Shown in pieces: positions 1 through 64,000 of a DNA stretch of 64,000 bases. The DNA is from Ornithodoros turicata (lineage: Eukaryota > Arthropoda > Arachnida > Ixodida > Argasidae). The stretch's first letter is position 1, and each line of letters begins with the position of its first letter. The notes under the pieces are model-generated. The model was not told the DNA's origin, did not search any database, and saw only the letters and a list, made by a program, of their open reading frames with translations. The translations under genes were made by a program, and so were the position numbers. The stretch spans positions 90,892,668-90,956,667 of the forward strand of contig NC_088203.1 in the NCBI RefSeq assembly GCF_037126465.1, written 5' to 3'.

Positions 1-390
1 CCGTAAGGCTCTTCACGAATGGACCCATGACCTCATCCGTGAGGTTCCTCACGAAAGCCCTCACGGCCTCATCCGTGAGGTTCCTCACAATGGGCCTCAC
101 GGCCTCAACCGTGAGGTTCCTCACAAAGGGCCTCACGCCCTCATCGGTGAGGCTCCTCACAAGGGGCCTCACGGCCTCATCTGTGAGGTTCCTCCCGGAA
201 TACGTTGTACCCTCACGTATTGATGGCCTCACGACGACTGGCCTCATGAGGGTCCTCACGGTGGGCCTCAGGAGGGACAATACCTCACGACTGTCCTCAT
301 GAGGAACATTCAGCGTGGTCTGGCCTCACTCACCATCACCTCATCGTCGTGAGGTGAGGGTGAAGCGTCCTCTTGAGTGAGGCCGCCCAG
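1..390. repeat. 36-bp minisatellite rich in GTGAGG/CCTCAC
   Basis: From the left edge to about position 205 a 36-bp unit recurs four to five times. Each unit carries CGTGAGG-TT-CCTCACG, so it contains its own short inverted repeat. From 205 to 390 the same hexamers (CCTCAC and its complement GTGAGG) continue in degenerate order. The apparent 91-codon frame at 27-302 is a 12-residue periodic translation of the repeat and is not taken as a gene. The array is cut by the window start, so its full length is unknown. Confidence 0.8.
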
Positions 391-2116
391 CTATGCACTT
401 GAGCGCTCACTCGCGGCCCTAAACAGTCGACCTGGGTTATCTACGGTTTTGGGTGCCCGATCCCCGCATGAAAGTCTCTTTGCGCTGCGTGCCTTGGTCA
501 CGTTCCTGTATGAAATTGGTGCCGACGATAAGTTTTGACTTTCGTGCCTCTGTTTCCGTTTCTTTTTTCTTTTCTTTTTTTTCTTTTTGACTGCTGTGAC
601 TTTGTGTGACCCATCGTATCTGACAGTTTGCTCTCCCAGTGTCTATTGTACGTTCATGGGTCCAGAGTTGTTTACGCGGTATGGCGTAGCCGACTTCCAT
701 GTTGGTGCTGCCAATTTTCTCCATCTTTTTCTTTTTCACTCACTCACTCACCGTGGCAGTTCACGTCATCAGCTTCCTGGCACTCCTTGAGCAACATTGG
801 TGGGTGAACCCACTAGGATATTCAAGCTCACTAGTTCTAGTTCCGGTTCACTTTAGCCAAACTGAAGTCGTATTTATTTTCGTTGATTCTGTGTGTGCTT
901 CACATGGACTCCAAGGTCGTCGTTGACAGCAGAGACAATGACAAAAAAGAAAAAAACTTTACGTGACAGTAAATGAATTCACTTAGACGATCGCTTAAAA
1001 AGCATGACAAAAGATTCCTGCGCGATATTGCCCGTTGTGTTCGGAAGTCCGCCGGCGCCAAAGGAAGTACGCCTCTTCCGCCTCTCCGCGACTGCTACTA
1101 TTGGCTGGATGAAGAGGGCTTCCGGATCCGTGCTCGATGGCGGCAGCAGGGAGCGGCTGTCGAAGAGTGGCTGGGAACGCCGCCCAACCGTCGCTTTGCG
1201 TCTGGGACGACGCGGCGCCGCATTAAGAAATGCATGCGTGAACAAGTCTTTAGTACTTGCCTAGGATAACGTGAATGTCATGTGTTCACGAGAGGGTGTG
1301 TGTGTGTGTGTGTAAGATTTTAGGAAAAATCTCCATTTCATTGACCATATTCATTATATTGCGCGCATTTCGGGTCAAACACCTAGGCTTCAATGCATTT
1401 TGTTCCTTTTGCACTCAGTTTTCAAAGGCGTAATGCCTTCAGTTGTGCACATGTTCACTGTTTACGTTCGCTCTGTTTTTTATGTTTTTTTCTGTTCTTT
1501 CTTCCTCTTATTTCTGTACCAGTTCTGCATACATCATAGGATCCCGCCAGAGTGTGCGATTATTCAGCTTTAGGTTTGTGTTCTTCATTTTTCTTTTCCT
1601 TTTCTTTCCTTCTTTTTGTTTTCTTTTGCGTTCTTCTTTTCTTTGCCTTTTTTGTCTTCCCCCTTTCACTTCTTTTTTTAATAACAAGCCGGCGTCCATC
1701 TGGCTTACCTTTCCTTTCTTTTTTTTCTTAATAAACATATCCCCCCCCCCCCCGGGAAAATTAAAACTCTCCGCCTCTGCCGCAAGCGATGCTGCCCAGA
1801 CGACCGTTTTACGGGTCGCGCATTCCAAGACACGGCCCGCCCGGCGGCGGACCGCGTTAGTGTATCTTCAGAGAGGAGGAATGACATGCAGTATAGCTCC
1901 AATGGAAGGAGAGGAGAGGAAAAGAGCGTGCGGAGGTCGCGTATCATTGGTAAATTCGTGAGTGTTCAGGTACCACTCCCGCAGAACAATACTGGATCAT
2001 CAAAGGATCATCCATTCTATCCATTGTTACGTCATTTGAACAATTGTAGCACCCAATCAGACTCCAACGGGGGGGGGGGGGGACATAACGTTCTGCACTA
2101 CACTCTTAAAAATGAA
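391..2116. other. Unassigned stretch with simple repeats
   Basis: No gene can be supported. It holds a T-rich tract near 560-590, a GC-rich island at about 1020-1230 that is open in several frames on both strands, a (TG)n run at 1296-1313, a pyrimidine-rich tract at 1480-1735, C13 at 1741-1753 and G14 at 2069-2082. Open frames such as 973-1269 (+) and 1508-1828 (-) have compositionally biased translations and no recognisable motif. Confidence 0.5.
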
Positions 2117-2324
2117 CTTCACCGCATAGGACGCTCCTAGCCAACCACCATCCCGAATGACAACGTTCTTGTCCCTGATTTGTTGAGAACGGGAGGCGGA
2201 GCCCATTTTGTAGCCGTACATAATGTTACATAATAGTCTCCGCCTCTAGTTATCAACAAATCATGGGCGAGAACGTTGTCATTCGGGTTGATGGTTGGCT
2301 AGAAGGGTGCTACATGTGGTGAAG
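2117..2324. mobile_element. Foldback MITE, about 208 bp
   Basis: The left part (CTTCACCGCATAG, then CTAGCCAACCA and AATGACAACGTTCT) recurs as its reverse complement at 2258-2324 (GAACGTTGTCATT, then TGGTTGGCTAG and GTGGTGAAG). The two arms are about 70 bp each with scattered mismatches and indels, around a central region of about 70 bp. No coding sequence is present. The target duplication could not be fixed, so the superfamily is not assigned. Confidence 0.65.
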
Positions 2325-3542
2325 ATACGAACCTGTCGGATTCATCTATACAAAAGGTGTCACAGCCAACAAGATGAAATCGCCGTTTGGAGCCGACACA
2401 GTCGGAGGACTAGCTTGGTAGAGTTCATAGCTCCTTTAAGTGTATATCAATAAATTAATTAATCGTGAAGAGGAGAAAACTGTGCGAAAACAGCGCAAAT
2501 GCTGACCATGCCGAACCCCTTCGTTGTGCGCGGAACACAGAGACAATATTTCGCAACTATTAGAGCAGCATGCAAATGACGTTTCGCAGTGCTCGAAACC
2601 ACATACTTCATTCATCACACAGTCTATCGGAAGCCACCATGCACCACATTTTCGCTGCACGGTGTTTTGGCACCGCGCAATCAAGTTTAGAAAAAATGTG
2701 TTGAAGCAGCAGCTATGAACGGTACGGCGTGACCTACGGTGACCGTACGGTATGGACGGTAGGCCCGAAGCGATCTCCTGCCACAAAGTAACCGAGCACG
2801 AGGAGAGGCTGAGAAATAACGAACAGTTCCATGTAACGTGAGAACAAAACGCCGTACAGAAAGAAACCTCACTTGCTCCCATCCTGTACCCCCGCCCAGT
2901 ACAAACACGCTAAGAATTGTTGAATTCCGTTCACTCGTATTTGTCAACAGCATCCTCATGGAGTCGAGCGTCCCTTCTATGTCAATGCGCTTAATGTAGC
3001 ACAGAAGTCATTTTTAACACCCTGTTTTTCGTTCTGCACAACTGTTAAGTAGGCCAGTAAAATGTACCATGAAAAGTAATTCACCCCACACAGCCAAATT
3101 ATCGCAGAAATTGAATTTAAAGTACGCCACAGAACGCGACCGTGAGCAACGGTGGTGGAGAGCAGTACGAGCCTGTGACCTTGCGCTGACGACATACCGT
3201 GCGCGCTCGCTGATTGGTTCAACTTCAACTTCAACTTTTCTTTATTGAAAGTTAAGAAATAGTGAAACATAGAAATCGGAACCGCAGGGCAAGCCCGTGA
3301 AGCGGTTCCCCTTCAATGATAACAAAGACTTAAGGGAGCGCCATAAAACAACCAATGTCACAAGGAGCAAAGAGAAATGTCTGCTAGGCAGATGTTCAGG
3401 GTTCTGAAGAAGCATTGCACACAGGAAATCTCCGGCGAGACAATGAAATAAAGATATCTTGGATGGCCCTCTGCACTCCTTTAAAACAACGCGCAGTGAT
3501 CGAATTGTTAACGACCAAAAAAGTGAGTCTGAGGCTCTTGTG
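2325..3542. other. Unassigned stretch
   Basis: A 148-codon frame on the minus strand (2436-2882) is Cys- and Ser-rich but matches nothing recognisable and has no evident splice context. A short AACTTC tandem lies near 3221-3238. No other feature is seen. Confidence 0.4.
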
Positions 3543-3614
3543 AAGTTGAGGTTCAAAACTATTCCACACCGTCCATACTCACCGGATTTGGCGTCCTGCG
3601 ATTTTCACTTCTAA
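3543..3614 (+). pseudogene. mariner transposase C-terminal relic
   Basis: A 23-codon stretch ending at a TAA translates to a segment containing PHRPYSPDLASCDFHF. This matches the conserved YSPDLAP-D block that carries the third catalytic aspartate of mariner (D,D34D) transposases. Nothing upstream or downstream extends the similarity, so this is a tiny relic. It is unrelated in position and orientation to the larger mariner relic near 60.3-61.1 kb. Confidence 0.6.
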
Positions 3615-4018
3615 ATAGGGACCTTACTGACAGTCGCTCCCGGAAGCGTGTGTACGAAACACAACGTTTCACATTGTTCGACAGTCTATCTGATCAATTT
3701 GATCTCCCGAAAAGTGATGTACAGGGTTATTCTAGCACGCGTTACACATTTCGGTCGCATTGTAAAAAGAGAAGGGGTTTGGCTCACCCCAAACTTTGCA
3801 GAATGATAGCCATTTGTCTGAAGTTTTCTTAGATTTTTTTTAAAACAAAGCAAAATCTCGCCCCATGCATTCTCAATGGCCTATCCCACACAAACACTGC
3901 CCCTTTTTTTTGTGTGTGTGTGTGTCTGCTTCACATTCACATCATTTCACACAGGCGGCGCTGCCTACAACGATGTGACATGCGCATTCTGACGTTATAC
4001 ACCAATCATCTTGGTCCT
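3615..4018. other. Unassigned stretch
   Basis: Contains a short (TG)n run at about 3911-3925. No gene or mobile element end was recognised. Confidence 0.4.
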
Positions 4019-4026
4019 GTCTTGTT

Positions 4027-4942
4027 CAGAGTTCGAGGTAACTCGTTACAAGTAACTCGTTACTGTAACTAAGTTCCGTTTTTGGTAACTTGTAACTTAA
4101 CTCGGTACTTTTGCGCCGTGGTAACTTTCAGTGGAACTCGTTCCTTTTTCAGGTAACTTTGTCTAAGTAACTTAAGTTAAGTTCCTAGTAACTTTTTACT
4201 CGCTTTTCAATCACATCCACATAATTTATTGCTTTCTCTCCGGTTCCTTCATGGCATTTTTTGCCATAAAACGTGATATTCAATCAATGACAGTATTTTA
4301 TTCAGAAAGTAAGAACCGCTGCCATTGAAATGAAGCTGAACCATTGTGCACCCACAGGGAGTAAGATGCAAAGCATTCGAATAGACCTCTACCAGAGAAA
4401 CGTCATCATGACATTGGTAGACAGAATGAAACCGAAACAAATCGGAAGGAGAGGGCTGGGTTCCACGAATGGGCACTTGTTCTCTGCCTCTCATTGAAGG
4501 AAGAGCAGGACCAAGGGTCGCGTCCCTTTAAGGGAACATATCGTAATCCCCTCAAGACCGTGGCTTTCGGGCGCGACCTTGTTCACTTCTAGCTTCGAGC
4601 GTAGTTCAATTCTACCAAATTTGTGACGCTGTCGAGCACTATGACGTCATTTGTTTACAAACAGGGAGAGGTCTATTGTTGGACATAAACGACAACGATC
4701 TAAGCGTGTTGCACTCCTCCGCAGGCAACTCAAGGTCTAACTCAACTGCTCATGCGCGCTGCACCTGCGTAATGCTATTTTGTGTCTGAAGTAACTTGGA
4801 AGTAACTCGTTCTTTTTTTAAGTAACTCAGTAACTGCGAGTTACGTTTCAGGCTGAAGAACTTCGTTATTAACTTAGTTACATTTTGCACACGGTGACTT
4901 AACGAGTAACGAGTTCTTTTTGACGGGTAACTTTTCAATCTG
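4027..4942 (+). mobile_element. Nonautonomous hAT-type element, copy A (916 bp)
   Basis: The element begins CAGAGTTCGAGGTAACTCG and ends ...AACTTTTCAATCTG, so the ends read CAGA inward from both sides. It is flanked by a perfect 8-bp direct repeat GTCTTGTT (4019-4026 and 4943-4950). An 8-bp target duplication with CAG-type ends is the hallmark of hAT transposons. Both subterminal regions are filled with GTAACTCGTTAC / GTAACGAGTTAC-type motifs, likely transposase binding sites by analogy with other hAT families. No transposase frame is present. A second, inverted copy lies at 7189-8079. Confidence 0.85.
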
Positions 4943-4950
4943 GTCTTGTT

Positions 4951-7180
4951 CTTTGTGTTGGCGCCAGACACGGCTCTTGTTGGCGCCACTTATGTGCAGT
5001 GAAATGCACCCCCCCCCCCACTAAAAAAAAGGGGGATTGGCGTCATACTCTCAACATCTTTCGTCTGCTCTTGCAGTGCATTTCATCAAATCAAAAACTG
5101 CTGCTATGCGCTTGTTATACGCTTGCGTAACTGTGCGCATGGGATTTTTGGCACCATGACCAGTCATTAACGAGGAATAAAATAGCATCGTAGTTTCTGA
5201 ATCGATGTGGTGAGAGGTAATCGTCCCTTTTTTAGCATTCCTCTCTCCAAGGACGATGACGTGAATGATAAAGTCCGGTCGTGGATGATAAAGTCCGGTC
5301 GTGGATGAAGGAAAAACCGCAATAATTCTTCACTGACGGGACAAGAAAACCGCTTCACGATTGGGAGGAATATATAGCTGTGAACGTGGACTACGTCGAA
5401 ACCTAAATGTAGACTCGTAGACAACAAAATATACTTTCATCCTTCTTTTGTTTCACTCGAATCTCTCTTTCGTTTGGGAGTTACGGACGTTTGTGTATAC
5501 TTCCGCCCCTCGTAGCTGCTGTTGTTGTTGTTGTACTTATTCAAGATGCCAAATTCCAACAAACTGACAACAAGTTGAATCCCCAGAAGATCAAATTGTT
5601 GGTTCTCACACCGGGAAAGCGTTTCGAGACGGCCCTTGCCAGCACAGAGTACTACAGGTCGCCGTGACCACATCACGGGCTATTGGTCGCACGATATCGT
5701 GACGTCCCGCGCGCTTACAAAACAAACATCGGTGTACGTGTGTACGGCCCTTTGTATGCGTATGCCGGTCTAAGAAAAAAAAATTACAAGCGATAAGAAT
5801 CGCTCACCTTCTGCGCAAGTGTTTTTTGACGCAAAGAGTTGACTTATTCCATTCACGCGTGTGGTGAATTCACCGCACATCATGTGGTGTCGTGTGGTGA
5901 ATTCACGAGTAATACCAATCGACTCGCGTTGTTTTAGAGTAACTCCCAAATCCTATGGTGCCCAAAGTGTTCATGGGAGAAGGTGCATTTTTTAGTGTCA
6001 TTCATCCGATTTACTGTGTCAAGCCACCACGTGACTTATTCGGAAGAACCAAAGTCCAGTCTTCAGCACGTCCGCTTCCGACTCGGTTGTCTGTTCTTCG
6101 TCCTTCTTCTCAATTGAATGATCCCCTATTGACGCTTACGCAATTCGTCTTGCGTTTCCGCTACTATGTTCACAAAACAACGTATTTAGTTAAGCTGTAA
6201 ACAAATGCGTCTGGATCGAAGCCGCAGTGCAATGAACCGTCCATGCTAGCTGATTTTTTTTTTTTTTTTTGCTCCGCTCGCTTAGCCCCAGTACGGTTGA
6301 AGAAACTCCCCTCGAGTGACAAATATACTTCATGCGGTTAACACATGAGTACGATTTAGAGAAACCGACCATGTGAGAAGAAATGCGTCTAGGCTGGTCT
6401 TGACGTCAAGTTCTCAATAAACGTCCGATTGGTGGAAAGAGCGCACTTCAATTACTTCGGCCCCTCACGGTGAAATGCGAAATTGAAAGAAACCACTCCG
6501 CGTGATGTGATATTGCTCTTAGGAGCATCGTGGAACTGCATATCTTGCTGATCAACGACATTACGTCATCGCCTACTTGAATACTGCTCGGGATAAATCG
6601 TGTGCCTTGGGCAGACTTCATCGGACTCTCGTATTTCGTTTCTTGAAGATATGGCACTCAGCCAACGAGGCGAGACATCATAGAAGAATATAAACTTAGA
6701 GGCACTGAAGCCTCGTGCTGTCTTTCGTTTATTGTTCCCTGTTCATTATTCTTATAGTCCTATTCCTTCTTGCTTAATATATCCATTACGCAGTCAATGC
6801 AAAAAAAAGAAAAGAAAAAGCGGTCATGTTGCTTCCTCTTCTCCCAGCTTGTGTCCCATACGACCCACCCGGAATCAGCATAATAATGTCATTCTCCATC
6901 TTGATATCAGTATTTTAATGACAGCCGTTATGCTTCGAAAGACAGCGGTGATGGGGCGGGAGATTAAGATAATGAAGTTGCAAGACGCGAAAAACACCTC
7001 AAATGAAAGCCTGTTGGTGGCGGCTTCGTCGTCTGTATGCGTATTTCAGTCTGCATGAGGAACAACGGGGAAATGACCCAGTCGCCAAATAGAGGAGCTT
7101 TTTTTTTTTAATAGATGCCTCTTGTGTGTAGCAGGCTATTTTTTGACTGTGTTATCATGAGAAAAGTTGCGGCATTAGCG
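4951..7180. other. Unassigned spacer between the two inverted hAT-type copies
   Basis: About 2.2 kb with no supported gene. It contains C10 near 5009-5018, an imperfect 20-bp tandem (GATGATAAAGTCCGGTCGTG) at about 5263-5303, a (TTG)n tract near 5519-5532, a repeated GTGGTGAATTCAC motif at 5860-5907 and an A/T run near 6255-6270. Confidence 0.4.
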
Positions 7181-7188
7181 ATCACACG

Positions 7189-8079
7189 CATAGATTGAGA
7201 AGTTGCCCGTCAAAAAGAACTCGTGTAAAATGTAACTAAGTTAATCACGAAGTTCTTCAGCCTGAAATGTAACTCGCAGTTACTGAGCTACTTAAAAAAA
7301 GAACGAGTTACTTCCAAGTTACTTCGGACAAAAAATAGCGTTACGCAGGTGCAGCAGTTGAGTTAGGCCTTGAGTTGCCTGCGGACGGGTGCAACACGCT
7401 TAGATCGTTTTCATTTATGTTCAATAATAGACCTCTTCCTGTTTGTAAACAAATGACGTCATAGTGTACCACAGCGCCAAAATTTGGTAGAATTGAACTG
7501 CGCTCGAAGCTAGAGGTGAACAAGGTCGCGCCCGAAAGCCACGGTCTTGAGGGGATTACGATATGGTCCCTTAAAGGGACGCGACCATCGGTCCTACTTT
7601 TCTTTCAATGGGAGGCAGCGAACAAGTGCCCGTTCGTGGAACCCAGCCCTCTCCTTCCGATTTGTTTCGGTTTCATTCTGTCTACCAATGTCATGATGAC
7701 GCTTTTCTGGTATAGAGGTCTATTCGAACGCTTTGCATCTTACGCCCTGTGGGCGCACAATGGTTCTTCATTTCAATGGCAGCGGTTCTTACTTCCTGAA
7801 TAAAATACTGTCATTGATTGAATGTCAGGTTTTATGGCAGAAAATGCCATGAAGGAACCGGAGAGGAAGCAAGAAAATATGTGGACGTGAGTAAAAAGTG
7901 AGTTAAAAGTAACTTGGAACTTAACTTTACTTACTTTGGCAAAGTTGCCTGAAAGAGGAACGAGTTCCTCTGAAAGTTACCACTGCGCAAAAGTACCCAG
8001 TTAAGTTACACGTTACCAAAAAAAGGAACTTAGTTACAGTAACGAGTTACTTGTAACGAGTTATATACCTCGAACTCTG
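7189..8079 (-). mobile_element. Nonautonomous hAT-type element, copy B (891 bp, inverted)
   Basis: This is the reverse complement of copy A along its whole length, including the central block with the CCCTTTAAGGGA-type motif. It is flanked by its own perfect 8-bp direct repeat ATCACACG (7181-7188 and 8080-8087). Its target duplication differs from that of copy A, so the two copies are independent insertions and not a segmental inversion. No transposase is encoded. Confidence 0.85.
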
Positions 8080-8087
8080 ATCACACG

Positions 8088-8466
8088 TTCCACTCCTTAC
8101 CGAGTAAGGAGTGCGCGTCATGACCGGTGTTGGGAGTAATTAGTTAGAGTAATTATTAGAGGGGTAATTACTTATTTCGGTTCCTGATTTGGGGACAGTT
8201 TCGAGGGTGGGATTCCGTGGCAGAGATAAAACAGAGACAACACGCCTAAACTGCCTCTGACTATAGTGACTCTAATGTTTTATCCGTGCGTCTCATTGAC
8301 ACTTTGTCTCTACATCAAAACATGCCATCCATTGCTTTTTAATAAGCGACACTTGTTTTATTGAAAAACCGACGAGACTCTTTTAGGCTGTCCTCAAATA
8401 AGAGGCTTAGATTTGTTCGCGTTCGTCACGTATAGCGCCCATCGGTTTATTTCACAAAGGACCAAG
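8088..8466. other. Unassigned stretch with AGTAATTA motifs
   Basis: Near 8135-8180 the sequence repeats AGTAATTA/GGTAATTAC-like motifs, which resembles an old element end, but no boundary or partner end was found. Confidence 0.3.
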
Positions 8467-8643
8467 CAGTGATTTATCCAGACTCCTCCTAAACCACCCT
8501 AACCCCCCCCCCTCCCGAAATCTGGAGGAGACCCCCTAGAATTTTGAGATTGTGCAATATTTCGTCAAAAGCATGTAAATACACCCCCCTTGCGGAGCCC
8601 CCCCCCTCTCCCCCCAAAGGACGAAAACCTGGATAAATCACTG
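8467..8643. mobile_element. hAT-type MITE, 177 bp
   Basis: Perfect 15-bp terminal inverted repeats, CAGTGATTTATCCAG at 8467-8481 and its complement at 8629-8643. The flanks are GGACCAAG (8459-8466) and TGACCAAG (8644-8651), an 8-bp target duplication with one mismatch. CAGTG ends plus an 8-bp duplication indicate a hAT-type origin. The interior is C-rich and noncoding. A 76-bp relative lies at 25252-25327. Confidence 0.8.
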
Positions 8644-8766
8644 TGACCAAGGACGACACCAAGATTCCGCTTACAAAACAATCAATGAAGTGTCAAAATC
8701 AGGCAAGCAACAGGACCTCCGGTTGCTTAATCTTGAAGGAAAATCTGGCTTTCGAAGCTCTATATG

Positions 8767-8838
8767 GTAGTGTTTTCCGAACTGTGGGTCGCGACCCCTA
8801 GTAGGGTCGTAAGAGATTCCGGGGGGCGTCGCGGAACG
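8767..8838 (+). mobile_element. Possible hAT (Tip100/Zaphod-like) terminal fragment
   Basis: The sequence around GTGGGTCGCGACCCC followed by TAGTAGGGTCG resembles the 'TGTGGGTCGCGACCCAC' subterminal block known from Tip100/Zaphod hAT elements. No opposite end or target duplication was found, so this is only a fragment-level resemblance. Confidence 0.35.
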
Positions 8839-8997
8839 GCACGGGAACATGAAAAAAGGACGTCAAGTGATGTTGATGATACCACTCCCTTTTTCTCTGG
8901 ATAGTGATTAAAGGGGCAATAAACAAATATACAAGGTGGATTCTGTTTCAATGCATTTTGGTACGTTGCCGTCAGTTAACGTTTTCCAAAAATTTTA

Positions 8998-9763
8998 CCT
9001 CTATATGCAATAAGGGGATAAGTCGAATTATCCCCTTTTTAGTATTTTTATTGCAATGACATCTACATACCAGTATGTACCTGCCAAATAAAATTTAGGA
9101 CAGTATCGCAATTTATTGACGAGCTATATAGGAGGGTAAAAAACGGAAAATGCATGCGTGTCAAGGGGATGGACAGCCAGATCATGCCCCTTTTCTATAC
9201 ATGCATACAAATGGCGCAGCTTAAATTTTCCTACGATGCAGAAATCAACTTCGACTTCCGCTCGAAAAACATGTTCTTCCTACTTCCCATGACCGTGTCA
9301 GCAGTGCTACTGAGCGTTGTAATCGGGAAAACGTGTGCACTATGTTAATAAGTCATATTTTGCTGGCCATACAGAACATTATTTTCAAGATTGTGCTCGT
9401 TTAGCAGCACGATAATCACGATCTAGGCTGCTGCAGTGCACAAAAGTAACTTCAGCCATCCTCCCGTCACCATGAAAGTCCGACTCGTGAAAACCGTTTT
9501 CCCTGCACGAAAACCCTATGGGTGAGGTATTATATAGAAAAGGGGGATATGTCATGCTCCTGGATTTTGTTCAATTTCTGTTAAGTCACACACCCAGAAA
9601 CGATGCTAATGGACATGCATGTAGAGTAGACACATGCATATATGTTACACATTTTGTATTTGCGTTATTCGAGGAAACTCATCTGCAATTACCTTACCAA
9701 ATGTTCACTTGCAGTTTTCTCGGTTTGGAATTTTTCGACTTATCCCCTTATTGCATACAGAGG
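8998..9763. mobile_element. 766-bp element with ~30-bp terminal inverted repeats
   Basis: Left end CCTCTATATGCAATAAGGGG continuing with ATAAGTCGAA (8998-9027) is matched by its reverse complement at 9734-9763 with one mismatch in 30. The left end also has a local snapback (GGGGATAA...TTATCCCC). A 64-codon frame at 9154-9348 inside has no recognisable domain. The target duplication is unclear, so the superfamily is unassigned. Confidence 0.7.
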
Positions 9764-10977
9764 CTCAATTGTTATCGCAAGAAAAGTAGATAATGGCTCC
9801 AAACCGACCGAATATTCACTGCACTCTTTCACGCTCATGCCCCACTCTGCGATGCTCTGACGACAACAGTCATGCGTCATTTTGACGTGGCGCACCATCA
9901 ACCATTCAAAATGCGGGACGCTTATACACTGATTTTGTTGTAGTATCGAGAAGTGACGCAAATCCTAAACGGCTTTCCACTTGTCAACCCCAAGATAGCC
10001 AGTTCAAACCGTACCAAAAGCGCGCAGTGTTCCATTTCATGTGCGCACTATGTTTTCATTGCCGTATTGCTCTGCGAGTTCACCGCGATGTTCCCGCAAC
10101 CGGTTCCCATAGCTTGTCTCAACGGGGGCCCGTCATTGGCTAGGACAGCGAAATCTCTCCCATCTCCAGCGCGTGGAATGCGGCGTTGCTATACGTTGGA
10201 ACGTTGTGACGTCACTCCGTTCCGAGGATGAAGGAGAGACTCACGCGGATTAGGTTCTTTGAATGGCACTGTGTCGTGGCAAATACGCTCACTAGAAGTA
10301 AGTTAATTACATATTTGGATATCGTGAGCCACGTTCTTTCATGGAGCACAATAATTGGAGAATGTTTGTAAGTGCTCAAAGGGCGCCATGCCAGTACTGG
10401 TGCTCGAGCACTTACATACGTTATGCGGGCATCCAACGAGCTCCGGCTGATTTTTTTCTTACATAATTGGAGAATGTTCATCGAGCTGTTTAGTGTCCCT
10501 TTAAAATAAATAGAAGCGGTCGCGAACAATGCTCTAGGCGACTATAACCTCTGAACGTATAGGCCAGTTGCAAAATGTGGTCGGCAACACTGTGGGAGCT
10601 AAGACTCAGGGGAGATAAGAGTCATCAACAATGGCGGCTCTGAGAAGCTTCAGTTGCACTCCTCCAGATGGCGCTTCTCGGAAAGCAAATTTGCAAAGCG
10701 CCTACTCACTAACTGTGTGTAACTCACTAAATCTTAGTGTTTCAAAAACAAAATAAGTGTTATATCGCCCTAGAAACAAACCACGTTCAAATTTGCCATG
10801 ATGAAGGACCAACAATAAAAATAATATTTTCGGAATATGTGACTTGATAGAAAGGGCCAACACTTCCTTGAGCCTGAGGATCACACAGACAACACACGGA
10901 AACAACTGGACGACACAGGAGCCTTGTGGCGCGTGTTGTTTGTGCGTTCCTCATGCTCAAGGAAATGTCCCTGTTGA
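9764..10977. other. Unassigned stretch
   Basis: No supported gene. A 14-mer TAATTGGAGAATGT occurs twice (about 10351 and 10465) roughly 115 bp apart. An AATAAA lies at about 10505, without a gene in front of it. Confidence 0.4.
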
Positions 10978-11055
10978 ATATTTCTAGAGGTGTCGACATC
11001 TACATCGCTATCACAGTGATGATGACGATGTAGATGTCGACACCTCTAGAAATAT
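10978..11055. repeat. Perfect 30-bp-arm inverted repeat (hairpin)
   Basis: Arm 10978-11007 is exactly complementary to 11026-11055 with an 18-bp spacer; its core is GAGGTGTCGACATCTACATC. It sits just before the BEL/Pao primer-binding region. A second small hairpin follows (AGCCAGGT at 11066-11073 and ACCTGGCT at 11080-11087). The hairpin may belong to the element's 5' LTR, but the 3' LTR is missing, so this cannot be confirmed. Confidence 0.85.
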
Positions 11056-11121
11056 ATAAATAAATAGCCAGGTGTAAATACCTGGCTATACTTTGTCCAA
11101 GTCTGCGTACTAGTGTTTATA

Positions 11122-11139
11122 TGGTGCCGTGACCAGGAT
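11122..11139 (+). promoter_or_regulatory. BEL/Pao primer-binding region
   Basis: TGGTGCCGTGACCAGGAT closely resembles the TGGTGCCGTGACC... sequence that follows the 5' LTR in BEL/Pao elements. It begins about 115 bp before the gag start codon used here. Confidence 0.6.
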
Positions 11140-11237
11140 ACACTGAACGCTGCCCCCAACGACTCCAACATACTTCCTGCGGAAGTTGAAGACATCGGGT
11201 AAGAGCAGATTGGACGCAGCGTAGCAACAACGTCTAT

Positions 11238-11837
11238 ATGGAACGTCTGAAGGAGAGAAAGCAGTATCGAACAGCAGCCACTAAAACACGGAATGAAGCT
11301 GACCATGAGATGCAGCAAACGCCGCCGAGTCACGAGCGTCTTGTCAGCCTTCATCGGCAGCTACAAGATATACAAGTACGTCTACGCGAAATCGACAATC
11401 AGATAAAGCCATTGCTGGCCGACGAAGAGTTTGACAGGGAAATCGAAACGATGATACAGTACGACTCGGAAATTACGGATGCTGTTGCGCGACTCGACTA
11501 CAGAATCAACGATGGCCAAGCTAGTAATACAGGCGTAGCAGACAACAGGACAACGTTAGCTGCACCTCGCTCAGCGTCCGATCGACAACCAAGGGTGCCA
11601 AAGCTCGAGCTACCAAAGTTCGACGGCTCCTTGGACAAGTGGCTTCCATTTTGGACCGCGTATGAGGTAGCAGTGCACGATAACAGCTCACTGACCACGA
11701 AGGAGAAATTCTGCTACCTTTCCTCACTTCTGACCGGGAATGCTGCAGCACTCGTTAAGGGCCTCAACCTGCAAGAGGACTGCTACTCCGATGCAAATTG
11801 TTACTTCGCAGTGAGTTTGGCTCCAAAGAGAGGATGA
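11238..11837 (+). pseudogene. BEL/Pao gag, N-terminal part
   Basis: A 199-codon frame starting at the first ATG after the primer-binding region. The N-terminal 95 residues are charged and coil-like (LHRQLQDIQVRLREID). They lead into a PKLELPKFDGSLDKW motif at about residues 118-132, which is the start of the conserved Pao gag region (DUF1759-type), followed by FWTAYEVAVHDNSSLTTKEK. The frame runs out at about 11800, where the continuation moves to another frame; this implies an indel of a few bases. The product would be the structural capsid protein of the retrotransposon particle. The break makes it non-functional as read. Confidence 0.8.
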
Positions 11838-12853
11838 TACCGCACCATATTAACAGGCTGACCGACATGCCGTTGGTGAAGACGCAACATGACTATGGAA
11901 GCTTGAGGCGAATGCATAACAAAATTCCGACGAGCATCCGAAGCCTCAACGCAATTGGACTGACCGTCGATTCGTACTGTGCATTTTTGTGTCCTATAAT
12001 TCTCCGGAAGCTTCCTGCCGAACTCGTTACTACTTATCACAAGAAAATGCTGAAGAGCAAAAGAAATAGCAGCGGGACCACTGCACAGCAGTCTTCCACT
12101 GGCGCCGGCACCACGGCTGATCCTTCCCTTTCTGTAACCGACTATAGACAGGCACTGGAGGACTTGATGACTTTAATCCGCCTTAGAGCGGAGTCACAAG
12201 AGCTTGCTCAAGGTACCCTAAAATCCGTCGATGAATCGTCCACATCTGGAAGAAAAGCATATACGGCTTCTGGATCAACAGCCACTGCATTGACCACGAG
12301 CACCGACCGTCCGGATGCGCGCCAGTATGGCCCGCCGATAAAGGAGCCCTGTGTGTTCTGTGAATCAGAGCAGCATGACGCGATTGACTGCGATGGGAGC
12401 ATGACATTGCAAGAGAAGCGGAGCAAGTTAATGTCCGCACATCGATGTCTTCGGTGTACAAAGAGAAACCACATCTCAAGTCGCTGCAGATCGAGATTAG
12501 TCTGCAAGACGTGTTCACGACGGCACGCGACCACGCTATGTGATCCAGATCGGCTTCCAACCAACGACAAACATGCGCCAGCATCACACGGGGTTACAGG
12601 ATTGACTATGAATATGGACGTTTCCGATAGCGTTCATATCAATTCAGAAGCGACCATGACAATGGGCACCAATGGAACTAGCGTCGTGAATGACAGGAAG
12701 CTGGTATTGCTACAGACAATTATGGCCACGGTTGAAGGGAAACAGCGGTGTCGAAGAGAGAGAGTTTTATTCGACACCGGCAGCCAGCGTAGTTTCATCA
12801 CAGTCAAGCTGTCTGGTCTGTTGGAATGGACCACCTGGGCTATGAAGACTTAA
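11798..12853 (+). pseudogene. BEL/Pao gag C-terminal part with zinc knuckles and protease start
   Basis: A 351-codon frame that continues the gag after the first frame change. About residues 1-85 are the rest of the Pao gag domain. Zinc-knuckle cysteines follow: PCVFCESEQHDAIDC at about 12346, then CLRCTKRNHISSRC and CKTCSRRHATTLC. The frame then enters a retropepsin-type protease with LFDTGSQRSFI at about 12768-12800 (catalytic D-T-G). A further frame change near 12830 moves the protease to the next frame. Gag would bind element RNA through its knuckles and the protease would mature the polyprotein. Confidence 0.8.
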
Positions 12854-13361
12854 CAGTGACCGGTTTCGGTGGTCACCCAACGTCAAGGTCGTTCAAGAAG
12901 GTTCCAGTGTGGCTTCGTCTCCTCAACGGCCAACGCCAAGCTATCGAAGCGTTAGAGACAGAGCAGATTTGCCAGCAGCGCATCCCAGCAATGCCCAAGA
13001 GCGAGCTCCGGAAAATAGTGCGAAGACCTCGTATCGGCCACCGATGACGATATTGACGACGGCGACGAAACAGTGGGAGTTTTGGTAGGAGCCGATCACT
13101 ACTGGGAGCTATGTTTGTTTGTTTGTTTGTTTGTTTGATTAAGGGGTAGGGAATGTTAGCCATCCTGGGGGAGGCTTGCTAAGTGACGGCACAATACATC
13201 GGTTAAGCTCGCGCTTTGCCGCAGTGAACACAAAGCTGGGTTGGGTGGTGAGTGGACACGCAGGATCCAATGTTGAGGGCGCTGTCGCTTCCCATGAGGA
13301 CGCTATCACTTCCCATGTGTCAGTTTTGCGAACGTCTGTCCAGGAGTGCGCAGCTGAATAA
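12826..13361 (+). pseudogene. BEL/Pao protease, remainder, interrupted by (TTTG)n
   Basis: Continues the protease domain: LTVTGFGGHPTSRSFKKVPV, then VLVGADHYWE around 13080, and SDGTIHRLSSRFAAVNTKLG at about 13180-13240, the block that closes the Pao protease region. Between VGADHYW and the last block lies a (TTTG)n microsatellite at about 13112-13138 followed by a stop and frame change. The intact order with a simple-repeat expansion in the middle argues for replication slippage in a dead copy. Confidence 0.7.
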
Positions 13362-13439
13362 CTCATGCGAAAGTTCTGGGAGATCGAGAATTCAGGATTG
13401 GAACATACCGAGGCCAAGCAAGCTGACGAGACGTCGGTT

Positions 13440-14250
13440 CTGGATGAATTTCAGAGAGGAATCAAGCTTATAGACGGTCACTATTAAGTTCGGCTGCCAC
13501 GGAAACTGGATGATAACAAGAGGAATGCAATGAGTAGATTGAAGCGGCTTGTGCAACATCTCCAACAAGATCAACACAAGCTTGAGATGTACGACAATGC
13601 AATAAGGCAGTACTTGCGTGATGGCTCAGCAGAGAAGGTTCCTGAAGTGTCAACGGGAGACAAGCGAACGACAGTATTTTACCTGTCGTTTTTACCGCAT
13701 CATGCCGTGATTCGCGAAGATAGAGTTACAACCAAGTGTCGCATAGTATTTGACGCGTCGTCGCATGGACGCGGAAGCAAAAGTCTAAACGACGCCCTTC
13801 ATGCTTGCCCGAATCTAGACCCCGACATACTTACCCTGCTGCTTCAGTTTCGTTGTAACGAAATCGCTATGACCGCGGATATTGAAAAGGCCTTTCTGCA
13901 AATTCGAATAGCCCCGGACGATCGCGACGCACTCAGGTTTCTATGGTTCAAGAATATACCCAGACGCGACAACTGCGAGACAGGCATGGAAACTTGGAGG
14001 ATGACACGAGTGACCTTTGGCACGAAACCGAGCACATTTTTACCTGCTGCCACGTTACAGCATCACTTCAAAGTTATGGCAGCAGAGTATCCAAAGATAT
14101 GTGCGAAGATCAAAGATTCTATCTACGTAGATGACCTGCTGACAGGTGCTGACACAGAAGAAGAAGCCAAGATTCTATACGCGGAGGCTAAAACGCTTTT
14201 TCAAAGGGGAAACCAGAAATTTGGAGCAGGTATCGCAATTTTTTGCCTGG
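13440..14250 (+). pseudogene. BEL/Pao reverse transcriptase, truncated
   Basis: The region opens with VLDEFQRGIKLIDGHY and, after one stop, continues as RLPRKLDDNKRNAMSRLKRL, the lead-in to the Pao reverse transcriptase. Motifs seen in order: FYLSFLPHHAV, TKCRIVFDASS, MTADIEKAFLQI (first catalytic Asp), a degraded LRFLWFKNIPRRD, and SIYVDDLLTGADTEEEA (YVDD catalytic pair, near 14120-14160). The frame then runs into unrelated T-rich DNA before the thumb and RNase H. The catalytic residues are intact although the gene is truncated. Confidence 0.85.
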
Positions 14251-14577
14251 AAGAGGCTGCATTAATACAGCTCCTTATTTTTATTTTCTTTTTAATGTAT
14301 AATAATCGCTTCTTAGTTTAGCGAAGAATACACCACCGGGTATATTGATAATGCAGAATTTAATGCAGATGAATTTAATGTGGAGAGTTAAGAGTGGTCG
14401 CTGGTCTCGGTCGTTTTCACATTGCGCAGACCTGTTCGAATATTATAAAGCCTTTCCCATAGCGAAGTCGTACAAATACAGGGTAACTTTAACGTTTTCG
14501 ATTAGTTTTCGAAATAACAATACAATTGTTCTCGAAATCATTTTAGAAGTAGTCATTTCGTCTTTTTGGTGGGGCTC

Positions 14578-14602
14578 GTAGCGTTCCAGCCTGGAACGCT
14601 AC
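14578..14602. repeat. Perfect 12-bp-arm palindrome
   Basis: GTAGCGTTCCAG, one C, then CTGGAACGCTAC. It lies in AT-rich DNA between the BEL/Pao end and the LINE fragment. It could be a terminator-like or element-end hairpin; no function can be assigned. Confidence 0.8.
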
Positions 14603-14734
14603 AATTATCAAAACAAAACAAAACAAAAAAGCGAGTCTGCAGTTACCCCGTCCGAAAGGGGGGCGGTACCTACCTTTACGCAGAATAAATTATGGAAAGC
14701 AGCCATTAAAATTTGCTACAGCGTCAATATGAAG

Positions 14735-15250
14735 TTGGACTGACCAGATCAACGGCGTACTCCGCTCCGCAAGCCGTAAACTTGGCTACATCAGAAAGAA
14801 CTACAGACAAACACCCACTAACCATAACAAGACGCCATGCACAACACTACAGCGGCCTTCCTTAGAATACACAGCAAGCGTATGGGATCCCCATTAAGTC
14901 GCCCTCATTAGAGCTTTAGAATCCTTCCTGAACCGTGCAGTCATGCAGTCGTGCAGTCAACCGTGCTTCATTACAATACTCTCGTTTCTCTAGCATGAGC
15001 AACATAAGGCTTTCCTATCCTTGCCCGACATCTCACTTCGTCGTAAGATATCACGCCTATGCCTCCTCCATAAAATATATCACACTAACCCCCAGATTAA
15101 GCTTCCTCACTCCTACCACCCGCTGTATACACATCTTCACGCATTTAACCATCGGTACAAGATAGGACGTCTTATATATGCAGGACAGTACTTTACCATC
15201 ACTCATTTCTACCTTCCACCATGGGAGATTAGAATTACCTGTCTAGAGAG
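14735..15250 (+). pseudogene. LINE reverse transcriptase C-terminal fragment
   Basis: Translation gives INGVLRSASRKLGYIRKNY followed by LEYTASVWDPH and, after a stop, LIRALESFLNRAV. These correspond to the region downstream of the catalytic domain of CR1/Jockey/I-type LINE reverse transcriptases (consensus 'LEYA..VWDPH', 'ALE.VQNRA.RF'). Frames then shift: LQYSRFSSMSNIRLSYP and ISLRRKISRLCLLHKIYH continue the conserved tail. Several stops and frameshifts show it is dead. The catalytic part is absent, as expected for a 5'-truncated insertion. Confidence 0.75.
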
Positions 15251-16841
15251 GACTTATTAGAGAGGAGATTCGATTACCTTATATGGGAGATTAGAATTAC
15301 CAATATCATACATGTGAAGATGCTACTCACTTTATAGACCTTCGTACTAATAAATGAATAATTTTTGATCAGTACATCGAACTAAACATCACAAGAAGCG
15401 AACCCGATCATGTTTTCTTGAGCGTGCGTTTTAATGATTCAGTCATAACAGTTCATTAGATAGCTGTAGTAGTTCGTTAGGTTGTATTATTACTGTTCAC
15501 TAGCATTGATTATGTACATAAAACATAATGTTTAACATAACATTGACATGTAAATGTTTATGACTTGATTTCCGATTATTTGTAAACTGTATCAGATTGC
15601 GGCTACACAGTGAAAGTGGGAGGAGTGCCTTTTTCAAATCTTACTCGCTTTTCGCTTTTTCTTCCGCATGCGAAGGAAAAGAACGATTGATTGATTTAAA
15701 TTATAAGATTTTCAACAATATACCTAAACAACTGTACATACACGTCTGTAGGAGCCGTGCTCCCACCATCAGTTTGGGGGAAGGGTTTAGGTTAGGTTCT
15801 CTAATCTAACAAGGTCTCAATGGAGCAATGTTGCTTGAGATTAGTTCCACATCAGATAGAAGGTATCACGAGCGAAATAGGCAGGTGCATACCCTTCGGT
15901 GAGGTTCATCATAGATACGGTTAAACAAACTCGACACTGTAACGGAATACACACATTCGGACATGTCCAAGCAAAACGCTACACTTAAATGGGCTGCGAG
16001 GACAGGTATGGTCCAGTGCATCATGCACTCATTATATACTACGGCAGGCTATCAGGAAAAAATAATAATAATAATTCTTTGTACCGCAGTTCGCGGGGTA
16101 CAAGCTTTTGAATACAGTCCCGCGGCGAGCTCTGACGTCAGAGCAGGAAGGGCCTCCACCTACCTATTGGTTCTCGTGAGCACGTGACCTCTTACCCGCG
16201 GCCCCTCATTGGCGGAGCTGCTCGCCGTCACGTCTCCGTCGGACGAGTTTCGGTTTTCGCGCTGACGATTTTCGACACGTGTACGTATAACTTTGCTGTG
16301 AAGCTTTGAATACAAGGTCACATGTGCGAAATACAAACCTGCGGGTTAAAAAAGAATGCTTTTGATTGGATTGGATTGGAAAAGAAAGAAAAATATGGAG
16401 AGCTTGGAATGCCTGGAATGCTTTTGATTTCATTTACTTCGCTGTGACTTCTATATACCATACCTGATAAACTCGGCAGAATGAAACAACATCGCCAATG
16501 GCGGACAGGCGATAAAGAATCCTGACATGTACAATGACTTCTGGACGCATATAAGTTCTAACCGATGAGCACCTGTATAACGGATAGTTCATGCTACCCG
16601 CTCCGTTTGTACGCGTTTGTGTGGCTGCATTGTACAAAGTATATTGAACATCATTCGAAGAACACTGCAGACATTGTAGATATTTGCGTAAGCAGACAAA
16701 GGACGGTATAGCTACTCAAAAACAATGGTAGCTGCATAGCAAAGTACAACGGTCTAAAAGAAACAACGTGAACTTAAAGAGCGGCGAGAAAGCAGGCGAG
16801 CTGGTGATAATTGATCTTCGTAACGAACCCTAAGACTAGGG
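15251..16841. other. Unassigned AT-rich stretch
   Basis: GGAGATTAGAATTACC-like repeats at about 15223-15300 may be the 3' tail of the LINE. An (AAT)n run lies near 16061-16073 and GGATT repeats near 16368-16380. No gene is supported. Confidence 0.4.
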
Positions 16842-16887
16842 AAGGACACACAATACACGAATACACACTCGTGTATTGTGTGTCCTT
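16842..16887. repeat. 19-bp-arm perfect hairpin
   Basis: AAGGACACACAATACACGA (16842-16860) and its exact complement (16869-16887) with an 8-bp spacer. Weaker complementarity extends outward into GACTAGGG/CCCCAGTC. No coding sequence is adjacent. Confidence 0.85.
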
Positions 16888-18008
16888 TCCCCAGTCCCAA
16901 TTGAACGAGTGTCATCAACAGAAGAAATGATGAATAATGAATAACGTACGCTGGTGGTGGTGGTGGTGACGATGCTCGCCGTAATGTACGCTAATTAAAT
17001 GCGTAACATGGTGGTGGTGGTTGTGGTGAATGTGAAAAAGCTCGCCGTTATCGGCCTGACAGATGTGGGCAACGTCACGACTGACGCTCTGGGGGAATGT
17101 GCGTCCTGGGCCGACTTCTAACATGTGTAACATGGGTACCCCAATCGAGGATGAAACATCCAACACGTTAGTTTTGGTTGAAGTGTCGAACATTAACTGC
17201 TTTAAAACTGTCGTGGAATAGATTCGCTGTTCACTGTACACACATGAGGACAGCATTGTAAAGTTCTTATTTTATTTTCGTGGTACTGCAGAAAGAAATG
17301 ATCAGAATATTATGTTTCTTCCAGCCGCCGGCTGTTTCTAAATCTCTAAGAAACGTCGCAAAGCAGGGGAGGGTATCGGACCCCCATAATATATGTGCTA
17401 ATCTATCCTGAACTAACTTCACTCAGGTACACTATCCCAACCTACTGTATACCAAGTACAATATAATCCAACGCTTCTCTACCTTTGACAAGATGGCGCC
17501 CTCCAAATTTGATAAGCTTAACAAGGCCGTGTGTCTCCTGCTGTGCTAGGAGTGCTTATCGTGTGGTGTTATTCAAATGCATATAGAAAAGGGTTCTAGA
17601 GCACACAATTTTATAATTCTGATTTTGTTAGACTCGGTATAATATATCCTCCCACTTCCACGAATTCTTTCACTTTTAAACGCACCACTATAGTTTGTAA
17701 AATCTATAAGCAAGCTCAAGAAACTACACCCCTAAGGAGAAAGAGGCAAGGCAGACGGCTCAAGAAACTACACCCCTAAGGAGAAAGAGGCAAGGCAAGA
17801 GGCAAGGCAGACGGGCAATATCTTGAGCCTCCGCGACGTTGCTTCGTCGTGTAATTATGACGATGACGATAGCTCTGCATTTAACGGTAGGAAAGCTATA
17901 CTTGCTATGACGTAATGTAACATCCAAAGGCGAATTTTAACTTGATGGACTCGAATAAGTTCTCCTGCCTTGCTTTGTAGCGGCTTTAAAATCCAATTTT
18001 TGTACCGG
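16888..18008. other. Unassigned stretch with two simple repeats
   Basis: A (GGT)n run at 16953-16968 with a second near 17010-17028, and a 44-bp tandem duplication at 17714-17801 (unit starts GCTCAAGAAACTACACCCCT). No gene or polyadenylation context for the adjacent minus-strand candidate was recognised. Confidence 0.45.
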
Positions 18009-18214
18009 TTAATACATTAATATCTGTCGGATTTTCTCATCTTTACTTCGTACTCGTAACGACCTCGATAGACGACCCCAAGGCAATGGTATCGGCATCC
18101 GCACCCAGACTATACCACACCGACTTAGTGCGGTCTCCATGCATTTCGCATTGAAATGAAGTTGGGCGCGAGTAAAAGTTATCCAGGAGGAACGTTCAAA
18201 AGTCGTCGGTACAC
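18009..18214 (-). CDS. Candidate exon 2 of small secreted basic protein
   Basis: On the minus strand a strong 3' splice site, CTGCCCTCCTTGTGCTTCAG, ends at 18215. It opens a frame of 67 residues plus stop (TAA, ending at 18009). Joining at this acceptor preserves the reading frame of the exon at 18653-18728 (phase 1). The encoded part is basic (about 10 Arg and 3 Lys against about 4 acidic residues), has two cysteines ten residues apart (KC...RC) and ends in a charged tail RSKDEKIRQILMY. No domain is recognised. The 3' end could instead continue through another donor, so the C-terminus is uncertain. The exon may be a chance frame; the matched phase and acceptor quality are the support. Confidence 0.35.
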
Positions 18215-18652
18215 CTGAAGCACAAGGAGGGCAGTCGCACTGAAACATACAGATTTATCTCTACGCAATGTTGACACGAAAGAAAACAAAGTCAGTTCTC
18301 CTCTGCTTTCAAGATTGGACTACGTCGCAATCAAATAAAGTCTCTCGACGCATTCTCTTCTTAAACGTGCCAATGAAAACAAAGGTCGACGTTGTGACTC
18401 TGCCAGTAGCAAAACCGAATAACTATTGACTGCACGCCAGAAAGAGAGGGTCGCGGCGCAAACAGCAGCCTGCAAAAGAGTTAAGAAGGGGGAGATGGGA
18501 GAGCTTTGGGAGCATTATGGAAGTTCTTTTTGTTCCGAGTTTCACATCCAAATATGAAATGTTCGGCATTTTGAAAATGTCGCGACACTTTTTTCACTCA
18601 AAAGCCAGTTGGTGGAGAGATTTGTTTGTTTGTTTGCACTGAGCTTACTCAC

Positions 18653-18728
18653 CTTGTAACGGGGGCTCCCCATTGATTACCAGAGAGAAGAAGAACAAGA
18701 AGAGCAGAGTTAGCGGGAGTAGCATCAT
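18653..18728 (-). CDS. Candidate first coding exon: signal peptide
   Basis: The minus strand reads ATGATG, then 23 more codons ending in a consensus splice donor G|GTGAGTAAG. The peptide starts MMLLPLTLLFLFFFSLVING, a textbook hydrophobic signal sequence with a likely cleavage after ...VING, followed by EPPLQ. The exon has 76 coding bases and ends in phase 1. Together with the exon at 18009-18214 it would give a 93-residue precursor and a mature basic peptide of about 73 residues. The 71-bp satellite starts about 375 bp upstream of this start codon. A weak TTAAAAG lies about 70 bp upstream; no clear TATA box is seen. The family is unknown. Confidence 0.45.
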
Positions 18729-19103
18729 CCCTGTCGGTCGTCCCCTGGTATTGGGCGACCGCGTGGCCGGCGCCGCATCGAAATCCACGTTTTTCTTTTA
18801 ACTCTGTTCGTCGGTATGGAAGTGGAGCAACATGTTAGACGATCAGGCTCGCTGCTGTGCTGGTGGCTCCACCTCCGAGACACACGTCGGGTTAGAATGA
18901 TACCCGCGAAATTCGCTTCATGCGGTATGGACAGCTATCGATGAAAGAATTGTAGGTATTTACCCAAGAGTTTCATCAGGGCGGGAGGCGAGGATTAGTT
19001 TCTGAAACCCATATCTGCCGGCTTCTGGCTTTTTCTTTCATTGCAAGACATTTGGGAGTACCACCAACAGCAATGACGAGTCCATAACGATTGGTTACTT
19101 GAT

Positions 19104-22100
19104 GATCATGAGGAATTTCAATGCGGAATTTTCACATCAAGAACAGTCAAAATTACGTGGAACCGTGCGTGGGCTGTGAGATTTGTCGATCATGGGGAAT
19201 TTCCACTTCCAGAGCAGTCAAAATTACGTGGAACTGCAGGTGGGCTGTGAGATTTGTCGATCATAGGGAATTTTCACATCAAGAACAGTCAAAATTACGT
19301 GGAACTGGGCGTTGGATGTGAGATTTGTCGATCATGGGGAATTTCCACTTCAAGAGCAGTCAAAATTACGTGGAACTGCAGGTGGGCTGTGAGATTTGTC
19401 TATCATGGGGAATTTCTATTTCAAGAACAGTCAAAATTAGTGGAACAGCAGTAGGCTGTGAGATTTGTCGATCATGGGGAATTTCCACTTCAAGAACAGT
19501 CAAAATTACGTGGAACTGCAGGTGGGCTGTGAGATTTGTCGATCATGGGGAATTTCCATCTCAAGAACAATCAAAATTACGTGGAACTGCAGGTGGGCTG
19601 TGAGATTTGTCGATCATGGGGAATTTCCACTTCAAGAACAGTCAAAATTACGTGGAACTGCAGGTGGACTGTGAGATTTGTCGATCATGGGGAATTTCCA
19701 CTTCAAGAACAGTCAAAATTACGTGGAACTGCAGGTGGGCTGTGAGATTTGTCGATCATGGGGAATTTCCATCTCAAGAACAGTCAAAATTACGTGGAAC
19801 TGCAGTAAGCTGTGAGATTTGTCGATCATGGGGAAGCTCAGTTTCAAGAACAGTCAAAATTACGTGGAACTGCAGGTGGGATGTGAGATTTGTCTATCAT
19901 AGGGAATTTCCATTTCAAGAGCAGTCAAAATTACGTGGAACTGCAGGTGCGCTGTGAGATTTGTCTATCATGGGGAATTTCTATTTCAAGAACAGTCGAA
20001 ATTACGTGGAACTGCAGTAAGCTGTGAGATTTGTCGATCATGGGGAAGTTCCATTTCAAGAACAGTCGAAATTACGTGGAACTGCAGGTGGGATGTGTGA
20101 TTTGTCTATCATGGGGAATTCCTATTTCAAGAACAGTCAAAATTACGTGGAACTGCAGGTGGGATGTGAGATTTGTCGATCATGGGGAATTTCCACATCA
20201 AGAACAGTCAAAATTACGTAGAACTGCAGTAGGCTGTGAGATTTGTCGATCATGGGGAATTTCCATTTCAAGAACAGTCAAAATTACGTGGAACTGCAGG
20301 TGGGATGTGAGATTTGTCTATCATGGGGAATTTCTATTTCAAGAACAGTCAAAATTACGTGGAACTGCAGGTGGGCTGTGAGATTTGTCGATCATGGGGA
20401 ATATCCACATCAAGAACAGTCAAAATTACGTGGAACTGGGCGTGGGCTGTGAGATTTGTCGATCATGGGGAATTTCCACTTCAAGAGCAGTCAAAATTAC
20501 GTGGAACTGCAGGTGGGCTGTGAGATTTGTCTATCATGGGGAATTTCCATTTCAAGAACAGTCTAAATTACGTGGAACTGCAGGTGGGATGTGAGATTTG
20601 TCGATCATGGGGAATTTCCACTTCAAGAACAGTCAAAATTACGTGGAACTGCAGGTGGGCTGTGAGATTTGTCGATCATAGGGAATTTCTACTTCAAGAA
20701 CAGTCAAAATTACGTGGAACTGCAGGTGGACTGTGAGATTTGTCGATCATGGGGAATTTCCAATTCAAGAACAGTCAAAATTACGTGGAACTGCAGGTGG
20801 GCTGTGAGATTTGTCGATCATGGGGAATTTCCATCTCAAGAACAGTCAAAATTACGTGGAACTGCAGATGGGCTATGAGATTTGTCGATCATGGGAAATT
20901 TCCATTTCAAGAACAGTCAAAATTACGTGGAGCTGCAGGTGGGCTGTGAGATTTGTCTATCACGGGGAATTTCCACATCAAGAACAGTCAAAATTACGTG
21001 GAACTGGGCGTGGGCTGTGAGATTTGTCGATCATGGGGAATTTCCATTTCAAGAGCAGTCAAAATTACGTGGAACTGCAGGTGGGCTATGAGATTTGTCT
21101 ATCATGGGGAATTTCTATTTCAAGAACAGTCCAAATTACGTGGAACTGCAGTAAGCTGTGAGATTTGTCGATCATGGGGAAGTTCCATTTCAAGAACAGT
21201 CAAAATTACGTGGAACTGCAGGTGGGATGTGAGATTTGTCGATCATGGGGAATTTCCACTTCAAGAACAGTCAAAATTACGTGGAACTGCAGGTGGGCTG
21301 TGAGATTTGTCGATCATGGGGAATTTCCATCTCAAGAACAGTCAAAATTACGTGGAACTGCAGTAAGCTGTGAGATTTGTCGATCATGGGGAAGCTCAGT
21401 TTCAAGAACAGTCAAAATTACGTGGAACTGCAGGTGGGATGTGAGATTTGTCTATCATAGGGAATTTCTATTTCAAGAACAGTCAAAATTACGTGGAACT
21501 GCAGGTGGGCTGTGAGATTTGTCGATCATGGGGAATTTCCAAATCAAGAACAGTCAAAATTACGTGGAACTGGGCGTGGGCTGTGAGATTTGTCGATCAT
21601 GGGGAATTTCCATTTCAAGAGCAGTCAAAATTACGTGGAACTGCAGGTGCGCTGTGAGATTTGTCTATCATGGGGAATTTCTATTTCAAGAACAGTCGAA
21701 ATTACGTGGAACTGCAGTAAGCTGTGAGATTTGTCGATCATGGGGAAGTTCCATTTCAAGAACAGTCGAAATTACGTGGAACTGCAGGTGGGATGTGTGA
21801 TTTGTCTATCATGGGGAATTCCTATTTCAAGAACAGTCAAAATTACGTGGAACTGCAGGTGGGATGTGAGATTTGTCGATCATGGGGAATTTCCACATCA
21901 AGAACAGTCAAAATTACGTAGAACTGCAGTAGGCTGTGAGATTTGTCGATCATGGGGAATTTCCATTTCAAGAACAGTCAAAATTACGTGGAACTGCAGG
22001 TGGGATGTGAGATTTGTCTATCATGGGGAATTTCTATTTCAAGAACAGTCAAAATTACGTGGAACTGCAGGTGGGCTGTGAGATTTGTCGATCATGGGGA

Positions 22101-24915
22101 ATATCCACATCAAGAACAGTCAAAATTACGTGGAACTGGGCGTGGGCTGTGAGATTTGTCGATCATGGGGAATTTCCACTTCAAGAGCAGTCAAAATTAC
22201 GTGGAACTGCAGGTGGGCTGTGAGATTTGTCTATCATGGGGAATTTCCATTTCAAGAACAGTCAAAATTACGTGGAACTGCAGGTGGGATGTGAGATTTG
22301 TCGATCATGGGGAATTTCCACTTCAAGAACAGTCAAAATTACGTGGAACTGCAGGTGGGCTGTGAGATTTGTCGATCATAGGGAATTTCTACTTCAAGAA
22401 CAGTCAAAATTACGTGGAACTGCAGGTGGACTGTGAGATTTGTCGATCATGGGGAATTTCCAATTCAAGAACAGTCAAAATTACGTGGAACTGCAGGTGG
22501 GCTGTGAGATTTGTCGATCATGGGGAATTTCCATCTCAAGAACAGTCAAAATTACGTGGAACTGCAGATGGGCTATGAGATTTGTCGATCATGGGAAATT
22601 TCCATTTCAAGAACAGTCAAAATTACGTGGAGCTGCAGGTGGGCTGTGAGATTTGTCTATCACGGGGAATTTCCACATCAAGAACAGTCAAAAGTACGTG
22701 GAACTGGGCGTGGGCTGTGAGATTTGTCGATCATGGGGAATTTCCACTTCAAGAGCAGTCAAAATTACGTGGAACTGCAGGTGGGCTGTGAGATTTGTCT
22801 ATCATGGGGAATTTCCATTTCAAGAACAGTCAAAATTACGTGGAACTGCAGGTGGGATGTGAGATTTGTCGATCATGGGGAATTTCCACTTCAAGAACAG
22901 TCAAAATTACGTGGAACTGCAGGTGGGCTGTGAGATTTGTCGATCATAGGGAATTTCTACTTCAAGAACAGTCAAAATTACGTGGAACTGCAGGTGGACT
23001 GTGAGATTTGTCGATCATGGGGAATTTCCAATTCAAGAACAGTCAAAATTACGTGGAACTGCAGGTGGGCTGTGAGATTTGTCGATCATGGGGAATTTCC
23101 ATCTCAAGAACAGTCAAAATTACGTGGAACTGCAGATGGGCTATGAGATTTGTCGATCATGGGAAATTTCCATTTCAAGAACAGTCAAAATTACGTGGAG
23201 CTGCAGGTGGGCTGTGAGATTTGTCTATCACGGGGAATTTCCACATCAAGAACAGTCAAAAGTACGTGGAACTGGGCGTGGGCTGTGAGATTTGTCGATC
23301 ATGGGGAATTTCCACTTCAAGAGCAGTCAAAATTACGTGGAACTGCAGGTGGGCTGTGAGATTTGTCTATCATGGGGAATTTCCATTTCAAGAACAGTCA
23401 AAATTACGTGGAACTGCAGGTGGGATGTGAGATTTGTCGATCATGGGGAATTTCCACTTCAAGAACAGTCAAAATTACGTGGAACTGCAGGTGGGCTGTG
23501 AGATTTGTCGATCATAGGGAATTTCTACTTCAAGAACAGTCAAAATTACGTGGAACTGCAGGTGGACTGTGAGATTTGTCGATCATGGGGAATTTCCAAT
23601 TCAAGAACAGTCAAAATTACGTGGAACTGCAGGTGGGCTGTGAGATTTGTCGATCATGGGGAATTTCCATCTCAAGAACAGTCAAAATTACGTGGAACTG
23701 CAGATGGGCTATGAGATTTGTCGATCATGGGAAATTTCCATTTCAAGAACAGTCAAAATTACGTGGAGCTGCAGGTGGGCTGTGAGATTTGTCTATCACG
23801 GGGAATTTCCACATCAAGAACAGTCAAAAGTACGTGGAACTGGGCGTGGGCTGTGAGATTTGTCGATCATGGGGAATTTCCATTTCAAGAGCAGTCAAAA
23901 TTACGTGGAACTGCAGGTGGGCTATGAGATTTGTCTATCATGGGGAATTTCTATTTCAAGAACAGTCCAAATTACGTGGAACTGCAGTAAGCTGTGAGAT
24001 TTGTCGATCATGGGGAAGTTCCATTTCAAGAACAGTCAAAATTACGTGGAACTGCAGGTGGGATGTGAGATTTGTCGATCATGGGGAATTTCCACATCAA
24101 GAACAGTCAAAATTACGTAGAACTGCAGTAGGCTGTGAGATTTGTCTATCATGGGGAATTTCTATTTCAAGAACAGTCAAAATTACGTGGAACTGCAGTA
24201 AGCTGTGAGATTTGTCGATCATGGGGAAGCTCCATTTCAAGAACAGTCAAAATTACGTGGAACTGCAGGTGGGATGTGAGATTTGTCTATCATGGGGAAT
24301 TTCTATATCAAGAACAGTCAAAATTACGTGGAACTGCAGGTGGGCTGTGAGATTTGTCGATCATGGGGAATTTCCACATCAAGAACAGTCAAAATTACGT
24401 GGAACTGGGCGTGGGCTGTGAGATTCGTCGATTATGGGGAATTTCCACTTCAAGAGCAGTCAAAATTACGTGGAACTGTAGGTGTGCTGTGAGATTTGTC
24501 TATCATGGGGAATTTCTATTTCAAGAACAGTCAAAATTACGTGGAACTGCAGGTGGGCTGTGAGATTTGTCGATCATGGGGAATTTCCACATCAAGAACA
24601 GTCAAAATTACGTGGAACTGGGCGTGGGCTGTGAGATTTGTCGATCATGGGGAATTTCCACTTCAAGAGCAGTCAAAATTACGTGGAACTGCAGGTGGGC
24701 TGTGAGATTTGTCGATCATGGGGAATTTCCATTTCAAGAACAGCCAAAATTACGTGGAACTGCAGGTGGGATGTGAGATTTGTCGATCATGGGGAATTTC
24801 CACTTCAAGAACAGTCAAAATTACGTGGAACTGCAGGTGGGCTGTGAGATTTGTCGACCATAGGGAATTTCTACTTCAAGAACTGTCAAAATTACGTGGA
24901 ACTGCAGGTGGGCTG
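19104..24915. repeat. 71-bp satellite, about 82 monomers
   Basis: Monomers of 71 bp follow head to tail for 5.8 kb with only small divergence; some variants lack one base at the GCAGTA(A/G)GCTG position. Each monomer has GATCATGGGGAATTTCC, a CAAGAACAGTCAAAATTACG core and GTGGAACTGCAGGTGGGCTG. Because 71 is not divisible by three, an ATG inside each monomer reads through about three monomers in successive frames and stops at GCTGTGAG. This gives many overlapping 69-codon frames that are not evidence of coding. The array ends sharply at 24915 in unique sequence. Confidence 0.97.
22156..23859. repeat. Higher-order repeat: three copies of an 8-monomer (568-bp) block
   Basis: Diagnostic variants (GATCATAGGGAATTTCTAC, CCAATTCAAG, GATGGGCTATGAG, CACGGGGAATTTCC, CAAAAGTACG) recur at exact 568-bp steps, for example the ATAGGGAATTTCTAC variant near 22378, 22946 and 23514. 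A single related block lies about 1,700 bp upstream (20456-21020), and the neighbouring stretch 20024-20520 is almost identical to 21724-22220. The array therefore grew by recent unequal exchange of multi-monomer blocks. Confidence 0.9.
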
Positions 24916-25251
24916 ATGCGCATAATGCGTGGATATCCGATAACCGCGGATCTGCACAATGTTATAAAAACAGAAAGTAGCGCTATAAACACGCCCAATG
25001 TCATCCAGCATTCAGAATGATTTCAACTTGTCTCTTGATTGCCGAGGACGATGGGCGTTAAGCACCTTTGTAAGGCTTCCCATACGTAATATGTTGCAGA
25101 AAGGGCATTCGGATCCCGTTAGAAAAGAGAACGATGTTCATCAGTCGTGGTTGGCCACGAGCGTGCTATGCAGTAAAGCTACCTTTCCCAAGTGCAGATG
25201 CCCACGAATCGTATCCTGGAATAGTCCGTACTTGGCTCAGGTACTGGTGGC

Positions 25252-25327
25252 CAGTAGTTTATCGAGAATCGCAAACATGGGGGTGTCTCCAAAAATTGGG
25301 GGGGGGGGGGGTCTGGAGAAATCACTG
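25252..25327. mobile_element. 76-bp hAT-type MITE
   Basis: Ends CAGTAGTTTATCGAG and CTGGAGAAATCACTG are imperfect inverted repeats related to those of the 177-bp element at 8467-8643. Flanks CTGGTGGC (25244-25251) and CTAGTGGC (25328-25335) form an 8-bp target duplication with one mismatch. A G-run fills the centre. Confidence 0.65.
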
Positions 25328-25570
25328 CTAGTGGCCCAGACTTGACAAGCAGGTTGAGGATCACGTGTGTGGCTGTCTCCTCTGTCAGAGTACAGACAAG
25401 TCGAGTGCTGGCCACTCAGCCCCCACTTCAGCCAGTTCTTTTTCCTGCTGGACCATGGAGGCAGATATGGAATTGATATCGTAGGACCGTTCAACACCTT
25501 GCGTTTACGATGTAGCTTTGCCATCAAGTTTTGCGACCAAACAATGCGGTATCCTTGCATGTCAACAACG
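25328..25570 (+). pseudogene. Ty3/gypsy integrase fragment
   Basis: Translation reads KQVEDHVCGCLLCQSTDKS, resembling the second half of the integrase HHCC zinc finger (C-x2-CQ). After a frameshift comes GGRYGIDIVGPF (first catalytic Asp, 'D.VGPF') and FAIKFCDQTMRYP, resembling the following beta-strand block. The downstream DDE core is missing. The MITE at 25252-25327 lies directly in front and may have interrupted the same relic. Confidence 0.55.
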
Positions 25571-26506
25571 TACGCTTTATAATGTAGGCAGCGATTACAT
25601 TTTACGTCCTTCGTAAGTTCGCCGGTTCAAAAACGTGAGCCTCGCTGCGACATACCTTCCTGTCAACGCCGTTGTCAGTGTTCTCCATGCGGGAAACGAG
25701 AACGTGACGCAACTTCCGTTCACCTCCTGATTGGTCGAGGATGCGCGGCATGCAGCTAGAAGTCGTGCGGTCGCGTTTCCGCGCACATTCTCCGCATGCG
25801 GGTACAAGCCTTACGCTAGGGCCACCCCCCGACCCCTCAGACATGGAGCGGCGATGAGATCGAAGACAACTACGGAGGTTGGGGGAGGACGACATGAGTT
25901 ACAGGAGGCGTAAATGATACAGCAGTTGTTGGCGACATCGAGGCACAGGAAAGCGGCGGATCAGTGGTGTGGCAGAACAGTGCGTGAACGTGATGCGAAC
26001 GAAAATGCGGAGGCGCTGTCGAAGACGTGTGGGGGGTGCTGCGACCCGGAAGCGAGTGGGAGGAGTGGGGGGCGAAAGCTCGGAGAGTCCTAGGGAGAGC
26101 GAGGCTGCGTCAGCCGTGATGAGTGCCGAGACGCCTGCTGGTGAAATTGTGCCGTGGTGTCGGCTGCCGCTACGTACCGGAACCGGTAGGTGAGCGCGAG
26201 ACTTTGATGTCGCGGCCGGCAGGAGAGGAGCGCCATGTTACGGGGTAGATGTGGCCCGTGAATGTCGCCTGCGTGCCGATGGGTCGTGCTTCGTGATATG
26301 GCGTGAGTGGTACAGCGGTCTTCTTACCGGGTTGAGAACGTCGTCGAAAAACCGGAAGCGGGTCGAGGCAGGCACAGTGATGGTACCGAGACCAATATGG
26401 GAACGACGAGCTCGAACGGCTTACGCCCTCGTCCACGGCAGCAGTTGCAACCATAACTGTCTGATGTTCTGCTCCACAATACTCTTCAACGGGCAGGTTT
26501 GTCCAG
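25571..26506. other. GC-rich unassigned stretch
   Basis: Rich in G, C and CpG (for example 25980-26200), with open frames on both strands that have no recognisable motif. It could be an old LTR or the tail of the gypsy relic before it, or a CpG island. Nothing decides between these. Confidence 0.35.
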
Positions 26507-27021
26507 TAGGGGAGAGGCGGGTGGAACGGGACAGTTTTCACATTTGAATTTTTTCTTCTTTTATTTGCAACATAGAACTGTGCTGTTGTTCTCTAAATGT
26601 AAGGCAGATCCGTTATCACAAACTATGAAAATCAGGGAACGGGGCAGTGTTCCGTACCTACCGTCATGGCGCTGTCCCATTCCTCCCAAAGCGCGCCGCA
26701 AACAGTAAAGCTTCTTTTCACGTCAAACTGCCCCGGATAGCCCTAAAAGTACGGTAGAGGCAAAGCACTCTCTAAGTGCACATTTCGCGATTTGCACATT
26801 CGCAAGTGCACATTTCGTAAAACAGGAGGTCGGTACACTTTTTGGGACTGGAAAGACTAAGAAGATGTAAAAAACGACGAACCAGTCAGCCATTAAAATT
26901 CACAAGTGCGGCCGCCGTGGTGCCATCAGTGGAGAGTATCTTCAATTGCATAGCGTAATTTTTAAAAATATTTTTACCGTCCCACTCCTCCAACCGTCCC
27001 ATACCTCCCGCCTCTCCCCTA
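26507..27021. mobile_element. Tc1/mariner-type MITE, 515 bp including TA duplications
   Basis: Left end TAGGGGAGAGGCGGG and right end CCCGCCTCTCCCCTA are exact complements, both bounded by TA. A TA target duplication points to the Tc1/mariner superfamily. Related GTCCCATTCCTCCC motifs recur inside (near 26673, 26978 and 26996). No transposase is present. Confidence 0.65.
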
Positions 27022-28102
27022 CCGTAAGATATTTCGACGGTTTGCAACGTCGGGTCATCGTTGTTATACCAACTGGTTCCTTGTGTCGCCTTGAGTGAAC
27101 GGAAGGGGTTTGTTCTGGTGTCGGGCTCGGGGCCATTTCCTGAATTATCCATTCTATGAAAGGATGTAGGGTCTCACTGCGTTCATGATGCTATCCCCGC
27201 GACGTAGATCCAGCAACATTCCGGTGTGGATAATGAAGTAGCGGCCTAGGATCATTACTCCAGTCCATTACGCTAGTATGATGGCACATCCTGGGTTTAC
27301 CTGTGGGGATAGTTTGGAAGGATTGCAGTTCGGACAGTCTCGGCGTAGATGTCCGCGTTATCAGGAACCATAACAACGAGGAAGACTGTTGACGTTGTTG
27401 CTATCGTTCCTCTGCGAAGTTCCTCCTTGCAGCTGAATGTCGCGCCGGTTTGCCGGCGTTTCGTGACACCCGTAACCGGCATGTTGTGCGCTGAAGGTTT
27501 CCTCTGCGGGTCTCGGCCGGTTCCTTTGTTTATAGGGTGCAGGGCATGAAGAGGAGAGCCTGCAGGTAATCCGCTACTCACTTAAGGTGTACAACTGAGT
27601 GCTTGCTGCGAGGTATCTGCCGGTCTGGGTTTGCCCCAAGCAGAACTAGGCTCCAGAGTTTGGTCGGGTCCAGGCGGCGGGTGATAGTGTAATTCACCCA
27701 GCAGGTCAATCCTCTGCCACTGGCGAGGGGGATTCGTCCTCACCACTCATCTTCTTAGGCGTCATCATCGCAAAGAAGGAAAACCTGCCCTACGAAAACG
27801 ATGCAGCAAATGACGAAGAAAAAGCGGCCGGGAACAGCGAGCAAGGAAAGAAAAGTGAAGCGGCAAAAAAGTAAAAACAGTAAAGGAAAATGCGCTAGCG
27901 GTCGCTATAGATTAACTGCACTGGACAGGCAAAGCGAAAGAAGACCGACTTGTAAAAGAAGCTGTACACGCACACTTTGGTCATCTCTAAAATGGCAAAG
28001 CCCACGTAAAGGGGATGCGTGCATCTTACCCTCCTGTTTGTTTTGCATCTCGTACAAGTATGTCACTGAGAATGTGAAAATGCTGGCAGTCGACGAACTA
28101 GC
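27022..28102. other. Unassigned stretch
   Basis: No supported gene. A 109-codon frame at 27801-28130 (+) is rich in Lys and Arg but matches nothing known and overlaps the polymerase relic at its end. Confidence 0.4.
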
Positions 28103-28581
28103 TTATCGGAGCCCGGTTTCTTTGTCGTAAGCTTGGGCGTACTTTTCCGAACTCGAAGCTAAGATCCACGGTTCACCCAGATTTAGAATGTGCATGTGGT
28201 GGAGAAGGGAGCTCAAATTGTATTGCAGGTTGTGCACGCACACGATTAGTTCTTTGGTGTTACGACACATATGATTACACGTATCACACAGCGTCGCGCC
28301 AATATTTGAGGAACTGGGCTCGGGTGTGGTCGTGATGCGACACCTTCTGCGTGCGCTCGTTAAATTCGACCCCGCAAAATTTGCAGTGCGTCGCGCACTG
28401 GTGACGAATGTGGTCTTCCACACTCATGACCAACGGTGAGGGACGGCTTAACGTCAATTCGATTGGTAAAACCCTTGAGCACGAGCAAGCATTTTTCTGT
28501 TGTGTGGGGTCCCAAATAGCCTTCTACGCCCATTATTTTCCCGTCGCATCTTCTCACTAGAACAATGCTGTATGAGCTCAT
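28103..28581 (-). pseudogene. Maverick/Polinton-like DNA polymerase B, downstream fragment
   Basis: Read on the minus strand in shifting frames: SYSIVLVRRCDGKIMGVEGY, then a zinc-binding-like CKFCGVEFNERTQKVSHHDH, then CNHMCRNTKELIVCVHNLQY followed by LLHHM and SSSEKYAQAY. The order of a C-x2-C finger, a 'V.DH.H' block, a 'HN..YD.H' block and 'EKY' is that of the region leading into the exonuclease domain of protein-primed family-B polymerases of Maverick/Polinton elements. The polymerase core is absent. Frameshifts are present. It continues the fragment at 30288-30674 across the 1,687-bp insertion. Confidence 0.55.
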
Positions 28582-28592
28582 CCTGTATACAC

Positions 28593-30279
28593 CAGAGAGT
28601 CGAACCGAAACGTTTATCGGTTCGGTTCGGGTTTAGGTTCGACGTTAAGGGTTCAGTTCCGGTTCAGCTCCGGAAGGCAACTATAATGGTTCGAACCGGT
28701 GTTTTCCAAACGGTTCGGTTCACGAACCGGTTCAGGGGCCACGGGTGGGAATGAAGCAAAATGGGCAGGTTAAACCACGCTTCCGTTTGTGTGGTACAGT
28801 GGACAGGAAGACGTCAACGGCCGTTCACGATTTTTAAAGATTTTGTGCGATATGAAAGACAAGATTAGTAGTGGTTACGACAGCACCATAAACACGAATT
28901 ACTGGTTTTGGGTTGACTGCCCCAGCACGTCGCTCATGTCGCGGTGGTTAACTTACCCACCGGGTTCACAGAATCTCGGTAGGAATATAACAGTCAATCA
29001 AGTCTGCTACCATTGGCCTAAGTCATTCGTATTGATATTGATATATTGATTACCAGTCAGGAGACGCGAATACACCTTAATCAGCAAACTACGCTTCGTG
29101 GTAGTTGGATTTGAATGGTGCGATTCTGAGCCCGCGACCTTTATGTAAAAGGCGTGTTATCGTTTATGACTGACCGCCGCCGTGCTACCATGTCGCCGTT
29201 AGAGTGAAGTGCCTGTGAAAAAAAGACAGAGCACGCGCAAGGGCAAGTTCAAACAGAGTCGGGTTCATTTTCGACCGATTCACAATTTTTAATATACGAT
29301 GTCAGTATGGTTGTTCCTACTTTTTGATTTCAAATGCACAAAGAAAACCAGCTTGGTACGTTCGTCTGTAAGTTCACACACGCATGTTGGCAGTTTATCT
29401 GGCAGCGTCGTATACACGGACGAATGCTGTATTTGATTTCAGATAGTCTGCTTTCGCAATGCACTGCACAAAAAAGAAGAGAAGAAGAGAAACTTTGATA
29501 GACCGAATGTCCCACAGCCGACAACGTATCGATCGTGTGGTCCGCCTACTCGCATTTAAAAACAGGATGTCCACGATAACCGTAGAAATTATCTCTAACA
29601 CATAGTGATGTCAAAGAAAACTGACAGCTCTCCTATGACATTTGTGTTACAAACGGGCTGACCTTACAATGCGGCACCTGTTTTAAACACAAACGTCATA
29701 GGAGAGCAGTCACTTTTTCTTGGACAGCGGTATGTGTCAGCGATCATTTCTGCAGTTAGGGTGGACGCCCTGTATAGTTCAGGTTGATTAGTATATTATT
29801 ATAATATATGTCACAACCTGAATACTACCCAAAACTGTCGTTGATCCCTAATTCTTATATATATTCTTGTGTATGTCTTAAACATTAGTAGCCATAACAG
29901 TTTTTAGTCATAGCTTCCCGTTCATTCCCCTTCATAATTCCCCATTCATCATAGTAATAAAAAGTTGTTGCTGTTGTTATTTCCCGACCCGAGAAAATCC
30001 AGAGCACTGCTGCAGTGCATGACTTTTTCAGCAAGCAAGAGGAAGACTTCGAAGATAATAAAAGAAGAAAAAATTATGTTCATGCACAAAATACAAAGTT
30101 TCGCCCTTAGTTCCGCATGAACCGTTATTTGAACCGGTTACCGGTATTTTTTAGCGGTTCAGTTCCGGTTCAGCTCCAAGATGGCGTCGACTGTTTCGAT
30201 TCGATTCAGTTCTGGTTCGGCCAAAAATAAAGGTTAATAACGGTTTTCGGTTCAGGTTCGGGTTCGGTTCGACTCTCTG
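28593..30279. mobile_element. hAT-like nonautonomous element, 1,687 bp
   Basis: Ends CAGAGAGTCGAACCGAA (28593) and TTCGGTTCGACTCTCTG (to 30279) are inverted repeats. They are flanked by the perfect 8-bp duplication GTATACAC (28585-28592 and 30280-30287). The subterminal regions are dense in GGTTCGGTTC / GAACCGGTTC motifs over about 150 bp on each side. No transposase is recognised. It sits inside the Maverick-like polymerase relic and so is younger than it. A smaller foldback unit lies inside it at 29614-29721. Confidence 0.85.
29614..29721. mobile_element. 108-bp foldback unit inside the hAT-like element
   Basis: Arms of about 35 bp (29614-29648 and 29686-29721) are near-perfect complements; both contain CTCTCCTATGACRTTTGTGTT. 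The spacer is 37 bp. It is either a nested MITE or an internal hairpin of the host element. Confidence 0.7.
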
Positions 30280-30287
30280 GTATACAC

Positions 30288-30674
30288 TCACGGCATCCTT
30301 AACGAGCGCACCCCTTTCCAAAACGCTCTCCATGTCCAATACTGCAAAAAGGGGTAGGGATGCATGTACTGTATCTTGGTGAAGGATGCGCCTTCCCCCG
30401 CTTTTGTCATTTCGAGAATCACTTCCTTCATGTCTCGACGCAGGCGTTTGTGTCCCTCCAAAGCACCTCTCATCCCATAGCCGATCGTGCATTTCTCGCA
30501 ATAAAAATAGTCGCTATGTCTCATGAAAGTGCTAAATTTTCTGATCCCATAGAAATTACCCCTAACCTCGAGCAGATGGACTTTATCCGGATAGAGCGTG
30601 CGGGGAACCCGTCGGGTAGATGTCGAACTCGTCTGCTCGTCAAACACGTAGATGTACACTGTACACTTTTTCAC
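30288..30674 (-). pseudogene. Maverick/Polinton-like DNA polymerase B, middle fragment
   Basis: On the minus strand: VYIYVFDEQ, then VHLLEVRGNFYGIRKFSTFM and YFYCEKCTIGY followed by GHKRLRR. This 'H..LL...N.Y..I..FS..' followed by a 'YFC..C...F......H...C' finger is characteristic of the N-terminal half of Maverick polymerases. It lies between the N-terminal fragment (31040-31717) and the one at 28103-28581, with mobile elements at both junctions. A TGA ends the frame next to the GTATACAC duplication. Confidence 0.6.
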
Positions 30675-31039
30675 ACCTTTAAAGGTGTGCGCTATGCACC
30701 TTCAACCTGGTTGCCTAACATTGCATCTCCAGGATGATATTTTACAAAATTTGGAAAGCATTACTAAAGATCAAGTGTCAGTGCAAATCTTGCTTTCATT
30801 ATGTCTTGGATATCGTAGGTACGAGCTAATTCATATATGCATCGCTATCGATAATCGAGCACGCGCAAGTGTCTACAATACTGTTGAACAATGTTGAGAT
30901 GTTGCAAGACTGAATTTTTGGAGGACAGACAACACTCGAGTAAAGAAAATTTGTGCGAAACCGTGCTCCATTATGATGTTACCAAAATTACATCTAAAAA
31001 GGCGTGCGCCATGCACGCTATTACACCTTTAAAGGTGTG
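30672..31039. mobile_element. 368-bp insertion with palindromic ends
   Basis: Both ends carry the perfect palindrome (CA)CACCTTTAAAGGTGT(G): 30672-30689 and 31023-31039. Immediately inside, GCGCTATGCACC and the complement of GCGCCATGCACG extend the inverted similarity. If TTAA (30679-30682 and 31029-31032) is the target duplication, this would be a piggyBac-type MITE. If the palindrome is part of the element, the type is unknown. It disrupts the Maverick-like polymerase relic. Confidence 0.65.
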
Positions 31040-31717
31040 AAAAGATTTAGAGTGTACACGGAGATTGTTTTTTCTCTCCCACAGGGTAATGTCTTCGTAA
31101 GTGACTGGAAAGCAGGGTGGCCAGTATGTTATGCGCATATCCGGATTCGAAGGATTCATGTATTTGCGGTATCTGACATAATCATTTGGTTTGTTCCTCA
31201 ACGGATGCCAGAGTGCCAGCACGCAATACTTGAAACACCCGTTTTCGTGATTCGGCGGTAGGTTGATGTTTCTGAGAGTCTTTGTTTTTCTTCTTAACCG
31301 TTCGGGAAGCTCGATCGTGCACCCAGTCCCCTTCCGTTTCAATCGCGTTAGTTTTAAGTTGACACGTTGAACGTCGCTTGAGGTGAAACCGGACCCTTCT
31401 CTGATATAACTTTCTATGCGTTGCGACGACTCTGCGATGGCACCATTTATCGCGTCTTCGATTTCGTGGTGGTTATGGGCCACTCTCATGTGCAGGTTCA
31501 CGTGAAGGAGATGAGAAGACAACCCGTCCTTAACCATGAGCGCCTTCGAGCATAGACACAATTTGAAAGGCATGGGGTAAGCTTCAAGAACGCGCGTGAA
31601 TACTGGAGCTATATGCTCGAAAGATCCAAAGAGTACCAAATCGTCGACGTTGTCGTCGCGCGGGGAACACTGAAGCGTGTACCTAGTAGCCATCCCCTCG
31701 AATGCCTCATCTGTCAC
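31040..31717 (-). pseudogene. Maverick/Polinton-like DNA polymerase B, N-terminal fragment
   Basis: An open minus-strand frame of about 225 codons. Recognisable blocks: a helical HEIEDAINGAIAESSQRIES, YIREGSGFTSSDVQRVNLKL ('I.RGSGW....V....L'), GTGCTIELPERLRRKTKTLR ('YI.LP..I..K.A.IN'), NGCFKYCVLALWHP ('.CF.W.VL.ALHP') and ITLWERKNNLRVH ('I..FE..N...VNVF'). This series defines the N-terminal domain of polymerases in Maverick/Polinton elements and related adintoviruses. The length without a stop suggests moderate age. The remaining polymerase parts lie downstream in pieces. The element is endogenous and dead. Confidence 0.65.
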
Positions 31718-31887
31718 AAAAAAAAGGAGTAACCGTCTCTCCGTTACGGATGGGTGGTTCTCTACGACGTGCCCTCGTAATTCAACGATTCTACGACCCT
31801 ACACGGGGTCATGGTCCCTTCAAAACTCTGGTATTGCATCTGGTGATCCACGTCTAACCTGTCAGAGGTTAAAATACTGAATGTTAT

Positions 31888-32142
31888 CTAACGGTGTAAG
31901 AGGCGACGTGGTTTTTTTGTCGTACTACAAGGGTAGATCTTTAATGTCGTTTTTTTTTTTTTTTTTTCACTCCCCACGTAGGTGAGTTCCACGATATCCG
32001 TGTAGACGATTATGTTGTGTGAAGGGCGTTCCAGACCCACCTCGACGGAGCTTGTGGCATCCTCCATAAACACGGCGCGCGATTCGAAGCCCAAAAGCAA
32101 TGCATCCCCTATGGGGCTCGGTTTTTCGAAGTTATACCTCAA
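31888..32142 (-). pseudogene. Possible Maverick-type structural gene fragment
   Basis: The minus-strand frame contains LLLGFESRAVFMEDA and NIIVYTDIVELTYVG and later LKIYPCSTT. This is like the 'LLGF ... LYVYCDIV...VGD...LLRIVP' pattern of an uncharacterised protein often found with arthropod Maverick genes. A T-rich tract at about 31949-31967 (read as a poly-Lys insertion) breaks the similarity between the two blocks. The assignment is from memory of the pattern and is tentative. Confidence 0.35.
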
Positions 32143-33625
32143 GCGGCTCCATGCATGGAGCTAAACTGCAGCCAGGTAATACAATGAGATATCACACACG
32201 AAATGACACCATTTTTAATTCCCTGCGCCGTTTGGTTGAATTTATAGAAATATTTGTTTCTCTGGGCAGTAATACATGGAGTCCTATTGTGAGAACGCAA
32301 AAAGGCCCACCAAAGCACTTCCGTGGCGAATGCCCAGCTTGAAAATGCTGCAAAGTCGTGGGGTGCCTTGTTAGGATCCTAATTCAAGCAATTATTTTAG
32401 TGTACCCAGTCGGGCTATTGTGATAATCTTGACATAATGATTCAATTTGTCGGCTACCAGCAGGTACTGCACGGTGCTACCACCGCGACCAGTTTCCGTT
32501 TCTTCGAGGGGTGTGGGAGAGGAAGCGCGCATGCGAGGCAGTGGTGTACTTTCACCTCGTTCGTCCTGCCTCCGGCGCCATTTTCTGTCAATAAATCTTC
32601 GGTTGTGAGTTTGCAGTCGCTGTGTTCTGCCCTCCCCTGTTTGTTCCTAGTCGAATTTGCTGCGCCATATCTATGCCCATCCTGTCCATTCAACTCAGGG
32701 CCTTGTTAACTGTTTTGCCATGGTAAACTATTTGGGGACTTGCACTAAATTGTGACAAGAAGGGCTCGTTGGCAGTTTCTTGTGGAACAGTAATATTAGG
32801 GTACCGTGATCTTAGCTTCACGCTCCAGGTTCACAAACACAGACATTTGACGCCTTTCTCTTCCTTTTCTTCTTTGAAAGAGGTGTTTGGGTTACGCCTC
32901 TGTCTTTGACCTCTGGGGCATTTTGAATAAATAAATAATGTGCATCAGTTCACTTCTCCCAGACCTTCGCGTTGTTTATGGACACCGCATCAAAAAAGAA
33001 TTATTATTATTAGGTCCAGAACTTACTTTCGATTACCTTGATTTCACCAATGCAAAACGGATACTCATTTCGAAAGTTCCTTGAAATATGTCTACCGTCA
33101 CTTTAAAGTTGTCATCTTGTTTACTGGAAAATGTTGTGCAGACGTGCAGTCGAATTTGGGCGCGGGAGCGACCTTCGGAAGAGGCTTCAGTGACCGCGCA
33201 GTTGTGACACAGCAAATTTCGTGGTGTCATTTCGCACAGAACTTCTTTGCTTAGAGTAACTGCTCCACAAAACGGTCTTCAGTCCGTAGTTTGGTATACC
33301 TGCCCCGAAGAGAGCTACCATGTAGGTGACTAGGCGTAACTGGACACCGGGCGCAGAGACGGACACGAAGGGAGAGAGCTCCTGGTTTTACATCAAACAG
33401 ACCCTCCTTCACCTATTTTCTGCATGCAGTCATCGGCCAACCTTCGATTTATGAACGGCATGCGTTCCTAGGAAAATCATTCATAAAACGAGGGAAGTTC
33501 ACAGGGAATCGGGGCCCTGAAAGTCTTAGAATGACTGAACTGCATTTTGACATTTTATAACATTAATTGGCTTTACAGGTAGCGCTATATTCGTTATTCC
33601 GGAAAATCGTTTGAAATGACGCGCT
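32143..33625. other. Unassigned stretch
   Basis: GGGGCATTTTGAATAAATAAATAA near 32918-32938 looks like the 3' tail of a non-LTR element, without a recognisable body. No gene is supported. Confidence 0.35.
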
Positions 33626-34829
33626 CCCAAGAACACACTGACCTCCCCAGGCTATCCCAGGGATGTCACTCAGGGATAAGAATGGTATCCCTAGGACGTC
33701 CCCGAATTGGTCCTCAATTTGTCAGAAAAGTGTTAGAATGACACTCCACGTATCATTCTCAGAACTTCCCCAGCAAATCCCCCAAGGACACTGCTAGTAT
33801 GGTTTCAGGAGCACAACTGAATACCTTAGAGAATCATTTATTTTGAGAAGTGAGGGCACATTTGCAGCACCCAGTCAGCGTGTGTGTGTTTTTTTAATAT
33901 ATATATTTACAACCTCGGTCACCAGCTTCTTATTTGTGGTTTCTTATCTTTATTCGCTCAGCGTATTTCTCATCACGAACAATCAGTACCACAGTTTAAA
34001 AGGAAAAAAATAGATTATATATAAAAGGCCCTTCGGCCACTAAGACCAGCGAGTCCACTTAGAAAGGCATATGCTGCAGCAGCATTTCCTTTCCAAGACA
34101 GAACAGATACAACTTATTGCTTCTCTTCCAAACTTCCGCAAACTCGGGAGTCCTCTTTGCATCACAGGCAAAATGAAGGGTGAGGTAACTAAGTTTAACT
34201 TGATTTCGCACATAACCAACAACGAAGTGAGAAATTCCGTGGAGTATTAAATCGCTATCAAGGTCATCTCCGTGTTTAATACTGCTTTGGTTTGGGGCAT
34301 GCATCGTAACTGAAGCTTGAGCAGTGAAACATTATCATTTTTTGTGTCTTCGGAAATAACATGCTCCGTGCAACGTCCCGCCAGGGGTCCTTCGCGGACG
34401 CTCCTGCAACTAGACCGCAGTGAAAGGTCTAGCAAACCATATTTTACTGCACCTCAAACCCAGTACATGGACGGATTCCTTTAAAATCCGACAGTCTGTA
34501 TTTGCACCCCTTATCTGTATTCGTTTTATATTTTTTGTTTGTAATTGTTTTGCAATTTATGCATGAGCACTCCTTCTTTGGTTGCATTTGGGAATGAGAA
34601 ATAATCCGGGAACTTGATTATTGTTAGCAGGTATTAAAATTCACAACGTGGTATTAAAATAATTTTCTTCTCCTGTGCTTGTCCTTCGATTGACGACCGG
34701 AGGATGTACGCAAATGACAATCACTGGATGCTCCTATGATGACAGTCTGTGGACCTCCTCCGTTCATCCCATCACGGACGAGGACGTGATGACACTTTGA
34801 GGATATCCTGGGGACCGCGTATGTTCTTC
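33626..34829 (-). mobile_element. Repeat family E, copy 1 (about 1.2 kb)
   Basis: Left end CCCAAGAACACAC at 33626 and right end near GTATGTTCTT (34829). The flanking 200 bp at each end are full of GTCCTGAGGA / TATCCTGGGG-like motifs. Relative to copies 2 and 3 it is inverted: the block TCACGGACGAGGACGTGATG near 34772 is the complement of the start of those copies. An AT-rich interior (33890-33920) is noncoding. The exact ends are approximate. Confidence 0.7.
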
Positions 34830-35722
34830 GCGGACAAAAAGATACCGAGAAAAGCACAGTTGATCACATCACACGCCAATTCTTATCCAGCTTTTTTATT
34901 ACAATATTGTTTTGAGAATATTTTATTGGCTGTTACGATCCAAAATAAGAAATTCACAGAATTACACTTTGCTTTACAAACTACAATTTTCTTACATGAT
35001 TAGTGCAGCACCCTTTGTCCACAGCGTACAGGGCAGCCAACATGTGACAGCCCCGCATTTTCCATCCAATAGCATGCGTATTACGATTTACGTACGTATT
35101 CATCTGTGGAAGACAAGAGGACGAAGCGAGGAAAACACAGGCAGCGGAGGGAAGAGGGCGTCACCTACTTAGTAGTGGAAGGGGAGGGATGACAGTTCAG
35201 GAAGGTGCCACTAGCCTTCTCTGAGTCGGCGCCTTGGTGCACCAAGCAAGGGGAAAGAGAGAGATGAAAGAGACAGAAGAAAGGGTGACGCAACTTCTCA
35301 TTTCATATCACGTGGCACTTTGCTCGCAACGCCATCCGTCGGGAGGAGCTGATGGAGCGAGTGATTCCACCCTAAATTGGTGGTGTCCGAGAGCCAAATT
35401 TTACATTTGTGCTCTGCTTGGTTGAAGCTGAAGCGGACGCGTTGGCCCACGCACTCGTTTATCACACCGAGCAGTGATTGGGGAGCACAATAGCCGGGAG
35501 GTACGCGTACTTGAGCAGAACGAGGGATTTTTCGACTTGACCGCGCAAGAAAATTGACAAGAAACGAGAGGAGGGATTTCGTTCCTGTCCATCGACGGCC
35601 GTAAAAGTAGCATCTATAAAGAGGGCACTGGAATGTGCAACTCTTTCGGTGTTTTCAGCAGGGAAGGGTAACGGTAATGGTAACGGAAACAGAAACAGTA
35701 TATTACCGAAATTACTTTTTTG
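34830..35722. other. Unassigned stretch
   Basis: A GGTAACGGTAATGGTAACGG-like short repeat lies at about 35667-35697. No gene or element is recognised. Confidence 0.35.
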
Positions 35723-36260
35723 TCAGTTGACCGTGGCTATTGCAGTATTGTTTACCCTGGCTTTCAGAGTGTAGACGTGGTCCACAAGGAACAGCGAGGC
35801 TTCAAGCTTACGTGACTCGAAATACTTGTTGAGCGTGTTACGTAGGGATGTGGTTCCCGAAGTCAAAGAAATGCCACCGAAAGAAGTGGGCATAGTGTGC
35901 TCTGAAAAAACGGAGATGGCTTCGCGTTTGCTGATTTTGGGAGGGCCCTTATTTTTTCTGTTCACCGCATTGCCTCGCGCAATGCAAGCGAAAACTGCCG
36001 AGCACCTCTGCGAACCAAGGGTCTAACTCCCGGGTTTTCACATCTTTGGGTAAAACGAAGACGTATCGTGATCTATTGTACGCGAAAGAAATGCTAAATT
36101 CCGAAAGGGCTTTCCCTAAATCTCTTTCCAGATCGGAGGTGATAAGAAAGGACCTCTTGGTTTCGATTGTTTCCTCAAAGGAAACCTCATCTTGGTTTTC
36201 GTATCCGATATTTAGAAAATCAGGCCGACTTTATTGGGAACCGAAAGCTGAAGCAGACTA
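35723..36260 (-). pseudogene. Unrecognised decayed minus-strand coding region
   Basis: Two overlapping minus-strand frames look protein-like. One holds TKRSFLITSDLERDLGKALS, FAYNRSRYVFVLPKDVKTRE and LDPWFAEVLGSFRLHC. The other, 35723-35965, holds NTLNKYFESRKLEASLFLVD. Neither has an intact start or a domain that can be named. By position and orientation they could be another piece of the Maverick-like element at 28.1-32.1 kb, but this is speculation. Confidence 0.25.
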
Positions 36261-38093
36261 TCGAGACCTACCGTGGAGGCATCGAGTTTATTTGAGGGGA
36301 AATTGTCCATGCTGCATTACAGAGGAGGTGAACATAGATGTCAGATGTCATTTTCCAATCTTGACCACGTTGTTGCTTGGAATCAAACTGTCATATTCTT
36401 TGTTGTAACTGAACCAGCGAACCAAGGAAAAACTCTGTTATTTCACTTTCTTCTTGCTCAACACTTTAGTTGTGGGTCACCGCGGGATTTCCGATGGGGG
36501 TCACCGCATACACCGACACAGAAACTTCGGCGCACTGTAACTTTCACTCTCGCAAGAAAGAACCCTCAATTTTTTGTGGACTATGACATCACGTACGGGC
36601 GCATCTGCCTGCTGAATTTCAAGAAAATTCGGGGTGGGGTTTTTGAGAAAAGCGTGCTCGAAAAACGCCTTTTTTGACATGTTACATGTAGAAGAAGCCT
36701 CCATGCGTCGCAGCAAACTTGTCTAGACAGGTAAATCTAGTACCGACTTGTAGAGCTAAGCCTGTCCAACACGCCGATACCTTTCCCTTTCTCCTAGCCT
36801 GTATAGAAGCCCAGAAATAAGCGCGAGAATATGAGTAATTTTCGCCGTCTACACCAACTTTGCACATTTTTACCTGCGAAATGTCAGAACACCCGTCAAA
36901 ACTTAACACACAGGGTAGAAGCCAGGAAGGTTGACAATGCGACAAAAAATCGCAGCCTTGACAGCGTTCGCTGGGGAGATATTGGATGTCAAAATCGCAA
37001 CGTCAGAAAGTTCGTCGAAGCTACCAACTTCTCTCCGCATTTTTTCCTCTGGAACCATGGAGGCTAGAGAAAAAATACTTGCTGTTCTATGCTCAGCCTG
37101 GGTCAGGCTATCACATATATTTTTTCAGAAAAAATCGCTGATGGTGCTCCAACCACCTTGCCTGAGTTGAAATGGAATCACCCCAATACTAAACCACACT
37201 AAAATAGTACGATATAACCATTCGTTAAACGCCTATTTGTGCTGCCGAACACCTTCATATGCACATTGGTCCAAGTCGAATGTAACCGTTGGTGCGCAAA
37301 AACCTAGTGTGAGCGCTGAGTGGCACAGGAGAGTAGGAGAGGTTCAATTTGGACACTGTGGGTGATGTGAATATGCCGACCATTCCCAATGACAATGGTA
37401 GACTGTTTGTCCATGAGAAGTGTTAAGCAAGGTTCACACTACTGCGTTTCATTGCGTGCGGACATGGGCAAACATTAGTTACCGTGGCGATGGATGCGTG
37501 CCAGGCATTCTCCAGCAGAATGCAAATAGTTCACCCTGGCTGAACTTTCTCCAATGCATGCGTCAAGCCACAAGCGGGAACCAATTGCCGCCTTCTATGC
37601 TTGCGTGTTCAAGCGCTTCTCTTTCTCTGTATCATATGAATTTCAACATAGCCGCAGCAAACATAGAGTGCATGGAGGTGGCAAGAAATAACGATGCAGG
37701 ATCCATTACGCTTGGACATTTGAACTACACACAAGCTAGCTGCAGTTTGCATTATGCCAAAGTCAAACATGGACTTCAAACGTTCCGCCACAATGCTTCG
37801 TGAATGGCGCACATTGGCTGACACTTCCGGTGCCCGCACGCATGTGAACAGTCAAGTGGATTGCTTATGTCATATGTATACGCATGCATATGTCCGCATG
37901 AAATAAAATGCGATAGTGTGAACCGAGCTTTATAGTACGTGCTGCATCGACTACATTTCCTATTACAGCATTCACAAACCCATTCTCTGCAGGGCCAGCA
38001 TTGAAGACCACGTAGACGAAGAGGAATCGTCGGAATGATCGTATTCAGTGACACGCATATGTTCAGGTTCATGATCATAGGAATAAATAGTGA
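36261..38093. other. Unassigned stretch
   Basis: Several frames of 70-130 codons exist on both strands (for example 36501-36716 on the minus strand, 37420-37803 on the plus strand), without motifs or splice context that would support a gene. Confidence 0.35.
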
Positions 38094-39137
38094 CCCCAAG
38101 AACACACATGGTCCTCAGGATGTCCCCACAGTGTCATCGTGTCTTCGTCTTTCGAGGTGTATCCCCAGAACGTCCTGAGGATAACACTCGCGGACTGTCC
38201 GTGAAGCCTCATTCAGGTACGTCCTGTGCCCGTCCCTGTGGGTAGCTAGGTGGACGAGAAATATTATTTGGTTTAGTTTACCTGCTCAGACTCCCTACAC
38301 ACATTTGTTTTGTTTTTGGGCCGATCCTGGGACCTGACTGACATTTTTCTTAAATAAAGGGTGGCCCAGCGTAAAATTCCCTGCCGCGAAAAGGAATGAC
38401 TGTCTATGATACATTAATGATTTCTTGTGGAAAGAACAGAATTGCACGATTCTGTCGCACTGCTTTTGACTTTCAAAGGTCCTACCTGAATGTCTCAAAC
38501 CAAAAGGATTAAGAAACATAGACTTTGAAATGAAGCAGAGCTAATACTTCAATCAATTCCTTGCTTTGAGTATTTTTTCTGTGAGTAATCGACAGAAAGA
38601 CGGACGGCTCACACTTCGTTTTGCGTAGCAGGAGAGCAGGCCTCTCGAATTTACGGAGGGTCGCATTATAAGCAACAAATGGTATCTGTTTTGACTTCAG
38701 AAGAGAATTCTAGTGCCTTTCGGAGTGGGCACGCTTAAGCTTGTCCCGCCCTACAGTTGGCAATACGAGGATTTCTCAGACTTAGTGTCCTTGACAAGAT
38801 TCTGTTTCTCACTGGTACAATAAAAATGCTGCCATAACTTTGGTGTCATTGCAATTTGATGTAACTTCTGTAGGCACTTGGCGGATGTGCGTGCCAGAAG
38901 TAGCAAAATAAAACAACCAAAGGGAATTGAGGGAAAGCATTGTCCTCCATGTGTACTTAAACTGTCCTAAATTGATCCCTCAGGATGGGCAGGGACAGCC
39001 TCGGGGACGTCATCTCATATGCCGAAGTGGCAGTATTATGACATTCTGAGGATCAGATTTTGACATCCTAGGGATGCCATACCTGCCCGCATGTGACAAC
39101 CTTAGGATAGCCCTGGGATGACAGTGTGTTCTTGGGG
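38094..39137 (+). mobile_element. Repeat family E, copy 2 (1,044 bp)
   Basis: Perfect 14-bp terminal inverted repeats CCCCAAGAACACAC (38094-38107) and GTGTGTTCTTGGGG (39124-39137). Next to the ends are repeated GTCCTGAGGA-type motifs. The interior is homologous to copy 3 (for example TGTCTATGA..CAT, AATGTCTCAAACCAAA). It is noncoding. No clear target duplication was found, so the superfamily is unknown. Confidence 0.8.
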
Positions 39138-39297
39138 GAGTTTTAGCAGATCGGAAGGTCTTGACGATAATGCTTCGAAAAAAAAAGTCAATCGCCTGAT
39201 TCCTTTGAAGTGGCTGAAATCATGTTCTTGATCTTTGATTTCACAGCTTCCTTTATTGTGTCATCTCCGTAGAGTGCTGCCGATCTGCTAAAACTCC
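39137..39297. repeat. 18-bp perfect inverted repeat abutting family E copy 2
   Basis: GGAGTTTTAGCAGATCGG (39137-39154) and CCGATCTGCTAAAACTCC (39280-39297), 125 bp apart. Its left arm overlaps the last base of the family E copy. It may be a small MITE next to the copy or part of a more complex insertion. Confidence 0.75.
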
Positions 39298-41552
39298 TGA
39301 AAGTGTGCTTTTATTTAACGTGGCCTACCTTTATAGAGCACTTCCGAATAAAATGCCAAGAAACTGACGAGAGAACGAAGCTGAGACGTCTTCTCCTGGC
39401 GCCATGCCAGTCGCTGCGAACGTGCCTGCTACAAAGCACATGCGCACGACGAGTGAGGTAACGATAGCGCCAGGACACCAGAATGAAACAGAAACATTTC
39501 CTCCAGGCGTCGCATGTGGCGCTGCAAACGCTTATGTATACACAGCAAGGGGTGCTCAAGGATTCAGTTACCTGTTTGCCTCTCGCTGAGTGTGGACGTG
39601 TAGTGCGCTGCTCCTCCCGACTGTTGGTGAGTGGACTGATGGCACGGATTGGATGGTGGTGGTGGTGGTGGTGAAGTATGTGTGCAGTAATACTTCAATA
39701 TCAGAGAGTTGGGCTTTTTTCTGCTCTGTTCGTGTTGTCTTGTATGTGATTGTCTTTGTGTGTGTTACTCTTACCATGCCCACGATGAGCAGTGCATGTT
39801 CATAATAAAAAGTGAATTTAGCTTGTTGTGATAACCTTGTTGTAATTCTAGTCCATGCGTGCCCGCACATGTTCACGATTACCTTGTTGCGACAAGAACT
39901 GTATTTTTGAAAATTGTCCATTATGTCGTATCGTTGCAATTCTTGTTTGTGTATGCCCGCCACTATCTTTTTTCTGCCTTCCATCAAAGCCGCTATGATG
40001 ATGAGGATACTCCCACATGGTGTGAAGCTGTACAACTAGGGTGGCCACCCGGTGTGACTTTCTGCAACCGCCTTGGAGCTCAAGTAGGGATGCTCGGGGA
40101 TACGCTCATGAGCTCAAGCGGGGACAGGATGACCGATTTTTTACTAACGTTGTTTCAATGAGGGTGGCCTCCACAACCTCACAGCCTCACCTTGAATGGT
40201 GTCTGTAGACCAATGTTTATTTACTCTATCTGATAAATCAAAGACAAATTGGAAAGAAACACTTCCTGCAGTGCTGTGGCTTATGGCACTGTTCTGAGTG
40301 AAAAATAGCAGATGAGATTTCTCCAAACCAACCAGTGGACTGTACCATAGTGACATCAAAATTATGTGAGCGGCTAATCAGCTTATTCCAAGCACTGCCA
40401 CTGTTGTGCACAATAACAATTTTTAACATCAAACTCTGCAATATTTATACATCTGTTGAAAGTATCACTTCGCACAGCACATTTTAATAGGCAGGTGAAC
40501 AGATCGGCTTGAAAATATGGTAGTGACTGAAGTGCTTTCGGAGCTCCTTTAAATGTGTGGTCTGCACGGGGGCCCTTTTGTGCACAACTGGCGGTCAATA
40601 CTTACTACTGAACAGCAAGACAATGCGAGAGTGGAGAAAACACGCGTTGAGGGTAAGTCATGTTAACAACTTGTGTAACGACACGTGGCAATTCGTAATG
40701 CATACAGATATCACAGGTGTTGAAACACTTAGCAGGTGGAGGCAGTCGGGGAAAGAATAGGAACGCAAAGGGGGCTTCGGCTTCTGAAAGGGCGATAGTG
40801 CCCCACGAGTTCTCAGCCTAGTGGGAACGGCCGAGGTAGAGTGCAACAGAACACAAGATCGTCCCCCGACGGTGCCCTCATCATTTCCCAATTCATGGTC
40901 ATGTGACAAAGAATATAGGATCACTCCCCGATGCTGCTCTGATCACTCTGATCACATCACCATAATGGGCTGGAACCAACTGGAGAACTAGCCTGTGGCC
41001 TGCTGCGTAGATAGTGTGGTAAGCCATTCACACATCTGTGACGACGGGTGCTGATGGGCCTCGTATGCCGGAATTTTCAATTGCTTGAAGTGCAGATTTG
41101 GAGTCTGTGAGGACTGCCCATTCCCGCGGTGTAAAATAAGCGATGGGTTGTAGAAAGAAAAGGATGGCATAGAGTTACACAGCTGTGGAGGAAGTTGGAT
41201 GTGAAAGGCGTCTTCCGTGCACTACGCCTTCGGATGGTATGAAGAATGATGAGGCGGACTTGTTGTTTTGGGATGCGCCATCGGTATATGCTGCCGTAAA
41301 CGTAGAAAACTTCTCGTCTACCAGAGCATGAAAATGGGCTCGGAGGACTTGAGGGGGGACCTGATCTCCACTTTCCAGAAGGTTTGGAAGGCGTACAAAA
41401 GTGTGCGGTACCGGAAGAGACCAGGGGGCAAGTGTCCTTAGTTATGAAGCCAGTGAGAGTCTGGCGTGTCCTCTGCGCTACTCGATAGAAGTCGCTTTCA
41501 GGGCGGTATCAAATTTTCCTGAGGAGCGGGTGGCGGGGAATGTGAGCACGCT
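39298..41552. other. Unassigned stretch
   Basis: A (GGT)n run at about 39656-39673; otherwise no gene, element end or RNA gene is recognised. Frames up to about 155 codons (39568-40035, minus strand) are low-complexity across the (GGT)n run. Confidence 0.4.
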
Positions 41553-41951
41553 TTACTTTAAAAGCGATAAAACCCCCGTGCCGGGGAACAAGTCAAAAGA
41601 CGACACAACAGACAGGCATAGCACACAAACACAGCAGTGAGCACGCAAACGGAGGGAGTGCCGAGCCGTTTCACGTTCACGGAGAACCTCAAACGGGAGC
41701 TCACCAGCTTCAGCCAGTACTTGCCGTGTTTCAGCCACACAACTTCTTGTTACAGCCTTCATTTTGACAATTCCCGGATGACCTTCATGCAATAAGCCAA
41801 GGACTTCAGGTTTAATGATGGAGGAACTACAACCGTAGATCCCCATAAGACACAGTTCTCTTGGATACTCATCTGCGTTAACCTTGTATAAAACGGCTTC
41901 CACTGCAGTCCAGCACCAGACCATGAGCGGCCCAGCACAGCACTTCACCAA
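41553..41951 (-). pseudogene. Ty3/gypsy integrase zinc-finger fragment
   Basis: The minus-strand frame contains VLGLLHEGHPGIVKMKAVTR, the first histidines of the integrase HHCC zinc finger in gypsy-type polyproteins ('LH.GHPG..KMK...R'). The CxxC half and the DDE core are absent: similarity stops at about 41750 and the rest of the frame is unrelated. About 60 upstream residues (41762-41951) fit the linker before integrase. It is opposite in orientation to the gag/protease fragments that follow. Confidence 0.55.
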
Positions 41952-42179
41952 CTCTTGAAAGAACGGGTTCCTTGGCAGTCTCTGCAGCAGTCTCTGACTT
42001 TAGCTAATAACTGATAAGACTTATTAAGAGACGCGTGGGTACACCCCTTCAAGCATGAAGACTTGAAGTGGCCTCAGTGCAGTAACTGTATCAGCTGGCA
42101 TCAACGCATCAGTGTGAGCAATGTCCCTGGCTGGTAGATCAACCTAAACTTGTATAGCAACAATGCCCATCTTTGGACA

Positions 42180-42715
42180 TGAGGCGAACAAGTCTCCAGT
42201 ACCGCTATGCCTGCGGGGCGCCGTGGACGTGGCCGTGGCGCCATCCGTGACCTCCGGCCCCAGCGAGCCTAGTTGCACATGGAACAGGTCGAGACAGTCA
42301 GGATGCGCGAAACTAAACCCCGCGGAACTGTAGGAATGCATGGCGATTCGTCCAACGGACTCGCAGATCGCGCTTTGGACCCCTTCGCAGTTGAACAAAG
42401 AAGCTGAGCCAGGTCTGGCCAAGCAGAGCCCCGTGCACACGAAATCAATAATGCACGCGTGCACCTGGGCAGAATCCGAGCGACTCTCGTCTGGATAATA
42501 ACGCTGGAGCTCAACACCGCTGTTACCACTGCGGCGAACGTGGTCACTTTCGTCGTAGCTGTCCAAATCGAACTCCAGCCACTGCAGGGAAACCCAAGAC
42601 GCCAGCGGCGGTAATTGGGAGTTACACAATTCTGTCGCAGGCTACTGAAAACATCAATCGTAATGACCGCAGGGACCTTTGAGGTATATGCATAAATAAA
42701 CAACTAAATAAGAGG
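42180..42715 (+). pseudogene. Ty3/gypsy gag fragment with CCHC zinc knuckle
   Basis: At about 42512-42565 the plus strand reads RCYHCGERGHFRRSCPNRTP, a perfect CX2CX4HX4C retroviral-type zinc knuckle. Upstream, a frame with several stops (ALWTPSQLNKEAEPGLAKQS) is compatible with the gag tail. The nucleocapsid would bind element RNA. The stops show it is inactive. The protease fragment follows directly at 42719. Confidence 0.65.
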
Positions 42716-42718
42716 TGA

Positions 42719-43230
42719 GTGATTTCTAACCATGCTAGCGTGTCTGAGAACGCAGTGGCTTGGGTCCCACTCACATCTCCAGCACAGGATGATATATGCA
42801 ACATTGGCCCACTTATTGTGGTGCACGTTCTAGGTAAGGACGTTGCAGCTTTGTTGGACATTGGAGCAGCGGTATCCCTGGCAGGTGACACCATCCACAA
42901 TTGGTGCATATCCCATCGACATATTCATCCCGCCAACACGGAGATGCCTAAGGCTGGACTCAGATGCACTGGTACCAGCCGTACGCCTCACCTTGACCGC
43001 AGATGGACAACGGGTCAGGCAACGCTTCGCCTATCTGCCTAACTGGCAGGGCTAATCATCCTGGGAAGTGACTTCATTATCCGGATGGGACTCATAGAGG
43101 CTGTCAGCACGCAAGCAGTGGCACCTTCTATCCATTCCTGGAGCAGACAACGCCTGAAACGGAGCGGAACCAGACTAGTGCGGAAGCCCAGGACGTCCGT
43201 GAAAGGCGAGAACAGAAGCCGGGCCTGACC
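42719..43230 (+). pseudogene. Ty3/gypsy aspartic protease fragment
   Basis: PLIVVHVLGKDVAALLDIGA gives the active-site loop, with D-I-G in place of the usual D-T/S-G at residues 47-49 of the frame at 42719. After a frameshift, RQRFAYLPNWQG, a stop and IILGSDFIIRMGLIEAVSTQ match the closing strand ('ILGRDF..R.G'). The substituted Thr/Ser, the frameshift and the stop indicate a dead copy. No reverse transcriptase follows; family E copy 3 begins 170 bp downstream. Confidence 0.65.
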
Positions 43231-43402
43231 TAATACAACAAACCATTGAAATTTAACCCGGAGCTGGACAATCGATGACCGTTGAGCTATTTTCCGGGGC
43301 AGTACACTTAACACCATGGTCGCATCCATGAAAAAAGGAGGTCTCAGTTGCATCAGCTCGTGAAGTTTCTCCTTTTTGTTGTCGTTGTTGTTCTTGTTCT
43401 AA

Positions 43403-44503
43403 CCCAAAGAACACACGCGGTCCTGAGGATGTCCCCAAAGTGTCATCGTGTCCTCGTCCTTCGATATGAATCCGCAGAGCGTCCTGAGGACGATACTCGC
43501 GGACTGTCCTCGAAGAGTCATCCAAGTACGTCCTGTGCGTGTCCCTGTGGGTAACTGACTGGGTGAGAAATATTATTTTGCACAGTTCACTTGCTAAGAT
43601 TCCCCAAAAATTGAGTAATATATTTGTTTTGTTTTTGGGTCGATCTCTCGGGCTGAATGGCATTTGTCATAAACAAAGTGCGGCCCTGTGTAAGATTTTT
43701 CTGCCAATAAATTCCCCCCTCTTCACAAAAAAAGGTGACTGTCTATGACACATGGAGCATTTACCGCGAAAGAGACAGAAATGCGCGATTCTGTTGCACT
43801 TTCTTTGACCTGCCAAGGTCCCACCGAATGTCTCAAACCAAATGGAGTAAGAAACACAGGATTTGCATCGATGGGGAGTTCATACTCTAAGCAATTCCTC
43901 GTTTGTTGTATTTGTTTGCATAATCGAATTAAACTTACGAGCTCACCCTTCGTTTTTAATTCTGAAACGACTAAGGCTCTCGAATTTGTGGAAGGACGCG
44001 TAACAAGCAACCAATAGTATCTGTTTCTGTTTGGAGGGAAAGTCCAGTACCTTTCGAAGCGAGTTTCTCGGACATAGTGCTCCTGGAACTACTTTTTCAC
44101 AATCTTTGATATTTCTTTCTGCTTGCTTTTTAAGCCGCCGCGCTCTTTGTTTGTTATGAGAAATACGCTAAACAAATAAAAAGGAGCAAACGAAAAGCTG
44201 GTGACTGAGGTTGAAAAAGTGCCGGAATGAGAAAAACGACCTTGTACTCAAAATGGGCCACCTTTCTCAAAATAAATAAATAATAAATAAATCATCACAA
44301 TAAGATATCCTCTTTTGCTCCTAAAACCTTACTGGTGGTGTTTTTTGGACACTTCCTGAGGAGCTTCTGGGGATGGCCCGAGGCGTTGCATTTTAACACT
44401 TTTCTGACAAACTGAGGACCATACGGGGATGTCCGAGGGATGTTATTCCTGTCCCAATGGAACATCCTTGGGATGACCTGAGGATATCATTGTGTTTTTG
44501 GGG
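43403..44503 (+). mobile_element. Repeat family E, copy 3 (1,101 bp)
   Basis: Starts CCCAAAGAACACAC and ends GTGTTTTTGGGG, imperfect inverted repeats of the copy 2 ends. It is homologous to copy 2 in the first 450 bp and last 170 bp, and its AT-rich middle (AGCTGGTGACTGAGGTTG, AGAAATACGCTAAACAAATA) matches copy 1 in reverse. It is noncoding and carries an AATAAATAAATAATAAATAA microsatellite near 44270. Confidence 0.75.
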
Positions 44504-44663
44504 AAGTTTACCTCGAGTAAACGGTGCGACCAGTTAGCTGAATGTGTCCAATTCTTTCGGCCACAATTCGGTGCTGAAAACTCGGGAAGAAAGGCGGCAG
44601 CGAAGCCAATCACAGCTATCCGATGATATTGGAAGCTCTGCACTTCACCCAGACGCTAAGAGA

Positions 44664-45242
44664 ATGGGACGATTGAAGGAGAAACGTGCTACTGTTCGAG
44701 CCGCCGTAGCTAAGCTCGTGCAGAACATGGCCTAGGAACCGCAAGCAACACAGTTTCCAGAAGGTGAGGTACAGTGGAAGTACCATCTACCCCTACAACA
44801 TGAAGCCAGTCTCAAGGAAATGGACAAGGAGATAGAAAACTTGATTTTGGAAGAGCATCTTGACCAAGAGTTTGTTTCTGTTCTCACGTACGAGGAATAG
44901 ATTTTGAGGGCAAAGACGGACTGCAAGCTGGCTCTTGAGCGGCACAGGCTCAGTTTCACCAACAGTGGTTAACTTTGAACCCAGATCAAGGGTCGCTAAA
45001 ACTTTCAATCAAACAGTCAATTGTTTTTCAGCAATGTTTGTTAGTAATATGATGAATGTTTCAGTGACAATGACTCCCCTTTGTGAAGCAGAGTTAAGGG
45101 TTAAATTGAAGTTGAGTCTGCTGATCGCGGTTCAAATGTCAATCGGGTATGGTGGAACTGGTCCTTAGATAATCAGTTGCTGAAGCAGTTTCCCAGTGAG
45201 GTACCATTCCTGGCAATGACACAGCCAGACTGCCAAAGCTAG
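44664..45242 (+). pseudogene. BEL/Pao copy 2, gag N-terminal part
   Basis: From the ATG at 44664: GRLKEKRATVRAAVAKLVQN, a stop, then HEASLKEMDKEIENLILEEH and DQEFVSVLTYEE with ILRAKTDCKLALERHRLSF. This is the coiled N-terminal gag region of BEL/Pao elements ('LK.KRA..RAA.TKL'). It ends in ...RLPKL at 45242, exactly where the gypsy element (45243-49306) starts, and continues at 49307. Stops and frameshifts are present, so the host copy is dead. Confidence 0.75.
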
Positions 45243-45373
45243 TGTTGGAACTCAAGGAGAGACAAAGAGAACCGACTGGTTTGACGACGAGAGCCCAACT
45301 GATTTATTTTCCGCGGCTACGAGGGCGCAAGATGATGAACGAGAATGATAATAGCACCGCTGAGGCTGCTACA
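45243..45373 (-). repeat. Gypsy-1 3' LTR
   Basis: 131 bp, TG...CA on either strand. In sense orientation (minus strand) it contains an AATAAA polyadenylation signal within GCGGAAAATAAATCAG. Seven substitutions against the 5' LTR. The polyprotein stop codon lies just inside it. Confidence 0.95.
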
Positions 45374-46499
45374 TGGCTCCCCCCTCAGCGTAGCGGTTGA
45401 CGAGATGAGGTAGCGGAGAGGCCCAGCGGACACGTCGTTGTTGAGGGGTGTGGCGGGGGCAAGTACTGGGGAGGATTGAGGAATCAACAGTCTGTGGCAG
45501 AACCTGGGGCGCGTCGACTTCGTCGTCCAGGAAAGCCGGTTTGAGTCGGTCGAGCGAGACCGTTTCCGTGCGGTTGGCTATTTGGACTGTGAAGTGCTCG
45601 GGGCCACGGGACACGACCAGAAAGGGTCCGTCGTACGGGGCCTGGAGGGCCTTGCGCACCCCGTCGTGACTGACAAAGACGTGGGTAGCCGTCTGCAGGA
45701 GAGGGTGCTGGTAAGACGGGCGGGCGCTAGATCCGGGGGGGGGGCGGGGCTGGAGGTCGGCAAGGCAGGTCCGTAGTCGCTCGACATAGGAAGTTATGTC
45801 AACTGGAGTGGTCGGGGCAGAAGGTGGGAAGAAGGCGCCGGGAATATGGAGCGTGGTCCCGTAGACAAGTTCAGCAGGGGTACATTGGAGGTCCTGCTTG
45901 ACGGTTGTTCGTAGCGACAGCAGTATAAGAGGCAGAGCTTCTGTCCAAGCTTCTGTGGTAGTGGCCTTGAGGGAAGTCTTAAGGCTTCGGTGGAGGCGCT
46001 CTACCATTCCATTAGCTTGGCGGTGGTATGCCGTGGTACGGGTCTTGTGTCCGCCCAGCAGGGCGGAGAGCTCGGCAAAAAGACGGGACTCGAACTGCCT
46101 GCCTCGATCCGTTGTAATGGTAGCGGGCGCGCCGAATCGGGCGACCCATGTCTGGACGAAGGCGGCTTCTACCGTAGTAGCGGAGATGTCAACAACAGGC
46201 GTGGCCTCCGGCCATCGAGAGAACCTGTCGATCATCGTTAGGACGTAGCGGAATCCATTTGACGGAGGCAGAGGGCCGACGAGGCCGAGATGTATGTGCG
46301 CGAAACGGATGTCCGGTTCAAGGACTTGACCAGGGTTCGAAGTCGTGTGCCGGGTGACTTTGGACTTCTGGCAAGCCTGACAGGAGCGAACCCAGCGCTT
46401 GGCGTCGCAGCGAATACCAGGCCAGATGTAACAGGAAGAAATTAGCTGTTGCGTGGCCCGGATACAGGGGTGCGCCACAGAATGGAGGTGATCGAACAC
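45369..46499 (-). pseudogene. Gypsy-1 integrase
   Basis: A 376-codon uninterrupted frame. Zinc finger: H..H at LHSVAHP and CQACQK. Catalytic core: FAHIHLGLVGPLPPSNGFRY, then TTDRGRQFES (second Asp) and HRQANGMVERLHR (catalytic Glu). In the first motif the residue expected to be the first catalytic Asp (DLVGPL) is Gly, from GGC in place of GAC at about 46284-46286, so strand transfer should be lost. The C-terminal domain (PYDGPFLVVSRGPEHFTVQI) is present. A TGA separates it from the RNase H frame. Integrase would insert the cDNA into the genome. Confidence 0.9.
45374..45386 (-). promoter_or_regulatory. Gypsy-1 polypurine tract
   Basis: GAGGGGGGAGCCA on the minus strand, directly before the 3' LTR; the expected primer for plus-strand synthesis. 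It overlaps the last codons of the integrase frame. Confidence 0.8.
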
Positions 46500-46529
46500 C
46501 GAGCGGCGTACTGCAGGGGGTAGGAATGG

Positions 46530-46982
46530 TCAAGGAGTGCCACAGGAAACGTCGCAGCAGATTGGGGTACGAGCTTCGGGGAAGGTTACGTCCTCAAGAA
46601 TCACGCTTGTCGACGCCGCTGACCGCAGGGACTTCAGTTCTTCGTCTTGGGCTTGAAGTTCGGCTAGCTGGTCAAGTGCAGGCGTCGCGGACGCAACGGC
46701 GGAGAGTTCTATGTCAACGCGGCTGACGGCGTCGGCGACGGGGTTGAGGGGGCCGGAGATGTGGCAGATGTCGGAGGTGAACTCTGCGATAAAGGCAAGA
46801 TGTCGTTGCTCACGACCGCAGTAGTTGGCTCCAGAAGAATGGAATGCGTAGACGAGCGGTTTGTGGTCCGTGAAGATTGAAAAAGCACGGCCTTTGAGGA
46901 AATGTCTGAAGTGCTTGACGCTAAGGTAAATTGCGAGTAGCTCCCGACTGAAGGTACTATAGCGCGTTTCCGGTGGACGCAA
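46530..46982 (-). pseudogene. Gypsy-1 RNase H and linker
   Basis: The frame starts RPPETRYSTFSRELLAIYLS and continues HFRHFLKGRAFSIFTDHKPL, the RT_RNaseH core of Ty3/gypsy elements with the TDHKPL block. It ends in the linker DQLAELQAQDEELKSLR. A stop separates it from the reverse transcriptase (GDSG then stop at about 47013) and another from the integrase (about 46530). The enzyme would remove RNA from the RNA-DNA hybrid. Confidence 0.9.
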
Positions 46983-47012
46983 CTTGCGGGAGAAGAATCC
47001 CAGGGGCTGCCA

Positions 47013-48271
47013 TCATCCAGAATCGCCTGATGTCCTCTGCTGGAGGACCGCGCCTACGCCTGTGGAGGAAGCGTCCACCATGAGGGCGATTGGAGCGCCA
47101 TGTACCGGGTGCACCAGCATGGTGGCGTTAGCAAGAGCTTCCTTGATGTTGGCAAATGCGGCAGAAGTGTCAGCGGTCCAGGACAGAGACGGGGTGGCGG
47201 AGCGCTTGATGGACAGGAACGATTCGAGTGGTCTTAATATCTCCGAACAGTGCGGGATGAAGCGGCGGTAAAAGTTTGTCATCCCCAAAAATGTCCGTAT
47301 CTGCTGCAAGTTGGCGGGTTGCGGAAAATCTATGATCGCTCGGATTTTGGATGGTAGAGGAGAAATGCCAGCTGAGGAAATGTGATGGCCCAAGAAGTCC
47401 AATTCGGGAACGGCGAACTCGCTCTTGTTAGCGTTGATTATTATGGCAAAATCGGTGAGGCGGGAAAATAGCTGACGCAGGTCGGCGTCGTGCTGTTCGC
47501 TGGTTGGACTGGCCACAAGAATGCCGTCGATGTAGGCATGGACACTTGGCAGGCCACGGATGACACAATCGATGAACCGTTGGAATGATTGAGCTGCATT
47601 ACGAAGGCCAAAGGGCATCCGTGGAAATTCGAAGAGCCCGAAAGGGGTTGTTATGGCCGTTTTGGGGATGTCTGCCTCGGCAACGGGGATCTGATGGTAT
47701 GCCCATATGAGGTCCAGGTTCGAGAATATAGCAGCGCCATGTAAGGATGCTGTGAAGTCATGGACATGGGGGATGGGGTACTGGTCGGGGATGGTAACGC
47801 GATTTAAGGCTCTGTAGTCCCCGCAGGGCGCCAGTCGCCGGTCTTCTTAGGCACCATGTGCAGCGCCGACGCCCAGCTTCTGGAGGATGGGCGGATGATT
47901 CCCATTTCCAGCATGTGGTCGAACTCCGCGTGTGCAATGGCCATCTTCTCCGGCGGAAGACAGCGGGGATGAGTGAAGACTGGGGGACCTGTGGTCTCGA
48001 TATGATGAACCACGCTGTGCTTCACGGGCCGGGTCCAGTCAGGAGGGCGAGGTAGATGCGGGAAGTCCCTCAAGATGGCGAGGAAGGGGTTGCTTGAGTC
48101 TTGGTAGAAGGCAATTCGAAGCGATTGCAAGGACGAACGTATGCCCGACACAGTGAGGCTGGTGGAGGAGTCTATGAGTTTGCGACGGCGCATATCGACG
48201 AGGAGATGGTGGTGGGTAAGGAAACGGCTCCGATAATGGGTTGGGTTACGTCGGCCACGAGAAAAATCCAC
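47013..48271 (-). pseudogene. Gypsy-1 reverse transcriptase
   Basis: Motifs in order: [31 protein letters not shown] (then a one-base deletion at about 47826 shifts the frame), [15 protein letters not shown] (first catalytic Asp), [47 protein letters not shown], and the connection domain ending [13 protein letters not shown]. The catalytic pair reads Y-I-D-G, with GGC where GAC is expected (about 47528-47530), so the second aspartate of the active site is lost. It needs both a frameshift and this substitution explained, so it is dead. Confidence 0.92.
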
Positions 48272-48546
48272 CGAAAGGTGCGTCGGAGGCCGAGGTTTAG
48301 GGTGAGCGACCGCTGGGCGTAGACCGGGATTCGGGAACTGTTCACTGCAGCAAGGGAATACAAGGATTGTTGTCGACGGTCTGTACGGCCTGCGGGGATT
48401 ACGCTGACTTCACCCCCAGTGTCAATGAGGTAACGTCGGGCAGATGCTTGCTCGCCGACGTAGAAGAGGCGACTGGGGAAAGAGCCTGGGCCATTGGTCG
48501 CCATCAATGGTACGCCGACTGGTTTCGCTGTTGTTGCCATGAGCAA
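48172..48546 (-). pseudogene. Gypsy-1 protease
   Basis: RRYLIDTGGEVSVIP carries the D-T-G active site of a retropepsin. LRRTFRWIFLVADVTQPIIG is the closing part, after which a frameshift at about 48230 moves the continuation (FLTHHHLLVDMRRRKLI) into the frame of the reverse transcriptase. It would mature the Gag-Pol precursor. Confidence 0.85.
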
Positions 48547-48590
48547 GGTAGGAAGCAGTGGTGTGCGTCAGCACTGAAACGCCGGTGGTA

Positions 48591-49117
48591 CTAGCACATT
48601 GCAGGACTGCGGTCTCGGCTGGTGGAACGGTTGGTGGAAGGAGACCGTCTTGTCCTGCGGCCACTTCGATCGCGACTTTGCCGTCGGAGGTGGGTGTCTG
48701 GTCTTGACGCGTGGGAAGCGGCTATGAGCGCGGCCAGGGAGCGGAACTCGCGACAGAGGCCGTCAATGGTGGACTGCGGGGACTGGCGCGGTTGAGGTCG
48801 GGCAGGTTCCGAAGGGGGCAGTGCAGGGAACACAGCGGCTACAGCTGGATTGGCCACCCCCATAACCGCGTCAGCAAGAGTGGCCAACTTGCCAGAATGT
48901 CGTAGACTTCATTCGCAGCAGAGGGAGTAAGGGCAGAAATGACATGGTAAAACTTGGTCTGTTGTGCGGTTATGCCAGCCAAGTTAAATTGCGCCTCAGC
49001 TTGGAGAAACCAGACAGCTGGGTTGTGGTTGAAATACGAGGGCAGCTTCACGGCGACGGCAGCCAGTGAAGACGTCGGGGATGGAGCAGAGCTGGTTTGC
49101 GGGTCCCCGAGAGGCAT
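48591..49117 (-). pseudogene. Gypsy-1 gag
   Basis: Starts at ATG 49117, 59 bases inside the 5' LTR end: MPLGDPQTSSAPSPTSS, then VKLPSYFNHNPAVWFLQAEA and TKFYHVISALTPSAANEV, the capsid motif of this gypsy clade ('P.F....P..WF.Q.EAQF...GI'). A second frame from 48887 (ADAVMGVANPAVAAVFPALP) supplies a Ser/Arg-rich tail with RRQSRDRSGRRTRRSPS. The body between is much shorter than in the related gag at 50773-51549, so an internal deletion and a frameshift are inferred. No CCHC knuckle is seen. Confidence 0.85.
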
Positions 49118-49159
49118 GGCGGAGCACGGGCCAAGGTTCTAGAATGTTCGGTCACGGAA

Positions 49160-49173
49160 CGTTCGGGTCACCA
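49160..49173 (-). promoter_or_regulatory. Gypsy-1 primer-binding site
   Basis: TGGTGACCCGAACG on the minus strand, two bases after the 5' LTR. It starts TGG as expected for pairing with the CCA end of a tRNA. A nearly identical sequence precedes the related gypsy-3 gag (50725). Confidence 0.75.
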
Positions 49174-49175
49174 GT

Positions 49176-49306
49176 TGTAGGAACTCAAGGAGAGACAAAG
49201 AGAACCGGCTGGTTTGACGACGAGAGCCTAACTGATTTATTTTCCGCGGCTACGCGGGCGCGAGATGATGAACGAGGATGATGATAGCACCGCTGAGGCT
49301 GCTACA
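49176..49306 (-). repeat. Gypsy-1 5' LTR
   Basis: 131 bp, TG...CA, collinear with the 3' LTR with 7 substitutions and no gaps (most are A/G or C/T changes). The CTAG duplication follows at 49307-49310. Confidence 0.95.
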
Positions 49307-50235
49307 CTAGATATCCCGAAGTATAATGGCAATATTGTGCAATGGCAAAGCTTCTGGGATCAATTTCAATGTACGATTCGCCACAACGCTCAACTTAGCA
49401 ACAAAAACATGTTCAACTACTTCAGATCATACATCGTCGACCAAGCGGCGTATGTCATCTCTGACCTAAGCATGATCGACGCCATTAAGACAGCGTGGTA
49501 AGCCTTCTCACGAAACGCTTTGGGCAACTGACATCGTCACTAACGAGGATATGAGTTATTTATCCAATTTAAAACCTGTGAAGAATGTAAACAATGCGCA
49601 GACCTATGTAAACTCTACGAGTACCTGTAATCACGTATTCGCAGCTTTGAGAATTTGAACATCAGGTTTGACTCCTACAGTGCAATACTTGACCCCCTCA
49701 TCTTGAAGACCTTACCCAAAGAGTTAGTGCAGCAATACCTCCGTACACAGGCTATAACAGAGGCCCCTGGAGTGTCTAAACTCAAGCAGTTAATGGACTT
49801 TTGGGAAAAGAAACTGTGGACTAGAGACTGCGGAAAGGAGCCAGCATATCACTTCAAGTTCGACTGATGACAGCCACAAAAGAATGGTGAAGGAACAGCT
49901 GCCAAGTGCAGCAGCGTTCCACACATGAATAGAAAGACACAGACAGCAGAGTTGTGCATTTTGTGGGTCGCCCAACCATGAACTAGAGAAGTGCTCTGTC
50001 CGACTCACATTAGCGGAGAAGAAGGAAAACTTGAAACGTGAGAGCAGGTGTTTCCGCTGCGCAAAACAATTTCATCTATCCAAAGACTGTCGCACAGCCA
50101 GGAGACCGCAGTGCTCCACGTGTCATGGAAAACATCTGACAACATCGTGAAACAAACATGCTTCTGTTACGCAACAAGAAAAATCAACCCACAGCAACCG
50201 TACCGCCCGAAACGAACGTCCGCGGCTGCAATCCA
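49307..50235 (+). pseudogene. BEL/Pao copy 2, gag C-terminal part
   Basis: Resumes the gag cut at 45242: DIPKYNGNIVQWQSFWDQFQ and TIRHNAQLSNKNMFNYFRSY, the Pao gag core (DUF1759 type). Later come LDPLILKTLPKELVQQYLRT and, in other frames, three zinc-knuckle-type blocks: CAFCGSPNHELEKC, CFRCAKQFHLSKDC and CSTCHGKHL (about 49950-50145). Multiple frameshifts and stops. Similarity ends at about 50230, where a gypsy gag fragment begins. No BEL protease or polymerase follows. Confidence 0.8.
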
Positions 50236-50660
50236 CACTAGCAACAGAGTACCACAAAATGCGCGGCATGCTGACTTCGAACATGCCATCTACTTGCAGA
50301 CAATGAAGGTATGGGCAGAAAGCCAGGATGCATGCTGCACACAGACATACTCTACCCTCAAGGCATCACTCGCTGCTAAGTGCACCTCACCTACTACTCG
50401 TGATTTGGCGTCACTCAGTTTCCGCGCCCGGACGTGCCAACCTGGTGAGCCTTATGACATGTATGCCTACAACCTCCTCGATTTGTTTGCGAAGACCTAG
50501 CCTGACGTCGCCAAGGAAGCCGGAAACATCATGATCCGAGGGCAGTTTGTTATTGGACTTCCCGCACCGCTACGGGAGAATGTCCTTGTTGCGACGACGA
50601 CGACAGTTGTCGTGCGGCTCACGCGCATGAGCATACCGCTCTTTCGCGCAGTCCATCAGT
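50236..50660 (+). pseudogene. Ty3/gypsy gag fragment (another copy)
   Basis: DLASLSFRARTCQPGEPYDM, then AYNLLDLFAKT, a stop and PDVAKEAGNIMIRGQFVIGL with PAPLRENVLVAT. This is the gag region 'L..R.Q.PGE....Y...L..L...YP......' and 'F..GL...LR' of gypsy-type elements. It belongs to a different gag from gypsy-3, whose leader begins about 90 bp downstream. Truncated at both ends. Confidence 0.6.
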
Positions 50661-50724
50661 GTTACTACCAAAATAAACCTTATCCGGACGGATGCGATGG
50701 ACGGACCGGATGCATCTCAATATC

Positions 50725-50737
50725 TGGTGATCCGAAC
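50725..50737 (+). promoter_or_regulatory. Gypsy-3 primer-binding site
   Basis: TGGTGATCCGAAC, one base different from the gypsy-1 site, 36 bases before the gag start at 50773. An AATAAA about 55 bases upstream (near 50671) suggests the 5' LTR tail lies at about 50600-50723, but no 3' LTR remains to define it. Confidence 0.65.
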
Positions 50738-50772
50738 ATTGGACATCATCGCTACGTCGCTACCGCGCATAC

Positions 50773-51549
50773 ATGGAGCCTTCGAGCGAAGCCGACGCGC
50801 CAGTCCTGCCTTCCCGACTCGGCACAGTTTCTTTTAATCTTCCACCATTCAGGCCTGCTGACCCAACACTATGGTTCGTACACTTAGAATTCCAGTTTGC
50901 CACCCGTGGAATCGTCAACCATTTGACCAAGTTCCACTACATGGTGGCTGCGTGTTCTCCAGTCGAGGCTGCCGAGGTCCGCGACATCATCATGGCGCCA
51001 CCCGCTACAGGGGCTTATGACAAGATTAAAGAAGAGCTTGTTCGGCGTACATCATCGGAGCAGAGGCGCCTTCAGCAGCTCATCACCGCTGAGGAACTCG
51101 TCGATCGCAAACCGTTCCAGCTCCTACGCAGGATGCAACAACTTCTGGACGATCGCGCAACATCCACCAATACTTCCATCTTGCGCGAGCTCTTCCTGCA
51201 GCGCCTTCCATCGAACGTTCGGATTATCTTGATCAGCTCCGAAGACATCCCTATTGAAGGCTTGGCGCAGCTTGCTGGCAAGATTATGGACAACATGAGC
51301 CCCATGCCGCCTTCAGCTTTGTCATCCGTGTCCACTGAACAATCCAAGCTGGCCAGACCCAGAGCGGACTTAGAGAAGCTGACGGACCTCGTCACGTCTA
51401 GCCTGAGGCTTCCTCGTTCCCATAGTCCCAGCCCACTCACGTCCTCACAGACCGCACTCGCCATTCCGTCGCCGCCACGGCTGTTCAAGGTCGTCCAACC
51501 CACGCACGCTTTGCTCCTATCACGAGAAATTCGGAGACCGCGCTCGTAA
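50773..51549 (+). pseudogene. Gypsy-3 gag
   Basis: A 258-codon open frame: FNLPPFRPADPTLWFVHLEF, QFATRGIVNHLTKFHYMVAA, VRDIIMAPPATGAYDKIKEE and FLQRLPSNVRIILISSEDIP. This is the capsid domain of the same gypsy clade as gypsy-1, and here it is full length. The C-terminal 70 residues are Ser/Pro-rich, without a clear CCHC knuckle. It would form the particle shell. The frame itself is intact, but the protease and polymerase that follow are broken, so it is listed with the dead element. Confidence 0.85.
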
Positions 51550-52716
51550 CTACATCCAGCCGGGCTCATTTTAGGGAAACGGCCCAACCAACAACTGATG
51601 GCGACAGGCGACTGTTGGCACTTCGTCGCCCATCTCTCTTTTTTGTCATGGACCGGCGTACAGGCGTTCGGTAACTCGTCGACACCGGCGCCGAGGTCAG
51701 CGTCGTCCAAAAATCGCAGAGTGACAAGAAGCGGCCGTCTTCCACCACCTCCCTTGAAGCTGCCAATGGAACATCAATCTCCACTTTTGGCGAGCATCTG
51801 GAAACCGTCGACTTTGGTTTGCGGCGAACCTTTCGGTGAGTGTTCGTCGTTGCCCAAGTTACACATGCCATTATTGGTGCCGACTTTCTCTCCCACTTTG
51901 TACTACTGGTGGACATGAGCAAGCGGCATCTCTTGGACACCAGGACAAGTCTCGCTGTACCAGGCTCTCCTTCTCCACCATCACTTCTGAGCCCTATGCT
52001 CGCACGTCCCAGTCCAAGATCCCATTTTGAAGCTATGGTCCGAAGCTTCCCCAACCTCTTACCATCGCCAAACTCTGAGCGCCCTGTGAAGCATGACGTC
52101 GTATACTATATCTCTACGACAGGACCTCCAGTGCACGCTCGACCCCGTCGTCTGGCTCGCGAGAAGCTTCGAGTTGCTCGTCAAGAGTTCCAGCATATGC
52201 TAGATCGCCGACTCATTCGACCGTCGTCCAGTAGTTGAGCTTCCCAACTCCGTCTTGTCCCGAAGGAGACCGGTGATTGGCGCCCGTGCGGCGATTACCG
52301 TGCGCTGAACAAGGCCACCACTCCCGACCGGTATCCACTGCCCTATCTCTGGGACTTCACAGCCAACCTTCACGGGACCATGCTTTTTACGAAGATAGAC
52401 TTTGTTTGGGCGTACCATCAAACCACAGTTGCTTCCGAAAGTATTCCGAAAACAGCGATCATCACACCGTTTGGTCTCTTTAAGTTCGTCCATATGCCCT
52501 TTGGTCTACACAATGCGGGCCAATCATTCCAGCCTTTCGTAGGCCAGATGCTCAGAGAACTAGACTTCTGCTTTGCATATCTGAACGACATTCTCGTCAC
52601 AAGCTCTTCAGAGGCAGAACACGAGCATCACCTACACCTTCTCTGTGAACGTCTTGATGCTCACAGCATTGTCAAAGTGTGAGTTTCCTGTCCCAGCGCT
52701 TGACTTCACGGGCCAT
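51550..52716 (+). pseudogene. Gypsy-3 protease and reverse transcriptase, first part
   Basis: Protease: LVDTGAEVSVVQKSQ at about 51678, then FGLRRTFR, a stop and VFVVAQVTHAIIGADFLSHF. Reverse transcriptase: ARQEFQHMLDRRLIRPSSSS, a stop, [34 protein letters not shown] (catalytic Asp present), PFGLFKFVHMPFGLHNAGQS and FAYLNDILVTSSS. The catalytic pair is Y-L-N-D, the first Asp being Asn. The frame is cut at 52716 by the insertion of gypsy-2 and resumes at 58059. Confidence 0.88.
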
Positions 52717-52872
52717 TATTAGAATGTAGATTTATTCTACTTACCAAAGAATCCCAAAAAAATGCACAACGTCAGTCCAACTGCGCGGTTCATTCCATGC
52801 GAGTATGTTCCACACTTTCTCGTCTACTTCTTTCTCCTGCTCAAGGCCTTAGGGCTGCCTACAACCTCAACA
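52717..52872 (-). repeat. Gypsy-2 3' LTR (156 bp)
   Basis: In sense orientation it begins TGTTGAGGTTGTAGG and ends CATTCTAATA, so the ends are TG...TA. It matches the 5' LTR with a handful of substitutions and indels. Confidence 0.9.
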
Positions 52873-52886
52873 CTTCCCCCCCCCCC
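52873..52886 (-). promoter_or_regulatory. Gypsy-2 polypurine tract
   Basis: A run of 11 G followed by AAG on the minus strand, directly before the 3' LTR. Confidence 0.75.
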
Positions 52887-52957
52887 ACAACCGACTAATT
52901 TAGGACAAAATCATTCAAATGTGCCGGAGTTTTCATGACACGACCAAACCGTCCAGT

Positions 52958-54002
52958 TCACGTTGTTGGCTGTTGAGTGCCCTGAGCCTGCACGCTTGTC
53001 TGGTCTGTATACATTGAAGCGCAGGCCGGTTCCTGTGACGTAGTCTGCTGTTTCTGCTCGGTATCCGTGGACAAAGGGAAATTCATAAGGCTGGGTACAG
53101 TTACCATGGCTGCAGTACCAGCCGTTACATCCGTTTTGTCAAGAATTTGGCGCTTGATGTGGTCAACGTGACGGCGATGGAGTCTTCCATCGGTAGAAGT
53201 GACAGCAAATGAAGAGCGGCTCGTCTGCTTTAGTATTGTTGCCATAAACCATCGAGGCCCGCTGTGGAACATCCGAATGTAAACTGGCTGCTCTACTCTG
53301 CATTTCTCAGTCATCTGGCCTGATTCGTTGAGCACGTTGTCTGAATGCTCCTGTGGATGCAGTAAATTCCAAGCTCTTGCGAGGTGACGACCACAGAGCA
53401 GCTCTCCAGGGGTCTTCCCGGTTGTCTGACACTGTGGTATGCTGTCGAAGCAAAAAGCGTGCCGGACGACACTGAGTACTCTTCTCAGTGAGTGCCTTTT
53501 TTTTTTTTCAGCGACTATCCTTTCGACCTGGCCATTTGTGGCTGGATGGAACGGAGCACGTGTATATTGCTTGATTCCATTACACTTACACAATTCGGAC
53601 ATCCGTCCGGAGAAGAAATTTGGAGCATTGTCTGAGAAGAGAACATGTGGTATGCTCCTGGATGATGTTTCCAGAGGTAGTGATTCGTAATCATCTGACC
53701 TCCAGCCATTTCGAGAGTGCATAGAGTATGATGAGGTACGACCAATCTTCTATTGGACCAGCAAAGTCGATATGTAGCGTATGCCAAGGAGCATCAGGGC
53801 ATTTAAAGTCTTCATCCATGACGGATGGACGTGCACGCTCCCAAGTTTGGCACGTGTGACATTTGTCAAATGTTATCTGGATGTCGTGGTCAAGTCTTTG
53901 CTCTTCGTTGCCGCTACACCTGGGTTGTTTGCATGTAGCATTTGTAGTGCCAAGGGCTGAGCTTCCTGGGGTATTATGACATGAAAACCCCATGTGAAGC
54001 AA
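52958..54002 (-). pseudogene. Gypsy-2 integrase
   Basis: Two overlapping frames. The first (54002-53691) has CHTCQTWERARPS of the zinc finger and WHTLHIDFAGPIEDWSYLII, with the first catalytic Asp. The second (53722-52958) has HVLFSDNAPNFFS (second Asp) and FHPATNGQVERIVAEKKKRH (catalytic Glu), then PGELLCGRHLARAWNLLHPQ and a C-terminal tail with RRHVDHIKRQI. A frameshift joins them at about 53700. All three catalytic residues are retained. A T-rich tract near 53501-53510 marks the Lys run after the Glu motif. Confidence 0.9.
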
Positions 54003-54028
54003 CCTTTACAGACGGCAAGTTCCGTCTT

Positions 54029-54523
54029 TCAACATCTGTAGGGAAGAAGGTCTTCGGTGTTCCAGTCTGGGAAGTCTCCATGTTGGACACCTTCCAAGAC
54101 CCTCGACAAGATGGCGTCATGTTGAGTAAGCCATGCTACTTGGTTAGCATCCTGTGGATCGCAGTGGAGTGCTTCTAGCATTAGTACGTCACCCAGTGAT
54201 GCTTGACCATCGACGGATATGGGCAATGGGAGACTGCTCAATACATCTGCGTTTTGATGCCGGTTTCCAGGCCGATGTACCAAGGTACACTCATATGCGC
54301 TTAGTAAAAGGCACGAGCCAATGATTCAGGGTGATGACATCAGAGGAATCTGTTTGTTAGGACTCAAAATTCTTAATAACGGTTTGTGGTATGTGAATAA
54401 CGTAACATGTCTGCCTGCAATGAAATGATGGAAGCGTTTCATTCCAAAGACGATAGTTAGGCCCTCCTTATCCAGATGTGCATAGTTCCTCTCGTGAGTA
54501 CCCAATGTGCGCAAAGCAAACAC
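54029..54523 (-). pseudogene. Gypsy-2 RNase H and linker
   Basis: TLGTHERNYAHLDKEGLTIV, FGMKRFHHFIAGRHVTLFTY and HKPLLRILSPNKQIP form the RNase H core ('H..NY...DKE.L.I', 'TDHKPL', here with Tyr for Asp). The second frame (54283-54029) has HRPGNRHQNADVLSSLPLP, the end of RNase H ('H..G..N..AD.LSR'), and the linker to the integrase. A gap in frame lies between them. Confidence 0.85.
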
Positions 54524-54776
54524 TATTGGAAACTAATCTCCATCGATTGTTTGTTGTGAGAGAACGTCCCCAACTCCGTATGGTAAGGCATCACAAGAAA
54601 GGATGATCGGGATTCATCAAAATGCGCTAAAGCGGGCGCCTTCACCAGAAGCTGTTTTAGTTCTCCAAATGTGCATTGTTCTTGATGTCAGCACTTCCAG
54701 GAAGCGTCTTTGTCGAGCAGCCGGTACAGAGGCTCCGCTACTGTCGATCTATCCTTCAGGAAACGATTGTAGATAC

Positions 54777-55383
54777 TTAAGAGGCCCAAAAATGACTGAA
54801 GTTCCTTCCTGCTACGTGGTGCTGGGGCGTCGATGATGGCATGTACCTTTTCCTGGTCGGAGTGATGCCTGTAGATTGGATGTGATATCCTAAGTATTCC
54901 AGTTCAGGAACCGCAAAAAGGCATTTGCCGAAACGTGCTTTCAATCCCGCTTTACGCAAAAGTTTGGGCACTGCACACAGACGTTGATTGTGCTTTTCCT
55001 GAGCGGATCCTGTTTTTTAAAATGTCATCTAAGTAGGCTCCGACACCCACTAATCCAGTGAGTAGTGTGTCCATGTATCTCTAAAAGGTGATCGGAGCCA
55101 CGGATACACCAAAATGTAAGCAGGTGGTCCAGAAGAGTCCTTTGGGTGTGTTCAACGTAAGTAGCTCTCACTTGGGTTTGTCCACATGAAGCTGCTGGTA
55201 GGCCTGTTAAAGATCTAGCTTCGAAAATATCTTACCCCCTGGACGATATTGAGTATGTCGCCAACTGTCAGTAGTGGGTATGCAGCTTTCACCACAGCCA
55301 TATTTACAGTGCTTCGGTAATCACCACACATCCTGTTTGCGCTAGTTACAAGAGGCGTAGCCCACAGCGAAGATGAGAGAGGT
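54777..55383 (-). pseudogene. Gypsy-2 reverse transcriptase, C-terminal part
   Basis: Heavily frameshifted. Recognisable blocks: MCGDYRSTVNMAVVKAAYPL, the active site VGAYLDDIL (about 55024-55050, with both aspartates intact), LRKAGLKARFGKCLFAVPEL and EYLGYHIQSTGITPTRK. At least four stops interrupt the reading. Confidence 0.8.
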
Positions 55384-55949
55384 TAGAGAATTCCTTGCTC
55401 CTGAAACTTGCTAAGCTCTTTGTCGACATCATGTCCTAATGCTAACGGCACTGTGCGACTCTTCAGGAACTTCGGAGCAGTGTTCCACTGTACGCCAATA
55501 TATATAGGATTTCCTTCATGTCCAGTCATCTTTCCCTGAAAACCTTCATTGAACACGTCCAGCAAGGCTTGAAATACTGTTGTGGAGACTGTGTTAATCC
55601 CAGTGACTGAAATTCCCGGAGGTTCGAACCAGTCCACTCCAAGAAGGCTTATGCTGCAACGAGCTACGACGTAGACATCCAGTTCAGCCTCTGTGTGCTG
55701 TAGTTTAACGTACACTCTTGCTTTGCCTCCTACCTGTAGTGGAGTACCAGTCCACGTCCTTAGGTCAAAACTTGCGCTGTGGGGAGTAGGCCTGTCATTG
55801 TTCCAGAGGTGGTGAAATGTTTCTTCACTCATGATGGAGAATGATGCTGCAGAGTCCACCTCGAAAACACAAGGACGGTTGTCCAACATCACCTCTATGG
55901 TGTAGCGATTTGCTGCTTGTCTCGAGGTGTGTAGTGAAGGTCTGCCCAC
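55383..55949 (-). pseudogene. Gypsy-2 protease and start of reverse transcriptase
   Basis: A 188-codon frame: YTIEVMLDNRPCVFEVDSAA gives a retropepsin active site with D-S-A where D-S/T-G is usual, followed by SFSIMSEETF. LDVYVVARCSISLLGVDWF closes the protease fold. LKSRTVPLALGHDVDKELSK and FQEQGIL enter the reverse transcriptase, then a stop. The Gly-to-Ala change in the active-site loop probably impairs the protease. Confidence 0.8.
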
Positions 55950-56111
55950 GCCTCAGTCTCTGTATCTTCAATGCAGTTTGTTTGCCGGTGTTGTTGACAG
56001 TGGCGAGCGTTAACGTGATCGTGATCAGTAGTCACTGAGTAGTAGATCAGTAGTCGTGATCAGTAGTTACCAGACTGTTGCCGCTTCGTACTGATGCAAG
56101 CCTTTTCAATA

Positions 56112-57055
56112 CAGTTGAAGCTCTATATAACGAATTTGTAAATGCTGGCTCTTTGTTTCGTTAAATCGAGATATTCGTTAAATGGAACACGCCAAGTTAA
56201 ACAAAGATGGCCGCCGCACTACCAGCGCCGCGCGTACCGCAAAACGTCATTTGTCATAAAACAGGTACTAAGGTAAGAAGGGCACAAAATATCAAGCTTT
56301 ATTCATTACATAACGCTAGGTAATGCGTAATTTGTGCACAATATCGTTCTGAGCATTCATAACCTTCGTAACTCCGGATGACCTCGACTGCTTTCTCCTA
56401 CGCGATCGCGTATCGAAGTTTCTTGGTTGGTTCACTTGCACTCATAACGTCCGGAAAGAACAACCGTACACCGCCGAAAAGAACGAGAAACGGGTACATG
56501 TCACGTAAACGTCTGCGCCGATGGAACCTTGAACGGCAGCGGTATCATGCCCATTTTACCACCGTCAGCATCAGCGGCGCGAACAAAAACAAGTAATGAA
56601 AAGGCACAAAACCGCAACGTACTGTCGTCTTCATCAACACAAGCAAATTAGACTTCGCGAGATGTCAGCAATGCGTGTTTTCTTGTCCGAAAACGGGTGC
56701 GAAGAGACCCTCGCGCCGGTTTCGAAACAGCGTCGGCGCAACGATTACCGGGGGTGGAGACGCACATGTCGGCACGCTCGTGCCTACAGCACGTGACAAC
56801 CGAAGTAACCAACGAAAACTCGCGTAAGGACAACAGAGAGGGAAGGTTTCTCCTCCTTTTCTTCGTGGTGAAGGTGAAAGACACGCGCAGAAGAGCCCAG
56901 AGATTTCGTTAAATAGAGGTGACCAAACGAATGTATTTCGTTAAATCGAATGCAAAAATACATTGGCGTCTATAGGGATGCGTTCGTGCAACGGAAATTT
57001 TTCGTTAAACAGAGGATTTCGTTAAATCGACGTTCGTTATTGAGAGGTTCAACTG
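56112..57055. mobile_element. pogo/Tigger-type MITE, 944 bp
   Basis: Ends CAGTTGAAGCTCTATATAAC and the complement of the right end CAGTTGAACCTCTCAATAAC are inverted repeats, bounded by TA on both sides (56110-56111, 57056-57057). Both subterminal regions repeat TTCGTTAAAT motifs, typical of pogo/Tigger elements ('CAGT.GAACCTC...AACGAA'). No transposase is recognised. It lies inside the zinc-knuckle codons of the gypsy-2 gag. Confidence 0.85.
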
Positions 57056-57057
57056 TA

Positions 57058-57864
57058 TGTCCAATTTTCTTACAGAAGCTGCAGGTTGACTTGCGAAATC
57101 AGTAGTTCTGAGCATAGTGGTCTCCGTTACAGTGGTAACAACGGGAAGCCTGCTTGGTTCCTGTCTTTGAATTTCGTTGCTTTGTCGTCGCATGAAGTTG
57201 TTGCCTTCGGTACTATGCATGCTTGACTGTTGCTGGACTTTCGACTCCATAGCTTTTGCGATGTCAAGAGCTTTTTGAAAGGTGATACTCCGCTCTGAGA
57301 GTAATCGCTGCTGTACGCGGACGTCACGTAGCCCACAAATGAATCGATCCTGTAACATTATCTCCAGTGGAAGAGTCGTGGTTGAAGGAGTTCTGACAGT
57401 AGAAGGATCATTGTGGTTGATGCCTCTGGATCGGTTGCGCGTTACGTGACTCGCGTTGCAGCCGGTGGCGTACCAATTGTCTGCGAAGTTCCAACGTACA
57501 AGGTGCCAAAACTTGCAGTCCATGGCGAGAGCCCTCAAGGCATCCACGTATTCTGAAATGCTTTCCTGGGGTCTTTGGTCCCTCTTCTGGGGTGGGTCCC
57601 TCTTCTGGAAACGTCATCGGCCTAGCAGTTCGGACGGTCCCGTCTCGAAATGGAGATTTAATTTGTCCATAACTTAATGATAGGGTACCTGTGATGGCGA
57701 TAATGGATGTAGGAGTTCCCGAACCTTGATGTAGGTTTCTTCACCGATGAAAGTGAAAAGCAGCACACGCTTCTTTGCTGCGTCCCGTACGTCATTTGCC
57801 TCGAACAGAAATTCGAGACGTTCGCACCATGACGTCCAGTTTGAGCCGGCAGTGAATTCCCCAA
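57058..57864 (-). pseudogene. Gypsy-2 gag
   Basis: Minus strand, in several frames: NWTSWCERLEFLFEANDVRD, AAKKRVLLFTFIGEETYIKV, then DALRALAMDCKFW, LPLEIMLQDRFICGLRDVRV and QQRLLSERSITFQKALDIAK ('L.DRFV.GL....IQ..LL.E..LTF..A..IA'). The zinc-knuckle cysteines CSFCKKIGH appear just before 57057. The final Cys of that CX2CX4HX4C knuckle lies beyond the MITE at about 56095. A stretch of about 35 residues (57380-57480) does not fit the family and may be a further small insertion. Confidence 0.85.
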
Positions 57865-57886
57865 CTCTTGCTGGTTGATGCTGCTC

Positions 57887-57897
57887 CCTCGTTGCCA
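57887..57897 (-). promoter_or_regulatory. Gypsy-2 primer-binding site
   Basis: TGGCAACGAGG on the minus strand, one base after the 5' LTR. It differs from the TGGTGACCCG sites of gypsy-1 and gypsy-3, implying a different tRNA primer. Confidence 0.7.
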
Positions 57898-57898
57898 G

Positions 57899-58053
57899 TA
57901 TTAGAATGTAGATTTATTAAACTTGCAAAAGAATCCCCTAAAAACACACAACGTCAGTCCAACTGCGCGGTTCATTCCATGCAGTATGTTCCACACTTTC
58001 TCGTCTACTTCTTTCTCCTGCTCATGGCCTTAGGGCTGCCTACAACCCCAACA
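57899..58053 (-). repeat. Gypsy-2 5' LTR (155 bp)
   Basis: Collinear with 52717-52872; shared blocks include CAACGTCAGTCCAACTGCGC and CACTTTCTCGTCTACTTCTT on the plus strand. Differences are a few substitutions and single-base indels. Confidence 0.9.
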
Positions 58054-58866
58054 GCCATCATGTCGACAAACACGGCATCAAGCCACTCAAGAGAAAGGTT
58101 GATGCGAGCTCCTATGTGTCCGACGAACTTCACAGTCTCCCTTTACCTGGCCTGACTAAGATGCCGCTGCTTTCGCGGAGATCAAAAACAGGCTCTCCTG
58201 CGCCACGCTTCTTGCACACCCGAAGCCAGAAGCTCTCTCCAGCATCATGGCAGATGCTTCGAACACCGCAACTACCGCAGTTCTCCAACAGCACATTGAT
58301 GGCCAGTGGACACCGTTCGAATTCTTCTCAAAACCATTATCTCCACCAGAAACTCGCTATAGCACATTCGGATGGGAACTTCTTGCCATCTACCTTGCCA
58401 TCAAACACTTCCAGTTCTTCGTTGAAGGTAGAACGTTCTTCATGCTTACTGACCACAAGCCGCTGACCTTTGCGCTTTCGAGTAACAGTCCCGGGCGTAC
58501 ACCTCGCGAACTCTGTCAACTCGCGTTCATCGCAGGGTTCACGACGGGCACCCACGGCAAAGACAATGTCGTCGCTGATATATGGTCACGAGCTCACATC
58601 ACAGCCTTACAAGTCCCTGGCCTTCTCAGGATCGATTTCGCCGCCATGGCAGAACATCGCCAAGACCATTAGCTAGCGGAACTGCGCTCGTCATCTTCAT
58701 TGCGCTTGCAAGACCATTCCGTACCCTGTACAGACGTTAACCTTTTCTGCGATGTCTCCGCAGGTTCTCCTCGACCGTTTGTCCCATTGAGCTGCAGTCG
58801 TGAAGTTTTCGACGCTCTCCACGGGCTCTCCCACCTTGCGTTCTACCGGCAGGAGAGTCCTCCAAG
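58054..58866 (+). pseudogene. Gypsy-3 continuation: connection, RNase H and integrase start
   Basis: Begins with the duplicated GCCAT and HVDKHGIKPLKRKVDA, the reverse transcriptase segment cut at 52716. AFAEIKNRLSCATLLAHPKP leads to RNase H: MADASNTATTAVLQQHIDGQ, ETRYSTFGWELLAIYLAIKH and FFVEGRTFFMLTDHKPLTFA. After a stop, RPFVPLSCSREVFDALHGLS enters the integrase zinc-finger region and the copy is cut at about 58866, where an opposite-strand gypsy fragment begins. The integrase catalytic core and the 3' LTR are missing. Confidence 0.85.
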
Positions 58867-59226
58867 CAAAGGCAGTTGTGGCCTCACGGTGTGCAAGAAC
58901 GGCTCCGACGCCTATGGGGGATGCATCAGAAACGCTTTTTCAGGATCGTATTGGCTCAGAATCCTTGCAGAAGAAAGCAAGTCCTTACTACAACGGAATG
59001 CAACCTCTTGGCTAGGACCCCAATTCCATGACGCCTGTTCTAGCAGCTGGTACAACGGGTGAAGGACAGTTGAGAGATTGAGCAGAAACCGTAGATTAAA
59101 GTTAACCATCCCCAAGTAGCTCTGAAACGCGTTTACGTCGATAGGCGTGACTGCTTGTACGGCTTCAGTTTTCCTTGGACTCGGCCTCAGACCAGCCGCG
59201 CTTATGATGTGGCCGGAATATTCCAC
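58866..59226 (-). pseudogene. Gypsy-4 reverse transcriptase/RNase H fragment
   Basis: EYSGHIISAAGLRPSPRKTE, AVQAVTPIDVNAFQSYLGMV and NFNLRFLLNLSTVLHPLYQL are the region after the reverse transcriptase active site ('EYLGH.I...G..P...K..A', 'FLG..NYYR.F'). A one-base frameshift then gives DASPIGVGAVLAHR of the RNase H start. Its upstream half is at 59716-60240 on the same strand, so the element at 59219-59716 appears to interrupt it. Confidence 0.75.
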
Positions 59227-59295
59227 TTCAGGAGCGAAAATGTATGGAGGAGATAGTATTCCACTTCGGGAGCGAAAAAGGTATGGAGGAGATAG
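59219..59295. repeat. 38/39-bp tandem duplication
   Basis: TATTCCACTTC(A/G)GGAGCGAAAA followed by TGTATGGAGGAGATAG occurs twice (59219-59256 and 59257-59295) at the junction between the gypsy-4 fragment and the LTR. The duplicated bases include gypsy-4 coding sequence (FAPEVEY). Confidence 0.85.
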
Positions 59296-59716
59296 TATTC
59301 CTCTACACGAGTCATGACCGCTGGTGATGGAATGTAAAAGGCGGCAGATGTTCGTCGCCTCATGCTAAGATGGTGAGAAAAAAACTGACCAGCCAGCGCG
59401 GTAGCGCCTCGGAGCAGGGCCGCATCGTCGGCGTCGTCCACGGGCCGCCACATCACTCCCTCCCCCCCAGACACGGAGTGGTGCTTGCGGTTGAGAGGTT
59501 CAGGTCCGCGTCGATACTATTGAGGGAGAAATGACGGCGACTCGTGGAGAAGGGACGGCTGGGCGAGCGGCTTGTGTTCATGGCAGAGGGCACGGCGGCA
59601 ACAGCAGGATAGCGAGTGTCGACGTTCGTTGGCTATGTGATCTGCTGTGTGTCATGCTGCTGCGCCAGCGGACATTCCACGCCGTGTCAGGCTTGCTTCT
59701 TGAAGGCATGACAGAA
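59296..59716 (-). mobile_element. Gypsy-6 3' end: polyprotein tail, purine tract and LTR
   Basis: Minus strand: a decayed polyprotein tail (59456-59716), a purine tract GGGGGGGAGGGAG and an LTR starting TGATGTGGCGGCCCGTGGAC at 59455. The same tail and LTR start occur in the opposite orientation at about 62270-62692. The LTR end near 59296 is approximate. Confidence 0.6.
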
Positions 59717-60240
59717 CTAGACTGAGCTTCCTCAGGTGACCCTCGGTATTGTGTCCAGTCCCCAGAATGTCATCGCAGTACATGACAACATGATGCAGAT
59801 CTTGAACCAAATTCTCCATTTCTCTCTGAATGATAGCTGGAGCCGGAAAAATACCGCAAGGTCAACGGTTGTACTGGAACAGGCCTTTTAGAGTACTGAT
59901 TGCAACAAGTTTGCAAGATTCTTCATCCAGTTCCACTTGTAAATATGAATCTTGCTAAAATTACCACCACCAGAAAGTTTTGCAAATAGTTCCTCCATTC
60001 AGGGAATGGGGTGCCTTTCCAACTCAGTGACTGGGTTTGCATGAACTTAAAATGCATCCACCACTCTTGGTGACAGGCACTATAGGTGCAGTCGAATCAG
60101 CAGCCTGCACAGGAGAAGTAATGCCTTATCTTTGCATCAATCGCAGGCCCTCATTGACGCGATCTTGGAGCAAAAGGAACCGGCCGTGGCCTAGAAAAAC
60201 CTCGACTGACGTTTGTACAAGGGTCATTCAAGGTTGACCC
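59716..60240 (-). pseudogene. Gypsy-4 reverse transcriptase, upstream part
   Basis: On the minus strand: GITSPVQAADSTAPIVPVTK, then ELERHPIP and MEELFAKLSGGGNFSKIHIY (motif A region, with His-Ile where an Asp is expected), and LHHVVMYCDDIL with an intact D-D pair (about 59767-59802). Several stops and a frameshift. This fits directly onto the fragment at 58866-59226. Confidence 0.7.
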
Positions 60241-60249
60241 GTGACATTT

Positions 60250-61150
60250 GTTGCTTTAAATATGAAGAAAAATTCCTGAAGCAACATACGTCGTCAGTTT
60301 TCCAAAGTATTCAGCGTGTGCAACTAGACACTGCCCAGCGCATTTCGTTGAGGGTTGCTACCGTCAAATTCGCCGTGTGAGGCCGGGCATTGTCATGAAG
60401 AAGAATGACCCTTCCGGACAACACCCCAGGCCTTTTCTTGCGAATTGCGTTTCCTACAGCGCCCTTTGTCAACGTGGTATAGTATTGGGCATTAATCGTG
60501 AGCCCTTGCTCCAAGAAGTCCATATCGATGACAGCCCCCACAACCCAAAGGCAGTTCCAGTGGGCTTCCTTTTAGATGACTGCATCTTGCTTTTCCTTGG
60601 CAGCGGGGAAGCCTTATGTCGCATTCCATGCTGCTTCTTTTTGTCTCTGGTGTGAAATGATGCATCCAGGTATAATCACATGAAATGATTGATTGCAAAA
60701 ATTCGTCCCCGTCGGATTGAAACTGGTTCAACAGCTGCTCAGAAACTGCCATGCATGCCCTCTGGTCACTAGTGAGGCATCAGGGAACCCACCTTGCACA
60801 GACTTTACAGAACACTAAGTGCTCATGAATGCTTGTGTCCACGCTGCCGACATAATATTACACTGGGCTGCAATGTCCTGAACTGTTGCTTGGCGGTTCC
60901 CGAGTATGGCTTGTTCAACGCCTGTGATGTTGACTGCCGTAACAGCAGTCAGACGAACGTGATCATGTGGCTCGTTCGTCCCCACATCCCGTCCTTCGCC
61001 AAACTGTCTGCACTAGTCATACACTCTTCGCCTTGACATCGTTTGTTCCTCATACAGGGCCTGTAATCTTTGTAAAATCAAAGCTGGCTTGATGTTTTCC
61101 TTCACAGGCTTGATACCACTTGATTATGCATCGCTGTTCCACAGCTACAA
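60250..61150 (-). pseudogene. mariner transposase relic
   Basis: Minus strand, broken frames: an N-terminal [15 protein letters not shown], then MAVSEQLLNQFQSDGDEFLQ, IISCDYTWMHHFTPETKRSS (first catalytic Asp, 'GDETW.H'), VIDMDFLEQGLTINAQYYTT and GRVILLHDNARPHTANL (second catalytic Asp). The third Asp block (YSPDL..D) is missing, the sequence being cut after NEMRW. At least five frameshifts or stops. A GGGTCATTCAAGGTTGACCC sequence at 60222-60241 may be the terminal region. The enzyme would cut and paste mariner DNA; this copy is long dead. Confidence 0.8.
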
Positions 61151-62270
61151 ACACATTCCTCGAGAACGTCATCTGTGACACCTGTCACTTACACCGAGCA
61201 CGCCAAGTGCAAGACTATGACGGCAATAGATGCGCTGACGCGCCAGGGGAGAGCCCTGTACGGATTCGGTGACTAAGCAACTCGTACCCCGGATAGCCCA
61301 AACCCACAAAGTGTCTTCCTCCCTCCATGGTCTGCGGCCTATTCCAATGCCTTCTAGAGGACGTCATTAAAACGTGATTACAACGGGAGCTAACCCCTCG
61401 AGGATGCCGAATTCCATTCTAAGCAGCATCCACTTGAGTAATCACAATCCTCGCCGCCATGATAGCTACCGCTGCTGAACGTGCATTGCTTCATGTGCCG
61501 CTGACCCTATAGAAGGATTGTACTTCGTCCTCCGAAAGTTTTATTCTATTACATTTACTCACCGATTTGTCTCGAGCAAAATCTCGGTCAACCTTGAATG
61601 CGCCTTGTACATAACCCTCGTCCTCCTCCTTGATGATTGTAGAAGAGAGGTAGCAGCTCCATGAATGCAGAGAGTGATTCACGCATTGTTCTGGAACTTG
61701 GCACGGTCAGAACTCCCGGTAACCTCTTGCACTGATAATCATAGACAGCCTTGCGGTGCAGAACAGAACACGTTCCTCACATTTATACGAAATGTTCATC
61801 CCCAGCATGTTGTCCGTTCACAAGAATCGTATGACATTGAGTTTTCTATTGCATAAGGAGTATTTAATGATCAGTTGCCTTAGATGCCTAGATAGCAGGA
61901 GATATTAGGAAACCTTTGCCAAGAGCCTCTCACCAAAACAATTGCCTTGAATGGACATGCCTTCTTTATGTGTCTTGGCAGTGTAGAACATTCTAAGGAC
62001 TCTCATAGAGATGGCTTTAACACGCAGATGCATGCCACTCAGGTTACAGTGTTTGCAAAAGCTTGGCACCGACTTAAGGCCGACCCGTATATGACGTTTT
62101 CTCAACGGTTTTCCGCTGGACTCCGATAACTATAGACGCAGACCTCTTTTCGCTGACGCCTGGGCTGAGCAAATACTTGATACGAATGGCAGAAATGACG
62201 CGTCTGTCTTGACCAGCGGCTGACGGTGGCTCGTCTCCATGGCTCACGCGGATCACTGTGCTCTTATACA
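61151..62270. other. Unassigned stretch
   Basis: No gene, RNA or element end is recognised. Short frames on both strands are unremarkable. Confidence 0.35.
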
Positions 62271-62692
62271 TACCATCTGGCTGCTGCTGCTACATCCACT
62301 GCCACAATCACAAGCCATGTCCCCAGTCGTCATCCACCCATGTGTAGACCTCATTGTCCTCTCCGTAGTATCGACTCGAACCTCAACCGCATGCACGGCT
62401 CGGCATCTGTGGGGGCTGTGATGTGGCGGCCCGTGGACGACGACGACGACGACGCGCTCCCAATACCGCGCGCCAGTCAGTTCCACTTGCACCGTCCTAG
62501 CGTGAGGCCACGAACATCTGCCCTCTGGAGAACACCATCTCTACACATCTATGCGACGGTGACGCTAACAAGCGGCGAGGAACGCGCCCGAGTTCCACCT
62601 TCGAAGGAAGGCGCTGGAATCGATTGGAATATCTGCTTCGAATGGAGCTGCCAAGTGTGCGGTAGGGCACGAGGAACCGTGCTGCCAGCATG
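62271..62692 (+). mobile_element. Gypsy-6-type 3' end: polyprotein tail and LTR, opposite orientation
   Basis: Plus strand: tail reading SNLNRMHGSASVGA, similar to LNRKHHSVSGGEG at the other site, then an LTR starting TGATGTGGCGGCCCGTGGAC at 62419 with a GAC repeat (62434-62454) and the shared CGAACATCTGCC block at 62510. It diverges moderately from the LTR at 59296-59455. The right end is cut by the pogo-type relic. Confidence 0.55.
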
Positions 62693-63361
62693 TAAATCTC
62701 CCTCGTTAATATGACAATCCATTTATCAGACAATGGCCAAGATTTTTGTCACAAGTAGTATCAAACACACGCATCATCTGCTCGTTATTATGACCACGTC
62801 ATATGACCCTCAGAGTAGCCAGTAGAGCTACCAAGTACCTCTCTCAGAGGGTGACACACGTTAAAGTATGGCGTCAAGGTTTCGGTTGGCCCCTGAAGTT
62901 TTGACCCTGGGATTATACTCATATCCCTTATCGAACCATCGAAGTGCCTAAAGAGGCGGTGACCACAGGACTAGGTCACACTATGCTGCTGTCGTCACGT
63001 AAGGATGGCTGGAACGAAGCGGAAGAGGTCTCATTTGGCAGCTGGAATGACGAGCAGCGTTACTTGCACGAGGCATGCGAGGCCCTACAGGTCGCCTTGT
63101 TCGTTTTTGAGCAAAGAATGGATATTGATAACGTGTCCGCAACTGATGGTCCTATTGTACATTTAGAAAAATTAATTACTGATAATTTTCCTAGTCAGAC
63201 ATTGTTAACACTTTTCAGGAAATAAATCATCATTACGTAGGCTTTTGTTGTGCCTAGCGGTCTGTCTGGCCTGCAGATGGTGCGTTTCTCGTTAATATGA
63301 CAATTCGCGTTATGACCAAAACCTGCGGATGGCAGTGGTCATTTAATGAGGGTTCACTGTA
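62693..63361 (+). mobile_element. pogo/Tigger-like element relic
   Basis: The right end GAGGGTTCACTG-TA (63348-63361) and its extension CGTTAATATGACAATTCGCG have an imperfect inverted counterpart at CCCTCGTTAATATGACAATC (about 62700). The complement of the right end, CAGTGAACCCTCATTAAATG, resembles pogo/Tigger ends. A transposase tail lies inside. The left boundary is approximate. Confidence 0.55.
62944..63225 (+). pseudogene. pogo/Tigger transposase C-terminal relic
   Basis: A 93-codon frame ending ACEALQVALFVFEQRMDID, then VHLEKLITDNFPSQTLLTLF and RK-stop. It resembles the C-terminal tail of pogo-type transposases ('AL..L..F...Q......LE.L...L......Q..I..FF.K'). The catalytic DDE region is absent. 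Its stop lies 130 bp before the element's right end, as expected. The ATG at 62944 is only the first in-frame Met. Confidence 0.45.
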
Positions 63362-63779
63362 TATGCAAAGCGAGTGCTTGATGTTACTCTGAAGGAGACA
63401 CGTGTGTGTAGACCTTTCGTAGATGATTCAGAAGTTTGTACGTATTTTGCTACACATCCTGCAGTTAGAGTCAGTCCATTTTTCGACCATTTCGACCATC
63501 GTCCGTTTCGCACGTAATAAGTAGTACCACACATTGTTTGAATCTTAGGACTTCTGCGGGAGTTTGCTATCCTTCATTGGTGTGCCCGCCATAGAGGTTC
63601 AACCTACACCTGTGGTCACCAGCCTATTTTCAGTTTTTCTGTTTACAAGCACCGAAACCATCGTTAACACGATGTTCGACGACGACAGCACCAATCGAAG
63701 AGCAAATGAATGCACGCACTTCCGACGCGTGCGTCACAGGCGTCAACAATAGAACCCCGACGCGAAGGCTTATCATCCT
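63362..63779. other. Unassigned stretch
   Basis: No supported feature. Confidence 0.35.
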
Positions 63780-64000
63780 GGTGTGATAAATCCAAAACCA
63801 GCAGAACACATAGCATTTTGGTTGTGTGGTACTGGTTTAGTCCATGCGTCAGCCACTATCTTCTCCGTCTGGATGTACTGAAGTTCAAAAGCCTTACCCT
63901 CTATTTCATTGCTCACAGACAGGTTCAGTGCAATGTGCTTCGAACGTTGGTGGCAGACTGGATTCTCCATCAGATTGATGGCAGATTGACTGTCACAACA
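63780..64000 (-). pseudogene. Ty1/copia RNase H C-terminal fragment
   Basis: Minus strand, entering from the right edge: CDSQSAINLMENPVCHQRSK, HIALNLSVSNEIEGKAFELQ and YIQTEKIVADAWTKPVPHNQ. This matches the end of copia RNase H ('CD...A..L..NP..H.RSKHI', 'Y..TE...AD..TKPL'). The reading frame is intact for the 70 or so residues visible. The rest of the element lies beyond the window. Confidence 0.8.

Follow-up and report, generated by a model that had tools for sequence, protein, structure and literature searches.

A signal-peptide exon beside a single-locus minisatellite in Ornithodoros turicata is very probably the start of a Sidestep-like immunoglobulin receptor gene

Sidestep (Side) proteins of Drosophila are immunoglobulin superfamily (IgSF) transmembrane proteins whose partners are the Beaten path (Beat) proteins. 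They are described in PMC9743010 and PMC5578738 as having five immunoglobulin (Ig) domains, a fibronectin type III (FnIII) domain, and a membrane span, with Ig1 binding Ig1 of Beat. PMC5578738 places one FnIII domain after the five Ig domains of the extracellular part, and its Side tree is rooted with similar proteins of the IgSF from the tick Ixodes, which form the outgroup. The tick gene analyzed here resembles the Sidestep family in its signal peptide and V-type Ig1, in an Ig2 with matches to Ig_3 and C2-set_2, and in having one or more additional Ig domains on the same strand. It differs from the full Sidestep architecture in that Ig1, Ig2, and one later Ig domain are all that was found in the sequence read; a second difference is the outgroup position that similar tick proteins take in the Side tree of PMC5578738. 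Papers that treat Sidestep-like genes of ticks or spiders appear to be few.

Promoters responsive to Relish/Dorsal are known from arthropod antimicrobial peptide genes. The signal-peptide exon described below also has kB-like motifs upstream, but the peptide once proposed for it is without a family match, and the mature part of that peptide is not coding-like. The HRAS1 minisatellite is reportedly the subject of a paper on NF-kB binding. Like it and other variable-number tandem repeats (VNTRs) with NF-kB sites, the array studied here has a short unit, lies near a gene, and carries a kB-like motif in most units; it differs from HRAS1 in organism, unit, gene, and position, and its motif is known from sequence alone. 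Promoter minisatellites or VNTRs with NF-kB sites exist in man, as stated in PMC8096271.

The window, that is, the whole stretch of 64,000 nucleotides that was analyzed, corresponds to C3:90892668-90956667 in a genome of 1.07 Gb and 379 contigs. A sequence-only reading of it had proposed a two-exon gene for a small cationic secreted peptide, lying next to a satellite rich in immune-type transcription factor sites. Our analysis leads to a different gene. The exon at 18653-18728 is very probably the first coding exon of a large minus-strand Sidestep-type IgSF receptor gene that lies beside a private minisatellite. The features are as follows, with window positions given as plain numbers.

18653..18728 (C3:90911320-90911395), minus strand: coding exon 1, signal peptide MMLLPLTLLFLFFFSLVINGEPPLQ, ending in phase 1
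18644..18652, minus strand: start of intron 1, GTGAGT donor, donor score 12.3
18652 leftwards out of the window to C3:90873559, minus strand: predicted intron 1, about 37.8 kb
C3:90873434-90873558, minus strand, left of the window: first half of Ig1 (Ig1a)
C3:90869549-90869750, minus strand, left of the window: second half of Ig1 (Ig1b)
C3:90866974-90867090, minus strand, left of the window: first half of Ig2 (Ig2a)
C3:90859309-90859515, minus strand, left of the window: second half of Ig2 (Ig2b)
C3:90843684-90843854, minus strand: later Ig domain, 54 bits to Ig_3
18009..18214, minus strand: second exon of the earlier reading, 68 codons to the stop; judged not coding, probably intronic
18729..19120, minus strand: 5' flank separating the start codon from the array, presumed to be the promoter region
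19121..24915, no strand: single-locus minisatellite, 71-bp monomer, about 82 copies

The earlier claim of a signal-peptide exon with a GTGAGT donor was borne out, and the exon is most likely real. It reads MMLLPLTLLFLFFFSLVINGEPPLQ plus one base and is followed directly by GTGAGT. When splice sites were scored with a simple matrix, its AAG-GTGAGT donor ranked first among the 5,023 minus-strand GTs in 84 kb. A strict search was made for leaders with an ATG start that were hydrophobic and cleavable and that ended at an (A/C)AG-GTRAGT donor. Exon 1 was the sole qualifier in the window, and none was found in 200 kb elsewhere on the same chromosome (20 pieces, 2 of which came from the window's left flank). 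Simulated sequences yielded 0.0 (order-1 Markov) and 0.025 (order-3 Markov) such leaders per 64 kb in 40 runs each. Since the 200 kb held no strict case and the Markov simulations almost none, exon 1 appears to exceed chance. With a looser donor, 4 leaders were found in the 200 kb, and simulations gave 0.33 to 0.35 per 64 kb; a leader-like sequence beginning MRRCACWRAFILFLLAVCSDATRF, with a looser donor, lies at positions 400-499 (minus strand) of C3:45000001-45010000. Leader-like exon ends in phase 1 with a donor score of at least 5 numbered three on the minus strand of 104 kb, exon 1 included. Of the other two, one is a simple stretch rich in Met, and one, weaker, runs antisense to a BEL retroelement. 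The search for signal-peptide exons extended rightwards as far as the right end of the window.

Among the alternatives, the one that survives best holds that a pyrimidine-rich stretch (CTAAC, then a TC-rich tract) has by chance been read as a signal-peptide exon and that the Ig gene has some other first exon. The DNA of the exon is TC-rich, and such DNA yields hydrophobic L/F runs. In addition, an earlier all-codon score, the training of which was partly misoriented, placed exon 1 below 98.9% of random open stretches, that is, as noncoding. Against this, a synonymous-codon score trained on ten Ig domains of this genome was coding-like for exon 1, with 0.7% of the random open stretches scoring as high, albeit over only 25 codons; the comparison set was made up of the 848 open 68-codon stretches present in all frames of 180 kb. 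The lack of a comparable case in 200 kb and the top rank of the donor likewise argue against chance, and phase, strand, and position all suit the Ig1 exon described below. We therefore regard a chance reading as unlikely.

The continuation of exon 1 was found to the left of the window. Acceptors on the minus strand were scanned, to beyond the left edge of the window, for exons that continue in phase 1, and Ig1a was located in this way. With its acceptor side at C3:90873558, about 37.8 kb from exon 1, this first half of an Ig domain reads VVRAQVDEEAKLPCDTSVSSDGSPATLTWTQNDSNAKSPFYT, and the Ig1b exon reads ...GLWNGEHW...DSGVYLCTVTF.... When exon 1 was joined to the four Ig exons (76+125+202+117+207 nt), the phases matched and 242 residues were read with no stop, although this agreement of phases is partly by construction, because the search for Ig1a was one for phase-1 exons and the acceptors of Ig1b and Ig2a were chosen from a few AGs so as to suit the frame. 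The joined N-terminus consists of a signal peptide, Ig1, and Ig2. Against Pfam, it scored 69.2 bits to Ig_3 (cut-off, 30), 58.4 to ig (21.8), 51.7 to I-set (23.7), and 39.1 to V-set (26), and Ig_2 and C2-set_2 were likewise above their cut-offs. Ig domains above curated cut-offs place the product in the immunoglobulin superfamily. Codon use scored higher than about 98% of random stretches for each of Ig2a, Ig2b, and the later Ig domain; Ig1a and Ig1b scored above 59% and 72%, respectively, and neither is clearly coding-like. Some of the splice sites are weak under the simple matrix (Ig1b acceptor, -2.2; Ig2a acceptor, -1.0; Ig1b donor, 2.6), so the exon borders may be off by a few residues.

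That some other secreted domain might lie between exon 1 and Ig1a was considered and rejected for ten peptides from this interval, none of which passed a Pfam cut-off. The minus strand there has 201 open stretches with 45 codons or more; eight of these were among the ten, one shortened from 171 residues to 160, and the remaining two were phase-1 candidates, of which 18009-18214 was one. A weak match to a Tc3 transposase was seen in one of the ten.

Searches of the whole genome with the joined Ig1-Ig2 sequence gave 97 matches at E values up to 10. Another locus, on the plus strand of C3, has the same four Ig exons in the same order at 46 to 57% identity:

C3:90337438, plus strand: query residues 1-43, 48% identity, E 3.67
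C3:90356170, plus strand: query residues 45-114, 46% identity
C3:90365107, plus strand: query residues 104-149, 57% identity
C3:90443002, plus strand: query residues 141-216, 53% identity

The weak match at 90337438 (E 3.67) was counted because its place and order fit. At this locus and at C3:93068660, Ig1 was read as starting at a phase-1 acceptor, at the same residue as in the window gene and 13 codons ahead of the LPCD cysteine. The shared phase-1 acceptor in all three genes requires an upstream exon that ends in phase 1, and exon 1 does so.

Assignment to a family was approached through structures in the PDB. Ig1 alone aligned with Sidestep IV (9nq2) in one stretch (residues 3-107 of 114 to residues 7-112; i-Evalue, 2.1e-6), and it also matched Sidestep VII and VI. 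Four of the 54 PDB matches of Ig1 at E values up to 0.01 were to Sidestep proteins (IV, VII, and two of VI); these matches are not exclusive to Sidestep, since other V-type Ig domains are among the 54. By whole-sequence E value, an entry for titin and one for a variable region-containing chitin-binding protein stood above Sidestep IV, which they outrank through summed domains. For the two-domain fragment, ranking by summed score put DCC, titin, and DSCAM first and Sidestep IV 29th among the best 60 of 147 matches. The Ig fragment had no match at E values up to 10 among 665 candidates from a large protein collection. No Ig3 to Ig5, fibronectin domain, or membrane span was seen in the sequence read, to C3:90852668 plus 1 kb beyond. 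A Sidestep-like identity is supported for the predicted product, as known here from Ig1, Ig2, and one later Ig domain. We use "Sidestep-like" rather than claim strict membership because tick proteins fall as an outgroup and the C-terminal half lies outside the sequence read.

If the signal-peptide exon does open the receptor gene, its phase-1 donor would be spliced to Ig1a at C3:90873558, across some 37.8 kb, and the gene, taking in Ig1, Ig2, and one or more later Ig domains, would extend leftwards to about C3:90843684. The N-terminus that it encodes would enter the secretory pathway, and the protein would presumably be anchored in the membrane with Ig1 displayed on the cell surface, where, by analogy with insect Sidesteps, it may serve as the ligand-binding domain. 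A role in guidance or adhesion would be expected of such a protein. What had appeared to be an orphan immune peptide would then become the start of a recognizable receptor gene.

On the other side of the start codon lies the array. The earlier description of a 5.8-kb satellite upstream of the start codon was correct as to a tandem array, which occupies 19121-24915 with a period of 71 and 81.8 copies (some monomers are 69 to 70 bp) and whose first base is separated from the start codon (18728) by 392 bases. It was not correct as to a genome-wide satellite. A 27-bp core searched with up to 3 mismatches had 81 matches in the whole 1.07-Gb genome, all in this array, and a 284-bp array query had 23 matches, solely here. 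A dispersed or many-locus satellite is rejected because every match falls at one locus; the array is a private minisatellite. Its higher-order unit is 568 bp, or 8 monomers, and one exact match of 1,188 bp at a lag of 568 bp suggests recent expansion. The array may have grown by unequal exchange in the 5' flank of the gene, with the kB-like motif copied along with the monomer. The 5' flank itself is unexceptional for this sequence, with a GC content of 0.44 to 0.51 and a CpG observed/expected ratio of 0.94 to 1.08 in 400-bp windows starting at 18601-18901. As a one-locus minisatellite beside a gene start, the array offers a simple test case for effects of repeat number on expression.

Most monomers do hold a kB-like motif or a near variant, as had been claimed. 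Exact GGGAATTTCC occurs 49 times in the array, and among 79 aligned units (cut from about 82; two of the cut pieces were double units), 48 have the exact motif, 53 fit GGGRNNYYCC, and 71 fit GGGRNNYYYY. In 100,000 shuffles of the monomer, GGGRNNYYCC arose in 0.47%, compared with 0.012% for the exact ten bases; these figures concern a single motif, which was chosen post hoc and exists in many copies through duplication. The roughly 80 immune-type sites of the sequence-only reading are present as motifs, but they are copies of one ancestral motif and not some 80 independent observations.

Such an array might respond to Rel/NF-kB and serve the gene beside it as an enhancer or decoy. Retention of GGGRNNYYYY in 71 of the 79 units, the position 392 bp from the start codon, and the NF-kB-site promoter minisatellites of man (PMC8096271) are consistent with this. 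The conservation pattern argues against it: identity to the consensus was 0.952 in the kB columns versus 0.954 elsewhere in the monomer, and 44 of the 71 ten-base windows were better conserved than the kB motif. A single motif was copied, moreover, and at a single locus. Selection on the motif is rejected because conservation in its columns does not exceed that in the remaining columns of the monomer, and the motif probably lacks a function. Nothing beyond the motif itself spoke for the proposed immune control by the array, and its columns were not preferentially conserved. On sequence grounds a regulatory role is possible, but unsupported, and we consider the enhancer or decoy improbable. A bolder form of the idea is that a private minisatellite of some 70 to 80 Rel-type sites at a Sidestep-like promoter would make a recognition gene of nerve or muscle subject to immune control through Relish/Dorsal, with a strength that would vary with repeat number between individuals; we think this highly doubtful.

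The two-exon gene originally proposed would splice 18653 to 18214 and encode a 93-residue cationic secreted peptide. Parts of this proposal held. The frame of exon 1 does join in phase to the acceptor at 18214, where the second exon starts, to give 93 residues; the acceptor is fair (score, 5.9; top 0.5% of 4,837 AGs); and the part after the presumed cleavage behind G20 is basic, with 12 K+R, 5 D+E, and 2 Cys. The coding status of 18009-18214 did not hold. Its synonymous-codon score was below 96.8% of the 848 random open stretches, and in the earlier all-codon score, with its partly misoriented training, it was below 91.4%. GC3 was 0.43, compared with 0.56 to 0.61 in the five Ig exons of the locus, and 68-codon open stretches are common here, as the 848 found in 180 kb indicate. 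The 93-residue translation had no match in Pfam and no relative in a large protein set; against the PDB it gave a single row, an irrelevant photosystem subunit at E 0.25. The nearest AATAAA/ATTAAA, the only one in the 2,500 bp scanned, lies 733 bp past the proposed stop. Because of its codon use, its lack of relatives, and the better, domain-backed continuation about 37.8 kb downstream, the gene model of a small peptide is unsupported and was rejected; such a gene is very improbable. The peptide most likely arose as an artefact, because the reading ended at the closest acceptor that fitted, and 18009-18214 is probably intronic and not coding. A signal-peptide exon far from the rest of its gene invites a false short gene model of this kind. 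Least probable of all is a short alternative isoform of the Sidestep-like gene ending in 18009-18214 as a truncated secreted product, by which both models would be true: the acceptor at 18214 could be used and would keep the frame, but the codon use there is noncoding-like and homologous support is lacking.

Several further observations were made in the same genome. Dense tandem clusters of Ig exons occur at C7:29.55-29.65 Mb (plus strand), C9:12.35-12.42 Mb (minus strand), and C9:13.59-13.67 Mb (plus strand), and the two C9 clusters look like mirror-image duplicates; we take the C7 and C9 clusters to be, possibly, shortened Dscam arrays of the chelicerate type. Two Ig domains at C2:28824746-28828163 recur at C103:477909-481327 with near-equal spacing and equal scores. 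The one is on a chromosome and the other on a small contig, and the pair is perhaps an unmerged haplotype copy.

Within the window, an Rfam scan at the gathering threshold and a tRNA scan returned nothing, and a 275-codon open frame at 30971-31798 (minus strand) had no Pfam match. Remains of a retroelement, presumably of the BEL/Pao type, lie at 11190-12853 and 13488-14321 (both plus strand), inside the predicted first intron of the receptor gene, and comprise a DUF1759 domain split over two frames and a reverse transcriptase. Other retroelement fragments, at 45369-47846 (minus strand) and 52239-52682 (plus strand), carry integrase, RNase H-like, and reverse transcriptase domains. At the left end, positions 1-194 form a 36/72-bp tandem repeat that is open on the minus strand and reads as repeats like VRNLTDEAVRPF.
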